Shown here: in pieces, positions 1 to 39,782 of the stretch
Layout of the letters: every line of letters begins with the position of its first letter
How positions within the stretch are numbered: the stretch's first letter is position 1
NCBI GenBank assembly: GCA_947302655.1
Contig: CAMYVW010000004.1
Span: 1-39,782 of the forward strand
From: an uncultured Mycoplasmatota bacterium
GTDB lineage: Bacteria; Bacillota_I; Bacilli_A; RF39; UBA660
Direction: 5' to 3'
Length of the DNA stretch: 39,782 bases
The notes under the pieces: generated by a model
What the model was told of the DNA's origin: nothing
The model's database searches: none
What the model saw: only the letters and a program-made list of their open reading frames with translations
Translations under genes and position numbers: made by a program

Positions 1-209
1 CTAGTATTCCAGCCTTCTGGAAGACACATATCAAGAAATCCTATGACAATATCATTAAGGATTAATGCTGGTGCGGTTACAAGAATTAGAAAGAAAATAA
101 ATATTGCTAATCCTATTGGAACTTTTCTAATTGCGGGCATCCATTGTACTACTAACATTAATGCCATTAAGCACCATAACATAATTGCCACTGTAATAAT
201 CGGTGTCAT
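1..209 (-). CDS. Small membrane protein, truncated by the window edge
   Basis: On the minus strand an ATG at 209-207 is preceded by AGGAGA (plus-strand 215-220) at good spacing, and the frame stays open to the window edge, giving at least 69 residues. The protein begins MTPIITVAIMLWCLMALM and has two hydrophobic stretches, about residues 4-22 and 32-52, separated by a short basic loop (RKVP), so it should be a two-helix inner-membrane protein. It is the only leftward gene seen and is driven by its own promoter at 255-283. Two-helix phage proteins are often holins or superinfection-exclusion proteins, but nothing here decides between these and the C-terminus is missing. The plus-strand ORF over the same bases lacks a ribosome site and is a shadow. 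Confidence 0.7.
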   Translation of the reverse strand, partial: MTPIITVAIMLWCLMALMLVVQWMPAIRKVPIGLAIFIFFLILVTAPALILNDIVIGFLDMCLPEGWNT

Positions 210-254
210 TTGTTTCTCCTATATTTTGTATATATATTTTTATTTTATATATAT

Positions 255-283
255 ATTATAACAAAATTTTTTAAACTTTTCAA
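255..283 (-). promoter_or_regulatory. Leftward sigma-A promoter
   Basis: Read on the minus strand: -35 TTGAAA (plus 278-283), a 17-base spacer, and -10 TATAAT (plus 255-260) preceded by TGT, an extended -10. It points into the small membrane protein and should start transcription near 248, giving a leader of about 40 bases. Confidence 0.75.
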
Positions 284-289
284 TTCAAC

Positions 290-318
290 TTGACTTTACA
301 TGAAAATTTTTGTACAAT
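290..318 (+). promoter_or_regulatory. Rightward sigma-A promoter of the packaging and head operon
   Basis: -35 TTGACT (290-295), exactly 17 bases, -10 TACAAT (313-318). Transcription should begin near 325. It lies back-to-back with the leftward promoter; the two -35 hexamers are 6 bases apart. It is the only recognisable promoter upstream of the terminase, portal and capsid genes. Confidence 0.75.
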
Positions 319-330
319 GTGGGTGAGACT

Positions 331-338
331 GGAGGTGG
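331..338 (+). promoter_or_regulatory. Ribosome binding site that argues for an ATA start
   Basis: GGAGGTGG is a strong Shine-Dalgarno sequence about 6 bases after the predicted transcription start. At 8 bases from GGAGG the in-frame codon is ATA (344). The ATG at 317 lies inside the -10 box and TTG 290 is the -35 box, so neither should be in the mRNA. Confidence 0.5.
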
Positions 339-343
339 TAAAA

Positions 344-1396
344 ATAGTAAAATTAGATTATACTATTGACTCTCCAGAAGAGCGAAATGAGTTGGTGAAA
401 AAGATTCTTGAAGAGAATCCGGATCCCAATCCCCAATATCTTGAGATATTGGCGGATTATCTGATCCTCTGTATGGAGAAACAAGAAAGAAAAGAAAAAC
501 GAATATTAACTGAGAATAGAATGACTACAGTTAACAAAAGAGAAACTTCATATGAAGGTCTTGTTTCCCAGTTTGAAAATGGTGAAGATGGAATTTATAA
601 TTTAATTAATGAAAGTAAGACTCAAATATTTCAACCAAAAGTAACTATAACGAAAAAAGATTTAGAAGAAATACCTCATTTGCGGCAAGTGCGGGAAGCC
701 ATTCAACTCTGGGAAGAACAATTAAAGAAAGCTGAAGGAAGAGATAAATATATTATTAAAAAAGCAATTATTGACTTGCGGAAAAGTCAATATTTAATAA
801 AAGAAGCTTATAGAAAACCAGTTAGATTAAACAATGTAACTCATTCTAGGCATACAGTTCATTTAGAAGATAGTTTTTCCTTTAGTGAAGATGGATATAT
901 CATTCCTGAAGGAGTTTCTTTATGTAGTCCAAAAGTTTGTAGTGCAATTTTATGTAATTATTCTCGTTTAAAGGAAGCCGGGTGGGGTAATTTTGAAGAT
1001 GACACCTGGTATTTAATGCAAGATTTTGATAGAATTAGTGAAAAAGCATTAAAACCGTATCCAATTTATGAAGAAATTGTTATTGCAAAGATAGATGGAC
1101 TGCAAAATATACAAATTCAAGAGCTTTTACAGGCAAAATTTGGAATTACACATAGTTTAGAATATATTTCTTCACTTTGGCGGAATAAAATTCCTAAATT
1201 AATTGCTTCTGTAGCCGAAGATGAAACGCTCAGTTGGTATTATTTAAATAAAGAATATGGAAAATATAAAAAATGCTCGCGTTGCGGTCAAGTAAAATTA
1301 GCTCATAACAAGTATTTTTCTAAAAATAAGACGAGTAAAGATGGTTTTTATTCCATTTGTAAAGCTTGTCGTAATTCAAAGGCCAAAAAACATTAA
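344..1396 (+). CDS. Zinc-ribbon DNA-binding protein, first gene of packaging operon
   Basis: About 350 residues from the ATA at 344, reading (M)VKLDYTIDSPEERNELV. The reading frame extends upstream through the promoter, so the start is uncertain; GTG 335 is another possibility. The N-terminal two thirds are charged and helical. A segment near residues 245-300 (IYEEIVIAKIDG to LWRNKIPKLI) looks helix-turn-helix-like. The C-terminus is a four-cysteine zinc ribbon: C311-x2-C314, 24 residues, C339-x2-C342, then a basic tail. Its place just upstream of another zinc-ribbon protein and the large terminase suggests packaging-site recognition or transcription control. I do not recognise a named family; a small-terminase role is inference. 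Confidence 0.65.
   Translation: MVKLDYTIDSPEERNELVKKILEENPDPNPQYLEILADYLILCMEKQERKEKRILTENRMTTVNKRETSYEGLVSQFENGEDGIYNLINESKTQIFQPKVTITKKDLEEIPHLRQVREAIQLWEEQLKKAEGRDKYIIKKAIIDLRKSQYLIKEAYRKPVRLNNVTHSRHTVHLEDSFSFSEDGYIIPEGVSLCSPKVCSAILCNYSRLKEAGWGNFEDDTWYLMQDFDRISEKALKPYPIYEEIVIAKIDGLQNIQIQELLQAKFGITHSLEYISSLWRNKIPKLIASVAEDETLSWYYLNKEYGKYKKCSRCGQVKLAHNKYFSKNKTSKDGFYSICKACRNSKAKKH
769..792 (+). repeat. Perfect 9-bp inverted repeat inside the first gene
   Basis: TATTGACTT (769-777), loop GCGGAA (778-783), AAGTCAATA (784-792). It lies inside coding sequence, far from any gene end and without a T-tract, so it is not a terminator. It may be chance, an mRNA hairpin or a protein-binding site. Confidence 0.35.
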
Positions 1397-1442
1397 TTTT
1401 GTTAATAGTTTTTTAATTTGGGGATAGAAAGGAGTTAATTTT

Positions 1443-2627
1443 ATGGCAGTAGATAAAAACCAAACATTCTTTTGTGAAAAATGTCATCGCACTATGCGGG
1501 CTGATGAGTTTTATAATAGCAATAATTTGGAGAAGTACCCGGATGGAAAGCTTAAACAGTGCAAAAAGTGTCTTACTTTGCATGTAGATAACTGGAATCC
1601 TGATACTTTTCTTTGGATTTTACAAGAATGTGATGTTCCATATATACCAGATGAATGGCATAAACTCCTTGAATCATATGCTAAAGACCCTAATAAGGTA
1701 ACTGGAATGACAATTTTAGGTAGATATTTATCTAAAATGCGTTTAAAACAGTTTAAAGACTATAGATGGAAAGATACAACCTTTTTACAAGAGCTTGCGG
1801 ACAATAGAACTGAGCAAACTATGAAGCGTCAGGGATATAGTGCTGCAGAAATTGCTCAAACTTTAAATGAAAAGAAGATTATTATTCCAGAAGAAGGATT
1901 TAAAGAACCAATTATTGCGGCCCAGCCTGATGCGATCGATTATTTTGATGAAATTAGTGGCGAAGATAGCGCAATTGTTGATGATTTAACCGATGAAGAT
2001 AAAACTTTTTTAAGGTTGAAATGGGGTAAAGCATATAAACCTGAAGAATGGGTTAAGTTAGAGCAATTATATCAAGAAATGATGCAGTCTTATGATATTC
2101 AAGGAGCTGGTCATGAAGATATTCTTAAACTTGTTTGTAAAACATCATTAAAAGCTAATCAATTATTAGATATTGGGGATGTTGATGGCGCTCAAAAAAT
2201 GGTAAAAATGTATGACAGTTTAATGAAGTCTGGTAAATTTACGGCAGCGCAAAATAAAGGAGAAAATGGAGAATTTGTTGATTCAATTTCAGAGTTTGTT
2301 TTAATTTGTGAAAAAGAAGGATTCATTCCTCGTTTTTATACTGATCAACCTAATGATAGAGTTGATGAAACTTTATTAGATTTAAAGGGATATACTCGTT
2401 CATTAGTTGTTGAAGAAATGAATTTAGGCAATTTAATTGAAAGCGCAATGAAAAAGATGTATGAAGAAGAGCAAAAAGAGGAAGATGAAGATATTGAAGA
2501 CGAATTAACACTGGATGAAGTTGAACAATTAAAAGATGAAGATTTTGGGGAATATACTGATTTCTTGGAAGAAGAAGAAATCGCTGATGAAGAATTATTA
2601 AAACAAATGGAGGAGGGACAGATTTAA
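1443..2627 (+). CDS. Zinc-ribbon protein upstream of terminase, possible small terminase
   Basis: 394 residues from an ATG 8 bases after AAAGGAG. An N-terminal zinc ribbon has C11-x2-C14, 25 residues, C40-x2-C43, with the same spacing style and a matching DG as the C-terminal ribbon of the preceding gene. The middle is helical (TDEDKTFLRLKWG, then KANQLLDIGDVDGAQKMVKMYD). The last 60 residues are extremely acidic (runs of E and D), a tail that could bind a basic partner. The stop codon overlaps the ATG of the large terminase by one base, so the two are translationally coupled. Position and coupling suggest the small terminase subunit or a packaging adaptor, but no family motif proves it. Confidence 0.65.
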   Translation: MAVDKNQTFFCEKCHRTMRADEFYNSNNLEKYPDGKLKQCKKCLTLHVDNWNPDTFLWILQECDVPYIPDEWHKLLESYAKDPNKVTGMTILGRYLSKMRLKQFKDYRWKDTTFLQELADNRTEQTMKRQGYSAAEIAQTLNEKKIIIPEEGFKEPIIAAQPDAIDYFDEISGEDSAIVDDLTDEDKTFLRLKWGKAYKPEEWVKLEQLYQEMMQSYDIQGAGHEDILKLVCKTSLKANQLLDIGDVDGAQKMVKMYDSLMKSGKFTAAQNKGENGEFVDSISEFVLICEKEGFIPRFYTDQPNDRVDETLLDLKGYTRSLVVEEMNLGNLIESAMKKMYEEEQKEEDEDIEDELTLDEVEQLKDEDFGEYTDFLEEEEIADEELLKQMEEGQI

Positions 2628-4369
2628 TGGCATTACAAGATTTATTAAATTTATCCCAGCAAAGAAAGAAAATTGGTCTTTCAGAGGAACGTGTTAGAGA
2701 AATTATTCCAGTAGGAAGACAATATATTTCTTTTTGGAGGGAATATCCTGACTTATTTGTTGATTTTTTACTTCAGTTTGGTAATCCTCAAGAGTTTCAT
2801 TTTTATTTTTATCAAAGAGTTTTCTTGCGGGCAGCCATGAGGCATCAGTATATGTATGCGGTTTTCCCTCGTGCTTATTCAAAGTCATTTTTAGCGATGA
2901 TGATTTTGATGATAAGATGTATTCTTTATCCAAAATGCAAATTATTTGTAACTTCTGGGGGTAAGGAACAAGCTGCGGGAATTATGAAAGAAAAAGTGCA
3001 GGAAATTTGTACATTAATTCCTGCATTTAAGAAAGAAATTGATTGGTCAAGAGGAGTTACTCTTGAGGGTAAGGATTATTGTAAATATGTTTTCAAGAGT
3101 GGTTCTTACTTTGATAATATTGCGGCCAGGGAGACCTCTAGAGGTAAGAGACGCCAAGGTGGTGTAATCGAGGAGTGCGTTGGTGTAGATGGAACAATTC
3201 TATCTGAAGTTATTATTCCGACGATGAATATTTCTCGTATGTGTATGGATGGTACAACACATCCAGAAGAACAATTGAATAAATCTCAATTGTATATTAC
3301 TACTGCGGGATGGAAAAATACATTCCCATATGATAAACTTATTCAATTACTGGTATGGCAGATAGTTAAACCAGAAAAGGCAATGGTAATGGGGGGTACT
3401 TATCGCATACCCGTATTAGTTCGTTTGCTAGATAAGAATTTCATAAGGGATCTGAAGATGGATGGTACCTTTAATGAGAGTTCTTTTGAAAGAGAATATG
3501 AGAGTAAATGGTCAGGTACCGTAGAAGATGCGTTCTTTAATGCTGAAATATTTGATAGAAATAGAATATTAAAACAACCAGAATATGCGGCCAGTGGCCG
3601 ATCTTCAAAGGCTAGCTATTATATCATCTCTGTCGACGTTGGACGAAAGGGATGTGATACAGTTGCAGTTATTTTTAAATGTACGCCACAACCACAGGGT
3701 GCTGCAATTAAATCAGTTGTAAATATATATACATTAAATGATACTCATTTTGAGGATCAAGCAATTAAATTAAAGAATTTATTTTATAAATATAATGCTC
3801 GTAGAATGGTAATAGATGCGAATGGTTTGGGTATTGGTCTTGTTGATTATATGGTCAAACCGCAAATTAATCCTAATACTAATGAAGTATATGCAGATTT
3901 TGGTGTATATGGTGGAACTTATGAAGGTGCGGATCAAGAGTATAAGAAATATCGAACCGCGTCTTGCGAGCAAGACGCATTATACTTAATGAAAGCGAAT
4001 GCGCCTATTAATAGTGAAGCTCATGCAAATGCTCAAGCATCATTATCATCTGGTAAAGTAAAATTTTTAATTGATGAAAGAATTGCTAAACAAAAATTAT
4101 TAGGAACTAAAGTTGGACAAAATATGAAACCCGAAGAAAGGGCAGAATATTTAAAACCATTTACTTTAACTTCCATATTAAAAGAAGAGATGATGAATTT
4201 ACGTGAAGAAAATGAAGGCGTAAATATCATTTTAAAACAAGCAAATAGGGGTATCCGAAAGGATAAATTTTCGGCATTTGAATATGGCTTATATTATATA
4301 AAGCAAGAAGAAGAAAAGAAAAAGAAGAAAAGGAAATTTAATGCAAAAGACTGGATGTTTAAAAATTAA
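2627..4369 (+). CDS. terL: Terminase large subunit (ATPase-nuclease)
   Basis: 580 residues, usual length for the family. The packaging motor cuts concatemeric DNA and pumps it through the portal. The N-terminal ATPase has a deviant Walker A around residues 80-88 (FPRAYSKSF, with K86), as is common in terminases, and a Walker B-like hydrophobic strand ending in Glu (GGVIEE, E182/E183). The C-terminal RNase H-like nuclease shows its acidic residues in IISVDVG (D337), MVIDANG (D397) and a late Asp around D483 (FLIDER). The C-terminus is lysine-rich. The start overlaps the previous stop by one base. The downstream ribosome site AAGGAGG begins at its own stop codon, so the whole block looks like one mRNA. 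Confidence 0.93.
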   Translation: MALQDLLNLSQQRKKIGLSEERVREIIPVGRQYISFWREYPDLFVDFLLQFGNPQEFHFYFYQRVFLRAAMRHQYMYAVFPRAYSKSFLAMMILMIRCILYPKCKLFVTSGGKEQAAGIMKEKVQEICTLIPAFKKEIDWSRGVTLEGKDYCKYVFKSGSYFDNIAARETSRGKRRQGGVIEECVGVDGTILSEVIIPTMNISRMCMDGTTHPEEQLNKSQLYITTAGWKNTFPYDKLIQLLVWQIVKPEKAMVMGGTYRIPVLVRLLDKNFIRDLKMDGTFNESSFEREYESKWSGTVEDAFFNAEIFDRNRILKQPEYAASGRSSKASYYIISVDVGRKGCDTVAVIFKCTPQPQGAAIKSVVNIYTLNDTHFEDQAIKLKNLFYKYNARRMVIDANGLGIGLVDYMVKPQINPNTNEVYADFGVYGGTYEGADQEYKKYRTASCEQDALYLMKANAPINSEAHANAQASLSSGKVKFLIDERIAKQKLLGTKVGQNMKPEERAEYLKPFTLTSILKEEMMNLREENEGVNIILKQANRGIRKDKFSAFEYGLYYIKQEEEKKKKKRKFNAKDWMFKN

Positions 4370-4381
4370 GGAGGGGTTATT

Positions 4382-4738
4382 ATGGATGCCAGTAGAGGAG
4401 AAATTAAAATACATGAAATTTTAGAAGAATCTGGTTTAACTTATAAGATGGAATATAGTTTTGCAGATTTAAAAAGCTCTAGTGGAAAACCTCTTCGCTT
4501 TGATTTTGTTGTTTTTGATGATGATGGTTTCATTGATTTTATTATTGAATATCAAGGAAAACAACATTATGAACCAAGTGCAAAATTTGGTGGTAAACGT
4601 GGATTTTATCAACAACAGTACAATGATAATAAAAAACGAAGATTTTGTGCTTTACATGATTTTAAGCTAATTGAAATTCCATATACAGAAGAACACCTTA
4701 TTTCTTATGACTATATTATGCATAAAGCTGGATATTAA
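4382..4738 (+). CDS. Small PD-(D/E)xK-like nuclease, possible homing endonuclease
   Basis: 118 residues with a strong ribosome site (AAGGAGG). The core reads PLRFDFVVFDDDG and then IIEYQGKQHYEP: D41, then E56-x-Q58 and H62, the arrangement of a small Vsr/PD-(D/E)xK-like fold found in many free-standing phage and bacterial nucleases. I know similar small proteins from phage genomes, where they are often scattered between structural genes as homing endonucleases. It sits between large terminase and portal, which are normally adjacent. Alternatively it may help terminase process DNA ends. The fold is fairly sure; the role is not. Confidence 0.7.
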   Translation: MDASRGEIKIHEILEESGLTYKMEYSFADLKSSSGKPLRFDFVVFDDDGFIDFIIEYQGKQHYEPSAKFGGKRGFYQQQYNDNKKRRFCALHDFKLIEIPYTEEHLISYDYIMHKAGY

Positions 4739-4751
4739 GGAGGTATAATAA

Positions 4752-6368
4752 ATGCAAAATCGGCAAGAGCAGATACGCAAAAAAGGCTTTGATATGTTAA
4801 AAGCACCTACTTCCGCAGTTGATAGTTATGCAAAATTAAAGATTGGAACTCAAAAATTTGATAATGCGGTTATTGATTTAAGATATTATGATAAATTAGA
4901 TAGACGTGGTTTTAGAAATAAAGAATTTGTTATTCAAGCTTTAATCAATAATGATATTCCTACTTTACGCGCAATCTCTCGTTACTTTTATAAAACAAAT
5001 GGTATTTATCAAAAGATTGTGAATTATTTTGCATCTATGTATAGATATGATTGGTATATGGTTCCAGAGTTATTAGTAGATAATGCTAAAGAAGAAAAGG
5101 TTGTAGCAGATTTTACAAAGACATTAAGATTTTTTGATGCTTCTTATATTAAGAAATCTTGTGGAGAATTTGCTTTAAAAGTAATTAGAGATGGAGTATA
5201 TTTTGGATATGCATATGAAGGTGAAGGAAGAATATTAATTCAAGATTTACCTTGGAGATGGTGTCGTTCAAGATATAAAATTGCAGGCGTTCCCGCAATT
5301 GAATTTGATATGACATTCTTTGATACTAAATTTCCAGATGTTGCATATCGTATGAGAGTTCTTGATTTATTCCCTCCAGAATTTAAAAAGGGTTATATTC
5401 TTTATAAGCAAGGTAAATTACCAAATGATGAAATAGTATCAGCTGATATTACTGGTAAAGGACATTGGTATTTATTAGATCCAGCTTGTGCTTTTATGTT
5501 TGGCCTTAATGGATTAAATGGTTTACCTTTATTTATTAATGCTATTCCAGCTTTATTAGATTTAGATGCAACCCAGGGAATTGATAGACAAAGACAATTA
5601 CAGAAACTTTTAAAAATTATTGTTCAAAAATTACCTTTAGATAAAAATGGAGATTTAATTTTTGATGTTGATGAAGCTAGAGATATTCACAATAATGCTG
5701 TTGAAATGTTACGTGATGCTATTGGAGTTGATGTTTTAACAACATTCGCGGATATTGAAGGCATTGATGTTTCTGAGGCTAATGCTACAGTTAAAGATGA
5801 TTCTTTAAATAATGCTGAACGTACTGTATATAATGCATTAGGTACTTCTAAAAATATTTTTAATACTGATGGTAATTTAGCATTAGAAAAGTCTATTCTT
5901 GCAGATGAGGGTTCATTAAGAGATTTAATTTTGCAATTTGAAGTTCTATTTGATACTATTGCACAAAGACAAAGTGTAAATAAGAAAAAATGGAATTTTA
6001 GATTTTATATGTTACATACAACACAAAATAACTATCAAGCATTGGCTAAATTGTATAAAGAACAAACACAAATGGGATTTTCCAAGATGCTTCCACAGAT
6101 TGCTCTTGGACAAAGTCAAAGTTTCATTCTTAATACAGCTCTATTTGAAAATAATGTATTACATTTGAGTGAGATTATGATTCCACCTCTTATGTCTTCT
6201 ACTTTATCTGCAGAAGATTTACAAAATTTGGGCAGTAAAAAACAAGAAGATCAAAATAAAAATAAAACTAATATAGATGGTCAATCTACTGGTGAAACAG
6301 GACGGCCTAAAAAAGATGAGGGTGAATTAAGTGACAAAACCATTCAGAATAAAGAGTCAATGAATTAA
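4752..6368 (+). CDS. Portal protein
   Basis: 538 residues from an ATG after TAAGGAGG. The portal is the dodecameric ring at one vertex through which terminase packs DNA and to which the neck attaches. Evidence is position after terL and before the protease-scaffold gene, the right length, and a sequence of portal type: an N-terminal alpha/beta region (YFYKTNGIYQKIVNYFASM), a tryptophan-rich wing, a central helical stretch with DIEGIDVSEANATVKDDSLNNAERTVYNALG, and a hydrophilic disordered C-terminus (KKQEDQNKNKTN) typical of portal crown ends. No catalytic motif is expected. Confidence 0.88.
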   Translation: MQNRQEQIRKKGFDMLKAPTSAVDSYAKLKIGTQKFDNAVIDLRYYDKLDRRGFRNKEFVIQALINNDIPTLRAISRYFYKTNGIYQKIVNYFASMYRYDWYMVPELLVDNAKEEKVVADFTKTLRFFDASYIKKSCGEFALKVIRDGVYFGYAYEGEGRILIQDLPWRWCRSRYKIAGVPAIEFDMTFFDTKFPDVAYRMRVLDLFPPEFKKGYILYKQGKLPNDEIVSADITGKGHWYLLDPACAFMFGLNGLNGLPLFINAIPALLDLDATQGIDRQRQLQKLLKIIVQKLPLDKNGDLIFDVDEARDIHNNAVEMLRDAIGVDVLTTFADIEGIDVSEANATVKDDSLNNAERTVYNALGTSKNIFNTDGNLALEKSILADEGSLRDLILQFEVLFDTIAQRQSVNKKKWNFRFYMLHTTQNNYQALAKLYKEQTQMGFSKMLPQIALGQSQSFILNTALFENNVLHLSEIMIPPLMSSTLSAEDLQNLGSKKQEDQNKNKTNIDGQSTGETGRPKKDEGELSDKTIQNKESMN

Positions 6369-6381
6369 AGGAGAATTGCAA

Positions 6382-7737
6382 ATGCATACTAGTATTAAAT
6401 TAAATACTCCTTGCGAATTGATTAACGTGACTCCTTTAAACCCAATGATTTCTAAGGTTCAAATTAAAGTTTGTTACGTTGGAGATGAGCCAAATCGCAA
6501 CGGTAGTATTATTACAAAAGAAACTGCGGCCAAGATGGCTAATTCGCTTCCAGGAAGTCCAATTGTGGGATTCTGGAAGGAGGAAAAAGCAGATTTTGAT
6601 GAACATAATCAGGTAATTAATATTTCTGGTGGTTCATGGGAAATCGCAGATACAACTAGACCTTATGGTTTTGTTGATTTAGGAGCTAAAGTTTGGTTCC
6701 AAGATTATTTAGATGATAGTGAAAATATTCATACATATATGGTAACTGAAGGTTATATCTGGACTGGCAGATATCCTGAAGCCAATAGAATTCTTAATAA
6801 AGGTAATAATCATTCTATGGAATTAGATGAAGAATCTTTAAAAGGACATTGGACAATTGATGATAAAAGTGGTATGGAATTTTTCATTATAAATGACGCA
6901 ATCTTTAGAGGATTGTGTATATTAGGAGAAGAAAATGAACCTTGCTTTGAAGGTTCGCAAATCACTGGAAGTTTTTCATTAGATGAAAGTTTTGATAGTA
7001 AAATTTACAAGCTAATGAAAGAAGTTCAAAAATTGAAAGGAGGAAACTTTACAGTGGAATTAGAAGATAAGAAAATCACAGAAGACGAAGTTGTTGATTC
7101 TAAAGTTGATGAAGAAGAAGTAAATGACGACGCTGTGGAAGATCTCGAAGAAGATACTGCTGAAGACACTCCTGTTGACGAAGAAGAAAAAGTAGAGGAA
7201 GAAGAATCTGCTGAAGAGCCAGAAGTTGAGGAAGAAGAACCTGCAGCTGAAGAGGAAGTAGAGGAAGAAGAATCTGCTGAAGAAGAAGAAAAATTAGATG
7301 AAAATGAGGACGAAGACGTTAAATTTAGTCTAATAGATTTTCAAAATTTACAGGAGAGTTATTCTAATCTCGAAACTCAATTTAATGAACTTCAGAGAAA
7401 GTTTGATGATATGTCTGCATCTTATGATACATTAGTTGAATTTAAAGCTACTAAAGATAGAGAAGAAAAGCAAGCAATGATTGATAGTTTCTATATGCTT
7501 TCTGATACTGATAAGAAAGATGTTCAAGACAATATTGATAATTATTCTCTTGATGAGATTGAGGCTAAGCTTTCTATTATCTGCGTTCATAATAAGCTTG
7601 ACTTATCTGGAAAAGCAGATAATGAAAATAATTCCGGTACTACATTTAGTTTAGATGATGTAGACGATGATTCCGAAGAAACTAACATCCCAGCATTAGT
7701 CAGTGTCCTTCGGAAAAATAGAAAAAGTGAAAATTAA
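6382..7737 (+). CDS. Prohead protease fused to acidic scaffold
   Basis: 451 residues. ATG 6382 is chosen over the in-frame TTG 6376 because AAAGGAGAA ends at 6375, leaving 6 bases before ATG and none before TTG. Residues about 1-210 form a maturation-protease-like domain (VCYVGDEPNRNGSIITKETA, GSPIVGFW, and an N-H-S-M-E segment at H144-S145 that may hold catalytic residues of the herpes/HK97-type protease fold). Residues about 225-315 are extremely acidic. Residues about 316-365 are a coiled coil (LQESYSNLETQFNELQRKFDDM), as in scaffold delta-domains. The protein should sit inside the procapsid, guide shell assembly, and then be cut up. An internal start at 7054 probably makes scaffold alone. 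Confidence 0.82.
   Translation: MHTSIKLNTPCELINVTPLNPMISKVQIKVCYVGDEPNRNGSIITKETAAKMANSLPGSPIVGFWKEEKADFDEHNQVINISGGSWEIADTTRPYGFVDLGAKVWFQDYLDDSENIHTYMVTEGYIWTGRYPEANRILNKGNNHSMELDEESLKGHWTIDDKSGMEFFIINDAIFRGLCILGEENEPCFEGSQITGSFSLDESFDSKIYKLMKEVQKLKGGNFTVELEDKKITEDEVVDSKVDEEEVNDDAVEDLEEDTAEDTPVDEEEKVEEEESAEEPEVEEEEPAAEEEVEEEESAEEEEKLDENEDEDVKFSLIDFQNLQESYSNLETQFNELQRKFDDMSASYDTLVEFKATKDREEKQAMIDSFYMLSDTDKKDVQDNIDNYSLDEIEAKLSIICVHNKLDLSGKADNENNSGTTFSLDDVDDDSEETNIPALVSVLRKNRKSEN
7054..7737 (+). CDS. Nested in-frame scaffold protein
   Basis: Inside the protease-scaffold gene, AAAGGAGG at 7036-7043 is followed 10 bases later by GTG 7054, in the same frame as the full gene. Translation from there gives 227 residues beginning (M)ELEDKKITEDEV and contains exactly the acidic region plus the coiled coil without the protease. 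Phage lambda does the same with C and Nu3, where an internal start supplies excess free scaffold. The ribosome site encodes LKGGN in the long form, which fits as a linker between domains. What is seen is the site and the frame; production of the short form is inference. Confidence 0.6.
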   Translation: MELEDKKITEDEVVDSKVDEEEVNDDAVEDLEEDTAEDTPVDEEEKVEEEESAEEPEVEEEEPAAEEEVEEEESAEEEEKLDENEDEDVKFSLIDFQNLQESYSNLETQFNELQRKFDDMSASYDTLVEFKATKDREEKQAMIDSFYMLSDTDKKDVQDNIDNYSLDEIEAKLSIICVHNKLDLSGKADNENNSGTTFSLDDVDDDSEETNIPALVSVLRKNRKSEN

Positions 7738-7754
7738 ACTAGGAGGAGAAACAG

Positions 7755-8423
7755 ATGGCTAAAGTACGTTTAGGTAATGCTACTTTCGTTGAACGTGGAT
7801 ATGGTCAAGTTGAGCCGAATCATCTTTCTGCTCAAAGAACTGGTCAGATTTATGCTCAGTTACCAGTCGCTGAAGATATTAACCTTCTTGAAAATGGACA
7901 GTTTGTAAAATATGATTATCCAAATGAAGTTGTTAATTTTTCTGGCAAAGGCGAATGGATGTTAGTCTTCAACGAAGTAAAAGTTTATCGTGATGGACAG
8001 TCTGATTGCGATTTCGCAATGATTAGAGATAATTATGTCGCTCGTATTTATAGTCCTAAAGACGGTACAAAAATGGAACAAATTACAGATGCTAGAGATT
8101 ATAGCGCTGTAGTTACTCCTGCAGATCCATATGAAATTGATTCTACAGCTAATCCATTTAGAGAGTTTTATGACTATGCTGGTCCAAAGAAAATGCCAGA
8201 GAGCACAAAGATGGTTCCTCGTGTTTTCAAGACAAACGTTGGCGATATTTATACAACTAACTGCTTAATGGCAGATGCAGATCCTGCTCTTGGAGATACT
8301 TTCAAAGTTGGTGATGATGGATATCTTACAGCTGGTGAAAGTGACGACATGACTTGGGAAGTTGTAAAATTATACGATCTTGGTGATCGTCAAAAAGCTG
8401 TAAAGCTTATGAGAATTAAATAA
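7755..8423 (+). CDS. Probable capsid decoration or minor head protein
   Basis: 222 residues, ribosome site GGAGGAG. The sequence is beta-rich, with no membrane or catalytic motif: VRLGNATFVERGYGQVEPNH, then GEWMLVFNEVKVYRDGQ, and a C-terminal small domain GDTFKVGDDGYLTAGESDDMTWEVVKLYDLGD. Between scaffold and major capsid genes, phages usually place a head decoration or stabilising protein, and this one shares the richer codon choice of the capsid gene (more GCT, TTC, AAC and CGT), suggesting high expression. Its stop overlaps a small upstream ATG of the capsid frame. The role is inferred from position. Confidence 0.65.
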   Translation: MAKVRLGNATFVERGYGQVEPNHLSAQRTGQIYAQLPVAEDINLLENGQFVKYDYPNEVVNFSGKGEWMLVFNEVKVYRDGQSDCDFAMIRDNYVARIYSPKDGTKMEQITDARDYSAVVTPADPYEIDSTANPFREFYDYAGPKKMPESTKMVPRVFKTNVGDIYTTNCLMADADPALGDTFKVGDDGYLTAGESDDMTWEVVKLYDLGDRQKAVKLMRIK

Positions 8424-8440
8424 TGAAAGGAGCAAAGGCA

Positions 8441-9550
8441 ATGTTGTTAAAGACTGAAGATTTTGTAAAGCTTGCAAAGATTGCAGCTAAGGCTAAACCT
8501 TCTACTCCTGTAGCTTATAGCTTTAATGGAGAGAACTTTAGCTACGACGAAGTTCAGGAAACATTACGTGCTCAGTTCGCTGAGTTAGCTCCTGACTATC
8601 GTGGATATAGAGAAAATAAGAATACTATTTTCCGTATTATTGAAGAAACTCTTTCTGAAATCGTTCCAGCAAGAGTTAAAGAAAATTATGAGCAGTTCGC
8701 AGAAGTTAAGCGTTATGCTCAAGGCGAAAAGCCTATTTTCCGTAGAAAAACTAACGTTCATAACCGTAATCGTGGTAAGCAGTTCGTAACACGTGTTGGA
8801 CTTGCTGGTATCTACGAAGTTTGGAAACTCGGTTCTGCACAAGAGAGCTTTGAAGTTCCTACTTCTGCTATCGGTGGTGCAGCTCAGATTGGATTTGAAG
8901 AATTCCTTGATGGTCGTGTTGACTGGGCTGAACTCGTAAATATTCTTTATGAAGCAATTGATGATTTAATCTTTGAAGAAATCGGTGCTGCTCTTGCTGA
9001 AGGTATGAATCAGCTTCCTGCTACTCATAAGGTAGTATCTGCTGGATTCGACGAAGCTACATTTGATGCTCTTCTTAATAGCGCAAAAATGTATGGTAAT
9101 GTTACTATTTACTGCACAAATGAATTTGCTGTTAAGATGATTCCGCAAGAAGCTTGGAGATACACAGAAGCTATGAAGGATGAACTTTATAGAACTGGTC
9201 GTTTAAGCGGATATAAGGGTGAAAAGGTTGTTATTCTTCCTAACTCTTATAAGAATGCTTTCGAAAAGGAAAAAGTTATTGATCCTGCATTCTGCTGGAT
9301 TGTTCCTTCTTCTGCTGATCAAAAACCGGTTAAGGTTGCTTTCGAAGGAGATCTTTATACTAATGAATTCGAAAACTATGATTGGTCTAGAGACATTCAT
9401 ATGTATGAAAAAGTTGGTGTTGTTTGCATGATGGATAATGCTATTCATGTATTTAAGGATGAAAGTCTTTCTAAGGAAGGTCCATTCGTTCTTAACGATA
9501 CTGTTGCTAATCATGTAATCGTTGACAATCTTGGTAACCAGGGAAATTAG
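8441..9550 (+). CDS. Major capsid protein
   Basis: 369 residues. ATG 8441 is preferred over the in-frame ATG 8423 because AAAGGAG (8426-8432) lies between them, 8 bases before 8441. The sequence is of HK97-fold capsid type: an N-terminal helical arm (LLKTEDFVKLAKIAAKAK), a basic segment KPIFRRKTNVHNRNRGK, GFEEFLDGRVDWAELVNILYEAIDDLIFEEIGAALAEG like the spine helix region, and YEKVGVVCMMDNAIHVFKDE near the end. Codon use differs from neighbours, with more C-ending codons, as expected for the most abundant virion protein. The stop codon TAG sits directly after a possible -1 slippery heptamer, so an extended form fused to the Ig-like product (498 residues) is likely. Confidence 0.88.
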   Translation: MLLKTEDFVKLAKIAAKAKPSTPVAYSFNGENFSYDEVQETLRAQFAELAPDYRGYRENKNTIFRIIEETLSEIVPARVKENYEQFAEVKRYAQGEKPIFRRKTNVHNRNRGKQFVTRVGLAGIYEVWKLGSAQESFEVPTSAIGGAAQIGFEEFLDGRVDWAELVNILYEAIDDLIFEEIGAALAEGMNQLPATHKVVSAGFDEATFDALLNSAKMYGNVTIYCTNEFAVKMIPQEAWRYTEAMKDELYRTGRLSGYKGEKVVILPNSYKNAFEKEKVIDPAFCWIVPSSADQKPVKVAFEGDLYTNEFENYDWSRDIHMYEKVGVVCMMDNAIHVFKDESLSKEGPFVLNDTVANHVIVDNLGNQGN

Positions 9551-9582
9551 TGAGCGTAACTGCAAGTAAACTTGCTACCGCT
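9541..9582 (+). promoter_or_regulatory. Candidate programmed -1 frameshift signal at capsid stop
   Basis: Capsid codons end CAG GGA AAT TAG. The heptamer G GGA AAT (9541-9547) is in X XXY YYZ register and close to the lambda G/GT site GGGAAAG. Five bases on begins a stem-loop: AGCG 9553-9556 with CGCT 9579-9582, TA/TA, then GCAAG 9562-9566 with CTTGC 9571-9575 and loop TAAA, with a 3-base and a 1-base bulge. The -1 frame continues TTA GTG AGC GTA into the Ig-like gene without a stop. Confidence 0.6.
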
Positions 9583-9936
9583 CCTGATGATGCTAATAAG
9601 ACTCAGTCTCAAGCAAATCAGGACGCAGTTACAGTGACACAAAGTGGTAATACTATCACTATTTCTGGTAGCATGAACAATTTAAATAGTTATGCTTCCA
9701 CTAATTCACAACAAGGTAGTGGTAAATGGATTGGTCTTGATATGAATTCCGGACTTGACTCAATTGTTGGTGTTAAATGGGGAGATTCTTACACAATGGA
9801 TGAATCTGATGTAGCAGAAGCTAATTCAGTTAATTTACCAGCGGGTCATTTCATATTCTGGGTAAAAGCAGAAGATCTTCCAAGAACTATTAAAGTGAAT
9901 GATGTTGAATACACTATTGTATTCCAAGAAGCATAA
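9550..9936 (+). CDS. Ig-like head protein, likely C-terminal extension of capsid
   Basis: 128 residues if started at GTG 9550, which overlaps the capsid stop TAG by one base. The only upstream ribosome-site resemblance is AGGGA at 9540-9544, much weaker than elsewhere in this operon. The protein is beta-rich: DAVTVTQSGNTITISGSM, KWIGLDMNSGL, a WG..YTMDESDVAEA segment, LPAGHFIFWVKAEDLP and a closing strand VEYTIVFQEA, which reads like an Ig-like or decoration domain that binds the capsid surface or cell polysaccharide. It lies in the -1 frame relative to the capsid, consistent with production as a frameshift fusion adding 129 residues. Independent translation by coupling remains possible. Confidence 0.7.
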   Translation: MSVTASKLATAPDDANKTQSQANQDAVTVTQSGNTITISGSMNNLNSYASTNSQQGSGKWIGLDMNSGLDSIVGVKWGDSYTMDESDVAEANSVNLPAGHFIFWVKAEDLPRTIKVNDVEYTIVFQEA

Positions 9937-9971
9937 TTAACTATTAGATATTAAATAGATAAATTTGAGGT

Positions 9972-10010
9972 AGGGGAGAATGGGGAAGTTCCCCTTCTCC
10001 CCTCTTTTTT
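9972..10010 (+). terminator. Strong rho-independent terminator after the capsid block
   Basis: Stem AGGGGAGAA (9972-9980), one bulged T, GGGG (9982-9985), loop AAGTT, CCCC (9991-9994), TTCTCCCCT (9995-10003), then C and six T. This is the most GC-rich stem in the window. It falls right after the capsid and Ig-like genes, and no promoter is recognisable between it and the next gene, so downstream genes may depend on read-through. Confidence 0.9.
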
Positions 10011-10036
10011 GTTAAGAGATAAAGGAGATATAAGTT

Positions 10037-10636
10037 ATGTCAGAAGACATTTATTTAGTAAAAAACAGAAGTGCCAGTAGGGTACATTATTCAGTTCCAG
10101 AACTTGGAATTAAAAGTCGTGATTTTGCGCCTGGGGAAGTTAAGAAAATTAAAAGAGAAGAACTTGAGGGTCTTAGCTATATTCCAGGAGGAATTAATTT
10201 AATAAGAAATTATTTATTAATTGTTAATCCACAAGCAAGAGAAGAATTTGTAGGAAAAGTAGAACCAGAATACAATATGACTGAAAAAGAAGTTAGAGAA
10301 TTAATTATTAGTGGTTCTAATGATGAATGGCTTGATTGTTTAGATTTTGCTCCAGAAGGTGTAATTGATTTAATTAAAACCTTAGCTGTAGAAATCCCAT
10401 TAACTGATACTGTAAAAATGGAGCAGTTTAAGCAGAAAACAGGTGTAGATCTTGCGCGCCAGATTAGAGCGAAGCAGGAAGAAGAAGCTGAAATGGCTGC
10501 GGCTCAGGCTCAGCAGGATGCTAGACCGCAACGTCGTGTGCAACCAGTTCAAGATACATCTGAGCCGCAGAATCCGCAAAGAAGGACTTCTGGATCTAAG
10601 TACAAGGTAGTGAAAAAAGATGAGCCTACTGAGTAA
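10037..10636 (+). CDS. Head-associated protein of unknown function
   Basis: 199 residues after AAAGGAGA. The N-terminal half looks like a small globular beta domain (IYLVKNRSASRVHYSVPELGIKSRDFAPGEVKKI), a common start in phage proteins near the neck. A helical middle (MTEKEVRELIISGSNDEWLDCLDFAPEGVIDLIK) follows. The C-terminal 60 residues are hydrophilic and Ala/Gln/Arg-rich (EEAEMAAAQAQQDARPQRR), ending lysine-rich, and are surely disordered. It is the first gene after the capsid terminator and precedes the connector genes, so a minor head or neck role is likely. I do not recognise a named family. Confidence 0.6.
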   Translation: MSEDIYLVKNRSASRVHYSVPELGIKSRDFAPGEVKKIKREELEGLSYIPGGINLIRNYLLIVNPQAREEFVGKVEPEYNMTEKEVRELIISGSNDEWLDCLDFAPEGVIDLIKTLAVEIPLTDTVKMEQFKQKTGVDLARQIRAKQEEEAEMAAAQAQQDARPQRRVQPVQDTSEPQNPQRRTSGSKYKVVKKDEPTE

Positions 10637-10650
10637 GTAAGGAGGCGTTT

Positions 10651-11238
10651 ATGGGAACTAAGTTTTCAGTTATTTACAATCGCTTTCTTGAAAAAATTAC
10701 TGATGATATGTATATGGAGTTAACTCCACAAGATACCATAAGAGATCTTCAACATCTTTTAATTGATGCTATTCCTGGATTTGAATTTCCAAGAAAAAAT
10801 TTATATGATTATGAAATTAAGGTAGTTCAAATCAGTGAAGACTTAGTAACAGATGATGATTTTATTATTGGTGTAGTTTGGAATGATTTACTCGATGATC
10901 CTGAATCTATAGTTCCAGACGTTCTTGTCGAACAATCTTCTTTTTCTTCAGATTTAACCCCTGAAGAAATTAATATTTTGGCGTTATTGATGAAATGTGG
11001 TTGGGTTCAACGTCAAGTAACTTCTATTGAGAATACTCGTATGAAGTATTCTGGTTCAGATTTTAAAATGACTTCACAAGCAAATCATTTAGCGAAATTA
11101 TTAAATCTTTTATCAGAAGCGCAAAGAGAATCTTTTCATATGCAAAGATTATATAAGCGCAGAAAATTAGATGATGATGGTGTTTATCATTCTGAATGGT
11201 ATTTATTTGGAAAAGATAGAGCCATGAGGAACAACTAA
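10651..11238 (+). CDS. Probable head-tail connector (adaptor) protein
   Basis: 195 residues, ribosome site AAGGAGG. The mostly helical sequence includes FSVIYNRFLEKITDDMYMEL, DTIRDLQHLLIDAIPGFEFPR and a C-terminal helical repeat (SGSDFKMTSQANHLAKLLNLLSEAQRE then HMQRLYKRRKL). From memory this pattern and position match head-tail adaptor proteins of Firmicute phages, which form a ring under the portal. Its stop overlaps the next start (TAATG), so the two are coupled. The assignment rests on gene order and general resemblance. Confidence 0.6.
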   Translation: MGTKFSVIYNRFLEKITDDMYMELTPQDTIRDLQHLLIDAIPGFEFPRKNLYDYEIKVVQISEDLVTDDDFIIGVVWNDLLDDPESIVPDVLVEQSSFSSDLTPEEINILALLMKCGWVQRQVTSIENTRMKYSGSDFKMTSQANHLAKLLNLLSEAQRESFHMQRLYKRRKLDDDGVYHSEWYLFGKDRAMRNN

Positions 11239-11531
11239 TGTTAATAGATAAATATAATATTGGATTTGATGATGAAGTTATTCACAAAGATGTTCAACGC
11301 TTAACCAACCAACTTTGGAAATTAATTCCTATGCGTGAACATGAAGAAGATTGGGCAAAGCAATTAGATACTGTAATTATTGAAATTGTTGGTCTTAATG
11401 AAATTTTTATAGGGCCAGTATTTTTACAATTATTAAGTAAATTAGAGGGATTAAAAGTCAAGGAAACAAATTTTGAACTTTATCGTAAAACTATATTTGA
11501 AAGTATAAGTTTATTACAGGAGTTAAGCTGA
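11238..11531 (+). CDS. Small helical connector-region protein
   Basis: 97 residues. The start overlaps the previous stop, with only a modest GAGGAA upstream, and its own stop overlaps the following ATG (TGATG), so it is coupled on both sides. The sequence is amphipathic and helical with four Trp-, Leu- and Ile-rich helices (DVQRLTNQLWKLIPM, DWAKQLDTVIIEIV, FLQLLSKLEGLKV, TIFESISLLQEL). Such a small protein between adaptor and head-closure genes may be a connector accessory or chaperone. No family recognised. Confidence 0.6.
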   Translation: MLIDKYNIGFDDEVIHKDVQRLTNQLWKLIPMREHEEDWAKQLDTVIIEIVGLNEIFIGPVFLQLLSKLEGLKVKETNFELYRKTIFESISLLQELS

Positions 11532-12682
11532 TGCCAAGTTTTGAGGTTAGACGAAATCCTTCTTTACATTTAATGGCAGGACGTTTAGATTTAAAAGATT
11601 TTAGGCATAAAAATTATTACAATGCTACCGAAAGAGCTGATAAATTTGAAGATGAAGATGGATTAATGCATGCAATTGCTTGTCAAGGTCATCGACTTCG
11701 AATGAATGGAGGGGCATTTCAACAACATCGTATGATTTTTGATAAAAGACGTTCTTTAGATAGAGCTTTATTTTATTCTTATCAAGCATGTAACATTAAA
11801 AGAGTTTTTTCTATGTTAGAAGATGAAGATAATTTTAATGAAATAGATAGTCCCCTTAATTATGCTCCAAAAGTATGTCGAGCATTAATTAATCCAGATA
11901 AATTGAAAATGGATTATGATGATAAAATTCTTTCTGTTCCATTTGAAAATTTATATCAACCGGGTGATGTTTTTGAATGGCTAGGTACAGGTACTTTTTG
12001 GTTAATTCGACTTCAAGAATTAAATGAAGTAGCTTATTTTAGAGGTGATATTAGAAAGTGCTCCTATCAAATTAGTTGGGAGGATGAAGATGGTCTTCAT
12101 TCATCTTATGTTGCAGTAAGAGGGCCTGTTGAAACAAAAATTAATTATATTCAAAAACATCAAATTAGTGTTGATACACCAAATCATTCTTTAAATATTT
12201 ATATGCCGAGAACAAAAGCTGCATTAAAATATTTTAGACGATATTCTAAATTTTATCTTCAGGGTATTGATAATGGTAGTCCTCAAATATGTTGGCGAGT
12301 TGAAGCTACAGATTGGATTAGTTCTCCTGGAATTTTAGAAATAACTGCTGTAGAATATTATGCAAATGAAACTGAAGATGATATTGAACAAGGTTTAGTA
12401 GGTGTTTTAAAAACTGAACCAGTGAATCCAAATAAGTGGTCAGTAGATGCTTTAATAGAAGGAGAGACATTTATAAAACCAAAAGTGCAAGTTAACTATC
12501 GGTATAATGGTGTTTTAAATAATAATTGGAAAATTGATGATAAAAAATATCCTGTAATTTGGAAAGTAAATCCAAATGATCCTGCTGAAATTGCAGTAAT
12601 GTGGGATGTTTCATATCATGGACAATTTGAAATTAGTTATGGTACAATTACTAAAACAGTTGTAGTTGAATCATTATTTTAG
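11531..12682 (+). CDS. Neck or head-closure protein with C-terminal Ig-like domain
   Basis: 383 residues after CAGGAG. The N-terminal part is unlike any motif I can name (PSFEVRRNPSLHLMAGRLDL, then DKRRSLDRALFYSYQACNIKR). The middle is beta-rich with GDVFEWLGTGTFWLIRLQEL, the kind of surface-measuring strand seen in head-closure (stopper) proteins. From about residue 303 a small beta-sandwich follows: QVNYRYNGVLNNNWKIDDKK, then NPNDPAEIAVMWDVSYHGQFEISYG, typical of phage Ig-like domains exposed on virions. Position between adaptor and tail-terminator-like genes supports a head-tail joining role. Confidence 0.6.
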   Translation: MPSFEVRRNPSLHLMAGRLDLKDFRHKNYYNATERADKFEDEDGLMHAIACQGHRLRMNGGAFQQHRMIFDKRRSLDRALFYSYQACNIKRVFSMLEDEDNFNEIDSPLNYAPKVCRALINPDKLKMDYDDKILSVPFENLYQPGDVFEWLGTGTFWLIRLQELNEVAYFRGDIRKCSYQISWEDEDGLHSSYVAVRGPVETKINYIQKHQISVDTPNHSLNIYMPRTKAALKYFRRYSKFYLQGIDNGSPQICWRVEATDWISSPGILEITAVEYYANETEDDIEQGLVGVLKTEPVNPNKWSVDALIEGETFIKPKVQVNYRYNGVLNNNWKIDDKKYPVIWKVNPNDPAEIAVMWDVSYHGQFEISYGTITKTVVVESLF

Positions 12683-12703
12683 GAGATAAAGGAGATAGCA
12701 TTA

Positions 12704-13291
12704 ATGAAGATTGAGGGTTATATGGTTCCCAAATCTAGTTTTTTATCAGTGGATAAAGATATGGGAATTATTGCAAAACAATTATTAAGTAATCCAAGAT
12801 TAAAGAGATTATTATATTATACAACAAAAGACGCTCTTGATCAACCAAATTTAACAGATGAACAATCTATAAGTTTATTTGGAAAAAATATAAAGAATAT
12901 TCCAAAACTTTATGTGGACGGGAGCGTTTTAAATTATATTATTATAAATTTTGATAATTTTACTCCAAATCGGACTAATCCAGAATTTAGAGATAATATT
13001 ATTGAATTTGATATTATATGTCATTATGATCAATGGGCGCTAAATGATTTTCAACTAAGACCTTATCGCATTGCAGCAGAAATAGATTCAATGTTTGATG
13101 GAAAACATTTAACTGGAATTGGGGAAACTGAGTTTTTAGGTGCAAATCAAATTATTCTTACTGATGAATTCGCGGGCCTGTGCTTAATGTTTCGTGCAGT
13201 CCATGGTGAGGAAGATAAAAAACCTCAACCAAATCCAGCAGATGAAGAAGCGTTCGAAGAAGAATTTAAATCTATTCCGAAATTGAGATAA
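12704..13291 (+). CDS. Probable tail terminator (tail completion) protein
   Basis: 195 residues, ribosome site AAAGGAGA. An alpha/beta fold is suggested by DNIIEFDIICHYDQWALNDFQLRPYRIAAEIDSMFDGK followed by FLGANQIILTDEFAGLCLMFRAVHG, which is the strand-helix-strand pattern of tail terminators that cap the tube and join it to the head. The C-terminus is acidic (DEEAFEEEFKSI). It stands two genes before the tail tube, where tail terminators usually lie. The stop TAA overlaps the next ATG by one base. Confidence 0.65.
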   Translation: MKIEGYMVPKSSFLSVDKDMGIIAKQLLSNPRLKRLLYYTTKDALDQPNLTDEQSISLFGKNIKNIPKLYVDGSVLNYIIINFDNFTPNRTNPEFRDNIIEFDIICHYDQWALNDFQLRPYRIAAEIDSMFDGKHLTGIGETEFLGANQIILTDEFAGLCLMFRAVHGEEDKKPQPNPADEEAFEEEFKSIPKLR

Positions 13292-14016
13292 TGGATATAC
13301 GCTTGGCGTTAATGGCTGGTAGTGACATCCCAATTCCGGAACTTGAATTAACGTTACATCAACCAAGTTTAAAAGAAATATCGTATATTGGTGAAAATGA
13401 TTTTTTTACTGGAGTACAATGTTTATGTTTATATAAAAGTATGTTTATACAGGACAAAGATGATTTGGGGGATATAACAAATTTTCAAATATTTATGACA
13501 GTGATGATGGATAAAACAACTGTAGATAAAAAAAATGCAACATTACAAGTATTACAGTTGCTTTTTCCAGAATATAATATTGTATTTACTCCAATGTCTT
13601 TAATATTACAAAAATCAGAACATGGTGTAATGATTGATAATTCTAATTTTGAGATATTGCAAAAAACATTGAGAGTAGTGTTTTGCGCGAATGATGGACC
13701 AATGGATCAACAAGCTTTTAACCCAGCCAATGAAAAAGCTAGAGAAATTGCGGAAAAATTAATGCGTGGAAGACAAAGAGTTGCTGCTCAAAAAGGCAAT
13801 TCTAATGCAAGTATATTTAGTAGATATCTTTCAATATTAACTATTGGACTATCTTCTATGTCATTATTAGAGTTAATAAATTTAACAATGTTTCAATTAT
13901 ATGATTTAGTTGAAAGATATACGCTATATATGAATTGGGATATTGATGTGCGGACTCGCCTTGCGGGCGGAAAGCCAGATTCCCAACCTGATAATTGGAT
14001 GAAAGAAATCCATTAA
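13291..14016 (+). CDS. Tail-region protein, possible assembly factor
   Basis: 241 residues, coupled to the preceding gene by a one-base overlap and lacking a strong ribosome site of its own. The N-terminus (IPELELTLHQPSLKEISYIGENDFFTG) resembles, from memory, small phage tail or baseplate assembly proteins that begin with a strand followed by P-x-I/L-K-E-I; a QVLQLLFPEYNIVFTPMSLILQ segment follows. Residues about 160-175 are basic (LMRGRQRVAAQKGN), and the C-terminal 60 residues are helical and hydrophobic (FSRYLSILTIGLSSMSLLELINLTMFQLYDLVERY). It may be a chaperone of T4 gp26/gp51 type. This is a weak assignment. Confidence 0.5.
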   Translation: MDIRLALMAGSDIPIPELELTLHQPSLKEISYIGENDFFTGVQCLCLYKSMFIQDKDDLGDITNFQIFMTVMMDKTTVDKKNATLQVLQLLFPEYNIVFTPMSLILQKSEHGVMIDNSNFEILQKTLRVVFCANDGPMDQQAFNPANEKAREIAEKLMRGRQRVAAQKGNSNASIFSRYLSILTIGLSSMSLLELINLTMFQLYDLVERYTLYMNWDIDVRTRLAGGKPDSQPDNWMKEIH

Positions 14017-14040
14017 AATTAATAAGGAGGAATATGCACT

Positions 14041-15027
14041 ATGAAATTTGGTGTTCGTGAGATTTGCGACGTTGTTTTAAAGGCTAAGGCAGCGCAAAAG
14101 ATCGGTAATAAAATTTTCTATGCTAACGAACCTGTAATTTATTTCGATACATTAAAAACTTCTAGCATGGAAGGTGCAGCTACTACTGTATATGCACAGG
14201 GTGGTCGTGGTAATACTCGTTTAGTTGCATGGGAAGGTGAACGTACTGTTACATTCACTATGGAAGATGCATTAATCTCTCCAGAAGGCTTTATGATTCT
14301 TTCTGGTGCTGGTTTAATTGATGCTTCTGAATCAACTCCAATTTATCAGCATGTTACTGAAACTGTTGATGCTGCTTCTGTTACTGTAGATGATGAAAGT
14401 ATTAGCATTTTAGTTTCTAATAAACCTTATTTACCAACTGACAAGGGAGATAATTATGCTTATGTAATGTTCATGAAGAATGGTGAAATTATTACTGAGC
14501 CTTATATTCCTCAGCATGCTGAATCTACAGCTGATGACAATGGTAAATATACTATTACTGTAATGGAACATGATAATTATCATGCTCTTAGCGAAGGAGA
14601 AGAAGAACCTCATACATATACTTTTAAAGAACCAAAAATTAAAAAAGGTGACTTTGATGCTGTTCTTATTGATTATTATGTAGAGAGAATGTCTGATGCT
14701 CAACAAATTGAAATTACAGCTGATAAGTTTGGTGGTAACTATTATCTTGAAGCTTCTACATTATTCCGTGATCAGAATGGTGTAGATATGCCTGCAGAAT
14801 TTATTATTCCAAACTGCAAGATTCAAAGTAACTTCACATTTACTATGGCTTCCTCTGGCGATCCAAGTACATTTACATTTACTATGGATGCATTCCCAGA
14901 TTATACAAGATTTGATCACAGTAAGAAAGTTCTTGCTGCTATTCAAATTATTAAGGATGCTTCTAGTCAGGATCTCCATAGACATAGTACAGGACATGAA
15001 GCTGCTCATGATCTTTTAAAGTTTTAA
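14041..15027 (+). CDS. Major tail tube protein
   Basis: 328 residues, ribosome site AAGGAGG. Tube subunits stack as hexamers to form the DNA channel. Supporting features: position before the chaperone and tape measure, beta-rich sequence (TRLVAWEGERTVTFTMEDALISPEG, then FTFTMASSGDPSTFTFTMDAFP), and the same expression-optimised codon use as the capsid gene. Residues about 105-215 (PIYQHVTETVDAASVTVDDE to EPKIKKGDFDAVLI) look like an inserted or extra surface domain. A terminator follows within 20 bases of the stop, which fits control of dosage. A TTTAAAG heptamer at its end leads only to a 5-residue extension. Confidence 0.83.
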   Translation: MKFGVREICDVVLKAKAAQKIGNKIFYANEPVIYFDTLKTSSMEGAATTVYAQGGRGNTRLVAWEGERTVTFTMEDALISPEGFMILSGAGLIDASESTPIYQHVTETVDAASVTVDDESISILVSNKPYLPTDKGDNYAYVMFMKNGEIITEPYIPQHAESTADDNGKYTITVMEHDNYHALSEGEEEPHTYTFKEPKIKKGDFDAVLIDYYVERMSDAQQIEITADKFGGNYYLEASTLFRDQNGVDMPAEFIIPNCKIQSNFTFTMASSGDPSTFTFTMDAFPDYTRFDHSKKVLAAIQIIKDASSQDLHRHSTGHEAAHDLLKF

Positions 15028-15045
15028 TTAAAAAGTAAAATATTA

Positions 15046-15080
15046 AAGGGAGAGATTTTTATAATCTCTCCCTTATTTTA
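15046..15080 (+). terminator. Rho-independent terminator after the tail tube
   Basis: Stem AAGGGAGAGAT (15046-15056) with ATCTCTCCCTT (15064-15074), an 11-bp perfect stem, loop TTTTATA, then ATTTTA. The T-tract is interrupted, so it may be partial, letting some transcripts run on. Confidence 0.82.
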
Positions 15081-15100
15081 CGTTAGAGAGGAGAGGAGAA

Positions 15101-16126
15101 GTGGCTGGTGCAGATATTTATACTCGAGACTGGGCAGAAAATATTGTTCAAGAATTATCACAAGTAGCATCGGCTGAAACAGATGATCAAATATTATCTA
15201 TTTTACGATATACTGCAATGCAATTAGATGATTTTCTAGGAGAATTTAATTTATTGCGTAATCAGATTGAAAATTTAGGTATGCGTAAAAGTATTGTTAG
15301 AAAATTTAGAAGACAAATTACAAGTGATAATATGAATTCTATCGCAGCGAGTTATGAAGATGCTCAAGAAAATGCAGAAGCTACTGCTTTATATGCTTCT
15401 TTATTAAATAAAATGATTATAGGATATTATTTAATTAATAAAATAAGAGATATTTTCTTTGAGCCTATTACTTATGCAATTGGTTTTAAAGATGAAAATG
15501 GAGAAACTTTATATATAGATAATTTAGAACTAGATGATTTATTGCAAGGAACAATGTCTTTATCAACTCGTATTAGAATGTCTGAACAAAATTTTGCTCG
15601 TTTAGAAATTGATTTAAAACAATTATTACAGAAATTAAAGGATGAAAATAAATTAAAACAAGCTGGAGATGATCCATTGTATAGAGATATTATGGAATAT
15701 GCTTCTCAATATAAACATACTTATCAATCTAGATCTGGAAAATATCATAGTGAAAAAATGAAAGCTGGATATTTGTGGGAAGTATATAGATCTATGAAAG
15801 CTCAAGATATGTCTGTGTCTGGTGATAATGTTCAAACTGTTTATGAGGGGGTTAGAACTGGAAACTTGGCATATTTTAAAGGTGGAGATGTTTTAAATGA
15901 GCAAGATAAATTTGGAACTACTGTAGCATTAGCTTCAATGGCTTCAATCGTTCAACAAATGCCTTTAATTATTGAGGGTTTGCGTTCAGCAAATACTCAA
16001 CAAGTGGCTTCTGCTTTAAGTTCAATATTTTTACAACGGATTACAGATACTACAGATAAACATATTCAAAATTATGTGCAAAAAGATACAGATAAATTAT
16101 TATCTATATTACACTTAAAAACTTGA
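15101..16126 (+). CDS. Helical virion-associated protein of unknown function
   Basis: 341 residues from GTG 15101, placed just after the double ribosome-site sequence GAGAGGAGAGGAGAA. The protein is nearly all alpha-helical: DWAENIVQELSQVASAETDDQILSILRY, then MRKSIVRKFRRQITSDNMNS, and a central basic region KYHSEKMKAGYLWEVYRSMKAQ. The last third (FGTTVALASMASIVQQMPLIIEGLRS) is a hydrophobic helix hairpin. It lies between tail tube and chaperone, a slot that in other phages holds minor tail or tube-tip factors. I do not recognise a family. Its stop codon TGA forms part of the -35 box of the next promoter. Confidence 0.6.
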   Translation: MAGADIYTRDWAENIVQELSQVASAETDDQILSILRYTAMQLDDFLGEFNLLRNQIENLGMRKSIVRKFRRQITSDNMNSIAASYEDAQENAEATALYASLLNKMIIGYYLINKIRDIFFEPITYAIGFKDENGETLYIDNLELDDLLQGTMSLSTRIRMSEQNFARLEIDLKQLLQKLKDENKLKQAGDDPLYRDIMEYASQYKHTYQSRSGKYHSEKMKAGYLWEVYRSMKAQDMSVSGDNVQTVYEGVRTGNLAYFKGGDVLNEQDKFGTTVALASMASIVQQMPLIIEGLRSANTQQVASALSSIFLQRITDTTDKHIQNYVQKDTDKLLSILHLKT

Positions 16127-16151
16127 CACATATTATTTTTTATAATATAAT
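16123..16151 (+). promoter_or_regulatory. Perfect consensus sigma-A promoter for the chaperone gene
   Basis: -35 TTGACA (16123-16128), 17 bases, -10 TATAAT (16146-16151), all 12 consensus bases matched. It overlaps the stop of the upstream gene, and transcription should start about 20 bases before the ATG. Another TATAAT at 16141 is only 12 bases from the -35 and so is not used. Confidence 0.9.
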
Positions 16152-16178
16152 ATATAAAAGAGAAAAAGGAGGCTTATT

Positions 16179-16706
16179 ATGGCAAAAGTAGGTTTTTCAA
16201 AACTTGGACTTAAAAAGAAAAATGAAACTGTTAAAGTTCAATTAACTGATGATATAGAAATTGAAGTTCTTCAATATCTTCCTATTAATGATAAACTCAA
16301 TATAATTGCAGCAGTTCTTAATGGTTCAGCTGATCAGAATAATTTTGCTAATCCTGTAAAAATTGAAGTTATAGGAACTATTGAAATGATTAAAGCATAT
16401 ACTAATTTATCTTTTACAGAAAAACAATTAGAAGATATTCCAAAATTATATGATTTAATGGAACAAAATGATATTATTAATAAAATTATGAGCGCAATTC
16501 CAACAGTAGAATATGAATTTATAATTAATGGTATTGATAGTACTATTCAATCATATTATAATTATCGTAATTCTGTATTTGGTATTTTAGATACTATTAG
16601 TCAAGATTATAGTAATTTAGATTTTGATGCTCAAAAAATTCAAAAGGAAATTGGAGATCCAGAAAATCTTGAATTACTTCGAAGTGTTTTAACTAAATTG
16701 GGCTAA
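16179..16706 (+). CDS. Probable tail assembly chaperone
   Basis: 175 residues from an ATG 6 bases after AAGGAGG. The N-terminus reads as in many Firmicute tail chaperones (FSKLGLKKKNETVKVQLTDDIEIEVLQYLPINDKLNIIAAVL), and it is the last gene before the tape measure, the usual chaperone slot; such proteins coat the tape measure while the tube polymerises. Unlike lambda G/GT there is no second reading frame: no slippery heptamer lies at its end and no open -1 or +1 frame follows. It has its own perfect promoter and a strong terminator 46 bases after its stop, so its level is set independently. Confidence 0.68.
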   Translation: MAKVGFSKLGLKKKNETVKVQLTDDIEIEVLQYLPINDKLNIIAAVLNGSADQNNFANPVKIEVIGTIEMIKAYTNLSFTEKQLEDIPKLYDLMEQNDIINKIMSAIPTVEYEFIINGIDSTIQSYYNYRNSVFGILDTISQDYSNLDFDAQKIQKEIGDPENLELLRSVLTKLG

Positions 16707-16752
16707 TTAGTTTCATTTTATTGTTTTATTTTTTATAAAATAATAGGAGTAC

Positions 16753-16797
16753 GGGTGGTTAGAGTGTTAACTAGATACTCTAACCACCCATTTTTTT
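16753..16797 (+). terminator. Strong terminator between chaperone and tape measure
   Basis: A 13-bp perfect stem GGGTGGTTAGAGT (16753-16765) with ACTCTAACCACCC (16777-16789), an 11-base loop, then A and seven T. It should stop most transcripts from the chaperone promoter before the tape measure. Confidence 0.92.
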
Positions 16798-16815
16798 ATT
16801 TGCGCAAATAAAAAA
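16792..16815 (+). repeat. 24-base perfect palindrome before the tape measure
   Basis: The half-site TTTTTTATTTGC (16792-16803) is followed at once by its reverse complement. It shares the T-tract of the terminator. With no loop it cannot make a good RNA hairpin, but it has the two-fold symmetry of a dimeric protein's operator. It ends 33 bases before the tape measure ATG. Confidence 0.55.
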
Positions 16816-16848
16816 CAAAATTTGGAGAGAAAGGAGCGAATAAAAGGT

Positions 16849-19800
16849 ATGCCTAAACAATTAAATGTAAATCTTGCTTTTACAGCAGATACGGAAGCAG
16901 CTAAAAAGCAAATTTTAGAATTGCAAAAGGCTTTACAAGCAGTGGCAATGATGCCAAGTAAATCTTCTGCTTTATTTGATGATAAACAATTAAAAAATGC
17001 CAGTAAAGCAGCTATGGAATTACAAAAACATTTACAAGCTGCTGTAAATGTAAATACTGGACAATTAGATTTATCTAGATTATCAACTAGTTTAGCTGCA
17101 TCTAATAAAGATTTAAAAACTTATGTTAATACATTGATGCAAGCTGGTTCAGTAGGACAAAATGCATTTATGCAATTGGCAAAAACTGTTTCTACCGCTG
17201 AAGCTCCTATTACAAGAGTTAATGCTCGTTTAGCAGAAATGGGAACCACTTTAAAAAATACTGTAAGATGGCAATTATCTTCTAGTATTTTACATGGTTT
17301 TATAGGTTCTGTACAAGCAGCTTATGGATATGCTCAAGATTTAAATCAATCTTTAAATAATATTAGAATTGTTACTGGAGCTAGTGTTGGTGAAATGGCT
17401 GCTTTTGCAGAAAAAGCTAATTATGCAGCCAAAGCTTTAAGTACAACAACAACTAGTTATACTGATGCTGCATTGATTTATTATCAACAGGGTATTCGTG
17501 ATCAAGAAGAAATAGCCGGTAGAACTGAAACAACTATTAAATTAGCTAATGTTTCACGACAAAGTGCGGAAGAAGTTTCTCAGCAAATGACCGCTATTTG
17601 GAATAACTTTTATGATGGATCTAAAAGTCTTGAATATTATGCCGATGCAATTACTGCTTTAGGTGCATCTACAGCATCCAGTTCTGCAGAAATTGCAGCA
17701 GGTCTTGAAAAATTTGCGGCTATAGCTGATACGGTCGGATTATCTTATGAATATGCAACTGCGGCCATGGCTACAATTACTGCTCAAACGCGTCAAAGTG
17801 CAGATACTGTAGGTACTGGTTTAAGAACATTATTTAGTAGATTAGAAGGTTTAAAATTAGGAGAAACTCTTGAAGATGGGGTTGATTTAAATAAATATTC
17901 TAAGGCTCTTGAAACAGTAGGTGTGCAGGTATTAGATCTTAACGGTGAAATTCGAGATATGGATAGTATTCTTGATGATTTAGGAAATCGTTGGGATGAA
18001 TTAACGCAAGCACAAAAAATAGCACTTGCACAAACTGTAGGTGGTGTTCGACAATATACTAATTTAATTGCTCTTATGGATAATTGGGACAAAATGCAGG
18101 CTAACGTATTAACTGCTCAAGGTTCTGAGGGAACTCTCCAAGAGCAAGCTGATATTTATGCTGAATCCTGGGAAGCGGCACAAAAACGAGTTAAAGCTGC
18201 CGCGCAATCTATTTATGCTGATTTATTTGATGATAAATTTTTTATTACATTAACTGATGGTTTAGCTAAATTAATTGATACTATTAGTGGTATTACGAAA
18301 GGATTTGGAGGATTACAAGGTGTTTTATTAGCTGTTGGTTCAATATTTTTACAAAAATATGCATATGAAATGCCAGCTGCTTTAGAAAATTTTAAACAAA
18401 ATTTAATGGTATTCACTGGTCAAGCAAAAACTGAAATGATAAAAATGCAAGATCAGATGACTGATAATCTTAATAGAATTAAAAATGATCCTTCTACTTC
18501 TTCTGTTGGAAAAATTCAAGCTGAGGGTTATGCTGAAGTTATTAAAATGAGGCAACAATTACTTCAACAAAGTAATACAATGAGTCAAGCTCAACAAGAT
18601 GAATATAAAAGACAAATAGAATTAGTTCAATCTGGATATGATGAAGTTCAAGCAATTCAAGAAAAAATTAATGCTAAACAAAAAGAAATTGCTGTTACAG
18701 AACAGGCTATTCAAGCAAAAGCAAAAGAACAGGCGGCTAATTTAGTATCTGAACAAAGTGATTTATATCAAGCTAGACTTGGTTGGGAAAATAAACGTAG
18801 TCAAATAACAGATGATAATTCATTAGGTACAGAAGATAAAGCTGCTCGTTTACGAGATATTGACAGTGAAATTGATAAAATTGATGTTAAATTAGGAGTT
18901 ATTGAACCAAAGCTTCAAAATCTTGGTAATAGCATGGGTAAAGGTGCAAAAGATTTTAAAGATGCTATGTTAGATGTTACTAATGCCAGTACAGCAGAAG
19001 AAAAATTAAGAATGTTAAAAAATGTTGCTGATATGGCAGGTGAAGCAATTGGTAAAATAGCGGAAAAATATACTGATCAAACTAAACGTGCTGTGGCTAT
19101 TGAAAATATGGTATCAAGTATTCGGAGCCAAGCCGATGCTTGGAAAACTGATACTATTGCTATGGAAAATAATAGCGCAGCAGTTGATAGTATGAAACAA
19201 AAAATGGATGCTTATCTTGAATCTTTACGTCAGCAGGGTCAAGAACAGAATATTAATAAAACTTTTATACGAGATTTAGATGAATTAAAAAATAAATTAC
19301 AAGAAGTAAATAGTCCAGAAGGTTTGCAAAAGATTGCTGATATGTTTAAAAACTTAGGAGGAGATGCTGAATTATCTTTAACGGGATTAAGTCAACATTT
19401 AGAGCAATTAGAAAAACAATTATTAGAATTAGGTATAGATCCAAGTGCTTTAAATAATTACAGAAAAGAAGTAGAACACTTAGCTCAAGATATAACTAAT
19501 ATGGGCAATACTTTAGAAAATACTCGAGGTCAAGTTAATAGTTTTGAAAAAGGTTTAACTGCGAATAGTGTTGTACTAACAAAATTTGCTTCAACAACTA
19601 TGGCTGTTTATAATGTTATTAATACAATTAATAATGCATTTAAAACTTTTGGAGATGAAAATGCTACAGCTTTACAAAAAGTTGGGGCCGCGATGAGTAT
19701 TTTAATGTCTGTTACAATGGCTTATAATCAAATTTCTTCTTTAGCAACAGCTTTACAAACATCTAAAATTGGATTATATATTATGGAACAAGGTGCTATT

Positions 19801-22800
19801 GAAGGAACAACTGTTGCTCAATGGGGTTTAAATGTTGCTATGGAAGCTAATCCTATAGGTTTAGTTATTGCAGCAGTTACTGCATTAATTGCGGTTTTGG
19901 CAATTTTAATTGGTAGTATTACAGCAATTACTAATTATATGCAACGTTATGATAATGCAATTAAGGATGCTTCTAAAACTTTAGAAGAATTAACTAAAAA
20001 AGAAGAAGAGGCTCGACAAAATGCTGATAATTTACGTTCTTCTATTGATAAATATGATTCTTGTGTAGAGAAATTAAAAAATTGTACCAAAGGAACTAAA
20101 GAATGGCGAGATGCTTTAAAAGAAACTGGTACAAGTGCTTTAGAAGTAATAGATCAGGTCGATGAATTTTTAAGCAATGAAGATTATAACAAATTATTAC
20201 AAGAATATAAAGAAAAAGGTACTTTAAATGCTGATATTTTACAATCTGCTACAAATCAAGCCGATATACAAGCTGGACAAGCATTACTTGCAAAATCATT
20301 AGGAGAATATAAAGTAACAGAAGCTAAACTAAATAAAGAAATCGCAGAGTTACGTCATGATATAGATAGTTCTACAGATTCAAATTATGATAATGAACAA
20401 TTAGAATCTGTTCTTAAGAATAATTTATCTGATTTAAGTGAAGCATTAGATGCTCAAGATTTAAGAAAAAAATTACAAAAATTAGGAATGGATGTTTCTA
20501 GCGTAAGTGATGCAACAATAGATGAATGGTTAGTAAACATTCGAACAATGTCTAATACAGCATTGGGTGCAGCTCAAAAATTAGGATTAATTGCTCAAAT
20601 TACTGTAGACGAATATACCGCAGGAACTGGAGCTTCAGAAGAGAGTAAAGATTTTGCAACTCATGTATTAACCAATGAAGCTATAGCATCTCAAGACTAT
20701 TGGCTTAAGATTGCTGAAGGTGCAGCAAGTAATCATCCACAAAGTAGAGCTTTAGAAAAACAATTAATAGAAGCATATAGTGAAGCAACGGGAGTTAATT
20801 TTTCCGTAAGAAATGGTATTCAGTGGAATGATGGAAAATTACATTGGCAAGATGAACAAGGTAATAAATATAATTTAGCTCCAGAAACAATAGCCGCAAT
20901 AAATGCAGCTGCAGATGCTGAAAATGGTATTAATCGAGCCATTGAAAAAGCTAATGAATTAATGGCTAATATGGTTGGAGAAAATGAAAACTTAGCTAAA
21001 TCTATTGATTTAAATGAACAAGGTAATATTAATGTTGATAAATATGTAGGTCAACTTTCTAAAAGCGTTATAGAAAATGCTAAAGATAAAACAGGAGATG
21101 AATTATTAGAAGCTTTACTTTTAGATCCAGAACAAGTAGATAAAATTGCAGAAGCTTATGGAACTGATAGAGATACTATTATAAATGCTTTGGTGGCAAG
21201 TGTTAAAAACAGTGCTAATACATATGATCAATTAGGAGAAGATTTAGCAGAACCAATTAAAGATACTTTCCAAAAAATGATGGCTGCAGCTGGAGATATT
21301 AGTTTAGAAGATGCTCAAAAAATGGAGGCTCAGTTAAAAAAGATATATGTTGATTCTGGTGGAAAAATGGATGTTGTTAATACCTATGCTAATTTTATGG
21401 AAAAATTGGGTAAAGATGCTCCTGAATTTCAAGAAGCTCTTGATGGTATAGATTGGAAACATGCAGATATTCAAGATTTAACTGATATTTTTGATCAATT
21501 AGGCATTGAAACAGAATTTAGCACAGAAGAATTATCAAAATTTTTACAGGTAATGAGATTTGTTCGTCCAGAAAATTCTCAATCTCCAGAAGAGCAATAT
21601 AAAGCAGTATCAAGTGTTACAAAAGGATTATCTACTGGAGATATAATTTCTAGTAGTGATTATGATCTTTTAGAACAATACGGTCTTGGGGATTTTTTTA
21701 AACAAACAGCGGATGAAGAATATATGTTAATGGCTAGTAGTGAAGATTTACAAGCCGCATTAAAAAATACAGGAGCTGAATTTGGAGGATTTATAGAGCG
21801 TCTTAATGATTTAAATCTTCAATTAATGTTAATGAATCAATGGCAAGAGAAAGGTCTTCATTATGAAGATTTTGAAGGAGAACAGCAAGTAGGTTCATCT
21901 GGATTTGATACTCAACTTCAAGCTGTTAATACTTTTTCAACAGAGTCTGGTATAGATGCTGAAACATTAGCTGCTATTAATGCTGGTGATTACAGTCCTG
22001 ATAATCTTGATGCTTTAGTTACTGCTTATGGAAATTTAAAAGATGTTCTTGGTGATGATGTTATTGAAGATAGTATTAGAAATATTACCGAAGAAGAAAA
22101 ACAACGAGAAGAACAAATGAAAACCTCTGCGGCTGCAGAAGATGTAAATATAGAAAATGTTCAACAATATAGTAAATTTTTAAAAGAAGAAGCTGATAAT
22201 TTAGATTGGATTAATGATGAATTAGCTGATAATGAAGAAGCTATTTTAGGAGTTGCTGTTGCTTGGGAAGATGCTATTGAAGGTATTGAAAAAATTCAAA
22301 AAGAATGGAAAAATTGGAATAAACAAGGATTACAAACTCCAGAAGTATTAGGTGAAATGACTGATGTTTTATCTGATATGTTTAATATGGATGTTAGTAA
22401 TGATTTTGTTACTGAACATTTAGAAGAAATTCAGCGTTTAGCCGAAGGAGATATGTCAGCCATTGATGATTTAGGATTAGCCTTAGCACAAAATACAATG
22501 TTACAAGATATTCCAATTGGTTTTGATCAAGAAGAATGGAATAATCAAGTAGAAGGTATATTTAATGATATTGATAGTTTTGGATTGGAAAATATTGAAG
22601 TTGGTGCTAAAATTGAAGATGCTCCTTTCTATGATGGTTTGGAAACCATGTTTTTAAATGCTCAAACTGCTGAAGAAGATATTAATAATGTTTTAGGTGG
22701 TATTGGTTATGATCCAAAAGTAACTATGGAGACTGTTACAATTGATAGTGTACAACAAAGTGATAGTGATGGATCATATCAAATTACTTATACTGGATTA

Positions 22801-25800
22801 GATGGTAGCGTTCAAACTGCAACAGTAGATGAAAATTTTGCTAATAGTCATAAACAAGGTGATACTATTACAATTCCACACATTGAAGGTAGTACATTTA
22901 CAGGACGAGCTAAAGGCGCTGGACACTCTGGCCGCACAGGTGGTGGCGGAGGAGGTGGCGGTGGTCGTCGAAGAGGCGGAGGCCGCAGAGCTGAACGTAA
23001 TCGTCAAGCAAAAAAACCAACCGATCAAAAAGAGCGTTATCATGTATTAAATAATCAACTTCAAGATATTAATGCACAATTAAAGAAAATTGATACTGCT
23101 TATGATCGAGCTTTTGGAACCGCAAAAATAAAGTTATTAGATCAACAGATTGCTAAACAAAAACAATTAGTAGCAAAACAAAGAGAATATTTAGCGGAAG
23201 TTAGAAAAAATTATAATTTAGATAAGCAAAATTTAGCTAGTTCTGGTACAAAGCAATTTTGGAGTGAAACAGATCAAAAATTAAAAACTGTAAATGCTAG
23301 TGCTAATTATTTAGGTATGGGTTTACAGTTTGATAATAATGGTACTTTATTAAATTATGATCAATTAGTGGCTGCTAATGTTGCTGCTTACAATGCCGCA
23401 GTAGATAAATTTAATAAAGCTAAAACTGATGATAAAGCTGCTAAACGAGCATTTGAAATTGCCAGTGCTCAATATGAAGGATTTAATGAATTATTAAAAC
23501 AATATGAAGAAACTCAAGATTTATTAGCACAAAAAGAACAAGAGGTAATCGATGCTCAAAATGCAGTTTATGATAAGCTTTTAGAAAAAACTCAATTAGT
23601 TGTTCAATTAAAAATTGATGTAGAAGAAGATAGTTTAAATTTACTTAATTTCTTATTAGAACGACTTCAAGATAATGCTTATGCTGCAGCTCAAAAAATT
23701 TCTTATTTAGGAGATAAATTAACATCTACAACAAAGAAAATTGATGCATATAAACAAGGATTAGTTGATATATTTAATAATCATGATTTAAATGGTAATA
23801 ATATAATTAATCAAATGATGGCTGGAACTATTAAACCAGATGAAGTATTAAAACAAATGGAAAATACTGGTAATACTTTTACTGAAAATGAAGCAAAAGC
23901 AATTCGTGATTATACTACTGGCATTTTAGACCAAATGGCTGAAGCAGAAAATCTTCGTAAAGAAACTATTGGACAAATTGGAATGGTTATGGATGCTAAT
24001 ATTAAAAAATTAGATAAAATAGCTGATAAAATCAATGCTTTAAAAAATATGACTGCTTCATATAAAAATTTAGTTGATTTAACTGGAAGAGAATATTTAA
24101 AAATTACATCTACAATGTATGACGAAATAGAAAAAACTAATGTTCAATTAGCAACTCAAGAAACTAATTTTGCTCGTCAAAGAAAAGATCAAGCCGAAGC
24201 TCAATATACTCATTTAAAAGAACAATATGAAAGTATAAAAGATACTTTAAGTGAAGAAAGACGAGTTGATTGGGAGCAACAGTTAGATGAGGCTAAAAAA
24301 TATGCAGATGAAATGACTGATAACTATTATTCAACATGGGAAAATGCAATTGAAGCAGTTACAACTAGATTTGAATCTGCTATGAAAAATATGGCTGAAG
24401 ATTTTAGTAAAATAATGGCTGGAGCTGCTGGAAATTTAGAGGGATTACAAGAAAGATTTGATTTAAAAGAAAAAATTAAAGAGACTTTTGTTCCAGAATA
24501 TGAAAAAATGTATCAATTAACTAAATTGACTCGTGATGCTCAAAAGAAAATTGATGAATCAAGTAATTTAAAAGTAAAACAAGAATTACAAAGAGTACAA
24601 CAAAAGATTTTAGATGCTCGAAATAGTGAGGTTAAATTAAGTCAATACGAATTAGATTATTTACAGAGAGAGTTAGATTTAAAAGCTGCTCAATTAGCTT
24701 TAGAAGAAGCTTCTAGAATAAAAAGTCAAGTTCGTATGACTAGAGATAGTGAAGGTAATTATTCTTATGTATATACTGCTGATGAACAAGCAGTTGAAGA
24801 AGCAGAACAAGAATATAGTGATAAATTATATGAAATGCAGAGATTAAATGAAGAATATATTCAAGAATTACAATCACAATTATTAGGTTTAGAGCAAGAT
24901 TATATTGATGCTATGCAAGAAGCTGCTGATATTTATGGAATTGGAACTACAGAATATTATGAAGCTATTCAAAATATTCAAGCTGATTATCAAGAATATT
25001 TTGAAGCTTTAAATGAAGAATTAAATTTAGCTTTAGAAAATCAAACAGAAGTATCTACTCTTCATGCTGAATTATATGTTCAATTAACAGGTGATGTTTA
25101 TCAAGCTAATGTAGATTTAATAACTTCTTGGGATGAAACTATGTTAGCTGCATTAACTGGTTATGAATCAATGGCTGAATATGAACAAGTTTGGGCAGAT
25201 GCAACAAGAGATGTTTATAATGCTGCAACTGACGCAGCTTTAACTTGGGAACAAGATTTAGAAAATGTTTATGATGCAGCCGAGGTAAAAATAGATGATT
25301 TTACCGATAAAGCAGTAAATGATTTACAAACTATACAAGATCAAAATAGTGATTTAACACAAGAAATTACAACTACTATGGGTGAAGTTTCGACTTCAAT
25401 TACTTCAGTAATTGATACAGTAGTAGAATGGGAAAATCAATATACTAAAACAGTAGAAAATATGTTAAATTGGAATACAAAATTAGTAGAAAGTTTTAAT
25501 TCTTTATTAGCCGCTTGGTCTGGCGTAAAAGCAGCGGCTGAAAAACCTGCTGATCAATCTGGATCTAGCTCTAGAGGTAGTGGACGTAGAAGTGGTGGTA
25601 GTAGTAGAGGCAGAGGCAGAGGCAGAGGTAGAGGTAGTAGAGGCAGAGGTAGTGGTAGTAGAGGTAGTGGTAGCAGAGGCGGTAGTGGTAGTAATGCTAG
25701 AGCTATAGCTCGACAAGTAGTTAATAGAACAGTACGAGATTTAACAAAAGTTAAAAATATTATAACTAAAAAAGGTGGGGGTTGTTTTGATGCTGGAACT

Positions 25801-26571
25801 AAAATTACTATGGCTGATGGATCTGTCAAAAATATTGAAAATGTAATGATTGGTGATTTTGTTTTAAGTTATAATATTAATATACAACAATTTATTGCTG
25901 AAAAAGTTACTGGAACATTAATACATTATAATACTATTAATATGTTAGATATTTCTTTAGAAGATGGTTCTCATTTAGGTATTACTAATACGCACCCTAT
26001 TTATACTACTGAAGGATGGGTATCTGAAGATATTTTAGGATCTTGGCGAGAACATAATGTTCATACTCATCCAATTAAAATTGGTCAATATATATTTGGA
26101 CAACATGGTTTAACTAAAATTAAACAAATTAATCATAGACCAGATATAGCAAATTATACTACTTATAACTTAACAGTAGAAAATACACATGCTTATATTG
26201 CTAATGGCCAATTAGTTCATAATATGAAATCTAGATTTGACACTGGAGGATATACTGGTGATTGGTCTGGTAAAGAAGGTAAAATAGCTATTTTACACTC
26301 TAAAGAATTAGTTTTAAATCAAAGTGATACTGAAAATTTATTAAAAACTGTTGGTATTATTAGAAGTATTTCACAAACTATAGATTTAAACGCATTATCA
26401 TCTAGTGGAGCTTTTAATAATTTAATTGCACCTTCTACAATAGGTAATGCAAGTTCTTTAGAACAAGATGTACATATTACTGCAGAATTTCCAAATGTTA
26501 CTGATCGAAATGAAATTTTAGCAGCATTTGATAATGTAATTAATTTAGCTTCTCAATATGCAAATAGATAA
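16849..26571 (+). CDS. Tail tape measure protein with embedded Hint domain
   Basis: About 3240 residues; ATG 16849 is chosen over the in-frame TTG 16822, with AAAGGAG about 12 bases upstream. The tape measure sets tail length and is ejected with the DNA. Domains: residues about 135-350 TP901-type tape measure core (NNIRIVTGASVGEMAAFA and onward); long coiled coils; a membrane-like helix pair around 1001-1030 (PIGLVIAAVTALIAVLAILI); a Gly/Arg linker 2025-2047; a second coiled-coil half opening KERYHVLNNQLQDINAQLKK; an Arg/Gly/Ser linker 2905-2949; a Hint domain 2979-3125; and the family's C-terminal segment RFDTGGYTGDW with GKIAILHSKELVLNQSDT. At about 0.15 nm per residue it predicts a tail near 0.45-0.49 micrometres. 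Confidence 0.95.
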   Translation: MPKQLNVNLAFTADTEAAKKQILELQKALQAVAMMPSKSSALFDDKQLKNASKAAMELQKHLQAAVNVNTGQLDLSRLSTSLAASNKDLKTYVNTLMQAGSVGQNAFMQLAKTVSTAEAPITRVNARLAEMGTTLKNTVRWQLSSSILHGFIGSVQAAYGYAQDLNQSLNNIRIVTGASVGEMAAFAEKANYAAKALSTTTTSYTDAALIYYQQGIRDQEEIAGRTETTIKLANVSRQSAEEVSQQMTAIWNNFYDGSKSLEYYADAITALGASTASSSAEIAAGLEKFAAIADTVGLSYEYATAAMATITAQTRQSADTVGTGLRTLFSRLEGLKLGETLEDGVDLNKYSKALETVGVQVLDLNGEIRDMDSILDDLGNRWDELTQAQKIALAQTVGGVRQYTNLIALMDNWDKMQANVLTAQGSEGTLQEQADIYAESWEAAQKRVKAAAQSIYADLFDDKFFITLTDGLAKLIDTISGITKGFGGLQGVLLAVGSIFLQKYAYEMPAALENFKQNLMVFTGQAKTEMIKMQDQMTDNLNRIKNDPSTSSVGKIQAEGYAEVIKMRQQLLQQSNTMSQAQQDEYKRQIELVQSGYDEVQAIQEKINAKQKEIAVTEQAIQAKAKEQAANLVSEQSDLYQARLGWENKRSQITDDNSLGTEDKAARLRDIDSEIDKIDVKLGVIEPKLQNLGNSMGKGAKDFKDAMLDVTNASTAEEKLRMLKNVADMAGEAIGKIAEKYTDQTKRAVAIENMVSSIRSQADAWKTDTIAMENNSAAVDSMKQKMDAYLESLRQQGQEQNINKTFIRDLDELKNKLQEVNSPEGLQKIADMFKNLGGDAELSLTGLSQHLEQLEKQLLELGIDPSALNNYRKEVEHLAQDITNMGNTLENTRGQVNSFEKGLTANSVVLTKFASTTMAVYNVINTINNAFKTFGDENATALQKVGAAMSILMSVTMAYNQISSLATALQTSKIGLYIMEQGAIEGTTVAQWGLNVAMEANPIGLVIAAVTALIAVLAILIGSITAITNYMQRYDNAIKDASKTLEELTKKEEEARQNADNLRSSIDKYDSCVEKLKNCTKGTKEWRDALKETGTSALEVIDQVDEFLSNEDYNKLLQEYKEKGTLNADILQSATNQADIQAGQALLAKSLGEYKVTEAKLNKEIAELRHDIDSSTDSNYDNEQLESVLKNNLSDLSEALDAQDLRKKLQKLGMDVSSVSDATIDEWLVNIRTMSNTALGAAQKLGLIAQITVDEYTAGTGASEESKDFATHVLTNEAIASQDYWLKIAEGAASNHPQSRALEKQLIEAYSEATGVNFSVRNGIQWNDGKLHWQDEQGNKYNLAPETIAAINAAADAENGINRAIEKANELMANMVGENENLAKSIDLNEQGNINVDKYVGQLSKSVIENAKDKTGDELLEALLLDPEQVDKIAEAYGTDRDTIINALVASVKNSANTYDQLGEDLAEPIKDTFQKMMAAAGDISLEDAQKMEAQLKKIYVDSGGKMDVVNTYANFMEKLGKDAPEFQEALDGIDWKHADIQDLTDIFDQLGIETEFSTEELSKFLQVMRFVRPENSQSPEEQYKAVSSVTKGLSTGDIISSSDYDLLEQYGLGDFFKQTADEEYMLMASSEDLQAALKNTGAEFGGFIERLNDLNLQLMLMNQWQEKGLHYEDFEGEQQVGSSGFDTQLQAVNTFSTESGIDAETLAAINAGDYSPDNLDALVTAYGNLKDVLGDDVIEDSIRNITEEEKQREEQMKTSAAAEDVNIENVQQYSKFLKEEADNLDWINDELADNEEAILGVAVAWEDAIEGIEKIQKEWKNWNKQGLQTPEVLGEMTDVLSDMFNMDVSNDFVTEHLEEIQRLAEGDMSAIDDLGLALAQNTMLQDIPIGFDQEEWNNQVEGIFNDIDSFGLENIEVGAKIEDAPFYDGLETMFLNAQTAEEDINNVLGGIGYDPKVTMETVTIDSVQQSDSDGSYQITYTGLDGSVQTATVDENFANSHKQGDTITIPHIEGSTFTGRAKGAGHSGRTGGGGGGGGGRRRGGGRRAERNRQAKKPTDQKERYHVLNNQLQDINAQLKKIDTAYDRAFGTAKIKLLDQQIAKQKQLVAKQREYLAEVRKNYNLDKQNLASSGTKQFWSETDQKLKTVNASANYLGMGLQFDNNGTLLNYDQLVAANVAAYNAAVDKFNKAKTDDKAAKRAFEIASAQYEGFNELLKQYEETQDLLAQKEQEVIDAQNAVYDKLLEKTQLVVQLKIDVEEDSLNLLNFLLERLQDNAYAAAQKISYLGDKLTSTTKKIDAYKQGLVDIFNNHDLNGNNIINQMMAGTIKPDEVLKQMENTGNTFTENEAKAIRDYTTGILDQMAEAENLRKETIGQIGMVMDANIKKLDKIADKINALKNMTASYKNLVDLTGREYLKITSTMYDEIEKTNVQLATQETNFARQRKDQAEAQYTHLKEQYESIKDTLSEERRVDWEQQLDEAKKYADEMTDNYYSTWENAIEAVTTRFESAMKNMAEDFSKIMAGAAGNLEGLQERFDLKEKIKETFVPEYEKMYQLTKLTRDAQKKIDESSNLKVKQELQRVQQKILDARNSEVKLSQYELDYLQRELDLKAAQLALEEASRIKSQVRMTRDSEGNYSYVYTADEQAVEEAEQEYSDKLYEMQRLNEEYIQELQSQLLGLEQDYIDAMQEAADIYGIGTTEYYEAIQNIQADYQEYFEALNEELNLALENQTEVSTLHAELYVQLTGDVYQANVDLITSWDETMLAALTGYESMAEYEQVWADATRDVYNAATDAALTWEQDLENVYDAAEVKIDDFTDKAVNDLQTIQDQNSDLTQEITTTMGEVSTSITSVIDTVVEWENQYTKTVENMLNWNTKLVESFNSLLAAWSGVKAAAEKPADQSGSSSRGSGRRSGGSSRGRGRGRGRGSRGRGSGSRGSGSRGGSGSNARAIARQVVNRTVRDLTKVKNIITKKGGGCFDAGTKITMADGSVKNIENVMIGDFVLSYNINIQQFIAEKVTGTLIHYNTINMLDISLEDGSHLGITNTHPIYTTEGWVSEDILGSWREHNVHTHPIKIGQYIFGQHGLTKIKQINHRPDIANYTTYNLTVENTHAYIANGQLVHNMKSRFDTGGYTGDWSGKEGKIAILHSKELVLNQSDTENLLKTVGIIRSISQTIDLNALSSSGAFNNLIAPSTIGNASSLEQDVHITAEFPNVTDRNEILAAFDNVINLASQYANR
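22921..22989 (+). other. Gly/Arg-rich linker in the tape measure
   Basis: Residues 2025-2047 of the tape measure include nine consecutive Gly (2031-2039) followed by RRRGGGRR. The segment separates the N-terminal half from a second coiled-coil half and should be flexible and strongly positive. Local GC content is far above its surroundings. Confidence 0.8.
25561..25695 (+). repeat. Degenerate RG/SG triplet repeat coding an Arg/Gly/Ser linker
   Basis: Imperfect tandem AGAGGC, AGAGGT and AGTGGT units encode residues 2905-2949 of the tape measure, with repeated RG, SRG and GSG units resembling an RGG low-complexity tract. It lies 29 residues before the Hint domain. Such slippery repeats tend to vary in copy number between relatives. 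Confidence 0.8.
25783..26223 (+). other. Hint (intein/BIL-type) domain within tape measure
   Basis: Residues 2979-3125 (147 residues) carry all self-processing landmarks. Block A is CFDAGTKITMADGSVKNIEN with the N-terminal Cys at 2979 after KKGGG. Block B is the ITNTHPIYTTEGW segment with the T-x-x-H motif. Block F is TTYNLTVENTHAYIANGQLV. The terminal His-Asn is at 3124-3125. The next residue is Met, not Cys, Ser or Thr, so it matches A-type bacterial intein-like (BIL) domains rather than standard inteins. No homing endonuclease is inserted. Expected chemistry is cleavage at the Cys and/or after Asn, perhaps with ligation; which occurs cannot be read from sequence. Confidence 0.88.
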
Positions 26572-26576
26572 AATAA

Positions 26577-26615
26577 AATAGGATAGATATATTTATATAT
26601 CTATCCTATTTTTTT
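26577..26615 (+). terminator. Rho-independent terminator after the tape measure
   Basis: A 15-bp perfect stem AATAGGATAGATATA (26577-26591) with its complement 26596-26610, loop TTTA, and seven T at 26609-26615. Confidence 0.88.
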
Positions 26616-26636
26616 GTATTGGTCGGATACCTTTAA

Positions 26637-26665
26637 TTGACTTTATAGAAAATTAAAGATATAAT
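26637..26665 (+). promoter_or_regulatory. Sigma-A promoter of the tail-tip operon
   Basis: -35 TTGACT (26637-26642), 17 bases, -10 TATAAT (26660-26665). It starts 21 bases after the tape-measure terminator and about 60 bases before the fibre gene, so the tail-tip block can be expressed independently of everything upstream. Confidence 0.85.
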
Positions 26666-26695
26666 AGAAATGGAGAGAAAGGAGGCCCATGAAGA

Positions 26696-29600
26696 ATGGC
26701 GCAAAACATTGAAAAAGAAAATGGCCAAATGTTGGATGAATTATTTCAAGCTATTGATGTAATTACAACAAAGCGCCTTGAACATTTAAAATTTGATAAA
26801 ACACTCACTTGTCAAATTATTAATGCAGATAATTGCGAAAAAGGTGAATATATTGTTTCTGATGGGTCTGTAGAATTCGTGGCATATTCAGAAAATCCCA
26901 AATATAAAGTAAATAATTGGGTTTATGTAACAATTCCAAATGGAGATTTTAATCAACCAAAACTTATAACCGGAAAATATGTTGCTAATAATACTGAATA
27001 TTCAACTTATATTAATCCTTTAGATACTTATATTGACATTACTGGTAACTTAATTACTGGATTAATTGATCCAGAAGTACCTATAGGATTAATTGCAAAT
27101 AATCCTAATAAATTAGAAATAGAACTTTGGAAAGTTGGAGAAATGTCAATTACTCCACAATTTTCTATTGATGAATTAGATAATGAAGTTTCAGAAATTA
27201 CACAAGAATTATCTAAATTTGATAGATTAGGATTGCGGGCCAGCTTTAAGTCTCTTTTAGGTAATTATAATTTAATTATGGGACATTATGGATTACGCTT
27301 AGATATTGTATCTATGGATCCTGGTAGTACATCAACTCAAAAAACACACAATTTTACTACTATGAGTTTAGATACTGACGATATGTTTGGTAATCCTTAT
27401 AATTTTGTTACTTGGTCACAACAACAATATGTATTTGATATATCTAATTTAGATAATATTGTTGGTATGCGATTAGTGTTTTATCAAGATAATAATTTTG
27501 TGAACACTGAAAATTCTCGTATTCCTAATTACTCATCTGAAGAAGAATGGCAAGTATATCTTGCAATGGCTAATATTTTAGTTAAAGATATTTATATTAG
27601 TTTAGGATACGATTTAAATAATTTTGAAGAAGATCAAACTTTTCTTTATTGCTTTGAACCATTAACTTTTGCTTCATATTTAACTGATACAGCAAGAAAT
27701 AATTTAATTAATAATCGAGAAGGTTATACAGAAGATTTTTTAAATACTGTTGAAGGTACACAACAAGGATTAGAACTGGTAAATGAAAAAAATTTACATT
27801 TACGTTGGGTACATACCGATGAAGAAAATGGATATGTTCAAGCAATTGATAATATAGAAGATATTGAAACTTATGGAGATTCAATTTCTACTCAACAACC
27901 TGCGGCTAAAATACATTGGTATCAATGGCGTTTAGAAGATGGTGTTGAAGATGAATTAGCAGGAGCTTTTTGGGAAGAAAATATAGATTTACAAAATTCT
28001 TTTAATTGGGAACATTTTCATCCTAATCCTTTAAAACCTTTTGAAAAAATTAAAACTATTATTGAATATCCATCTTTTGATTATATGAATTATTATTATA
28101 ATAATACAATTGATGATTATTTATTACAAATTATAGATGAATTAAATCAAAATGGCATTACAGAAGAGGATATTGAGTTTGAAGAAGCTTTAACTGAAGC
28201 TGCTAATGATTATTTAATTGAATGTTTAAGTCAATGTATTTTATATGAATCTAAAATTTTAGAATTTACTAATGAGCATGAAGTACCAGATACATCTACT
28301 GTAGAATTATTGCGAGGTCTTCAATTATTATGTGATGAAGATAATTATAAAGGGATTTATCGTATTTATAATCCTAGTGGTTATATTATGAATAATGGCG
28401 AATCTACTAAAAGACGTATTATATCTGCTCAATTTGATACTTTAATTACTGGAGATAAAAAATTAGATAAAGCAGAGATTATTCGCTGGTATTTTCCAGT
28501 AAATAATACTATGATTGAACTTCCAGTAGAAGGGTGTGAATATGATTTAACAGATGAATATACAATGTTTGCGGGCTTGGATCCTAATAGTGATGAGTCT
28601 TGGTTTATGATTGAACGTCGTGGCGTTGCTGTTGATGAAGGAGAGGAGCGTCAACCTGGAGAAATTGTTCCTACTGTTTTAGAACAGATTTTTCGAATTA
28701 AATCATATTATACCCAAGCTGCAAATAATAATATAATTAAATGTGAAGTATATAAAAATAATCGAACTTATTATGCAGAATATCAATTATTTTTTGGAGT
28801 GGCTGGGTCTAATGGTACTGATTATACTTTAACAGTTACTTATGAAGAAGAAAAAGAACCTGGTCAGTGGGTTCCTATGACTTTACCAGTATTTGACTGG
28901 ACTGCATCTGGACCTTATAAAACTATTAGACTAGTCCCGCATTTATTCGATTATGAAAATAATGAAATTACTGATGATTATCGAGATTCATTTTCTTATG
29001 CTTTTTATTCTCGTCCTGTTAGAGGGCATGGATTACAAGTTAATACAGAGTATGATGATGAAGCTAATAAAACAGGTAATTTTATTATTACAATAAATTC
29101 AGAGTTAGAAAATCCAACATTTTCAAATTTTTATCATTATATTATTGAAATTATAGCAAATAAAGCTGTAACTATTAAATCTTCTCATTTAAATGAAACA
29201 ATTGATGATATATTAGAAGAAAATGAAAATATGACTATTGAAGAGGCTACTGAGATAGCTAATGAAATGGTAACTTCTGATTTGGTAGTTAATTTAACTA
29301 CTTATTGTCCTATTGGAATACGATTTAATTCTGAATATGTCCATATGGATGGAGATAATAGGGTAGTATATAGTTTTTCAGGTACTAATCCTATTTATTA
29401 TAAAAATCCTTATGCTTTATATAAATTTATTAATAATAAATTAGAAAAACAAGATAATATTAAATGGTACATTGATTTAGGAAATGATAACAATAAACCA
29501 GTTGTTCAATATTATCCTCAAATTGATCAAAATACAGGTAGTTTAGTAGTTCCATCATTGTTTATGTCTACAAATGAGCATACTGTTTCTATTTTAGCTT

Positions 29601-31528
29601 GTATTGGAAATCGCTTGGAAGATGATTCTAATGTAGTATGGTGTCAACCGTTATATATTTTTCAAGAAACTTATGCATCTAGTATGCTTAATGCTTGGGA
29701 TGGTTCATTAGTAATTAATGAAGAAGATAATACTATTATGTCTGCTATGGTTGGAGCAGGATATAAAGATGATGAAAATCATTTTAATGGTGTTTTAATG
29801 GGTAATGTTGGTAATAAAACTGGCGTTACAGGAACAAATAAAGAAACTGGTTTATTTGGTTATCATGAAGGAGCACAAAGTTTTGGTTTTAAAATTGATG
29901 GTACTGCATTTTTAGGTAAGGCAGGACATGGTCAAATTTTATTTGATGGTAATGAAGGTCAAATAGTTAGTGCAAGTTTTAATACACGATATTATGATCC
30001 ACAAGCCGATGAACGATTATTATATGGTGGGATGCGTATTGATCTTGATGATGCTTTTATGGATTTATGGGGTGATGAAACCATTAATGAAAATAATCAA
30101 AAAAGACAAACTAAAATTCATTTAGGCGTATCTGGTACTAATGCAGATCCATATTTTAAAATTCAAGACAATATTAATAACACAATTTTATTTCTGGCGA
30201 CCAATAATGATTATTATTTACAAACATCTGATTTTCAAACTGCTTCATCGTCTCGAATTGGTTCAGGTGTTAAATTTGATTTAAAAAATGGAAAATTAAC
30301 TGGATATAATTTTACTTTGCAAGCTTTAACAAGTTATGGAACTGGTACTATTGGTGTAACAATAGATAGTAGTGGTAATCCATTTTTAAGCATAAAAGCT
30401 GCTGCCACTTATGAAGAAGCTAATAATGAAATTATTGAAGTTTTACGTATTTCACAAACTGGATTAACTTTTGACATAAGTGATGGAAATACTAATATAT
30501 CTGAAAATGATAATACTCCTGTTACACGCTCTATTACATCTAAATTTTTCTTAAAATCTAGTGATTATAAAGCTAATAATAGTGGTACTTTAATAGATAT
30601 TGAAAATGGTAAAATTACATCGTATAATTTTAGTATATTAGCTAAATATAATGGAACAGAAGTAAAATATAGTACTAAATATATTCGTATTAATAGTGGT
30701 GCAAAAAATTATCCATTGATTATTGGTCAAGGTAGCGGCACTACAAAATCATCTTCAGATTTTGCTGTATCTTGGGATGGTGCAGTTTATGCTACTTTAG
30801 GACAAATTGGAGGATGGGCATTAACTTCAAGTGGTTTATTTTCAGATGGCGTTCCTGGAGATACATTTTATGGAGTAGCTTTATATAATTCGTCTATCGG
30901 TAGTAGTTCTGATTCTTTAAGAATTTCTGTGGGAAATGTAAATATGAATAGAATTTTTTATATAGATGTTAATTCTGATCCTAATGATGAAGATAGAGCT
31001 GATTTACACGGTAAAAAATGGCAGGCGGTAAATGAAAGTACATATAACCAATTTGGAGGAGAAAAATATATTTCTTACGCTCCTACTGAGACTAATTCAA
31101 CTGCATTTTTAGTAACTCGTGGAGGCAGAATGACAGCAAATAATGCAGTTTTACCAAGAGCTACTATTACAACTTTTTATACCACTACAGCAAATATTTC
31201 AACTGCTAATATAGCAGATTGTAAAATAACTGATAATTTATATTATAAAGGAGTTAAATATACTGCTAAATCTAAAACAGTTGTTACCAGTGTATCTAAT
31301 ATATCTGCATCTGCTTCAACAAATGCAATATCTAATATAAAATCAAATGGTTCAGTACATGTTTATATTCCTACTTATTGTGAAATAGATGGTACAAAAC
31401 ATTCTTTAGGTGGCCAACAAGAAGTATTTGCTGGATATTATTACAAAGGAGGAGACACAGCTACTGTTAGTGTTTCTGTTAGTGGTGGAAAAGGATCAAC
31501 TAGTTCTGTTCGATATTTAGGGCGTTAA
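26696..31528 (+). CDS. Large tail fibre or baseplate protein, receptor-binding candidate
   Basis: 1610 residues; ATG 26696 follows AAAGGAGG by 10 bases, while the out-of-frame ATG 26689 is too close. The N-terminus begins with a helix (ENGQMLDELFQAIDVITTKRLEHL) and a small barrel-like domain (CQIINADNCEKGEYIVSDGS, then VYVTIPNGDFNQPKLITGKYV). Long beta-rich modules follow. From about residue 1173 there are repeats in the style FDLKNGKLTGYNF and IDIENGKITSYNF about 110 residues apart, then LGQIGGWALTSSGLFSDG near 1367, the pattern of fibre shafts in Firmicute phages. The final 120 residues (ANISTANIADCKITDNLYY, then Gly/Ser-rich strands) resemble a fibre tip. Host binding is inferred. Confidence 0.75.
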   Translation: MAQNIEKENGQMLDELFQAIDVITTKRLEHLKFDKTLTCQIINADNCEKGEYIVSDGSVEFVAYSENPKYKVNNWVYVTIPNGDFNQPKLITGKYVANNTEYSTYINPLDTYIDITGNLITGLIDPEVPIGLIANNPNKLEIELWKVGEMSITPQFSIDELDNEVSEITQELSKFDRLGLRASFKSLLGNYNLIMGHYGLRLDIVSMDPGSTSTQKTHNFTTMSLDTDDMFGNPYNFVTWSQQQYVFDISNLDNIVGMRLVFYQDNNFVNTENSRIPNYSSEEEWQVYLAMANILVKDIYISLGYDLNNFEEDQTFLYCFEPLTFASYLTDTARNNLINNREGYTEDFLNTVEGTQQGLELVNEKNLHLRWVHTDEENGYVQAIDNIEDIETYGDSISTQQPAAKIHWYQWRLEDGVEDELAGAFWEENIDLQNSFNWEHFHPNPLKPFEKIKTIIEYPSFDYMNYYYNNTIDDYLLQIIDELNQNGITEEDIEFEEALTEAANDYLIECLSQCILYESKILEFTNEHEVPDTSTVELLRGLQLLCDEDNYKGIYRIYNPSGYIMNNGESTKRRIISAQFDTLITGDKKLDKAEIIRWYFPVNNTMIELPVEGCEYDLTDEYTMFAGLDPNSDESWFMIERRGVAVDEGEERQPGEIVPTVLEQIFRIKSYYTQAANNNIIKCEVYKNNRTYYAEYQLFFGVAGSNGTDYTLTVTYEEEKEPGQWVPMTLPVFDWTASGPYKTIRLVPHLFDYENNEITDDYRDSFSYAFYSRPVRGHGLQVNTEYDDEANKTGNFIITINSELENPTFSNFYHYIIEIIANKAVTIKSSHLNETIDDILEENENMTIEEATEIANEMVTSDLVVNLTTYCPIGIRFNSEYVHMDGDNRVVYSFSGTNPIYYKNPYALYKFINNKLEKQDNIKWYIDLGNDNNKPVVQYYPQIDQNTGSLVVPSLFMSTNEHTVSILACIGNRLEDDSNVVWCQPLYIFQETYASSMLNAWDGSLVINEEDNTIMSAMVGAGYKDDENHFNGVLMGNVGNKTGVTGTNKETGLFGYHEGAQSFGFKIDGTAFLGKAGHGQILFDGNEGQIVSASFNTRYYDPQADERLLYGGMRIDLDDAFMDLWGDETINENNQKRQTKIHLGVSGTNADPYFKIQDNINNTILFLATNNDYYLQTSDFQTASSSRIGSGVKFDLKNGKLTGYNFTLQALTSYGTGTIGVTIDSSGNPFLSIKAAATYEEANNEIIEVLRISQTGLTFDISDGNTNISENDNTPVTRSITSKFFLKSSDYKANNSGTLIDIENGKITSYNFSILAKYNGTEVKYSTKYIRINSGAKNYPLIIGQGSGTTKSSSDFAVSWDGAVYATLGQIGGWALTSSGLFSDGVPGDTFYGVALYNSSIGSSSDSLRISVGNVNMNRIFYIDVNSDPNDEDRADLHGKKWQAVNESTYNQFGGEKYISYAPTETNSTAFLVTRGGRMTANNAVLPRATITTFYTTTANISTANIADCKITDNLYYKGVKYTAKSKTVVTSVSNISASASTNAISNIKSNGSVHVYIPTYCEIDGTKHSLGGQQEVFAGYYYKGGDTATVSVSVSGGKGSTSSVRYLGR

Positions 31529-31559
31529 CATTATAAGAGATAAAGGAGTTTTAACACGA

Positions 31560-31946
31560 ATGAGAAAACAATTTACTAATAGAGAAATTTTATCATATGC
31601 AGAATCTCTTTCTCAAATATTTTTAAATCCAGAGAAAGATATAGAATTACCAATAAAAACAAATTTTTATTTACAAAAAAATATAAAAGCTTTTACAAAA
31701 GCGGCTCAAGAAATAGATGAATCTCGATTAGCAATTGGAGAAAAATATGGAGAATATAATTTTGATGAAAATTGTTATGAAATTAGAGATAAAGAGAAAC
31801 GATTACTGGCTCAACAGGATTTAAAAAATCTTTTATCTCTTGATCAAGTATTAGAGATATATACTGTTTCTTTAGATGATTTACAAGATACACAATTAAC
31901 AGTTGCACAATTAAATGCAATGTTATTTATGATAGAAGAAAATTAA
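31560..31946 (+). CDS. DUF1617-like small tail-region protein, copy 1
   Basis: 128 residues from ATG 31560, with AAAGGAG 11 bases upstream. It matches my memory of the DUF1617 phage family: an opening T-N-x-E-I helix, LPIKTNFYLQKNIKAFTKAAQEID, EKYGEYN, a central acidic loop, then VLEIYTVSLDDLQDTQLTVAQLNAMLFMI. The function of the family is not established; it is found beside tail fibre and tip genes of low-GC phages. It is a clear paralogue of the next gene and of identical length. Compared with copy 2 it has an insertion-rich N-terminus (NPEKDIE) and is more basic. Confidence 0.72.
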   Translation: MRKQFTNREILSYAESLSQIFLNPEKDIELPIKTNFYLQKNIKAFTKAAQEIDESRLAIGEKYGEYNFDENCYEIRDKEKRLLAQQDLKNLLSLDQVLEIYTVSLDDLQDTQLTVAQLNAMLFMIEEN

Positions 31947-31961
31947 GGAGGAAAAGGTGGC

Positions 31962-32348
31962 ATGGTAAGAAAAAATATGACTAATAATGAAATTTATATT
32001 ATTGCTACTCAATTAGTTGATAATATGGCAAATTTAAATCTTCATTTACCAGTAAAGGTTAATTTTTACTTACAAAAAAATATGACTGCAATTATTTCTA
32101 TTGCAGAAGATTTAGAAAAATCTAGAAATGAAATTTTAGAAAAATATGGAACTCGTAATGAAGAAGATGGTAATTATCAATTTGAAGATGATGCCCTTCA
32201 AGAAGCTAATAAAGAATTGTTGGATTTATTTAGTCTTGAACAAGAAGTTCCGATTTATGAAATTAGCTTAGAAGCATTTGATGGAGTAGAATTAGATTCT
32301 AAACAAGTGCAAGCTATTGCGTATATGATTAAAGAAGAAGAGGAGTAA
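31962..32348 (+). CDS. DUF1617-like small tail-region protein, copy 2
   Basis: 128 residues, ribosome site AAGGAGG. It shares with the preceding gene the LPxKxNFYLQKN block, EKYG, the helix after it and the closing pattern I/V-Y-x-I/V-S-L-(D/E)-x-(L/F)-x-(D/G), ending YMIKEEEE. Between the two copies the LPxK block is nearly identical while the rest has diverged, so duplication is old or the copies have specialised. It is translated from the same tail-tip mRNA. A role in fibre assembly or as a small heteromeric partner pair is inference. Confidence 0.72.
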   Translation: MVRKNMTNNEIYIIATQLVDNMANLNLHLPVKVNFYLQKNMTAIISIAEDLEKSRNEILEKYGTRNEEDGNYQFEDDALQEANKELLDLFSLEQEVPIYEISLEAFDGVELDSKQVQAIAYMIKEEEE

Positions 32349-32354
32349 AATACT

Positions 32355-35084
32355 ATGGCTAAATTGTACCCACCTTATATCAATGGTACAATTCCAGCTT
32401 TTTATTATTCAGAAGGGGCGACTAATACTAAGATAGTCGTCCCTTTCACTATGAATAAGGCCGTGGCCGCAAGTGAAGTTGCTGGTTTTGCACTAAAAAT
32501 AAAAACAATTAATGGTGATGTTAAAGGGGTTGTTAGAGAAGATGTTGATAACCTTGTTATTAGTTCAAACGTATCAGTAACTTTTTCTCCAAAAGAAATG
32601 ACATTTGTAATTGGTCAATATTATAAAGTTCAACTTGCTTATATAGATACAGATGGTGTAATTGGATACTATTCTACTGTTGGTATTATTAAATGTACTA
32701 CTAAACCAACAATTTATATTGAAGGATTAAGTTTTGGACAGGCTAATACTCATAATTATTCTTACACTGGAGTATATAGCCAAGAAGGAGGAGATGTTAC
32801 TGAAAAGTTATATTCTTCTCAATTTATTTTATATGATAGCGATCATAATGTTATAGTTGATTCAGGAGAAATATTACATAATACCTCTTTTGACAATGTT
32901 CCTTATGAGGCTCATGAAGAATTTTTAATTAGTCAAGATTTAGATTTAAATAAATCTTATTATATTCAATTTAAAATTACAACTATGAATCAATTAACTC
33001 TTCATAGTTTACGATATAGATTAATTCAAAGACGCTCTATTCCAGCCGCAGTTAATTTTAATTTAATTGCAATGAGAGATTTTAATAATGGGTATGTTTT
33101 ATTATCTATGATGGATGTTAGTGATCTTGTTGTTTCTGGTGCTTTTTTAATATCAAGAGCTAGTAGTAAAAATCATTTTCGATGGGAAGAATTAAAACGT
33201 ATTGATTTACACGCAGAAAAACCAGAAGACTGGCACTATAAAGATTTTACTGTAGAGCAGGGAGTTATTTATAAATATTCAATTCAACAATATAATGCTT
33301 ATGGAATTTATTCAGATAGAATTGAATCTAATTTAGTAACAGTAGATTTTGAAGATATGTTTTTATATGATGGAAAACGTCAATTAAGAATTCGTTATAA
33401 CCCTAAAGTATCTACTTTTAGAAATACTATATTAGAAAGTAAAACAGAAACTATAGGTTCACAATATCCATATTTTAGTAGAAATGGTAATGTAAATTAT
33501 AAAGAATTTACTATATCTGGATTAATTTCTTATTTAACAGATGAAGATGAAAATTTTACAACCATGGATGCTCTTGGCCTTGATGGTTATTCTAATATCA
33601 ATGATATTTATGGAAAATATAGTACTACAAATTTAGTAGATTATAATATGGCAGCAGAGCGATTTTTTAAAAATGATGTGTTAAATTGGTTAACTGATGG
33701 GCATGTTAAATTATTTAAAACTCCTGCAGAAGGTAATTTTATAGTTCGTTTAATGAATGTTTCTTTAGCACCTATGGATCAATTAGGTCGAATGTTACAT
33801 TCTTTTAATGCAAGTGCTTATGAAGTAGATGAATTTACAGATAAAAATTTAGCATATTATGGATTAATAGATCCAAAAGAAAACTTACAAACTCAAATGC
33901 AATGGGCAACTATTGATATTAATACTGCGGTTCAGGCTTATTTGGCGCAAGAAGGAAAAGAATTACAAGAAGTTATTGGTCAAGAAATTGATTTAGTGAC
34001 TAAAGATTTAGTTTCTGTTGATTTTATAGATATGGTTCCTGGTGCTCATATTAGTCTTAATACTGAAGATATTCAAATAGGTGCAACTGGAGCGTATTCT
34101 TTTCATACTGCAAATGATGATTATGTTATATCATCAGTAAAATATAGAATTGATACCATAAATGATGGTCAATTAACTTATGGATATTTAACTCAAGTAA
34201 TTAGTTTATTTGGTATTATTAATGATATTCAAATAGTTGATACTCCAGCTCAACAATTTATTGGATTAGATTATTTAACTAATGCTGCTATATGGGATTC
34301 TATTACACATGGATATATTCCTAGTACTAATATATTAGATTCTGTAAACGATACTCGTACTACAATTTTAAAAATTACTGGTTTAAAAGCAGAAAAAAGA
34401 CCTGTTACTGTATTATATGTACCAGATGCATCTATCCAATCTGCTTATGGAACAGATGATTTTGATATATCACATTATACATTTTATACAGATATGTATT
34501 GTGGTGAACGAATTTATGACGAAGACGAAAGACAAAAAGTAATTTTTAATTGGGATAAAATTGATCCTTTAACTATTTATGAGCTTCGAGTTAAAGCGCA
34601 AACATATCCTTATGATACTATAAAAAATTATCAATATTATGTAGATGCTAATTTACCAGATTTTACTCCACAATTAAATTTATATATTGATGGATATACA
34701 AAAGAGATATATATAGCTACTGAAGATATGTTTAAATTTATTCTTAATGATGAAGAAATAGATTTAACTGAAATAGAAAAATATGTTTTAGAAAGTGGAG
34801 AAGTAGATATTGTTAATATTGAATCAAATTTTGGTGTATTATTAGAATTGGGTTTTTCTAAACAAATTAAAACATTTAATGTTGAAGTTGAATATTCTAA
34901 ATATCCTAATTTATATAGTGCACGTCGTCAATATTTTAATGAATATGCTAATATGATGAATATTAGAAATACTTCTCATTATTCTAACATAGATAATATA
35001 AAATTATATTATAAAAATTACTTATTAGAATTAAATAAAGCTTTAGATCAATATAGAGAGGAGAATGGAATCAATGACGAATGA
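32355..35084 (+). CDS. Tail-tip structural protein with Ig/FN3-like domains
   Basis: 909 residues starting soon after GAAGAGGAG. The N-terminal half looks like repeated beta-sandwich domains (fibronectin/Ig-like): FYYSEGATNTKIVVPFTMNK, then YKVQLAYIDTDGVIGYYS and IYKYSIQQYNAYGIYSDRIESN. A middle region LFKTPAEGNFIVRLMNVSLAPMDQLGRMLHSFNASAYEVDEF resembles the end of distal-tail (Dit) domains. The C-terminal 200 residues (TEKYVLESGEVDIV region, ending YKNYLLELNKALDQYREE) form a helical tail. Its last bases overlap the hub gene. It likely forms the ring at the tail end that bridges tube and hub. Confidence 0.68.
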   Translation: MAKLYPPYINGTIPAFYYSEGATNTKIVVPFTMNKAVAASEVAGFALKIKTINGDVKGVVREDVDNLVISSNVSVTFSPKEMTFVIGQYYKVQLAYIDTDGVIGYYSTVGIIKCTTKPTIYIEGLSFGQANTHNYSYTGVYSQEGGDVTEKLYSSQFILYDSDHNVIVDSGEILHNTSFDNVPYEAHEEFLISQDLDLNKSYYIQFKITTMNQLTLHSLRYRLIQRRSIPAAVNFNLIAMRDFNNGYVLLSMMDVSDLVVSGAFLISRASSKNHFRWEELKRIDLHAEKPEDWHYKDFTVEQGVIYKYSIQQYNAYGIYSDRIESNLVTVDFEDMFLYDGKRQLRIRYNPKVSTFRNTILESKTETIGSQYPYFSRNGNVNYKEFTISGLISYLTDEDENFTTMDALGLDGYSNINDIYGKYSTTNLVDYNMAAERFFKNDVLNWLTDGHVKLFKTPAEGNFIVRLMNVSLAPMDQLGRMLHSFNASAYEVDEFTDKNLAYYGLIDPKENLQTQMQWATIDINTAVQAYLAQEGKELQEVIGQEIDLVTKDLVSVDFIDMVPGAHISLNTEDIQIGATGAYSFHTANDDYVISSVKYRIDTINDGQLTYGYLTQVISLFGIINDIQIVDTPAQQFIGLDYLTNAAIWDSITHGYIPSTNILDSVNDTRTTILKITGLKAEKRPVTVLYVPDASIQSAYGTDDFDISHYTFYTDMYCGERIYDEDERQKVIFNWDKIDPLTIYELRVKAQTYPYDTIKNYQYYVDANLPDFTPQLNLYIDGYTKEIYIATEDMFKFILNDEEIDLTEIEKYVLESGEVDIVNIESNFGVLLELGFSKQIKTFNVEVEYSKYPNLYSARRQYFNEYANMMNIRNTSHYSNIDNIKLYYKNYLLELNKALDQYREENGINDE

Positions 35085-38000
35085 TGAACGTTTCTTAATT
35101 GATAAAGATTTTTTAAGATTACTCGATCTTGAAAGAGAAAAAGAAATTTTTGTCAAAATCATTGCTTTAGATTTTAATGAACATCCTCTTGAATCAATTG
35201 AAGGTCGAGTGACTCAAGGATCAGTGTCTGTTGATGGAACATCTGCAGTACGTAGGACTTGTTCTCTGACACTGGTTGCAAATGAATTAAATATTCATGA
35301 ATTTTATTGGGGTTTAAATACAAAATTTAAATTATATGTAGGTATTAACAATGTTGTTAAAACTCGTCAACCATATTTAAAAAAATATAAAACTTATCCA
35401 GATATTTGTTGGTTTAAAATGGGTACGTATATTATTTCATCATTTAATACGTCTCAAAGTACAAATCAATACATAGTGTCTATTCAGGGTAAGGATAAAA
35501 TGACATTATTAAATGGTGAGTTGGGAGGTATTATTACTCCATTATCTTGGGATTTTGGAAAAATTGATGAAGTTAATATTGATGGAACCGTTACTAAAAA
35601 AGATTATTTAATTAGAGATATTATTTTAGAATCAGTACATGAACATGCTCAAGAACCATATTGGAATATTATTATTAATGATTTAGATGATTATGGTCTT
35701 GAATTATTAGAATACAGAGGAGATATTCCTATGTATTTAATATATAGCAAAGAAGAAGGGGTAGTAGTTCAAATGTTATTTGAATTACCGCAAGATTTAG
35801 TAGGTGATATGACTGAAGAAGATATTATTTTTGATTATCGTATTTCTCAATTAGAAGGAGAATTTGAACCTACTGAATTCATTGATCCTAATAATCCTCA
35901 AATTAAATATACTATTATGAAAGCTGAATATGGCGATGTTATTGGTTATCGCACTACAGAATTAGTTTATGCTGGAGATTTAATTTCCAATGTAGGTGAA
36001 ACAGTTACTTCTATGTTGGATAAAATTATAGATATGTTAGGAGAATTTGAATATTTTTATGATTTAGATGGAAGATTTATTTTCCAACGTAAAAAAACTT
36101 ATATTCAAAGTTCTTTTTCTCCAATTAAACAAGATGATAAAGAAATTTATATAGAAAATGCTGCAGAAACTTCGGCATGTGCATATTCTTTTGATAATTC
36201 AATGTTAATTACATCTTTTACTAATACTCCTAATTTTAATGAATTAAAAAATGATTTTTCTTTATGGGGAGTGCGAAAAGGAATTACCGGTATTGAAATT
36301 CCTATTCATTTAAGATATGCTATTGATACAAAACCTTGGATGTATACATCTTATACAGGTCAAATTTATATTACTCAAGAAGGATATGATAATTATCATA
36401 AAATTATTGATGAATATAAAGCTTGGTTAGAAAAAAGAAAAAGAGAAGAAGCAGAAGCAGCTGGAAAAATATTTTTTACTAAACAACCAGTACCTGAACC
36501 TTTTCAAGATGAACATGGAAATAGTAAATGGTGGAAATTATTAGATTGGGCCAATTATTATTATTTATTAAGTGGTGAATTTCCTTCTAATCATCAAATG
36601 CGTGAATATAAAAATGAAAACGTAGGACTTGAAGGTGGAAACCCAGAGGCATTCGAATTACCAGATGGAAATATAATTAAACAAAAATGGCATGTAGTAG
36701 ATGTTGAACCAGATACTGGTAATCTTTATTATGGAGAAGGTGCATTTTGTAGAATGATAAATACTACTGATATGAATGGAAATGCTATTGTTATTCCTGA
36801 TTATACTCAAGAATATCATCATCTGGATAGATGGTCTCCTACAATGCATGGACAATCTTGTGGTCATTATTATGAACAATTTATTTATTTAAATCAGAAT
36901 TATCCAGTTGTGACTTTAATTTATGACCCAATGATACCTACTATGGCATTAAATGATGATATTGTTGCCAATTTAGATAAAATAATTATTGAAGATGGTA
37001 ATTTAACAGAAAATGCAATTACATGTGATTGGCGAGAATTAATTTATCAAATGTCTTTAGATTATAATAAATATCATCATAATGAAGATTTTTTAATTAA
37101 AATTGATAATAATAATACTTTACCAGATGGGACCCATTTATATGAGGGGGGATATACTGGTTATGAACAATATTATATTGATTTAAATGGATTTTGGCGA
37201 GATTTATATAACCCAGACTATAATTATACTTATGAAGCAACTTTTCCAAATGTAACTAAATTTAATACTTATAAAGAAAATTATTATATTTATCAAAATT
37301 GTAAAGATTTAACTTATAGTGAAGCTAAGGCTGCGGCCCAGGCTTGGAAGTCACTATGTGGTCAAGCTTTTTATTATTATAATTATAAAAGTCAATTTGT
37401 GGCTTTATCCTCTTATCCAACTGAAGAAATATATAATCAGCATCCTGAACATTATTTTTTTGTAAGAAGATGTGATGCATTAACTACAACTGCTAATGCT
37501 CCAGAATGGTGCTTTACAGCTTTAGATTACGATAGTGTTAATACTCAATATTATATAAAAAATAGTGGTCAATATGATGAAAACACACATTGGGCAACTG
37601 CTATTACTGATAATCCAGAATTACTTAATTTTTGGTTTGATTTTTTAGATTCAGAAGATAGTAGAATTAGTCAATATAAAGTATGTAAAATTGGAGATAG
37701 GACGAAAGCAAGCAATGATTCTAATATAAAATCCATTTATTTTAGAGACGTACCAACGGTAATTTTTGTTGATCCAAGTACAGATATAGCTGCTGAACAA
37801 GCAAAAATGGGTACTGGATATACTTATGTTTTATTACCAGATTATTATGAGAATTTATTCTCAATGAGTGGTCAAGGAAAATCTGCTATAGATGTATTAA
37901 ATGAGTGGTTATACTTATATGCTTATTGTGCAGAATCAATCAGTATAAATTCTATTCCAGTTTATTATTTAGAACCAAATACTCGTATTTTTGTTCGAGA

Positions 38001-38112
38001 TGATAATAGTGGAATTAATGGTGAATATATAATTACAAGATTGACATTTCCATTAACTCATAATGGTACGATGTCAATATCTGCTACTAAAGCAGTAGAA
38101 AACTTGTATTAA
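35074..38112 (+). CDS. Tail hub (Tal/gp27-like) protein
   Basis: 1012 residues. ATG 35074 is preferred to the in-frame ATG 35065 because GAGAGGAG ends only one base before the latter. The N-terminus has hub character: a domain IEGRVTQGSVSVDGTSAVRRTCSLTLVA followed by WFKMGTYIISSFNTSQSTNQYIVSIQGKDKMTLLNGELGG. A central helical segment leads to the second hub half (ETVTSMLDKIIDMLGEFEYFYDLDGRFIFQRKKTYIQ). A Tyr/Asn-rich central insertion follows, then a C-terminal SINSIPVYYLEPNTRIFVRDD region like a hub barrel. It should sit at the tail end with the tape measure C-terminus inside it. It overlaps the preceding gene by 11 bases. Confidence 0.75.
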   Translation: MTNDERFLIDKDFLRLLDLEREKEIFVKIIALDFNEHPLESIEGRVTQGSVSVDGTSAVRRTCSLTLVANELNIHEFYWGLNTKFKLYVGINNVVKTRQPYLKKYKTYPDICWFKMGTYIISSFNTSQSTNQYIVSIQGKDKMTLLNGELGGIITPLSWDFGKIDEVNIDGTVTKKDYLIRDIILESVHEHAQEPYWNIIINDLDDYGLELLEYRGDIPMYLIYSKEEGVVVQMLFELPQDLVGDMTEEDIIFDYRISQLEGEFEPTEFIDPNNPQIKYTIMKAEYGDVIGYRTTELVYAGDLISNVGETVTSMLDKIIDMLGEFEYFYDLDGRFIFQRKKTYIQSSFSPIKQDDKEIYIENAAETSACAYSFDNSMLITSFTNTPNFNELKNDFSLWGVRKGITGIEIPIHLRYAIDTKPWMYTSYTGQIYITQEGYDNYHKIIDEYKAWLEKRKREEAEAAGKIFFTKQPVPEPFQDEHGNSKWWKLLDWANYYYLLSGEFPSNHQMREYKNENVGLEGGNPEAFELPDGNIIKQKWHVVDVEPDTGNLYYGEGAFCRMINTTDMNGNAIVIPDYTQEYHHLDRWSPTMHGQSCGHYYEQFIYLNQNYPVVTLIYDPMIPTMALNDDIVANLDKIIIEDGNLTENAITCDWRELIYQMSLDYNKYHHNEDFLIKIDNNNTLPDGTHLYEGGYTGYEQYYIDLNGFWRDLYNPDYNYTYEATFPNVTKFNTYKENYYIYQNCKDLTYSEAKAAAQAWKSLCGQAFYYYNYKSQFVALSSYPTEEIYNQHPEHYFFVRRCDALTTTANAPEWCFTALDYDSVNTQYYIKNSGQYDENTHWATAITDNPELLNFWFDFLDSEDSRISQYKVCKIGDRTKASNDSNIKSIYFRDVPTVIFVDPSTDIAAEQAKMGTGYTYVLLPDYYENLFSMSGQGKSAIDVLNEWLYLYAYCAESISINSIPVYYLEPNTRIFVRDDNSGINGEYIITRLTFPLTHNGTMSISATKAVENLY

Positions 38113-38126
38113 GGAGGATAAGGAGA

Positions 38127-38471
38127 ATGGCAAATGTAGTAAAACAATTTCGTTATTATAACGATGATAATGCCGAAAAAAATCAACCTAAAACAGCCAC
38201 TAGTCCAGATTATGTTAGTGGTAATATTTTTAAATCTTTTTTCCCGATTCTTCAATTAGGAGTACAAGCTCTTCCTGGTACAATGCTTTATCTAAACGGT
38301 GCAATAGACCCAGTTATAATTGGTCGTACTGGAATCTATGAATTAGATTTAGAAGAAGAAGTTGAAATTTCTGATCTTCGATTTGATTTATATTCTATTA
38401 ATGCTATACAAAACAACAGTAATGCATATTTAATTGTTGATATTATTTATGATAATGGAGAGGAGAGTTAA
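38127..38471 (+). CDS. Small tail-tip protein of unknown function
   Basis: 114 residues from an ATG shortly after AAGGAGG and AAGGAG. A central PGTMLYLNGAIDPVIIGRTGIYELDLEEEVEISDLRFDL segment is a beta-rich small domain that I remember as common next to hub genes in gut Firmicute phages, often annotated only as hypothetical. It is hydrophilic, with no catalytic or membrane motif. Its final bases hold the ribosome site (AGGAG at 38461-38465) of the next gene. It may be a clip between hub and fibre. Confidence 0.6.
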   Translation: MANVVKQFRYYNDDNAEKNQPKTATSPDYVSGNIFKSFFPILQLGVQALPGTMLYLNGAIDPVIIGRTGIYELDLEEEVEISDLRFDLYSINAIQNNSNAYLIVDIIYDNGEES

Positions 38472-38472
38472 G

Positions 38473-39782
38473 ATGGGTTTTTATGGTAATATTACAAATA
38501 CATCAAGAACTCAATTCCAGTTTGATAGAGTATATATAAACAGAAGAGAAATGGATCAAGCGGCAAGCGAAGATGGCATTTACGCTGGAAGATATGTTCT
38601 TGTAAATTATGAAGAAGAAGGTGCAACTGATTATTATTTGCACGCTTATAAAATTGCATCTGAATCTGGTTTTTTATTCGGATCTTCATACAATGGAGAA
38701 GAATTAACTCGTTTTTTATACGTAGATTCTCCAGAAGATGCCAGAGATAAAAATGTGGTCTTTAATGGGCAAGTTATTGTTATCCCTCCAGATCATTTGC
38801 ATAATTTAGTTGATTTAAATGCAACAGAATGGGAATATTGGCGTGTTAATGGATATGCTGAAGTAGAAAGACCTGTAGAAGGAGAGTCTGAAAATGAACC
38901 TGAAACAGAAATAATAAAATATGCTACTTTTGCACAATTCCAAGATCCCTATGCTTTAAATTATAACGTTGATGTTTCATTTTATGGAACTTCTAGAGGA
39001 TATGATTCAACGGTTTGGCAAAAGGTTTATCAAAATGGTGAAGATAAATATGTAATGGTAGCAGAATTAAATACTGTTGTACCTACTTTTGATATTGAAG
39101 CAGATGCACCAAAAATGGTACCATTAACTCCTCATTTTGATGCTAGTAGTACAAATGTATATTATAAATTACATTGGTCACCACCTTGGGGATTTAGGGT
39201 CAAGGCCGCAAGTCCAGAATTAAAAGGGCCTATTTTAAATGATAATGGGACTGATTCATCTTCTGGATTAACATATATGACCTCTAATTCTGAAGAATAT
39301 CCATCAGATGAAACAACAACTTGGTATAAAACTGTTTATAATGGAGTAGATGCAGCAACAGACTATGTATTTACTTTAAATGAACAGAAAAATCAAGGAA
39401 AATGGATACCAAAAGATGAAAATTTAAGAGAAGACAAACTTATTGATAATATATATCAAAAAGAAGTAGTAATCGAAACACCAGCAGCTATTTATTATAA
39501 TAAAGCAGGTTTTGATCCAGAAACAATTTCTTATTCTTATTTTGAAACCGAGATTGAAAATCAACAAGAATATGATAATGGTACTTATTATAAAAAAGTT
39601 GATGGTAAATATGTTCTTGCAGACGATTTAGAGTTTGATGAAGAAAATGGTCCGTTTTATAAAAAAATAGAAGACCATATTTTATTACAACCTACTGGAC
39701 GTAGTGGTCATGTATATAATAAGCATGATGGATCTATTACAGATTCAGTGCAAGAAGATATGCAAGAATTATCTATTATGTT
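38473..39782 (+). CDS. Tail appendage or fibre protein, C-terminus beyond the window
   Basis: 436 residues before the window edge with no stop. It starts MGFYGNITNTSRTQFQFDRV, an opening I recognise from fibre/appendage proteins next to hub genes in Firmicute phages, followed by YINRREMDQAASEDGIYAGR and a YVLVNYE strand. Beyond about residue 180 are loosely repeated modules containing (W/Y)-x-K-V-Y and YKKV.GKYVLA-type motifs, such as VWQKVYQNGEDKYVMVAEL, WYKTVYNGVD and YYKKVDGKYVLADDLEF, which suggest a multi-domain adhesion or fibre-attachment protein. The start is 7 bases after AGGAG. Confidence 0.7.
   Translation, partial: MGFYGNITNTSRTQFQFDRVYINRREMDQAASEDGIYAGRYVLVNYEEEGATDYYLHAYKIASESGFLFGSSYNGEELTRFLYVDSPEDARDKNVVFNGQVIVIPPDHLHNLVDLNATEWEYWRVNGYAEVERPVEGESENEPETEIIKYATFAQFQDPYALNYNVDVSFYGTSRGYDSTVWQKVYQNGEDKYVMVAELNTVVPTFDIEADAPKMVPLTPHFDASSTNVYYKLHWSPPWGFRVKAASPELKGPILNDNGTDSSSGLTYMTSNSEEYPSDETTTWYKTVYNGVDAATDYVFTLNEQKNQGKWIPKDENLREDKLIDNIYQKEVVIETPAAIYYNKAGFDPETISYSYFETEIENQQEYDNGTYYKKVDGKYVLADDLEFDEENGPFYKKIEDHILLQPTGRSGHVYNKHDGSITDSVQEDMQELSIM

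Follow-up and report, generated by a model that had tools for sequence, protein, structure and literature searches.

Analysis of a 39,782-nt stretch of DNA (hereafter, the window) indicated that some copies of the capsid protein of the phage encoded there very probably carry an additional C-terminal domain, gained by -1 frameshifting at a slip site directly adjacent to the capsid stop codon. The window lies within a 1.04-Mb genome bin and contains the head–tail gene block of a Bacillota-type phage. A capsid–domain fusion of this kind had been proposed in an earlier note on this DNA and is strongly supported by the survey of relatives, in which the domain always lies in the -1 frame, mostly lacks a start codon, and is tied to the presence of a slip heptamer. 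The features of the region are as follows:

8441..9550, + strand: major capsid protein gene (phrog_4088, E value 1e-58); the ORF opens at 8423
9541..9547, + strand: putative slip heptamer G_GGA_AAT, an X_XXY_YYZ in phase with the capsid frame (G 9541, GGA 9542–9544, AAT 9545–9547)
9548..9550, + strand: capsid stop codon TAG, directly 3' of the heptamer
9548..9586, + strand: bulged hairpin after the slip site (MFE -14.3, z -4.4), a candidate stimulator in the window phage only
9550..9552, + strand: GTG overlapping TAG, where translation of a free domain might reinitiate (ribosome site -4.9 kcal/mol)
9550..9936, + strand: -1 frame ORF of 128 aa, predicted to encode the C-terminal extension (AF2 model: two helices and a beta-sandwich, Ig-like at best)
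9973..10010, + strand: terminator-like hairpin with a T-run, closing the capsid/domain unit and forming the right border of the cassette

Capsid Gene and Putative Slip Site

The gene order in the window is portal (phrog_2739), probable protease, and capsid. The real start of the capsid gene is probably ATG 8441, because its ribosome site (-10.7 kcal/mol) is far stronger than that of 8423 (-2.7 kcal/mol). The AF2 model of the protein, of moderate confidence (pLDDT 72.8), matched HK97-fold encapsulins and phage capsids (Foldseek probability 1.00; best E value, 4e-7). Homologues are found in phAss-1 and Enterococcus phage EF1 and, at 25–28%, in SPbeta-like and Bacillus phages, and the homologue of Bacillus phage PJN02 carries the annotation major capsid protein. 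As judged from the structure model, the upstream gene product is an HK97-fold major capsid protein.

The capsid gene ends in CAG GGA AAT TAG (9539–9550, + strand), which places GGGAAAT in slip register with the adjacent stop codon, as the earlier note had read it. The -1 frame (GGG AAA TTA GTG AGC ...) is open into the domain gene as far as the TAA at 9934–9936, also in agreement with that note. Another -1 frame TAA lies just 5' of CCA GGG AAA TTA; therefore, any shift is confined to about 12 nt. GGGAAAN occurs seven times on the + strand of the whole window, so the heptamer by itself is not rare; its position adjoining a stop codon before an open -1 frame is. Counted from ATG 8441, the predicted fusion has the previously stated length of 498 aa (369 + 1 + 128), with the predicted transframe stretch ...NQG[K/N]LVSVTASK... 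and the transframe peptides NQGKLVSVTASK or NQGNLVSVTASK. The ribosome site of GTG 9550 is weak, as had also been claimed: its energy is equaled or bettered by 17.7% of random positions, whereas most neighboring genes have sites of -8 to -13. Recoding of TAG was considered as well and is unlikely in the window phage, because its long late genes contain no internal TAG and two of its genes end in TAG.

In the favored reading, the 128-codon ORF belongs with the capsid gene to a single recoded gene. The majority of ribosomes would end at TAG 9548 and release the 369-aa capsid protein, while some would shift by -1 on G_GGA_AAT, with the Gly and Asn tRNAs re-pairing on GGG AAA. The slow 3' stop codon would aid the slip, as might the adjoining hairpin in the window phage. 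Ribosomes that slipped would read on in the -1 frame to give a 498-aa capsid subunit with an extra beta-sandwich domain, and this extended form would presumably account for a minority of capsid copies. The added domain would sit on a flexible C-terminal linker and most likely be shown outside the head. The sequences themselves show the frame, the association with the heptamer, the lack of starts, the selection, and the turnover of the cassette; we infer the slippage itself, its efficiency, the virion incorporation, the surface display, and any binding role.

Junctions in Related Phages

Contigs from IMG/VR and from genomes were scanned, which yielded more than 100 capsid-family loci and several dozen domain-family loci. 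Every capsid junction was read automatically and, with the addition of L067, 15 distinct domain-bearing junctions were obtained. The domain frame was -1 in all 15, and the -1 frame of the window ran uninterrupted from the heptamer into the conserved coding region. The homologous domain protein also begins at the shift point. No ATG, GTG, or TTG was present at the domain N-terminus in 13 of the 15 junctions, the exceptions being the window and L020; the TTG of L008, L014, L022, and L079 is a leucine codon inside the conserved SKL/NKL.

An in-phase X_XXY_YYZ was found in 11 of the 15 domain junctions, 10 times at the stop codon and once one codon before it. It takes two forms, G_GGA_AAY and A_AAC_CCT, both of which fit the X_XXY_YYZ pattern. 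G_GGA_AAT lies against the stop codon in the window, L008, L023, L073, and L079; G_GGA_AAC lies against it in L078 and one codon before it in L001; and A_AAC_CCT lies against it in L031, L055, L056, and L067. The L067 contig ends about 73 nt past A_AAC_CCT, and the domain N-terminus follows in the -1 frame. The heptamer conservation that the earlier note had named as a check in relatives extends to these junctions but not to the other four: L014 and L022 have GGGG followed by TAG, L049 has GGGCAAT, and L020 has no heptamer and a GTG that overlaps the stop codon with a good ribosome site (-8.8). Relatives that keep the gene and lose the heptamer, a pattern that the note had held to count against its reading, are thus seen in part. 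The main awkward case is L049, the nearest relative of the window in the capsid tree, which has no clear slip site and no standard start; its site may be unusual, its domain may start at ATT, or the junction may have decayed recently or been misassembled.

In the more distant relative L185, the domain is likewise in the -1 frame, an ATG overlaps the stop codon (TTTTTAATGAG), and a five-T run precedes it. L200 (=L085) and L208 (=L083) carry an unrelated capsid family, phrog_544, followed by the domain in the -1 frame. The domain N-terminus of these two loci has no ATG, GTG, or TTG, and no standard heptamer was seen on inspection by eye, which may point to a recoding site not yet described in the phrog_544 sequences. 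The domain is absent from 13 relatives of their capsid gene.

In-frame TAG codons were observed in the capsid-family loci L004, L005, L002, L035, L160, L166, L078, L031/L076, and L055. Several are at glutamine positions, so those relatives probably read TAG as Gln, while TAG is a stop in the window phage. The TAG-containing close relatives of the window phage share 77–81% capsid identity with it and below.

The bulged stem-loop described in the earlier note is present in the window, where its stability is matched by 7 of 2423 coding windows (the most stable 0.3%), but conservation and covariation are absent in relatives. When the 15 junctions were folded, the window alone gave a strong structure and L073 a moderate one, and the others formed little; no general 3' hairpin emerged across them, with pair counts not above those of shuffles and no covariation. 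An Rfam search returned nothing near the gathering score. The hairpin at 9548–9586 may help frameshifting in the window phage, and on the sequences compared, the shared elements of the family are the heptamer and the adjacent stop, not the hairpin. This suggests that, where a stop codon lies against the heptamer, downstream structure need not be conserved.

Association of the heptamer with the domain was analyzed in 75 distinct capsid proteins, 15 with and 60 without the domain. A heptamer no more than three codons from the stop was present in 11 of the 15 with the domain versus 1 of the 60 without it (Fisher p = 3e-9 across the 75 proteins, ignoring relatedness), and directly at the stop in 0 of the 60. 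The sole domain-less heptamer, in L144, is CCCAAAG one codon before the stop, and the -1 frame there is closed immediately. The capsid tree required at least 12 state changes for the domain and at least 10 for the heptamer. Of nine independent comparisons, all on supported branches, seven had the heptamer going with the domain, none had it going against the domain, and two showed no difference (median p = 0.016).

Sister phages with 79–95% identical capsid DNA differ by a whole cassette, and the domain-less sister is without the heptamer. In these pairs, the cassette is flanked on one side by a variable linker and on the other by a terminator-like hairpin that is conserved. A G/C-rich hairpin with a T-run, like that at 9973–10010, is kept 3' of the capsid gene throughout the family, whether the domain is present or absent, and in domain-less sisters a similar hairpin stands directly 3' of the capsid stop. 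By these comparisons, slip site, stop, and domain make up a cassette that related phages have gained and lost. A further proposal, possible but tentative, is that the stop-adjacent slip site belongs to a transferable capsid-decoration cassette and that recoding, rather than in-frame fusion, would be inherited to keep the decorated subunit rare. The nearest domain-less relatives, L003–L006, have an in-frame C-terminal capsid extension of approximately 40 aa with KTYY-type motif ends.

The Downstream Domain

AF2 gave a confident model of the 128-aa domain (pLDDT 94.7), a beta-sandwich with two helices. The earlier note had called the domain Ig-like; the beta-sandwich agrees with this, but searches of Pfam, PHROG, and fold libraries returned no significant family and no Pfam Ig match. 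Several top PDB rows in the fold searches were Ig domains, with E values of at least 0.12 and VIA Z scores of at most 5.2. "Ig-like" is therefore kept as a plausible working label, because Ig domains rank high but never significantly and no good Pfam or PHROG match exists.

No isolated phage bearing the domain was found by tblastn, and the domain was absent near the capsid gene in phAss-1, EF1, PJN02, and MT836163. Other homologues make up the C-terminal portion of 210–250 aa proteins with a phrog_12102 N-terminus, one of which also matches the head fibre protein phrog_14753. The occurrence of the domain on head-fibre-like proteins favors a function at the head surface. Weak homologues were also noticed in the family of the host bacterium, inside open frames of 844–1312 aa (L060, L061, and L062), and some of these genomes hold several copies.

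Selection between domain homologues was purifying, with dN/dS values of 0.08–0.29 in full-length pairs; the partial pair L055/L056, whose last part is unaligned near a contig end, gave 0.65. Since start-less domains are under purifying selection, they are most likely expressed, and frameshifting would be the simplest route. Fewer synonymous differences were observed in the first 20 post-slip codons than in the whole domain in L008/L079 and L014/L022, on few counts, which is a hint of an overlapping signal; no such deficit was seen in L023/L073.

Alternative Readings and Known Systems

The window itself has a GTG at the domain start, which speaks against frameshifting as the best explanation, as do the junctions without a standard heptamer (L049, L014/L022, and L020) and the lack of conservation of the hairpin. 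Termination followed by reinitiation only, with a restart at GTG 9550 (TAGTG) that releases the domain as a small decoration protein of its own, would account for the start codons overlapping the stop in the window, L020, and L185; start–stop overlaps are common coupling sites, and several start-less relatives have ATT or ACG at that place, which are weak near-cognate starts. Yet the start is not conserved. The overlapping GTG is confined to the window and L020 among the 15 junctions, and its position is occupied by ATT in L049, GCC in L001, ACG in L023, L073, and L008, and GTA/GCA in L014/L022. Reinitiation also leaves the in-phase X_XXY_YYZ that accompanies the domain unexplained, and the GTG of the window has a weak ribosome site, so this reading is considered unlikely. 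Both routes could operate together, with frameshifting giving the fusion and reinitiation at GTG some free domain, which would refine the frameshift reading rather than exclude it. The joint presence of heptamer and GTG in the window favors such a combination, but the nearest relatives are without the GTG, which may be merely a valine codon at a V/I/T/A position, and we regard the combination as rather doubtful.

Another reading, in which the downstream ORF is an unexpressed in-frame extension that has decayed or been wrongly assembled, would suit L049, with neither slip site nor standard start, but is very improbable given the purifying selection, the same frame in many independent assemblies, and the joint occurrence of domain and heptamer across the tree. 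A -1 product arising from transcriptional slippage instead of ribosomal frameshifting is compatible with the sequence alone. Three identical bases are a short run for polymerase slippage, for which codon phase is irrelevant; the runs here (GGG AAA and AAA CCC) are of that length and are kept in codon phase, which makes this explanation extremely improbable.

The original survey of frameshift-added Ig-like extensions is reportedly that of Fraser et al. 2006. The addition of such extensions to phage capsid proteins by frameshifting is established for T3 and A2 (PMC5009743), in line with what the earlier note had stated for phage structural proteins. In T3 gp10B and the major head protein of Lactobacillus phage A2, as proposed for the family described here, a -1 shift near the capsid gene end gives a second product with a C-terminal beta-sandwich, and the module is mobile between phages. 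In contrast to T3 and A2, the capsid here belongs to an unrelated family (phrog_4088) of large Bacillota/gut phages (phAss-1 and Enterococcus EF1; distantly, SPbeta-like phages), the heptamer is directly against the stop and of two types, and the domain has no Pfam Ig match. The paper on phAss-1 makes no mention of frameshifting (PMC10607447).

Similar sites are known elsewhere. The -1 shift site of the archaeal virus HCTV-1 is G_GGA_AAC (PMC5009743). The lambda G/GT tail-chaperone site (G_GGA_AAG) shares the first six bases and, as proposed here, the -1 shift and two products from one start, whereas here the last base is T or C, a stop is adjacent, and the product is expected in the virion. 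The coat genes of A118/A500 use -1 shifting and that of PSA +1 shifting (PMC5009743); PSA also lengthens structural proteins by recoding, and its tail site has an adjacent stop codon, but its shifts are +1 and those proposed here -1. In the head-fibre-like proteins, the same C-terminal domain family occurs on a probable head surface protein, but there it follows a separate N-terminal region in the same reading frame, with no recoding. "Shifty stops" were described long ago, and systems such as that of pea enation mosaic virus are known in which a stop near the shift site matters (PMC5009743); the adjacent stop may promote the slip in this family. Slipperiness in E. coli is higher for A_AAA_AAG than for A_AAA_AAC (PMC5009743), so an A-site Asn codon is not among the most slippery choices, which counts against the site.

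It has been proposed that the out-of-frame arrival of mobile domains is accidental and that frameshifting then preserves them (PMC5009743). The sequences of the window family fit the known picture of frameshift-added capsid domains and add a detailed natural series, in which sisters with and without the cassette amount to a natural comparative experiment. With them, the known range of such domains would come to include a large group of uncultivated phages of the gut and rumen, some of which probably read TAG as glutamine. Because most of these ORFs are without a start codon, annotation based on start codons misses such domains. Elsewhere in the window, a tape-measure-like protein of 3249 aa (ORF 16822–26571) has a Hint/intein-type domain near its C-terminus (window 25600–26568; PF01079; E value, 6e-10), and a Met after the terminal HN makes ordinary splicing doubtful.

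What the first reader, a model, noticed from the sequence alone, without database searches (positions are those of the whole stretch)
25783..26223. Self-processing Hint/BIL domain inside a tape measure protein
A complete 147-residue Hint domain (Cys first, T-x-x-H block, terminal His-Asn) sits between an Arg/Gly/Ser linker and the conserved C-terminal FDTGGYTG segment of the tape measure. The +1 residue is Met, so ordinary intein splicing lacks its nucleophile; A-type BIL domains behave this way and can cleave or splice by other routes. If it cleaves, it frees a 115-residue C-terminal piece, the part expected inside the tail hub. That could time tail assembly, convert the tape measure into two ejected proteins, or create a reactive end that cross-links to the hub or host. 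BIL domains are best known from secreted bacterial proteins; one in a tape measure is unusual. Excluding the Hint from the ruler also shortens the predicted tail by about 22 nm.
Basis: partly seen in the sequence, partly recalled or inferred. Interest (0 to 1): 0.85.

Follow-up and report, generated by a model that had tools for sequence, protein, structure and literature searches.

The report
Self-cleaving domain in phage tail ruler
A giant phage protein that sets tail length carries, just before its conserved last segment, an intact intein-like domain of a kind known to cut itself out of proteins; if active it would separate the ruler from its tip-end plug without a protease, and in about 100 related rulers that spot instead holds other domains or linkers, often ones that bind cell walls.

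Summary
Window 25783-26223 encodes an intact 147-residue Hint domain (Cys1, T-x-x-H, block-F His, terminal His-Asn, Met at +1) inside a 3,240-residue tape measure protein (TMP). Pfam, NCBIfam, PDB sequence search, a confident AlphaFold model (pLDDT 86) and Foldseek agree. The nearest solved folds are BIL domains (Tetrahymena BIL2, Clostridium BIL), ahead of inteins.

The domain sits in a hypervariable slot directly before the conserved FDTGGYTG C-terminal segment. In relatives this slot holds LysM, bacterial SH3, PG_binding_1 or plain linkers. None of 108 related TMP loci screened carries a Hint.

It meets every A-type BIL feature tested here. Canonical intein, class 3 intein, B-type BIL and polymorphic-toxin Hint each fail a defining feature.

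The most likely function, inferred and not shown, is self-processing that detaches the 115-residue C-terminal segment from the 2,978-residue ruler: a protease-free counterpart of TMP processing known in T5 and lambda. Ligation of the flanks by aminolysis remains possible.

BIL domains also occur in phage tail J and other virion-like proteins, where +1 is often Lys or Arg (50 of 69 BIL-type Hints, viral and bacterial). So the kind is known and the TMP location appears new. Activity cannot be shown from sequence.

The parts
16849..26571 (+). Tape measure protein gene, 3,240 aa from ATG 16849 (mechanical ORF from TTG 16822)
   Evidence: TIGR01760, PhageMin_Tail and PHROG tail families
25558..25695 (+). 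Low-complexity Ser/Arg/Gly linker, counterpart of the Arg/Ser-rich linker in the closest relative L012
25696..25782 (+). Basic segment ARAIARQVVNRTVRDLTKVKNIITKKGGG forming the N-side junction (Gly-Gly-Gly before Cys1)
   Evidence: junction compared
25783..26223 (+). 147-residue Hint domain, A-type BIL features (Cys1 ... His-Asn147)
25984..26007 (+). Block B motif TNTHPIYT (T-x-x-H; His71 of the domain)
   Evidence: His71 invariant in alignments A4, A6, A7
26164..26223 (+). Block F/G: YNLTVENTHAYIANGQLVHN
26224..26226 (+). +1 residue Met (no nucleophile); +2 is Lys
26224..26568 (+). Conserved 115-residue TMP C-terminal segment (MKSRFDTGGYTG...ANR); would be the released or religated C-terminal piece
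   Evidence: 47-70% identical in relatives, alignment A2; AlphaFold low confidence, helical

Best explanation
The 25783-26223 domain is an A-type bacterial intein-like (BIL) Hint domain sitting in the modular slot of the tape measure protein of a phage whose TMP relatives are long-tailed phages of Firmicutes and gut or rumen viral contigs. Shown: fold (predicted), intact catalytic motifs, absence of a +1 nucleophile, slot position, absence in relatives. Inferred: after folding, Cys1 turns the Gly-Cys bond into a thioester and Asn147 cyclises to cut the Asn-Met bond. The two steps are uncoupled for lack of a +1 nucleophile, so the main products are the 2,978-residue ruler ending in Gly-Gly-Gly (by hydrolysis), free Hint, and the 115-residue FDTGGYTG segment. 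That segment probably stays in the tail hub as a separate plug, as the cleaved T5 TMP C-terminal peptide does. Processing would therefore be built in and would not need a protease.
For: Profile, sequence and fold matches, with the best solved folds being BILs rather than inteins. All core catalytic residues are kept although only about 28-39% of the sequence is shared with relatives. A-type BILs that lack a +1 nucleophile cleave mainly and splice sometimes (PMC4031507; PMC7664689). BILs are described in hypervariable regions of non-conserved proteins (PMC7765530), and the slot here is hypervariable. T5 TMP is cut after R1127 and its C-terminal peptide remains in the hub; lambda gpH is also cut during tail morphogenesis (PMC10038345; PMC3224144). 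The segment beyond the Hint is conserved, as expected for a working part.
Against: There is no activity data and only one TMP with the domain, so no selection test on the Hint could be run. In a phage whose relatives keep the segment attached through a LysM or SH3 domain, cutting is not obviously needed. Unregulated cleavage could detach the segment before the hub is built. The tree does not resolve where this Hint came from, so a dying intein is not excluded. The 115-residue segment gave a low-confidence model, so its role as a plug is by analogy only.
Confidence: 0.5

Rival explanations
1. The BIL excises itself and religates the flanks: Asn147 cyclises first, then the free amino group of Met+1 attacks the Gly-Cys thioester (aminolysis). 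The mature TMP would be continuous, ...KKGGG-MKSRFDTGGYTG..., and the Hint a silent passenger.
For: This route is the one proposed for A-type BIL splicing without a +1 nucleophile (PMC4031507). With the Hint removed the junction would resemble the Hint-free closest relative, which has a Ser/Arg linker and a short basic segment before FDTGGYTG.
Against: Cleavage products dominate in the A-type BILs tested. The review PMC7765530 even states that they cannot ligate.
Confidence: 0.22
2. The Hint is a recently acquired, decaying intein or an inactive fold that merely occupies the slot as a spacer or hub-side module.
For: Only one TMP carries it, with no relatives to show maintenance. It lacks the +1 nucleophile. 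The slot tolerates many unrelated modules.
Against: All catalytic positions are intact at low overall identity, with no stops or frameshifts. No homing-endonuclease domain lies in the 147 residues, and the insertion is not in a conserved site, unlike typical inteins.
Confidence: 0.2
3. Amine transfer: the Gly-Gly-Gly thioester of the ruler is attacked by a lysine side chain (TMP, hub or host envelope), making a covalent isopeptide cross-link.
For: The closest solved structure by sequence and fold is Tetrahymena BIL2, reported to form Lys isopeptide bonds (PMC8616854). Basic residues dominate at +1 of viral and bacterial BIL-type Hints (50 of 69), and here +2 is Lys.
Against: In this protein +1 is Met, and no partner is known. 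BIL2 is described with ubiquitin-like flanks and zinc activation, neither tested here.
Confidence: 0.08

Closest known systems
A-type BIL domains (Amitai 2003, Dassa 2004, cited in PMC4031507; solved BIL: Clostridium thermocellum 2lwy)
   Same: Hint fold, Cys1, T-x-x-H, C-terminal His-Asn, no +1 nucleophile, hypervariable placement; Foldseek E 8.6e-10 to 2lwy
   Different: Described in bacterial proteins; this one is inside a phage tape measure, and its activity is untested
Tetrahymena BUBL1 BIL2 (6y75, 6tmm)
   Same: Best match by sequence (5.4e-7) and fold (8e-13, TM 0.82-0.90)
   Different: Lies between ubiquitin-like domains and makes isopeptide bonds (PMC8616854); neither was shown here
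C-terminal BIL/Hint proteins of the host's own bacterial family (e.g. L186, L191, L199)
   Same: Up to 39-40% identity over the domain; L191 has the same GG|C ... HN|M junctions
   Different: Proteins in genomes of the host family with the Hint near the C-terminus (surface or secreted by the look of their low-complexity sequence, not tested); the tree does not prove descent
Viral-contig BILs in tail proteins (J-like L147 and L149; phrog_2048 tail protein L247)
   Same: Hint with Gly-rich N-side junction and His-Asn, inside phage tail proteins
   Different: +1 is Lys; found in J or another tail protein, not a TMP
T5 TMP pb2 / lambda gpH processing
   Same: TMP is cut during tail morphogenesis; the T5 C-terminal peptide stays in the hub
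   Different: Proteolytic cleavage there, against an internal Hint domain here; no peptidase family was found in this protein
LysM, SH3_3 and PG_binding_1 modules before FDTGGYTG in related TMPs, including Lactococcus phage 949
   Same: Same slot, same conserved following segment
   Different: Wall-binding families, not self-processing

Membership tests
Phage tape measure protein (TP901 type) | N-terminal TMP domain in a very long tail-gene product | tested here: met
   TIGR01760 2.2e-34, PhageMin_Tail 1.1e-26, phrog_4211 6.9e-64; portal and other virion genes upstream
Phage tape measure protein (TP901 type) | Conserved FDTGGYTG C-terminal segment shared with other TMPs | tested here: met
A-type BIL domain | Hint fold | tested here: met
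   AlphaFold pLDDT 86; Foldseek to BIL2 and 2lwy
A-type BIL domain | N-terminal Cys and T-x-x-H block B | tested here: met
A-type BIL domain | C-terminal His-Asn without +1 Cys/Ser/Thr | tested here: met
   LVHN|MK
A-type BIL domain | Hypervariable location in a host protein | tested here: met
   slot comparison over about 100 TMPs
A-type BIL domain | Autocatalytic cleavage or low-level splicing | not testable with these tools
   needs expression and mass spectrometry
Canonical (class 1) intein | +1 Cys/Ser/Thr | tested here: not met
   +1 is Met
Canonical (class 1) intein | Insertion in a conserved site of the host protein | tested here: not met
   variable slot
Class 3 intein | No Cys/Ser at position 1, WCT motif | tested here: not met
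   Cys1 present
B-type BIL | No intein-like C-terminal block G | tested here: not met
   LVHN present; TIGR01443 above cut-off
Polymorphic-toxin pretoxin HINT (PF07591) | Toxin domain following the Hint | tested here: not met
   followed by the conserved TMP segment; PF07591 only at its cut-off, 27.7 bits

The most novel reading that the evidence does not exclude
A phage uses a domesticated A-type BIL as a one-shot, protease-free switch inside its tape measure: the Gly-Gly-Gly thioester of the ruler is transferred to an amine (hub lysine or host envelope component) while the hub plug is freed, so that processing and covalent anchoring are one reaction. This would be part of a wider, mostly unrecognised class of phage tail proteins carrying BILs with basic +1 residues.
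Probability: 0.07. Interest if true: 0.88.

Novelty: new variant of a known kind. Interest (0 to 1): 0.6.

Why it matters
TMP processing during tail morphogenesis is known in T5 and lambda, where it is described as proteolytic. A TMP with a built-in self-processing domain would give a direct, mutable handle (Cys1, Asn147) on whether separating the C-terminal plug from the ruler is needed for assembly or DNA injection. The wider survey (BILs in tail J and other virion-like proteins; Lys or Arg at +1 in 50 of 69 BIL-type Hints) suggests that phages use this domain class in tails more generally; I found no such description in the papers searched.

Tried and rejected
1) Canonical intein: rejected because +1 is Met and the site is hypervariable. 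2) Pretoxin Hint: rejected because the downstream segment is the conserved TMP end. 3) Another Hint-bearing TMP: sought in 108 TMP loci, in genomes of the family, class and relatives and among the annotated phage records listed (not all rows are shown by the tool); none found. 4) Host origin of the Hint: best identity is to host-family BILs, but the tree gives no supported placement, so it is not claimed. 5) A scan with P0002 alone in viral contigs found nothing; alignment-based scans were needed. 6) The mixed Hint alignment A4 was too diverse to scan with. 7) The structure of the 115-residue end was too uncertain to search. 8) Ruminococcus phage Hint genes have no tail annotation and were not followed. 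9) An empty-site search for the J-like protein matched J proteins only from residue 36 onward, so it does not show a clean insertion there.

Full report
1. Observation. The ORF at 16822-26571 is a tape measure protein (TMP). The ATG at 16849 has a ribosome-binding-like GGAG upstream and gives 3,240 residues. Its N-terminal part matches TIGR01760, PhageMin_Tail and several PHROG tail families. The window is the whole of contig C4 of a 1.04 Mb assembly. A portal gene (4752-6368), two genes matching virion-structural PHROG families and a sigma-factor-like gene lie upstream.

At 25783-26223 lies a 147-residue Hint domain. Alone it scores above the cut-off for Pfam Hint (8.9e-9) and NCBIfam intein_Cterm (3.8e-6). 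In the PDB it matches Tetrahymena BIL2 at 5.4e-7. AlphaFold with 18 viral Hint rows gave pLDDT 86 and pTM 0.82. Foldseek ranks BIL2 (8e-13, TM 0.82-0.90) and the Clostridium BIL (8.6e-10) before any intein. Cys1, TNTH, block-F His and LVHN are intact, and the next residue is Met.

2. Setting. The last 115 residues (MKSRFDTGGYTG...ANR) are conserved in other TMPs: 47-70% identity in five viral or genome loci and lower in Lactococcus, Enterococcus and SPbeta-group phages. Directly before FDTGGYTG is a slot whose content changes between relatives. It holds LysM in L018 and Lactococcus phage 949, SH3_3 in L032, L034 and L037, and PG_binding_1 in L036. A Ser/Arg-rich linker fills it in the closest relative L012, and Gly-zipper, Cys-rich or unnamed small domains in others. 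A scan of 108 TMP upstream regions (some from the same contigs fetched twice) with a Hint profile and with the domain itself gave no significant match. A second genome of the same genus has a LysM version. The Hint is therefore one more occupant of a module-swapping site, and so far the only one of its kind seen.

3. Relatives of the domain. In the bacterial family of the assembly, proteins end in Hints up to 39-40% identical to this one, with +1 = V, A, K, D, R, T or M. L191 has GG|CFLAGTKI...LVHN|MRLF, the same junction residues as here. Their low-complexity sequence suggests surface or secreted proteins, which I did not test. Viral contigs contain many Hints. Those with +1 Cys/Ser/Thr look like inteins; in annotated phages, Hint matches fall mainly in helicases, terminases, portals and methyltransferases. 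Those without a +1 nucleophile include J-like tail proteins (L147, L149; phrog_31 1.6e-99 and 6.3e-93) and a phrog_2048 tail protein (L247). Across 94 dereplicated domains, 69 lack a +1 nucleophile, and 50 of those 69 have Lys or Arg at +1, against about 6% at +3 to +10 (Fisher p about 5e-33). The rows are related by descent, so the p-value overstates the case, but the pattern is plain. In the TMP the basic residue is at +2.

A maximum-likelihood tree did not place the window Hint with support, so its origin is open.

4. Mechanism. Shown here: predicted fold, motifs, missing +1 nucleophile, location, and absence in relatives. Established elsewhere: A-type BILs lacking a +1 nucleophile cleave mainly and can splice by aminolysis of the N-terminal thioester (PMC4031507; PMC7664689); BILs lie in hypervariable regions (PMC7765530); BIL2 forms isopeptide bonds (PMC8616854). 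Inferred: the TMP is processed to a 2,978-residue ruler and a 115-residue plug. The precedent is T5, where the TMP is cut after R1127 and the C-terminal peptide stays in the hub until infection; lambda gpH is also cut (PMC10038345; PMC3224144). In those phages the cut is proteolytic; here a domain in the right place could do it alone. I put this at 0.5, religation at 0.22, inactive or decaying domain at 0.2, and amine transfer as the main role at 0.08.

5. Membership. All A-type BIL features that can be read from sequence and predicted structure are met; activity is untested. Class 1 intein, class 3 intein, B-type BIL and pretoxin-Hint each fail a tested defining feature (see table).

6. Novelty and limits. 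I found no paper in the library describing a Hint or BIL in a tape measure (open-licence papers only). The kind is known and the context is new, hence 'new variant of a known kind'. The main limit is that there is a single example: maintenance by selection cannot be tested.

Noticed in passing
L127-L149, L239-L310 (viral contigs): BIL-type Hints have Lys or Arg at +1 in 50 of 69 dereplicated cases, often with poly-Gly before Cys1; inteins in the same set 0 of 25. May mark amine-dependent chemistry.
   Followed up: partly
L147:5932-12390, L149:5926-12390: J-like tail proteins with a BIL about 20-30 residues from the N-terminus, GG|C...HN|KGG.
   Followed up: partly
L142:1574-7084; L127, L132, L242: Tandem BILs in one protein, separated by one or a few residues, some joined directly HN|K|C.
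   Followed up: no
TMP slot of L028, L079, L087, L096, L102, also L013, L053: A recurrent small domain of the form GIAGxIWxYGxWGxxxxR...FG before the GGYTG segment; the two copies scanned (L013, L079) gave no Pfam match.
   Followed up: no
L119 upstream of FATGGYTG: Cys-rich slot segment (CGCGATCTTTCWTDCG...CSVSCHGTCRG) in a TMP.
   Followed up: no
L003, L006, L014, L020, L028 and others: Related TMPs contain in-frame stop codons (TAG or TGA), consistent with stop-codon recoding; the window TMP does not.
   Followed up: partly
window 22903-23016: Second low-complexity Gly/Arg linker in the middle of the TMP (GRAKGAGHSGRTGGGGGGGGGRRRGGGRR); might be another modular junction.
   Followed up: no
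window 290-1396: Sigma-factor-like gene (phrog_5767, 4e-47) with a C-terminal stretch matching endonuclease VII and HNH families.
   Followed up: no
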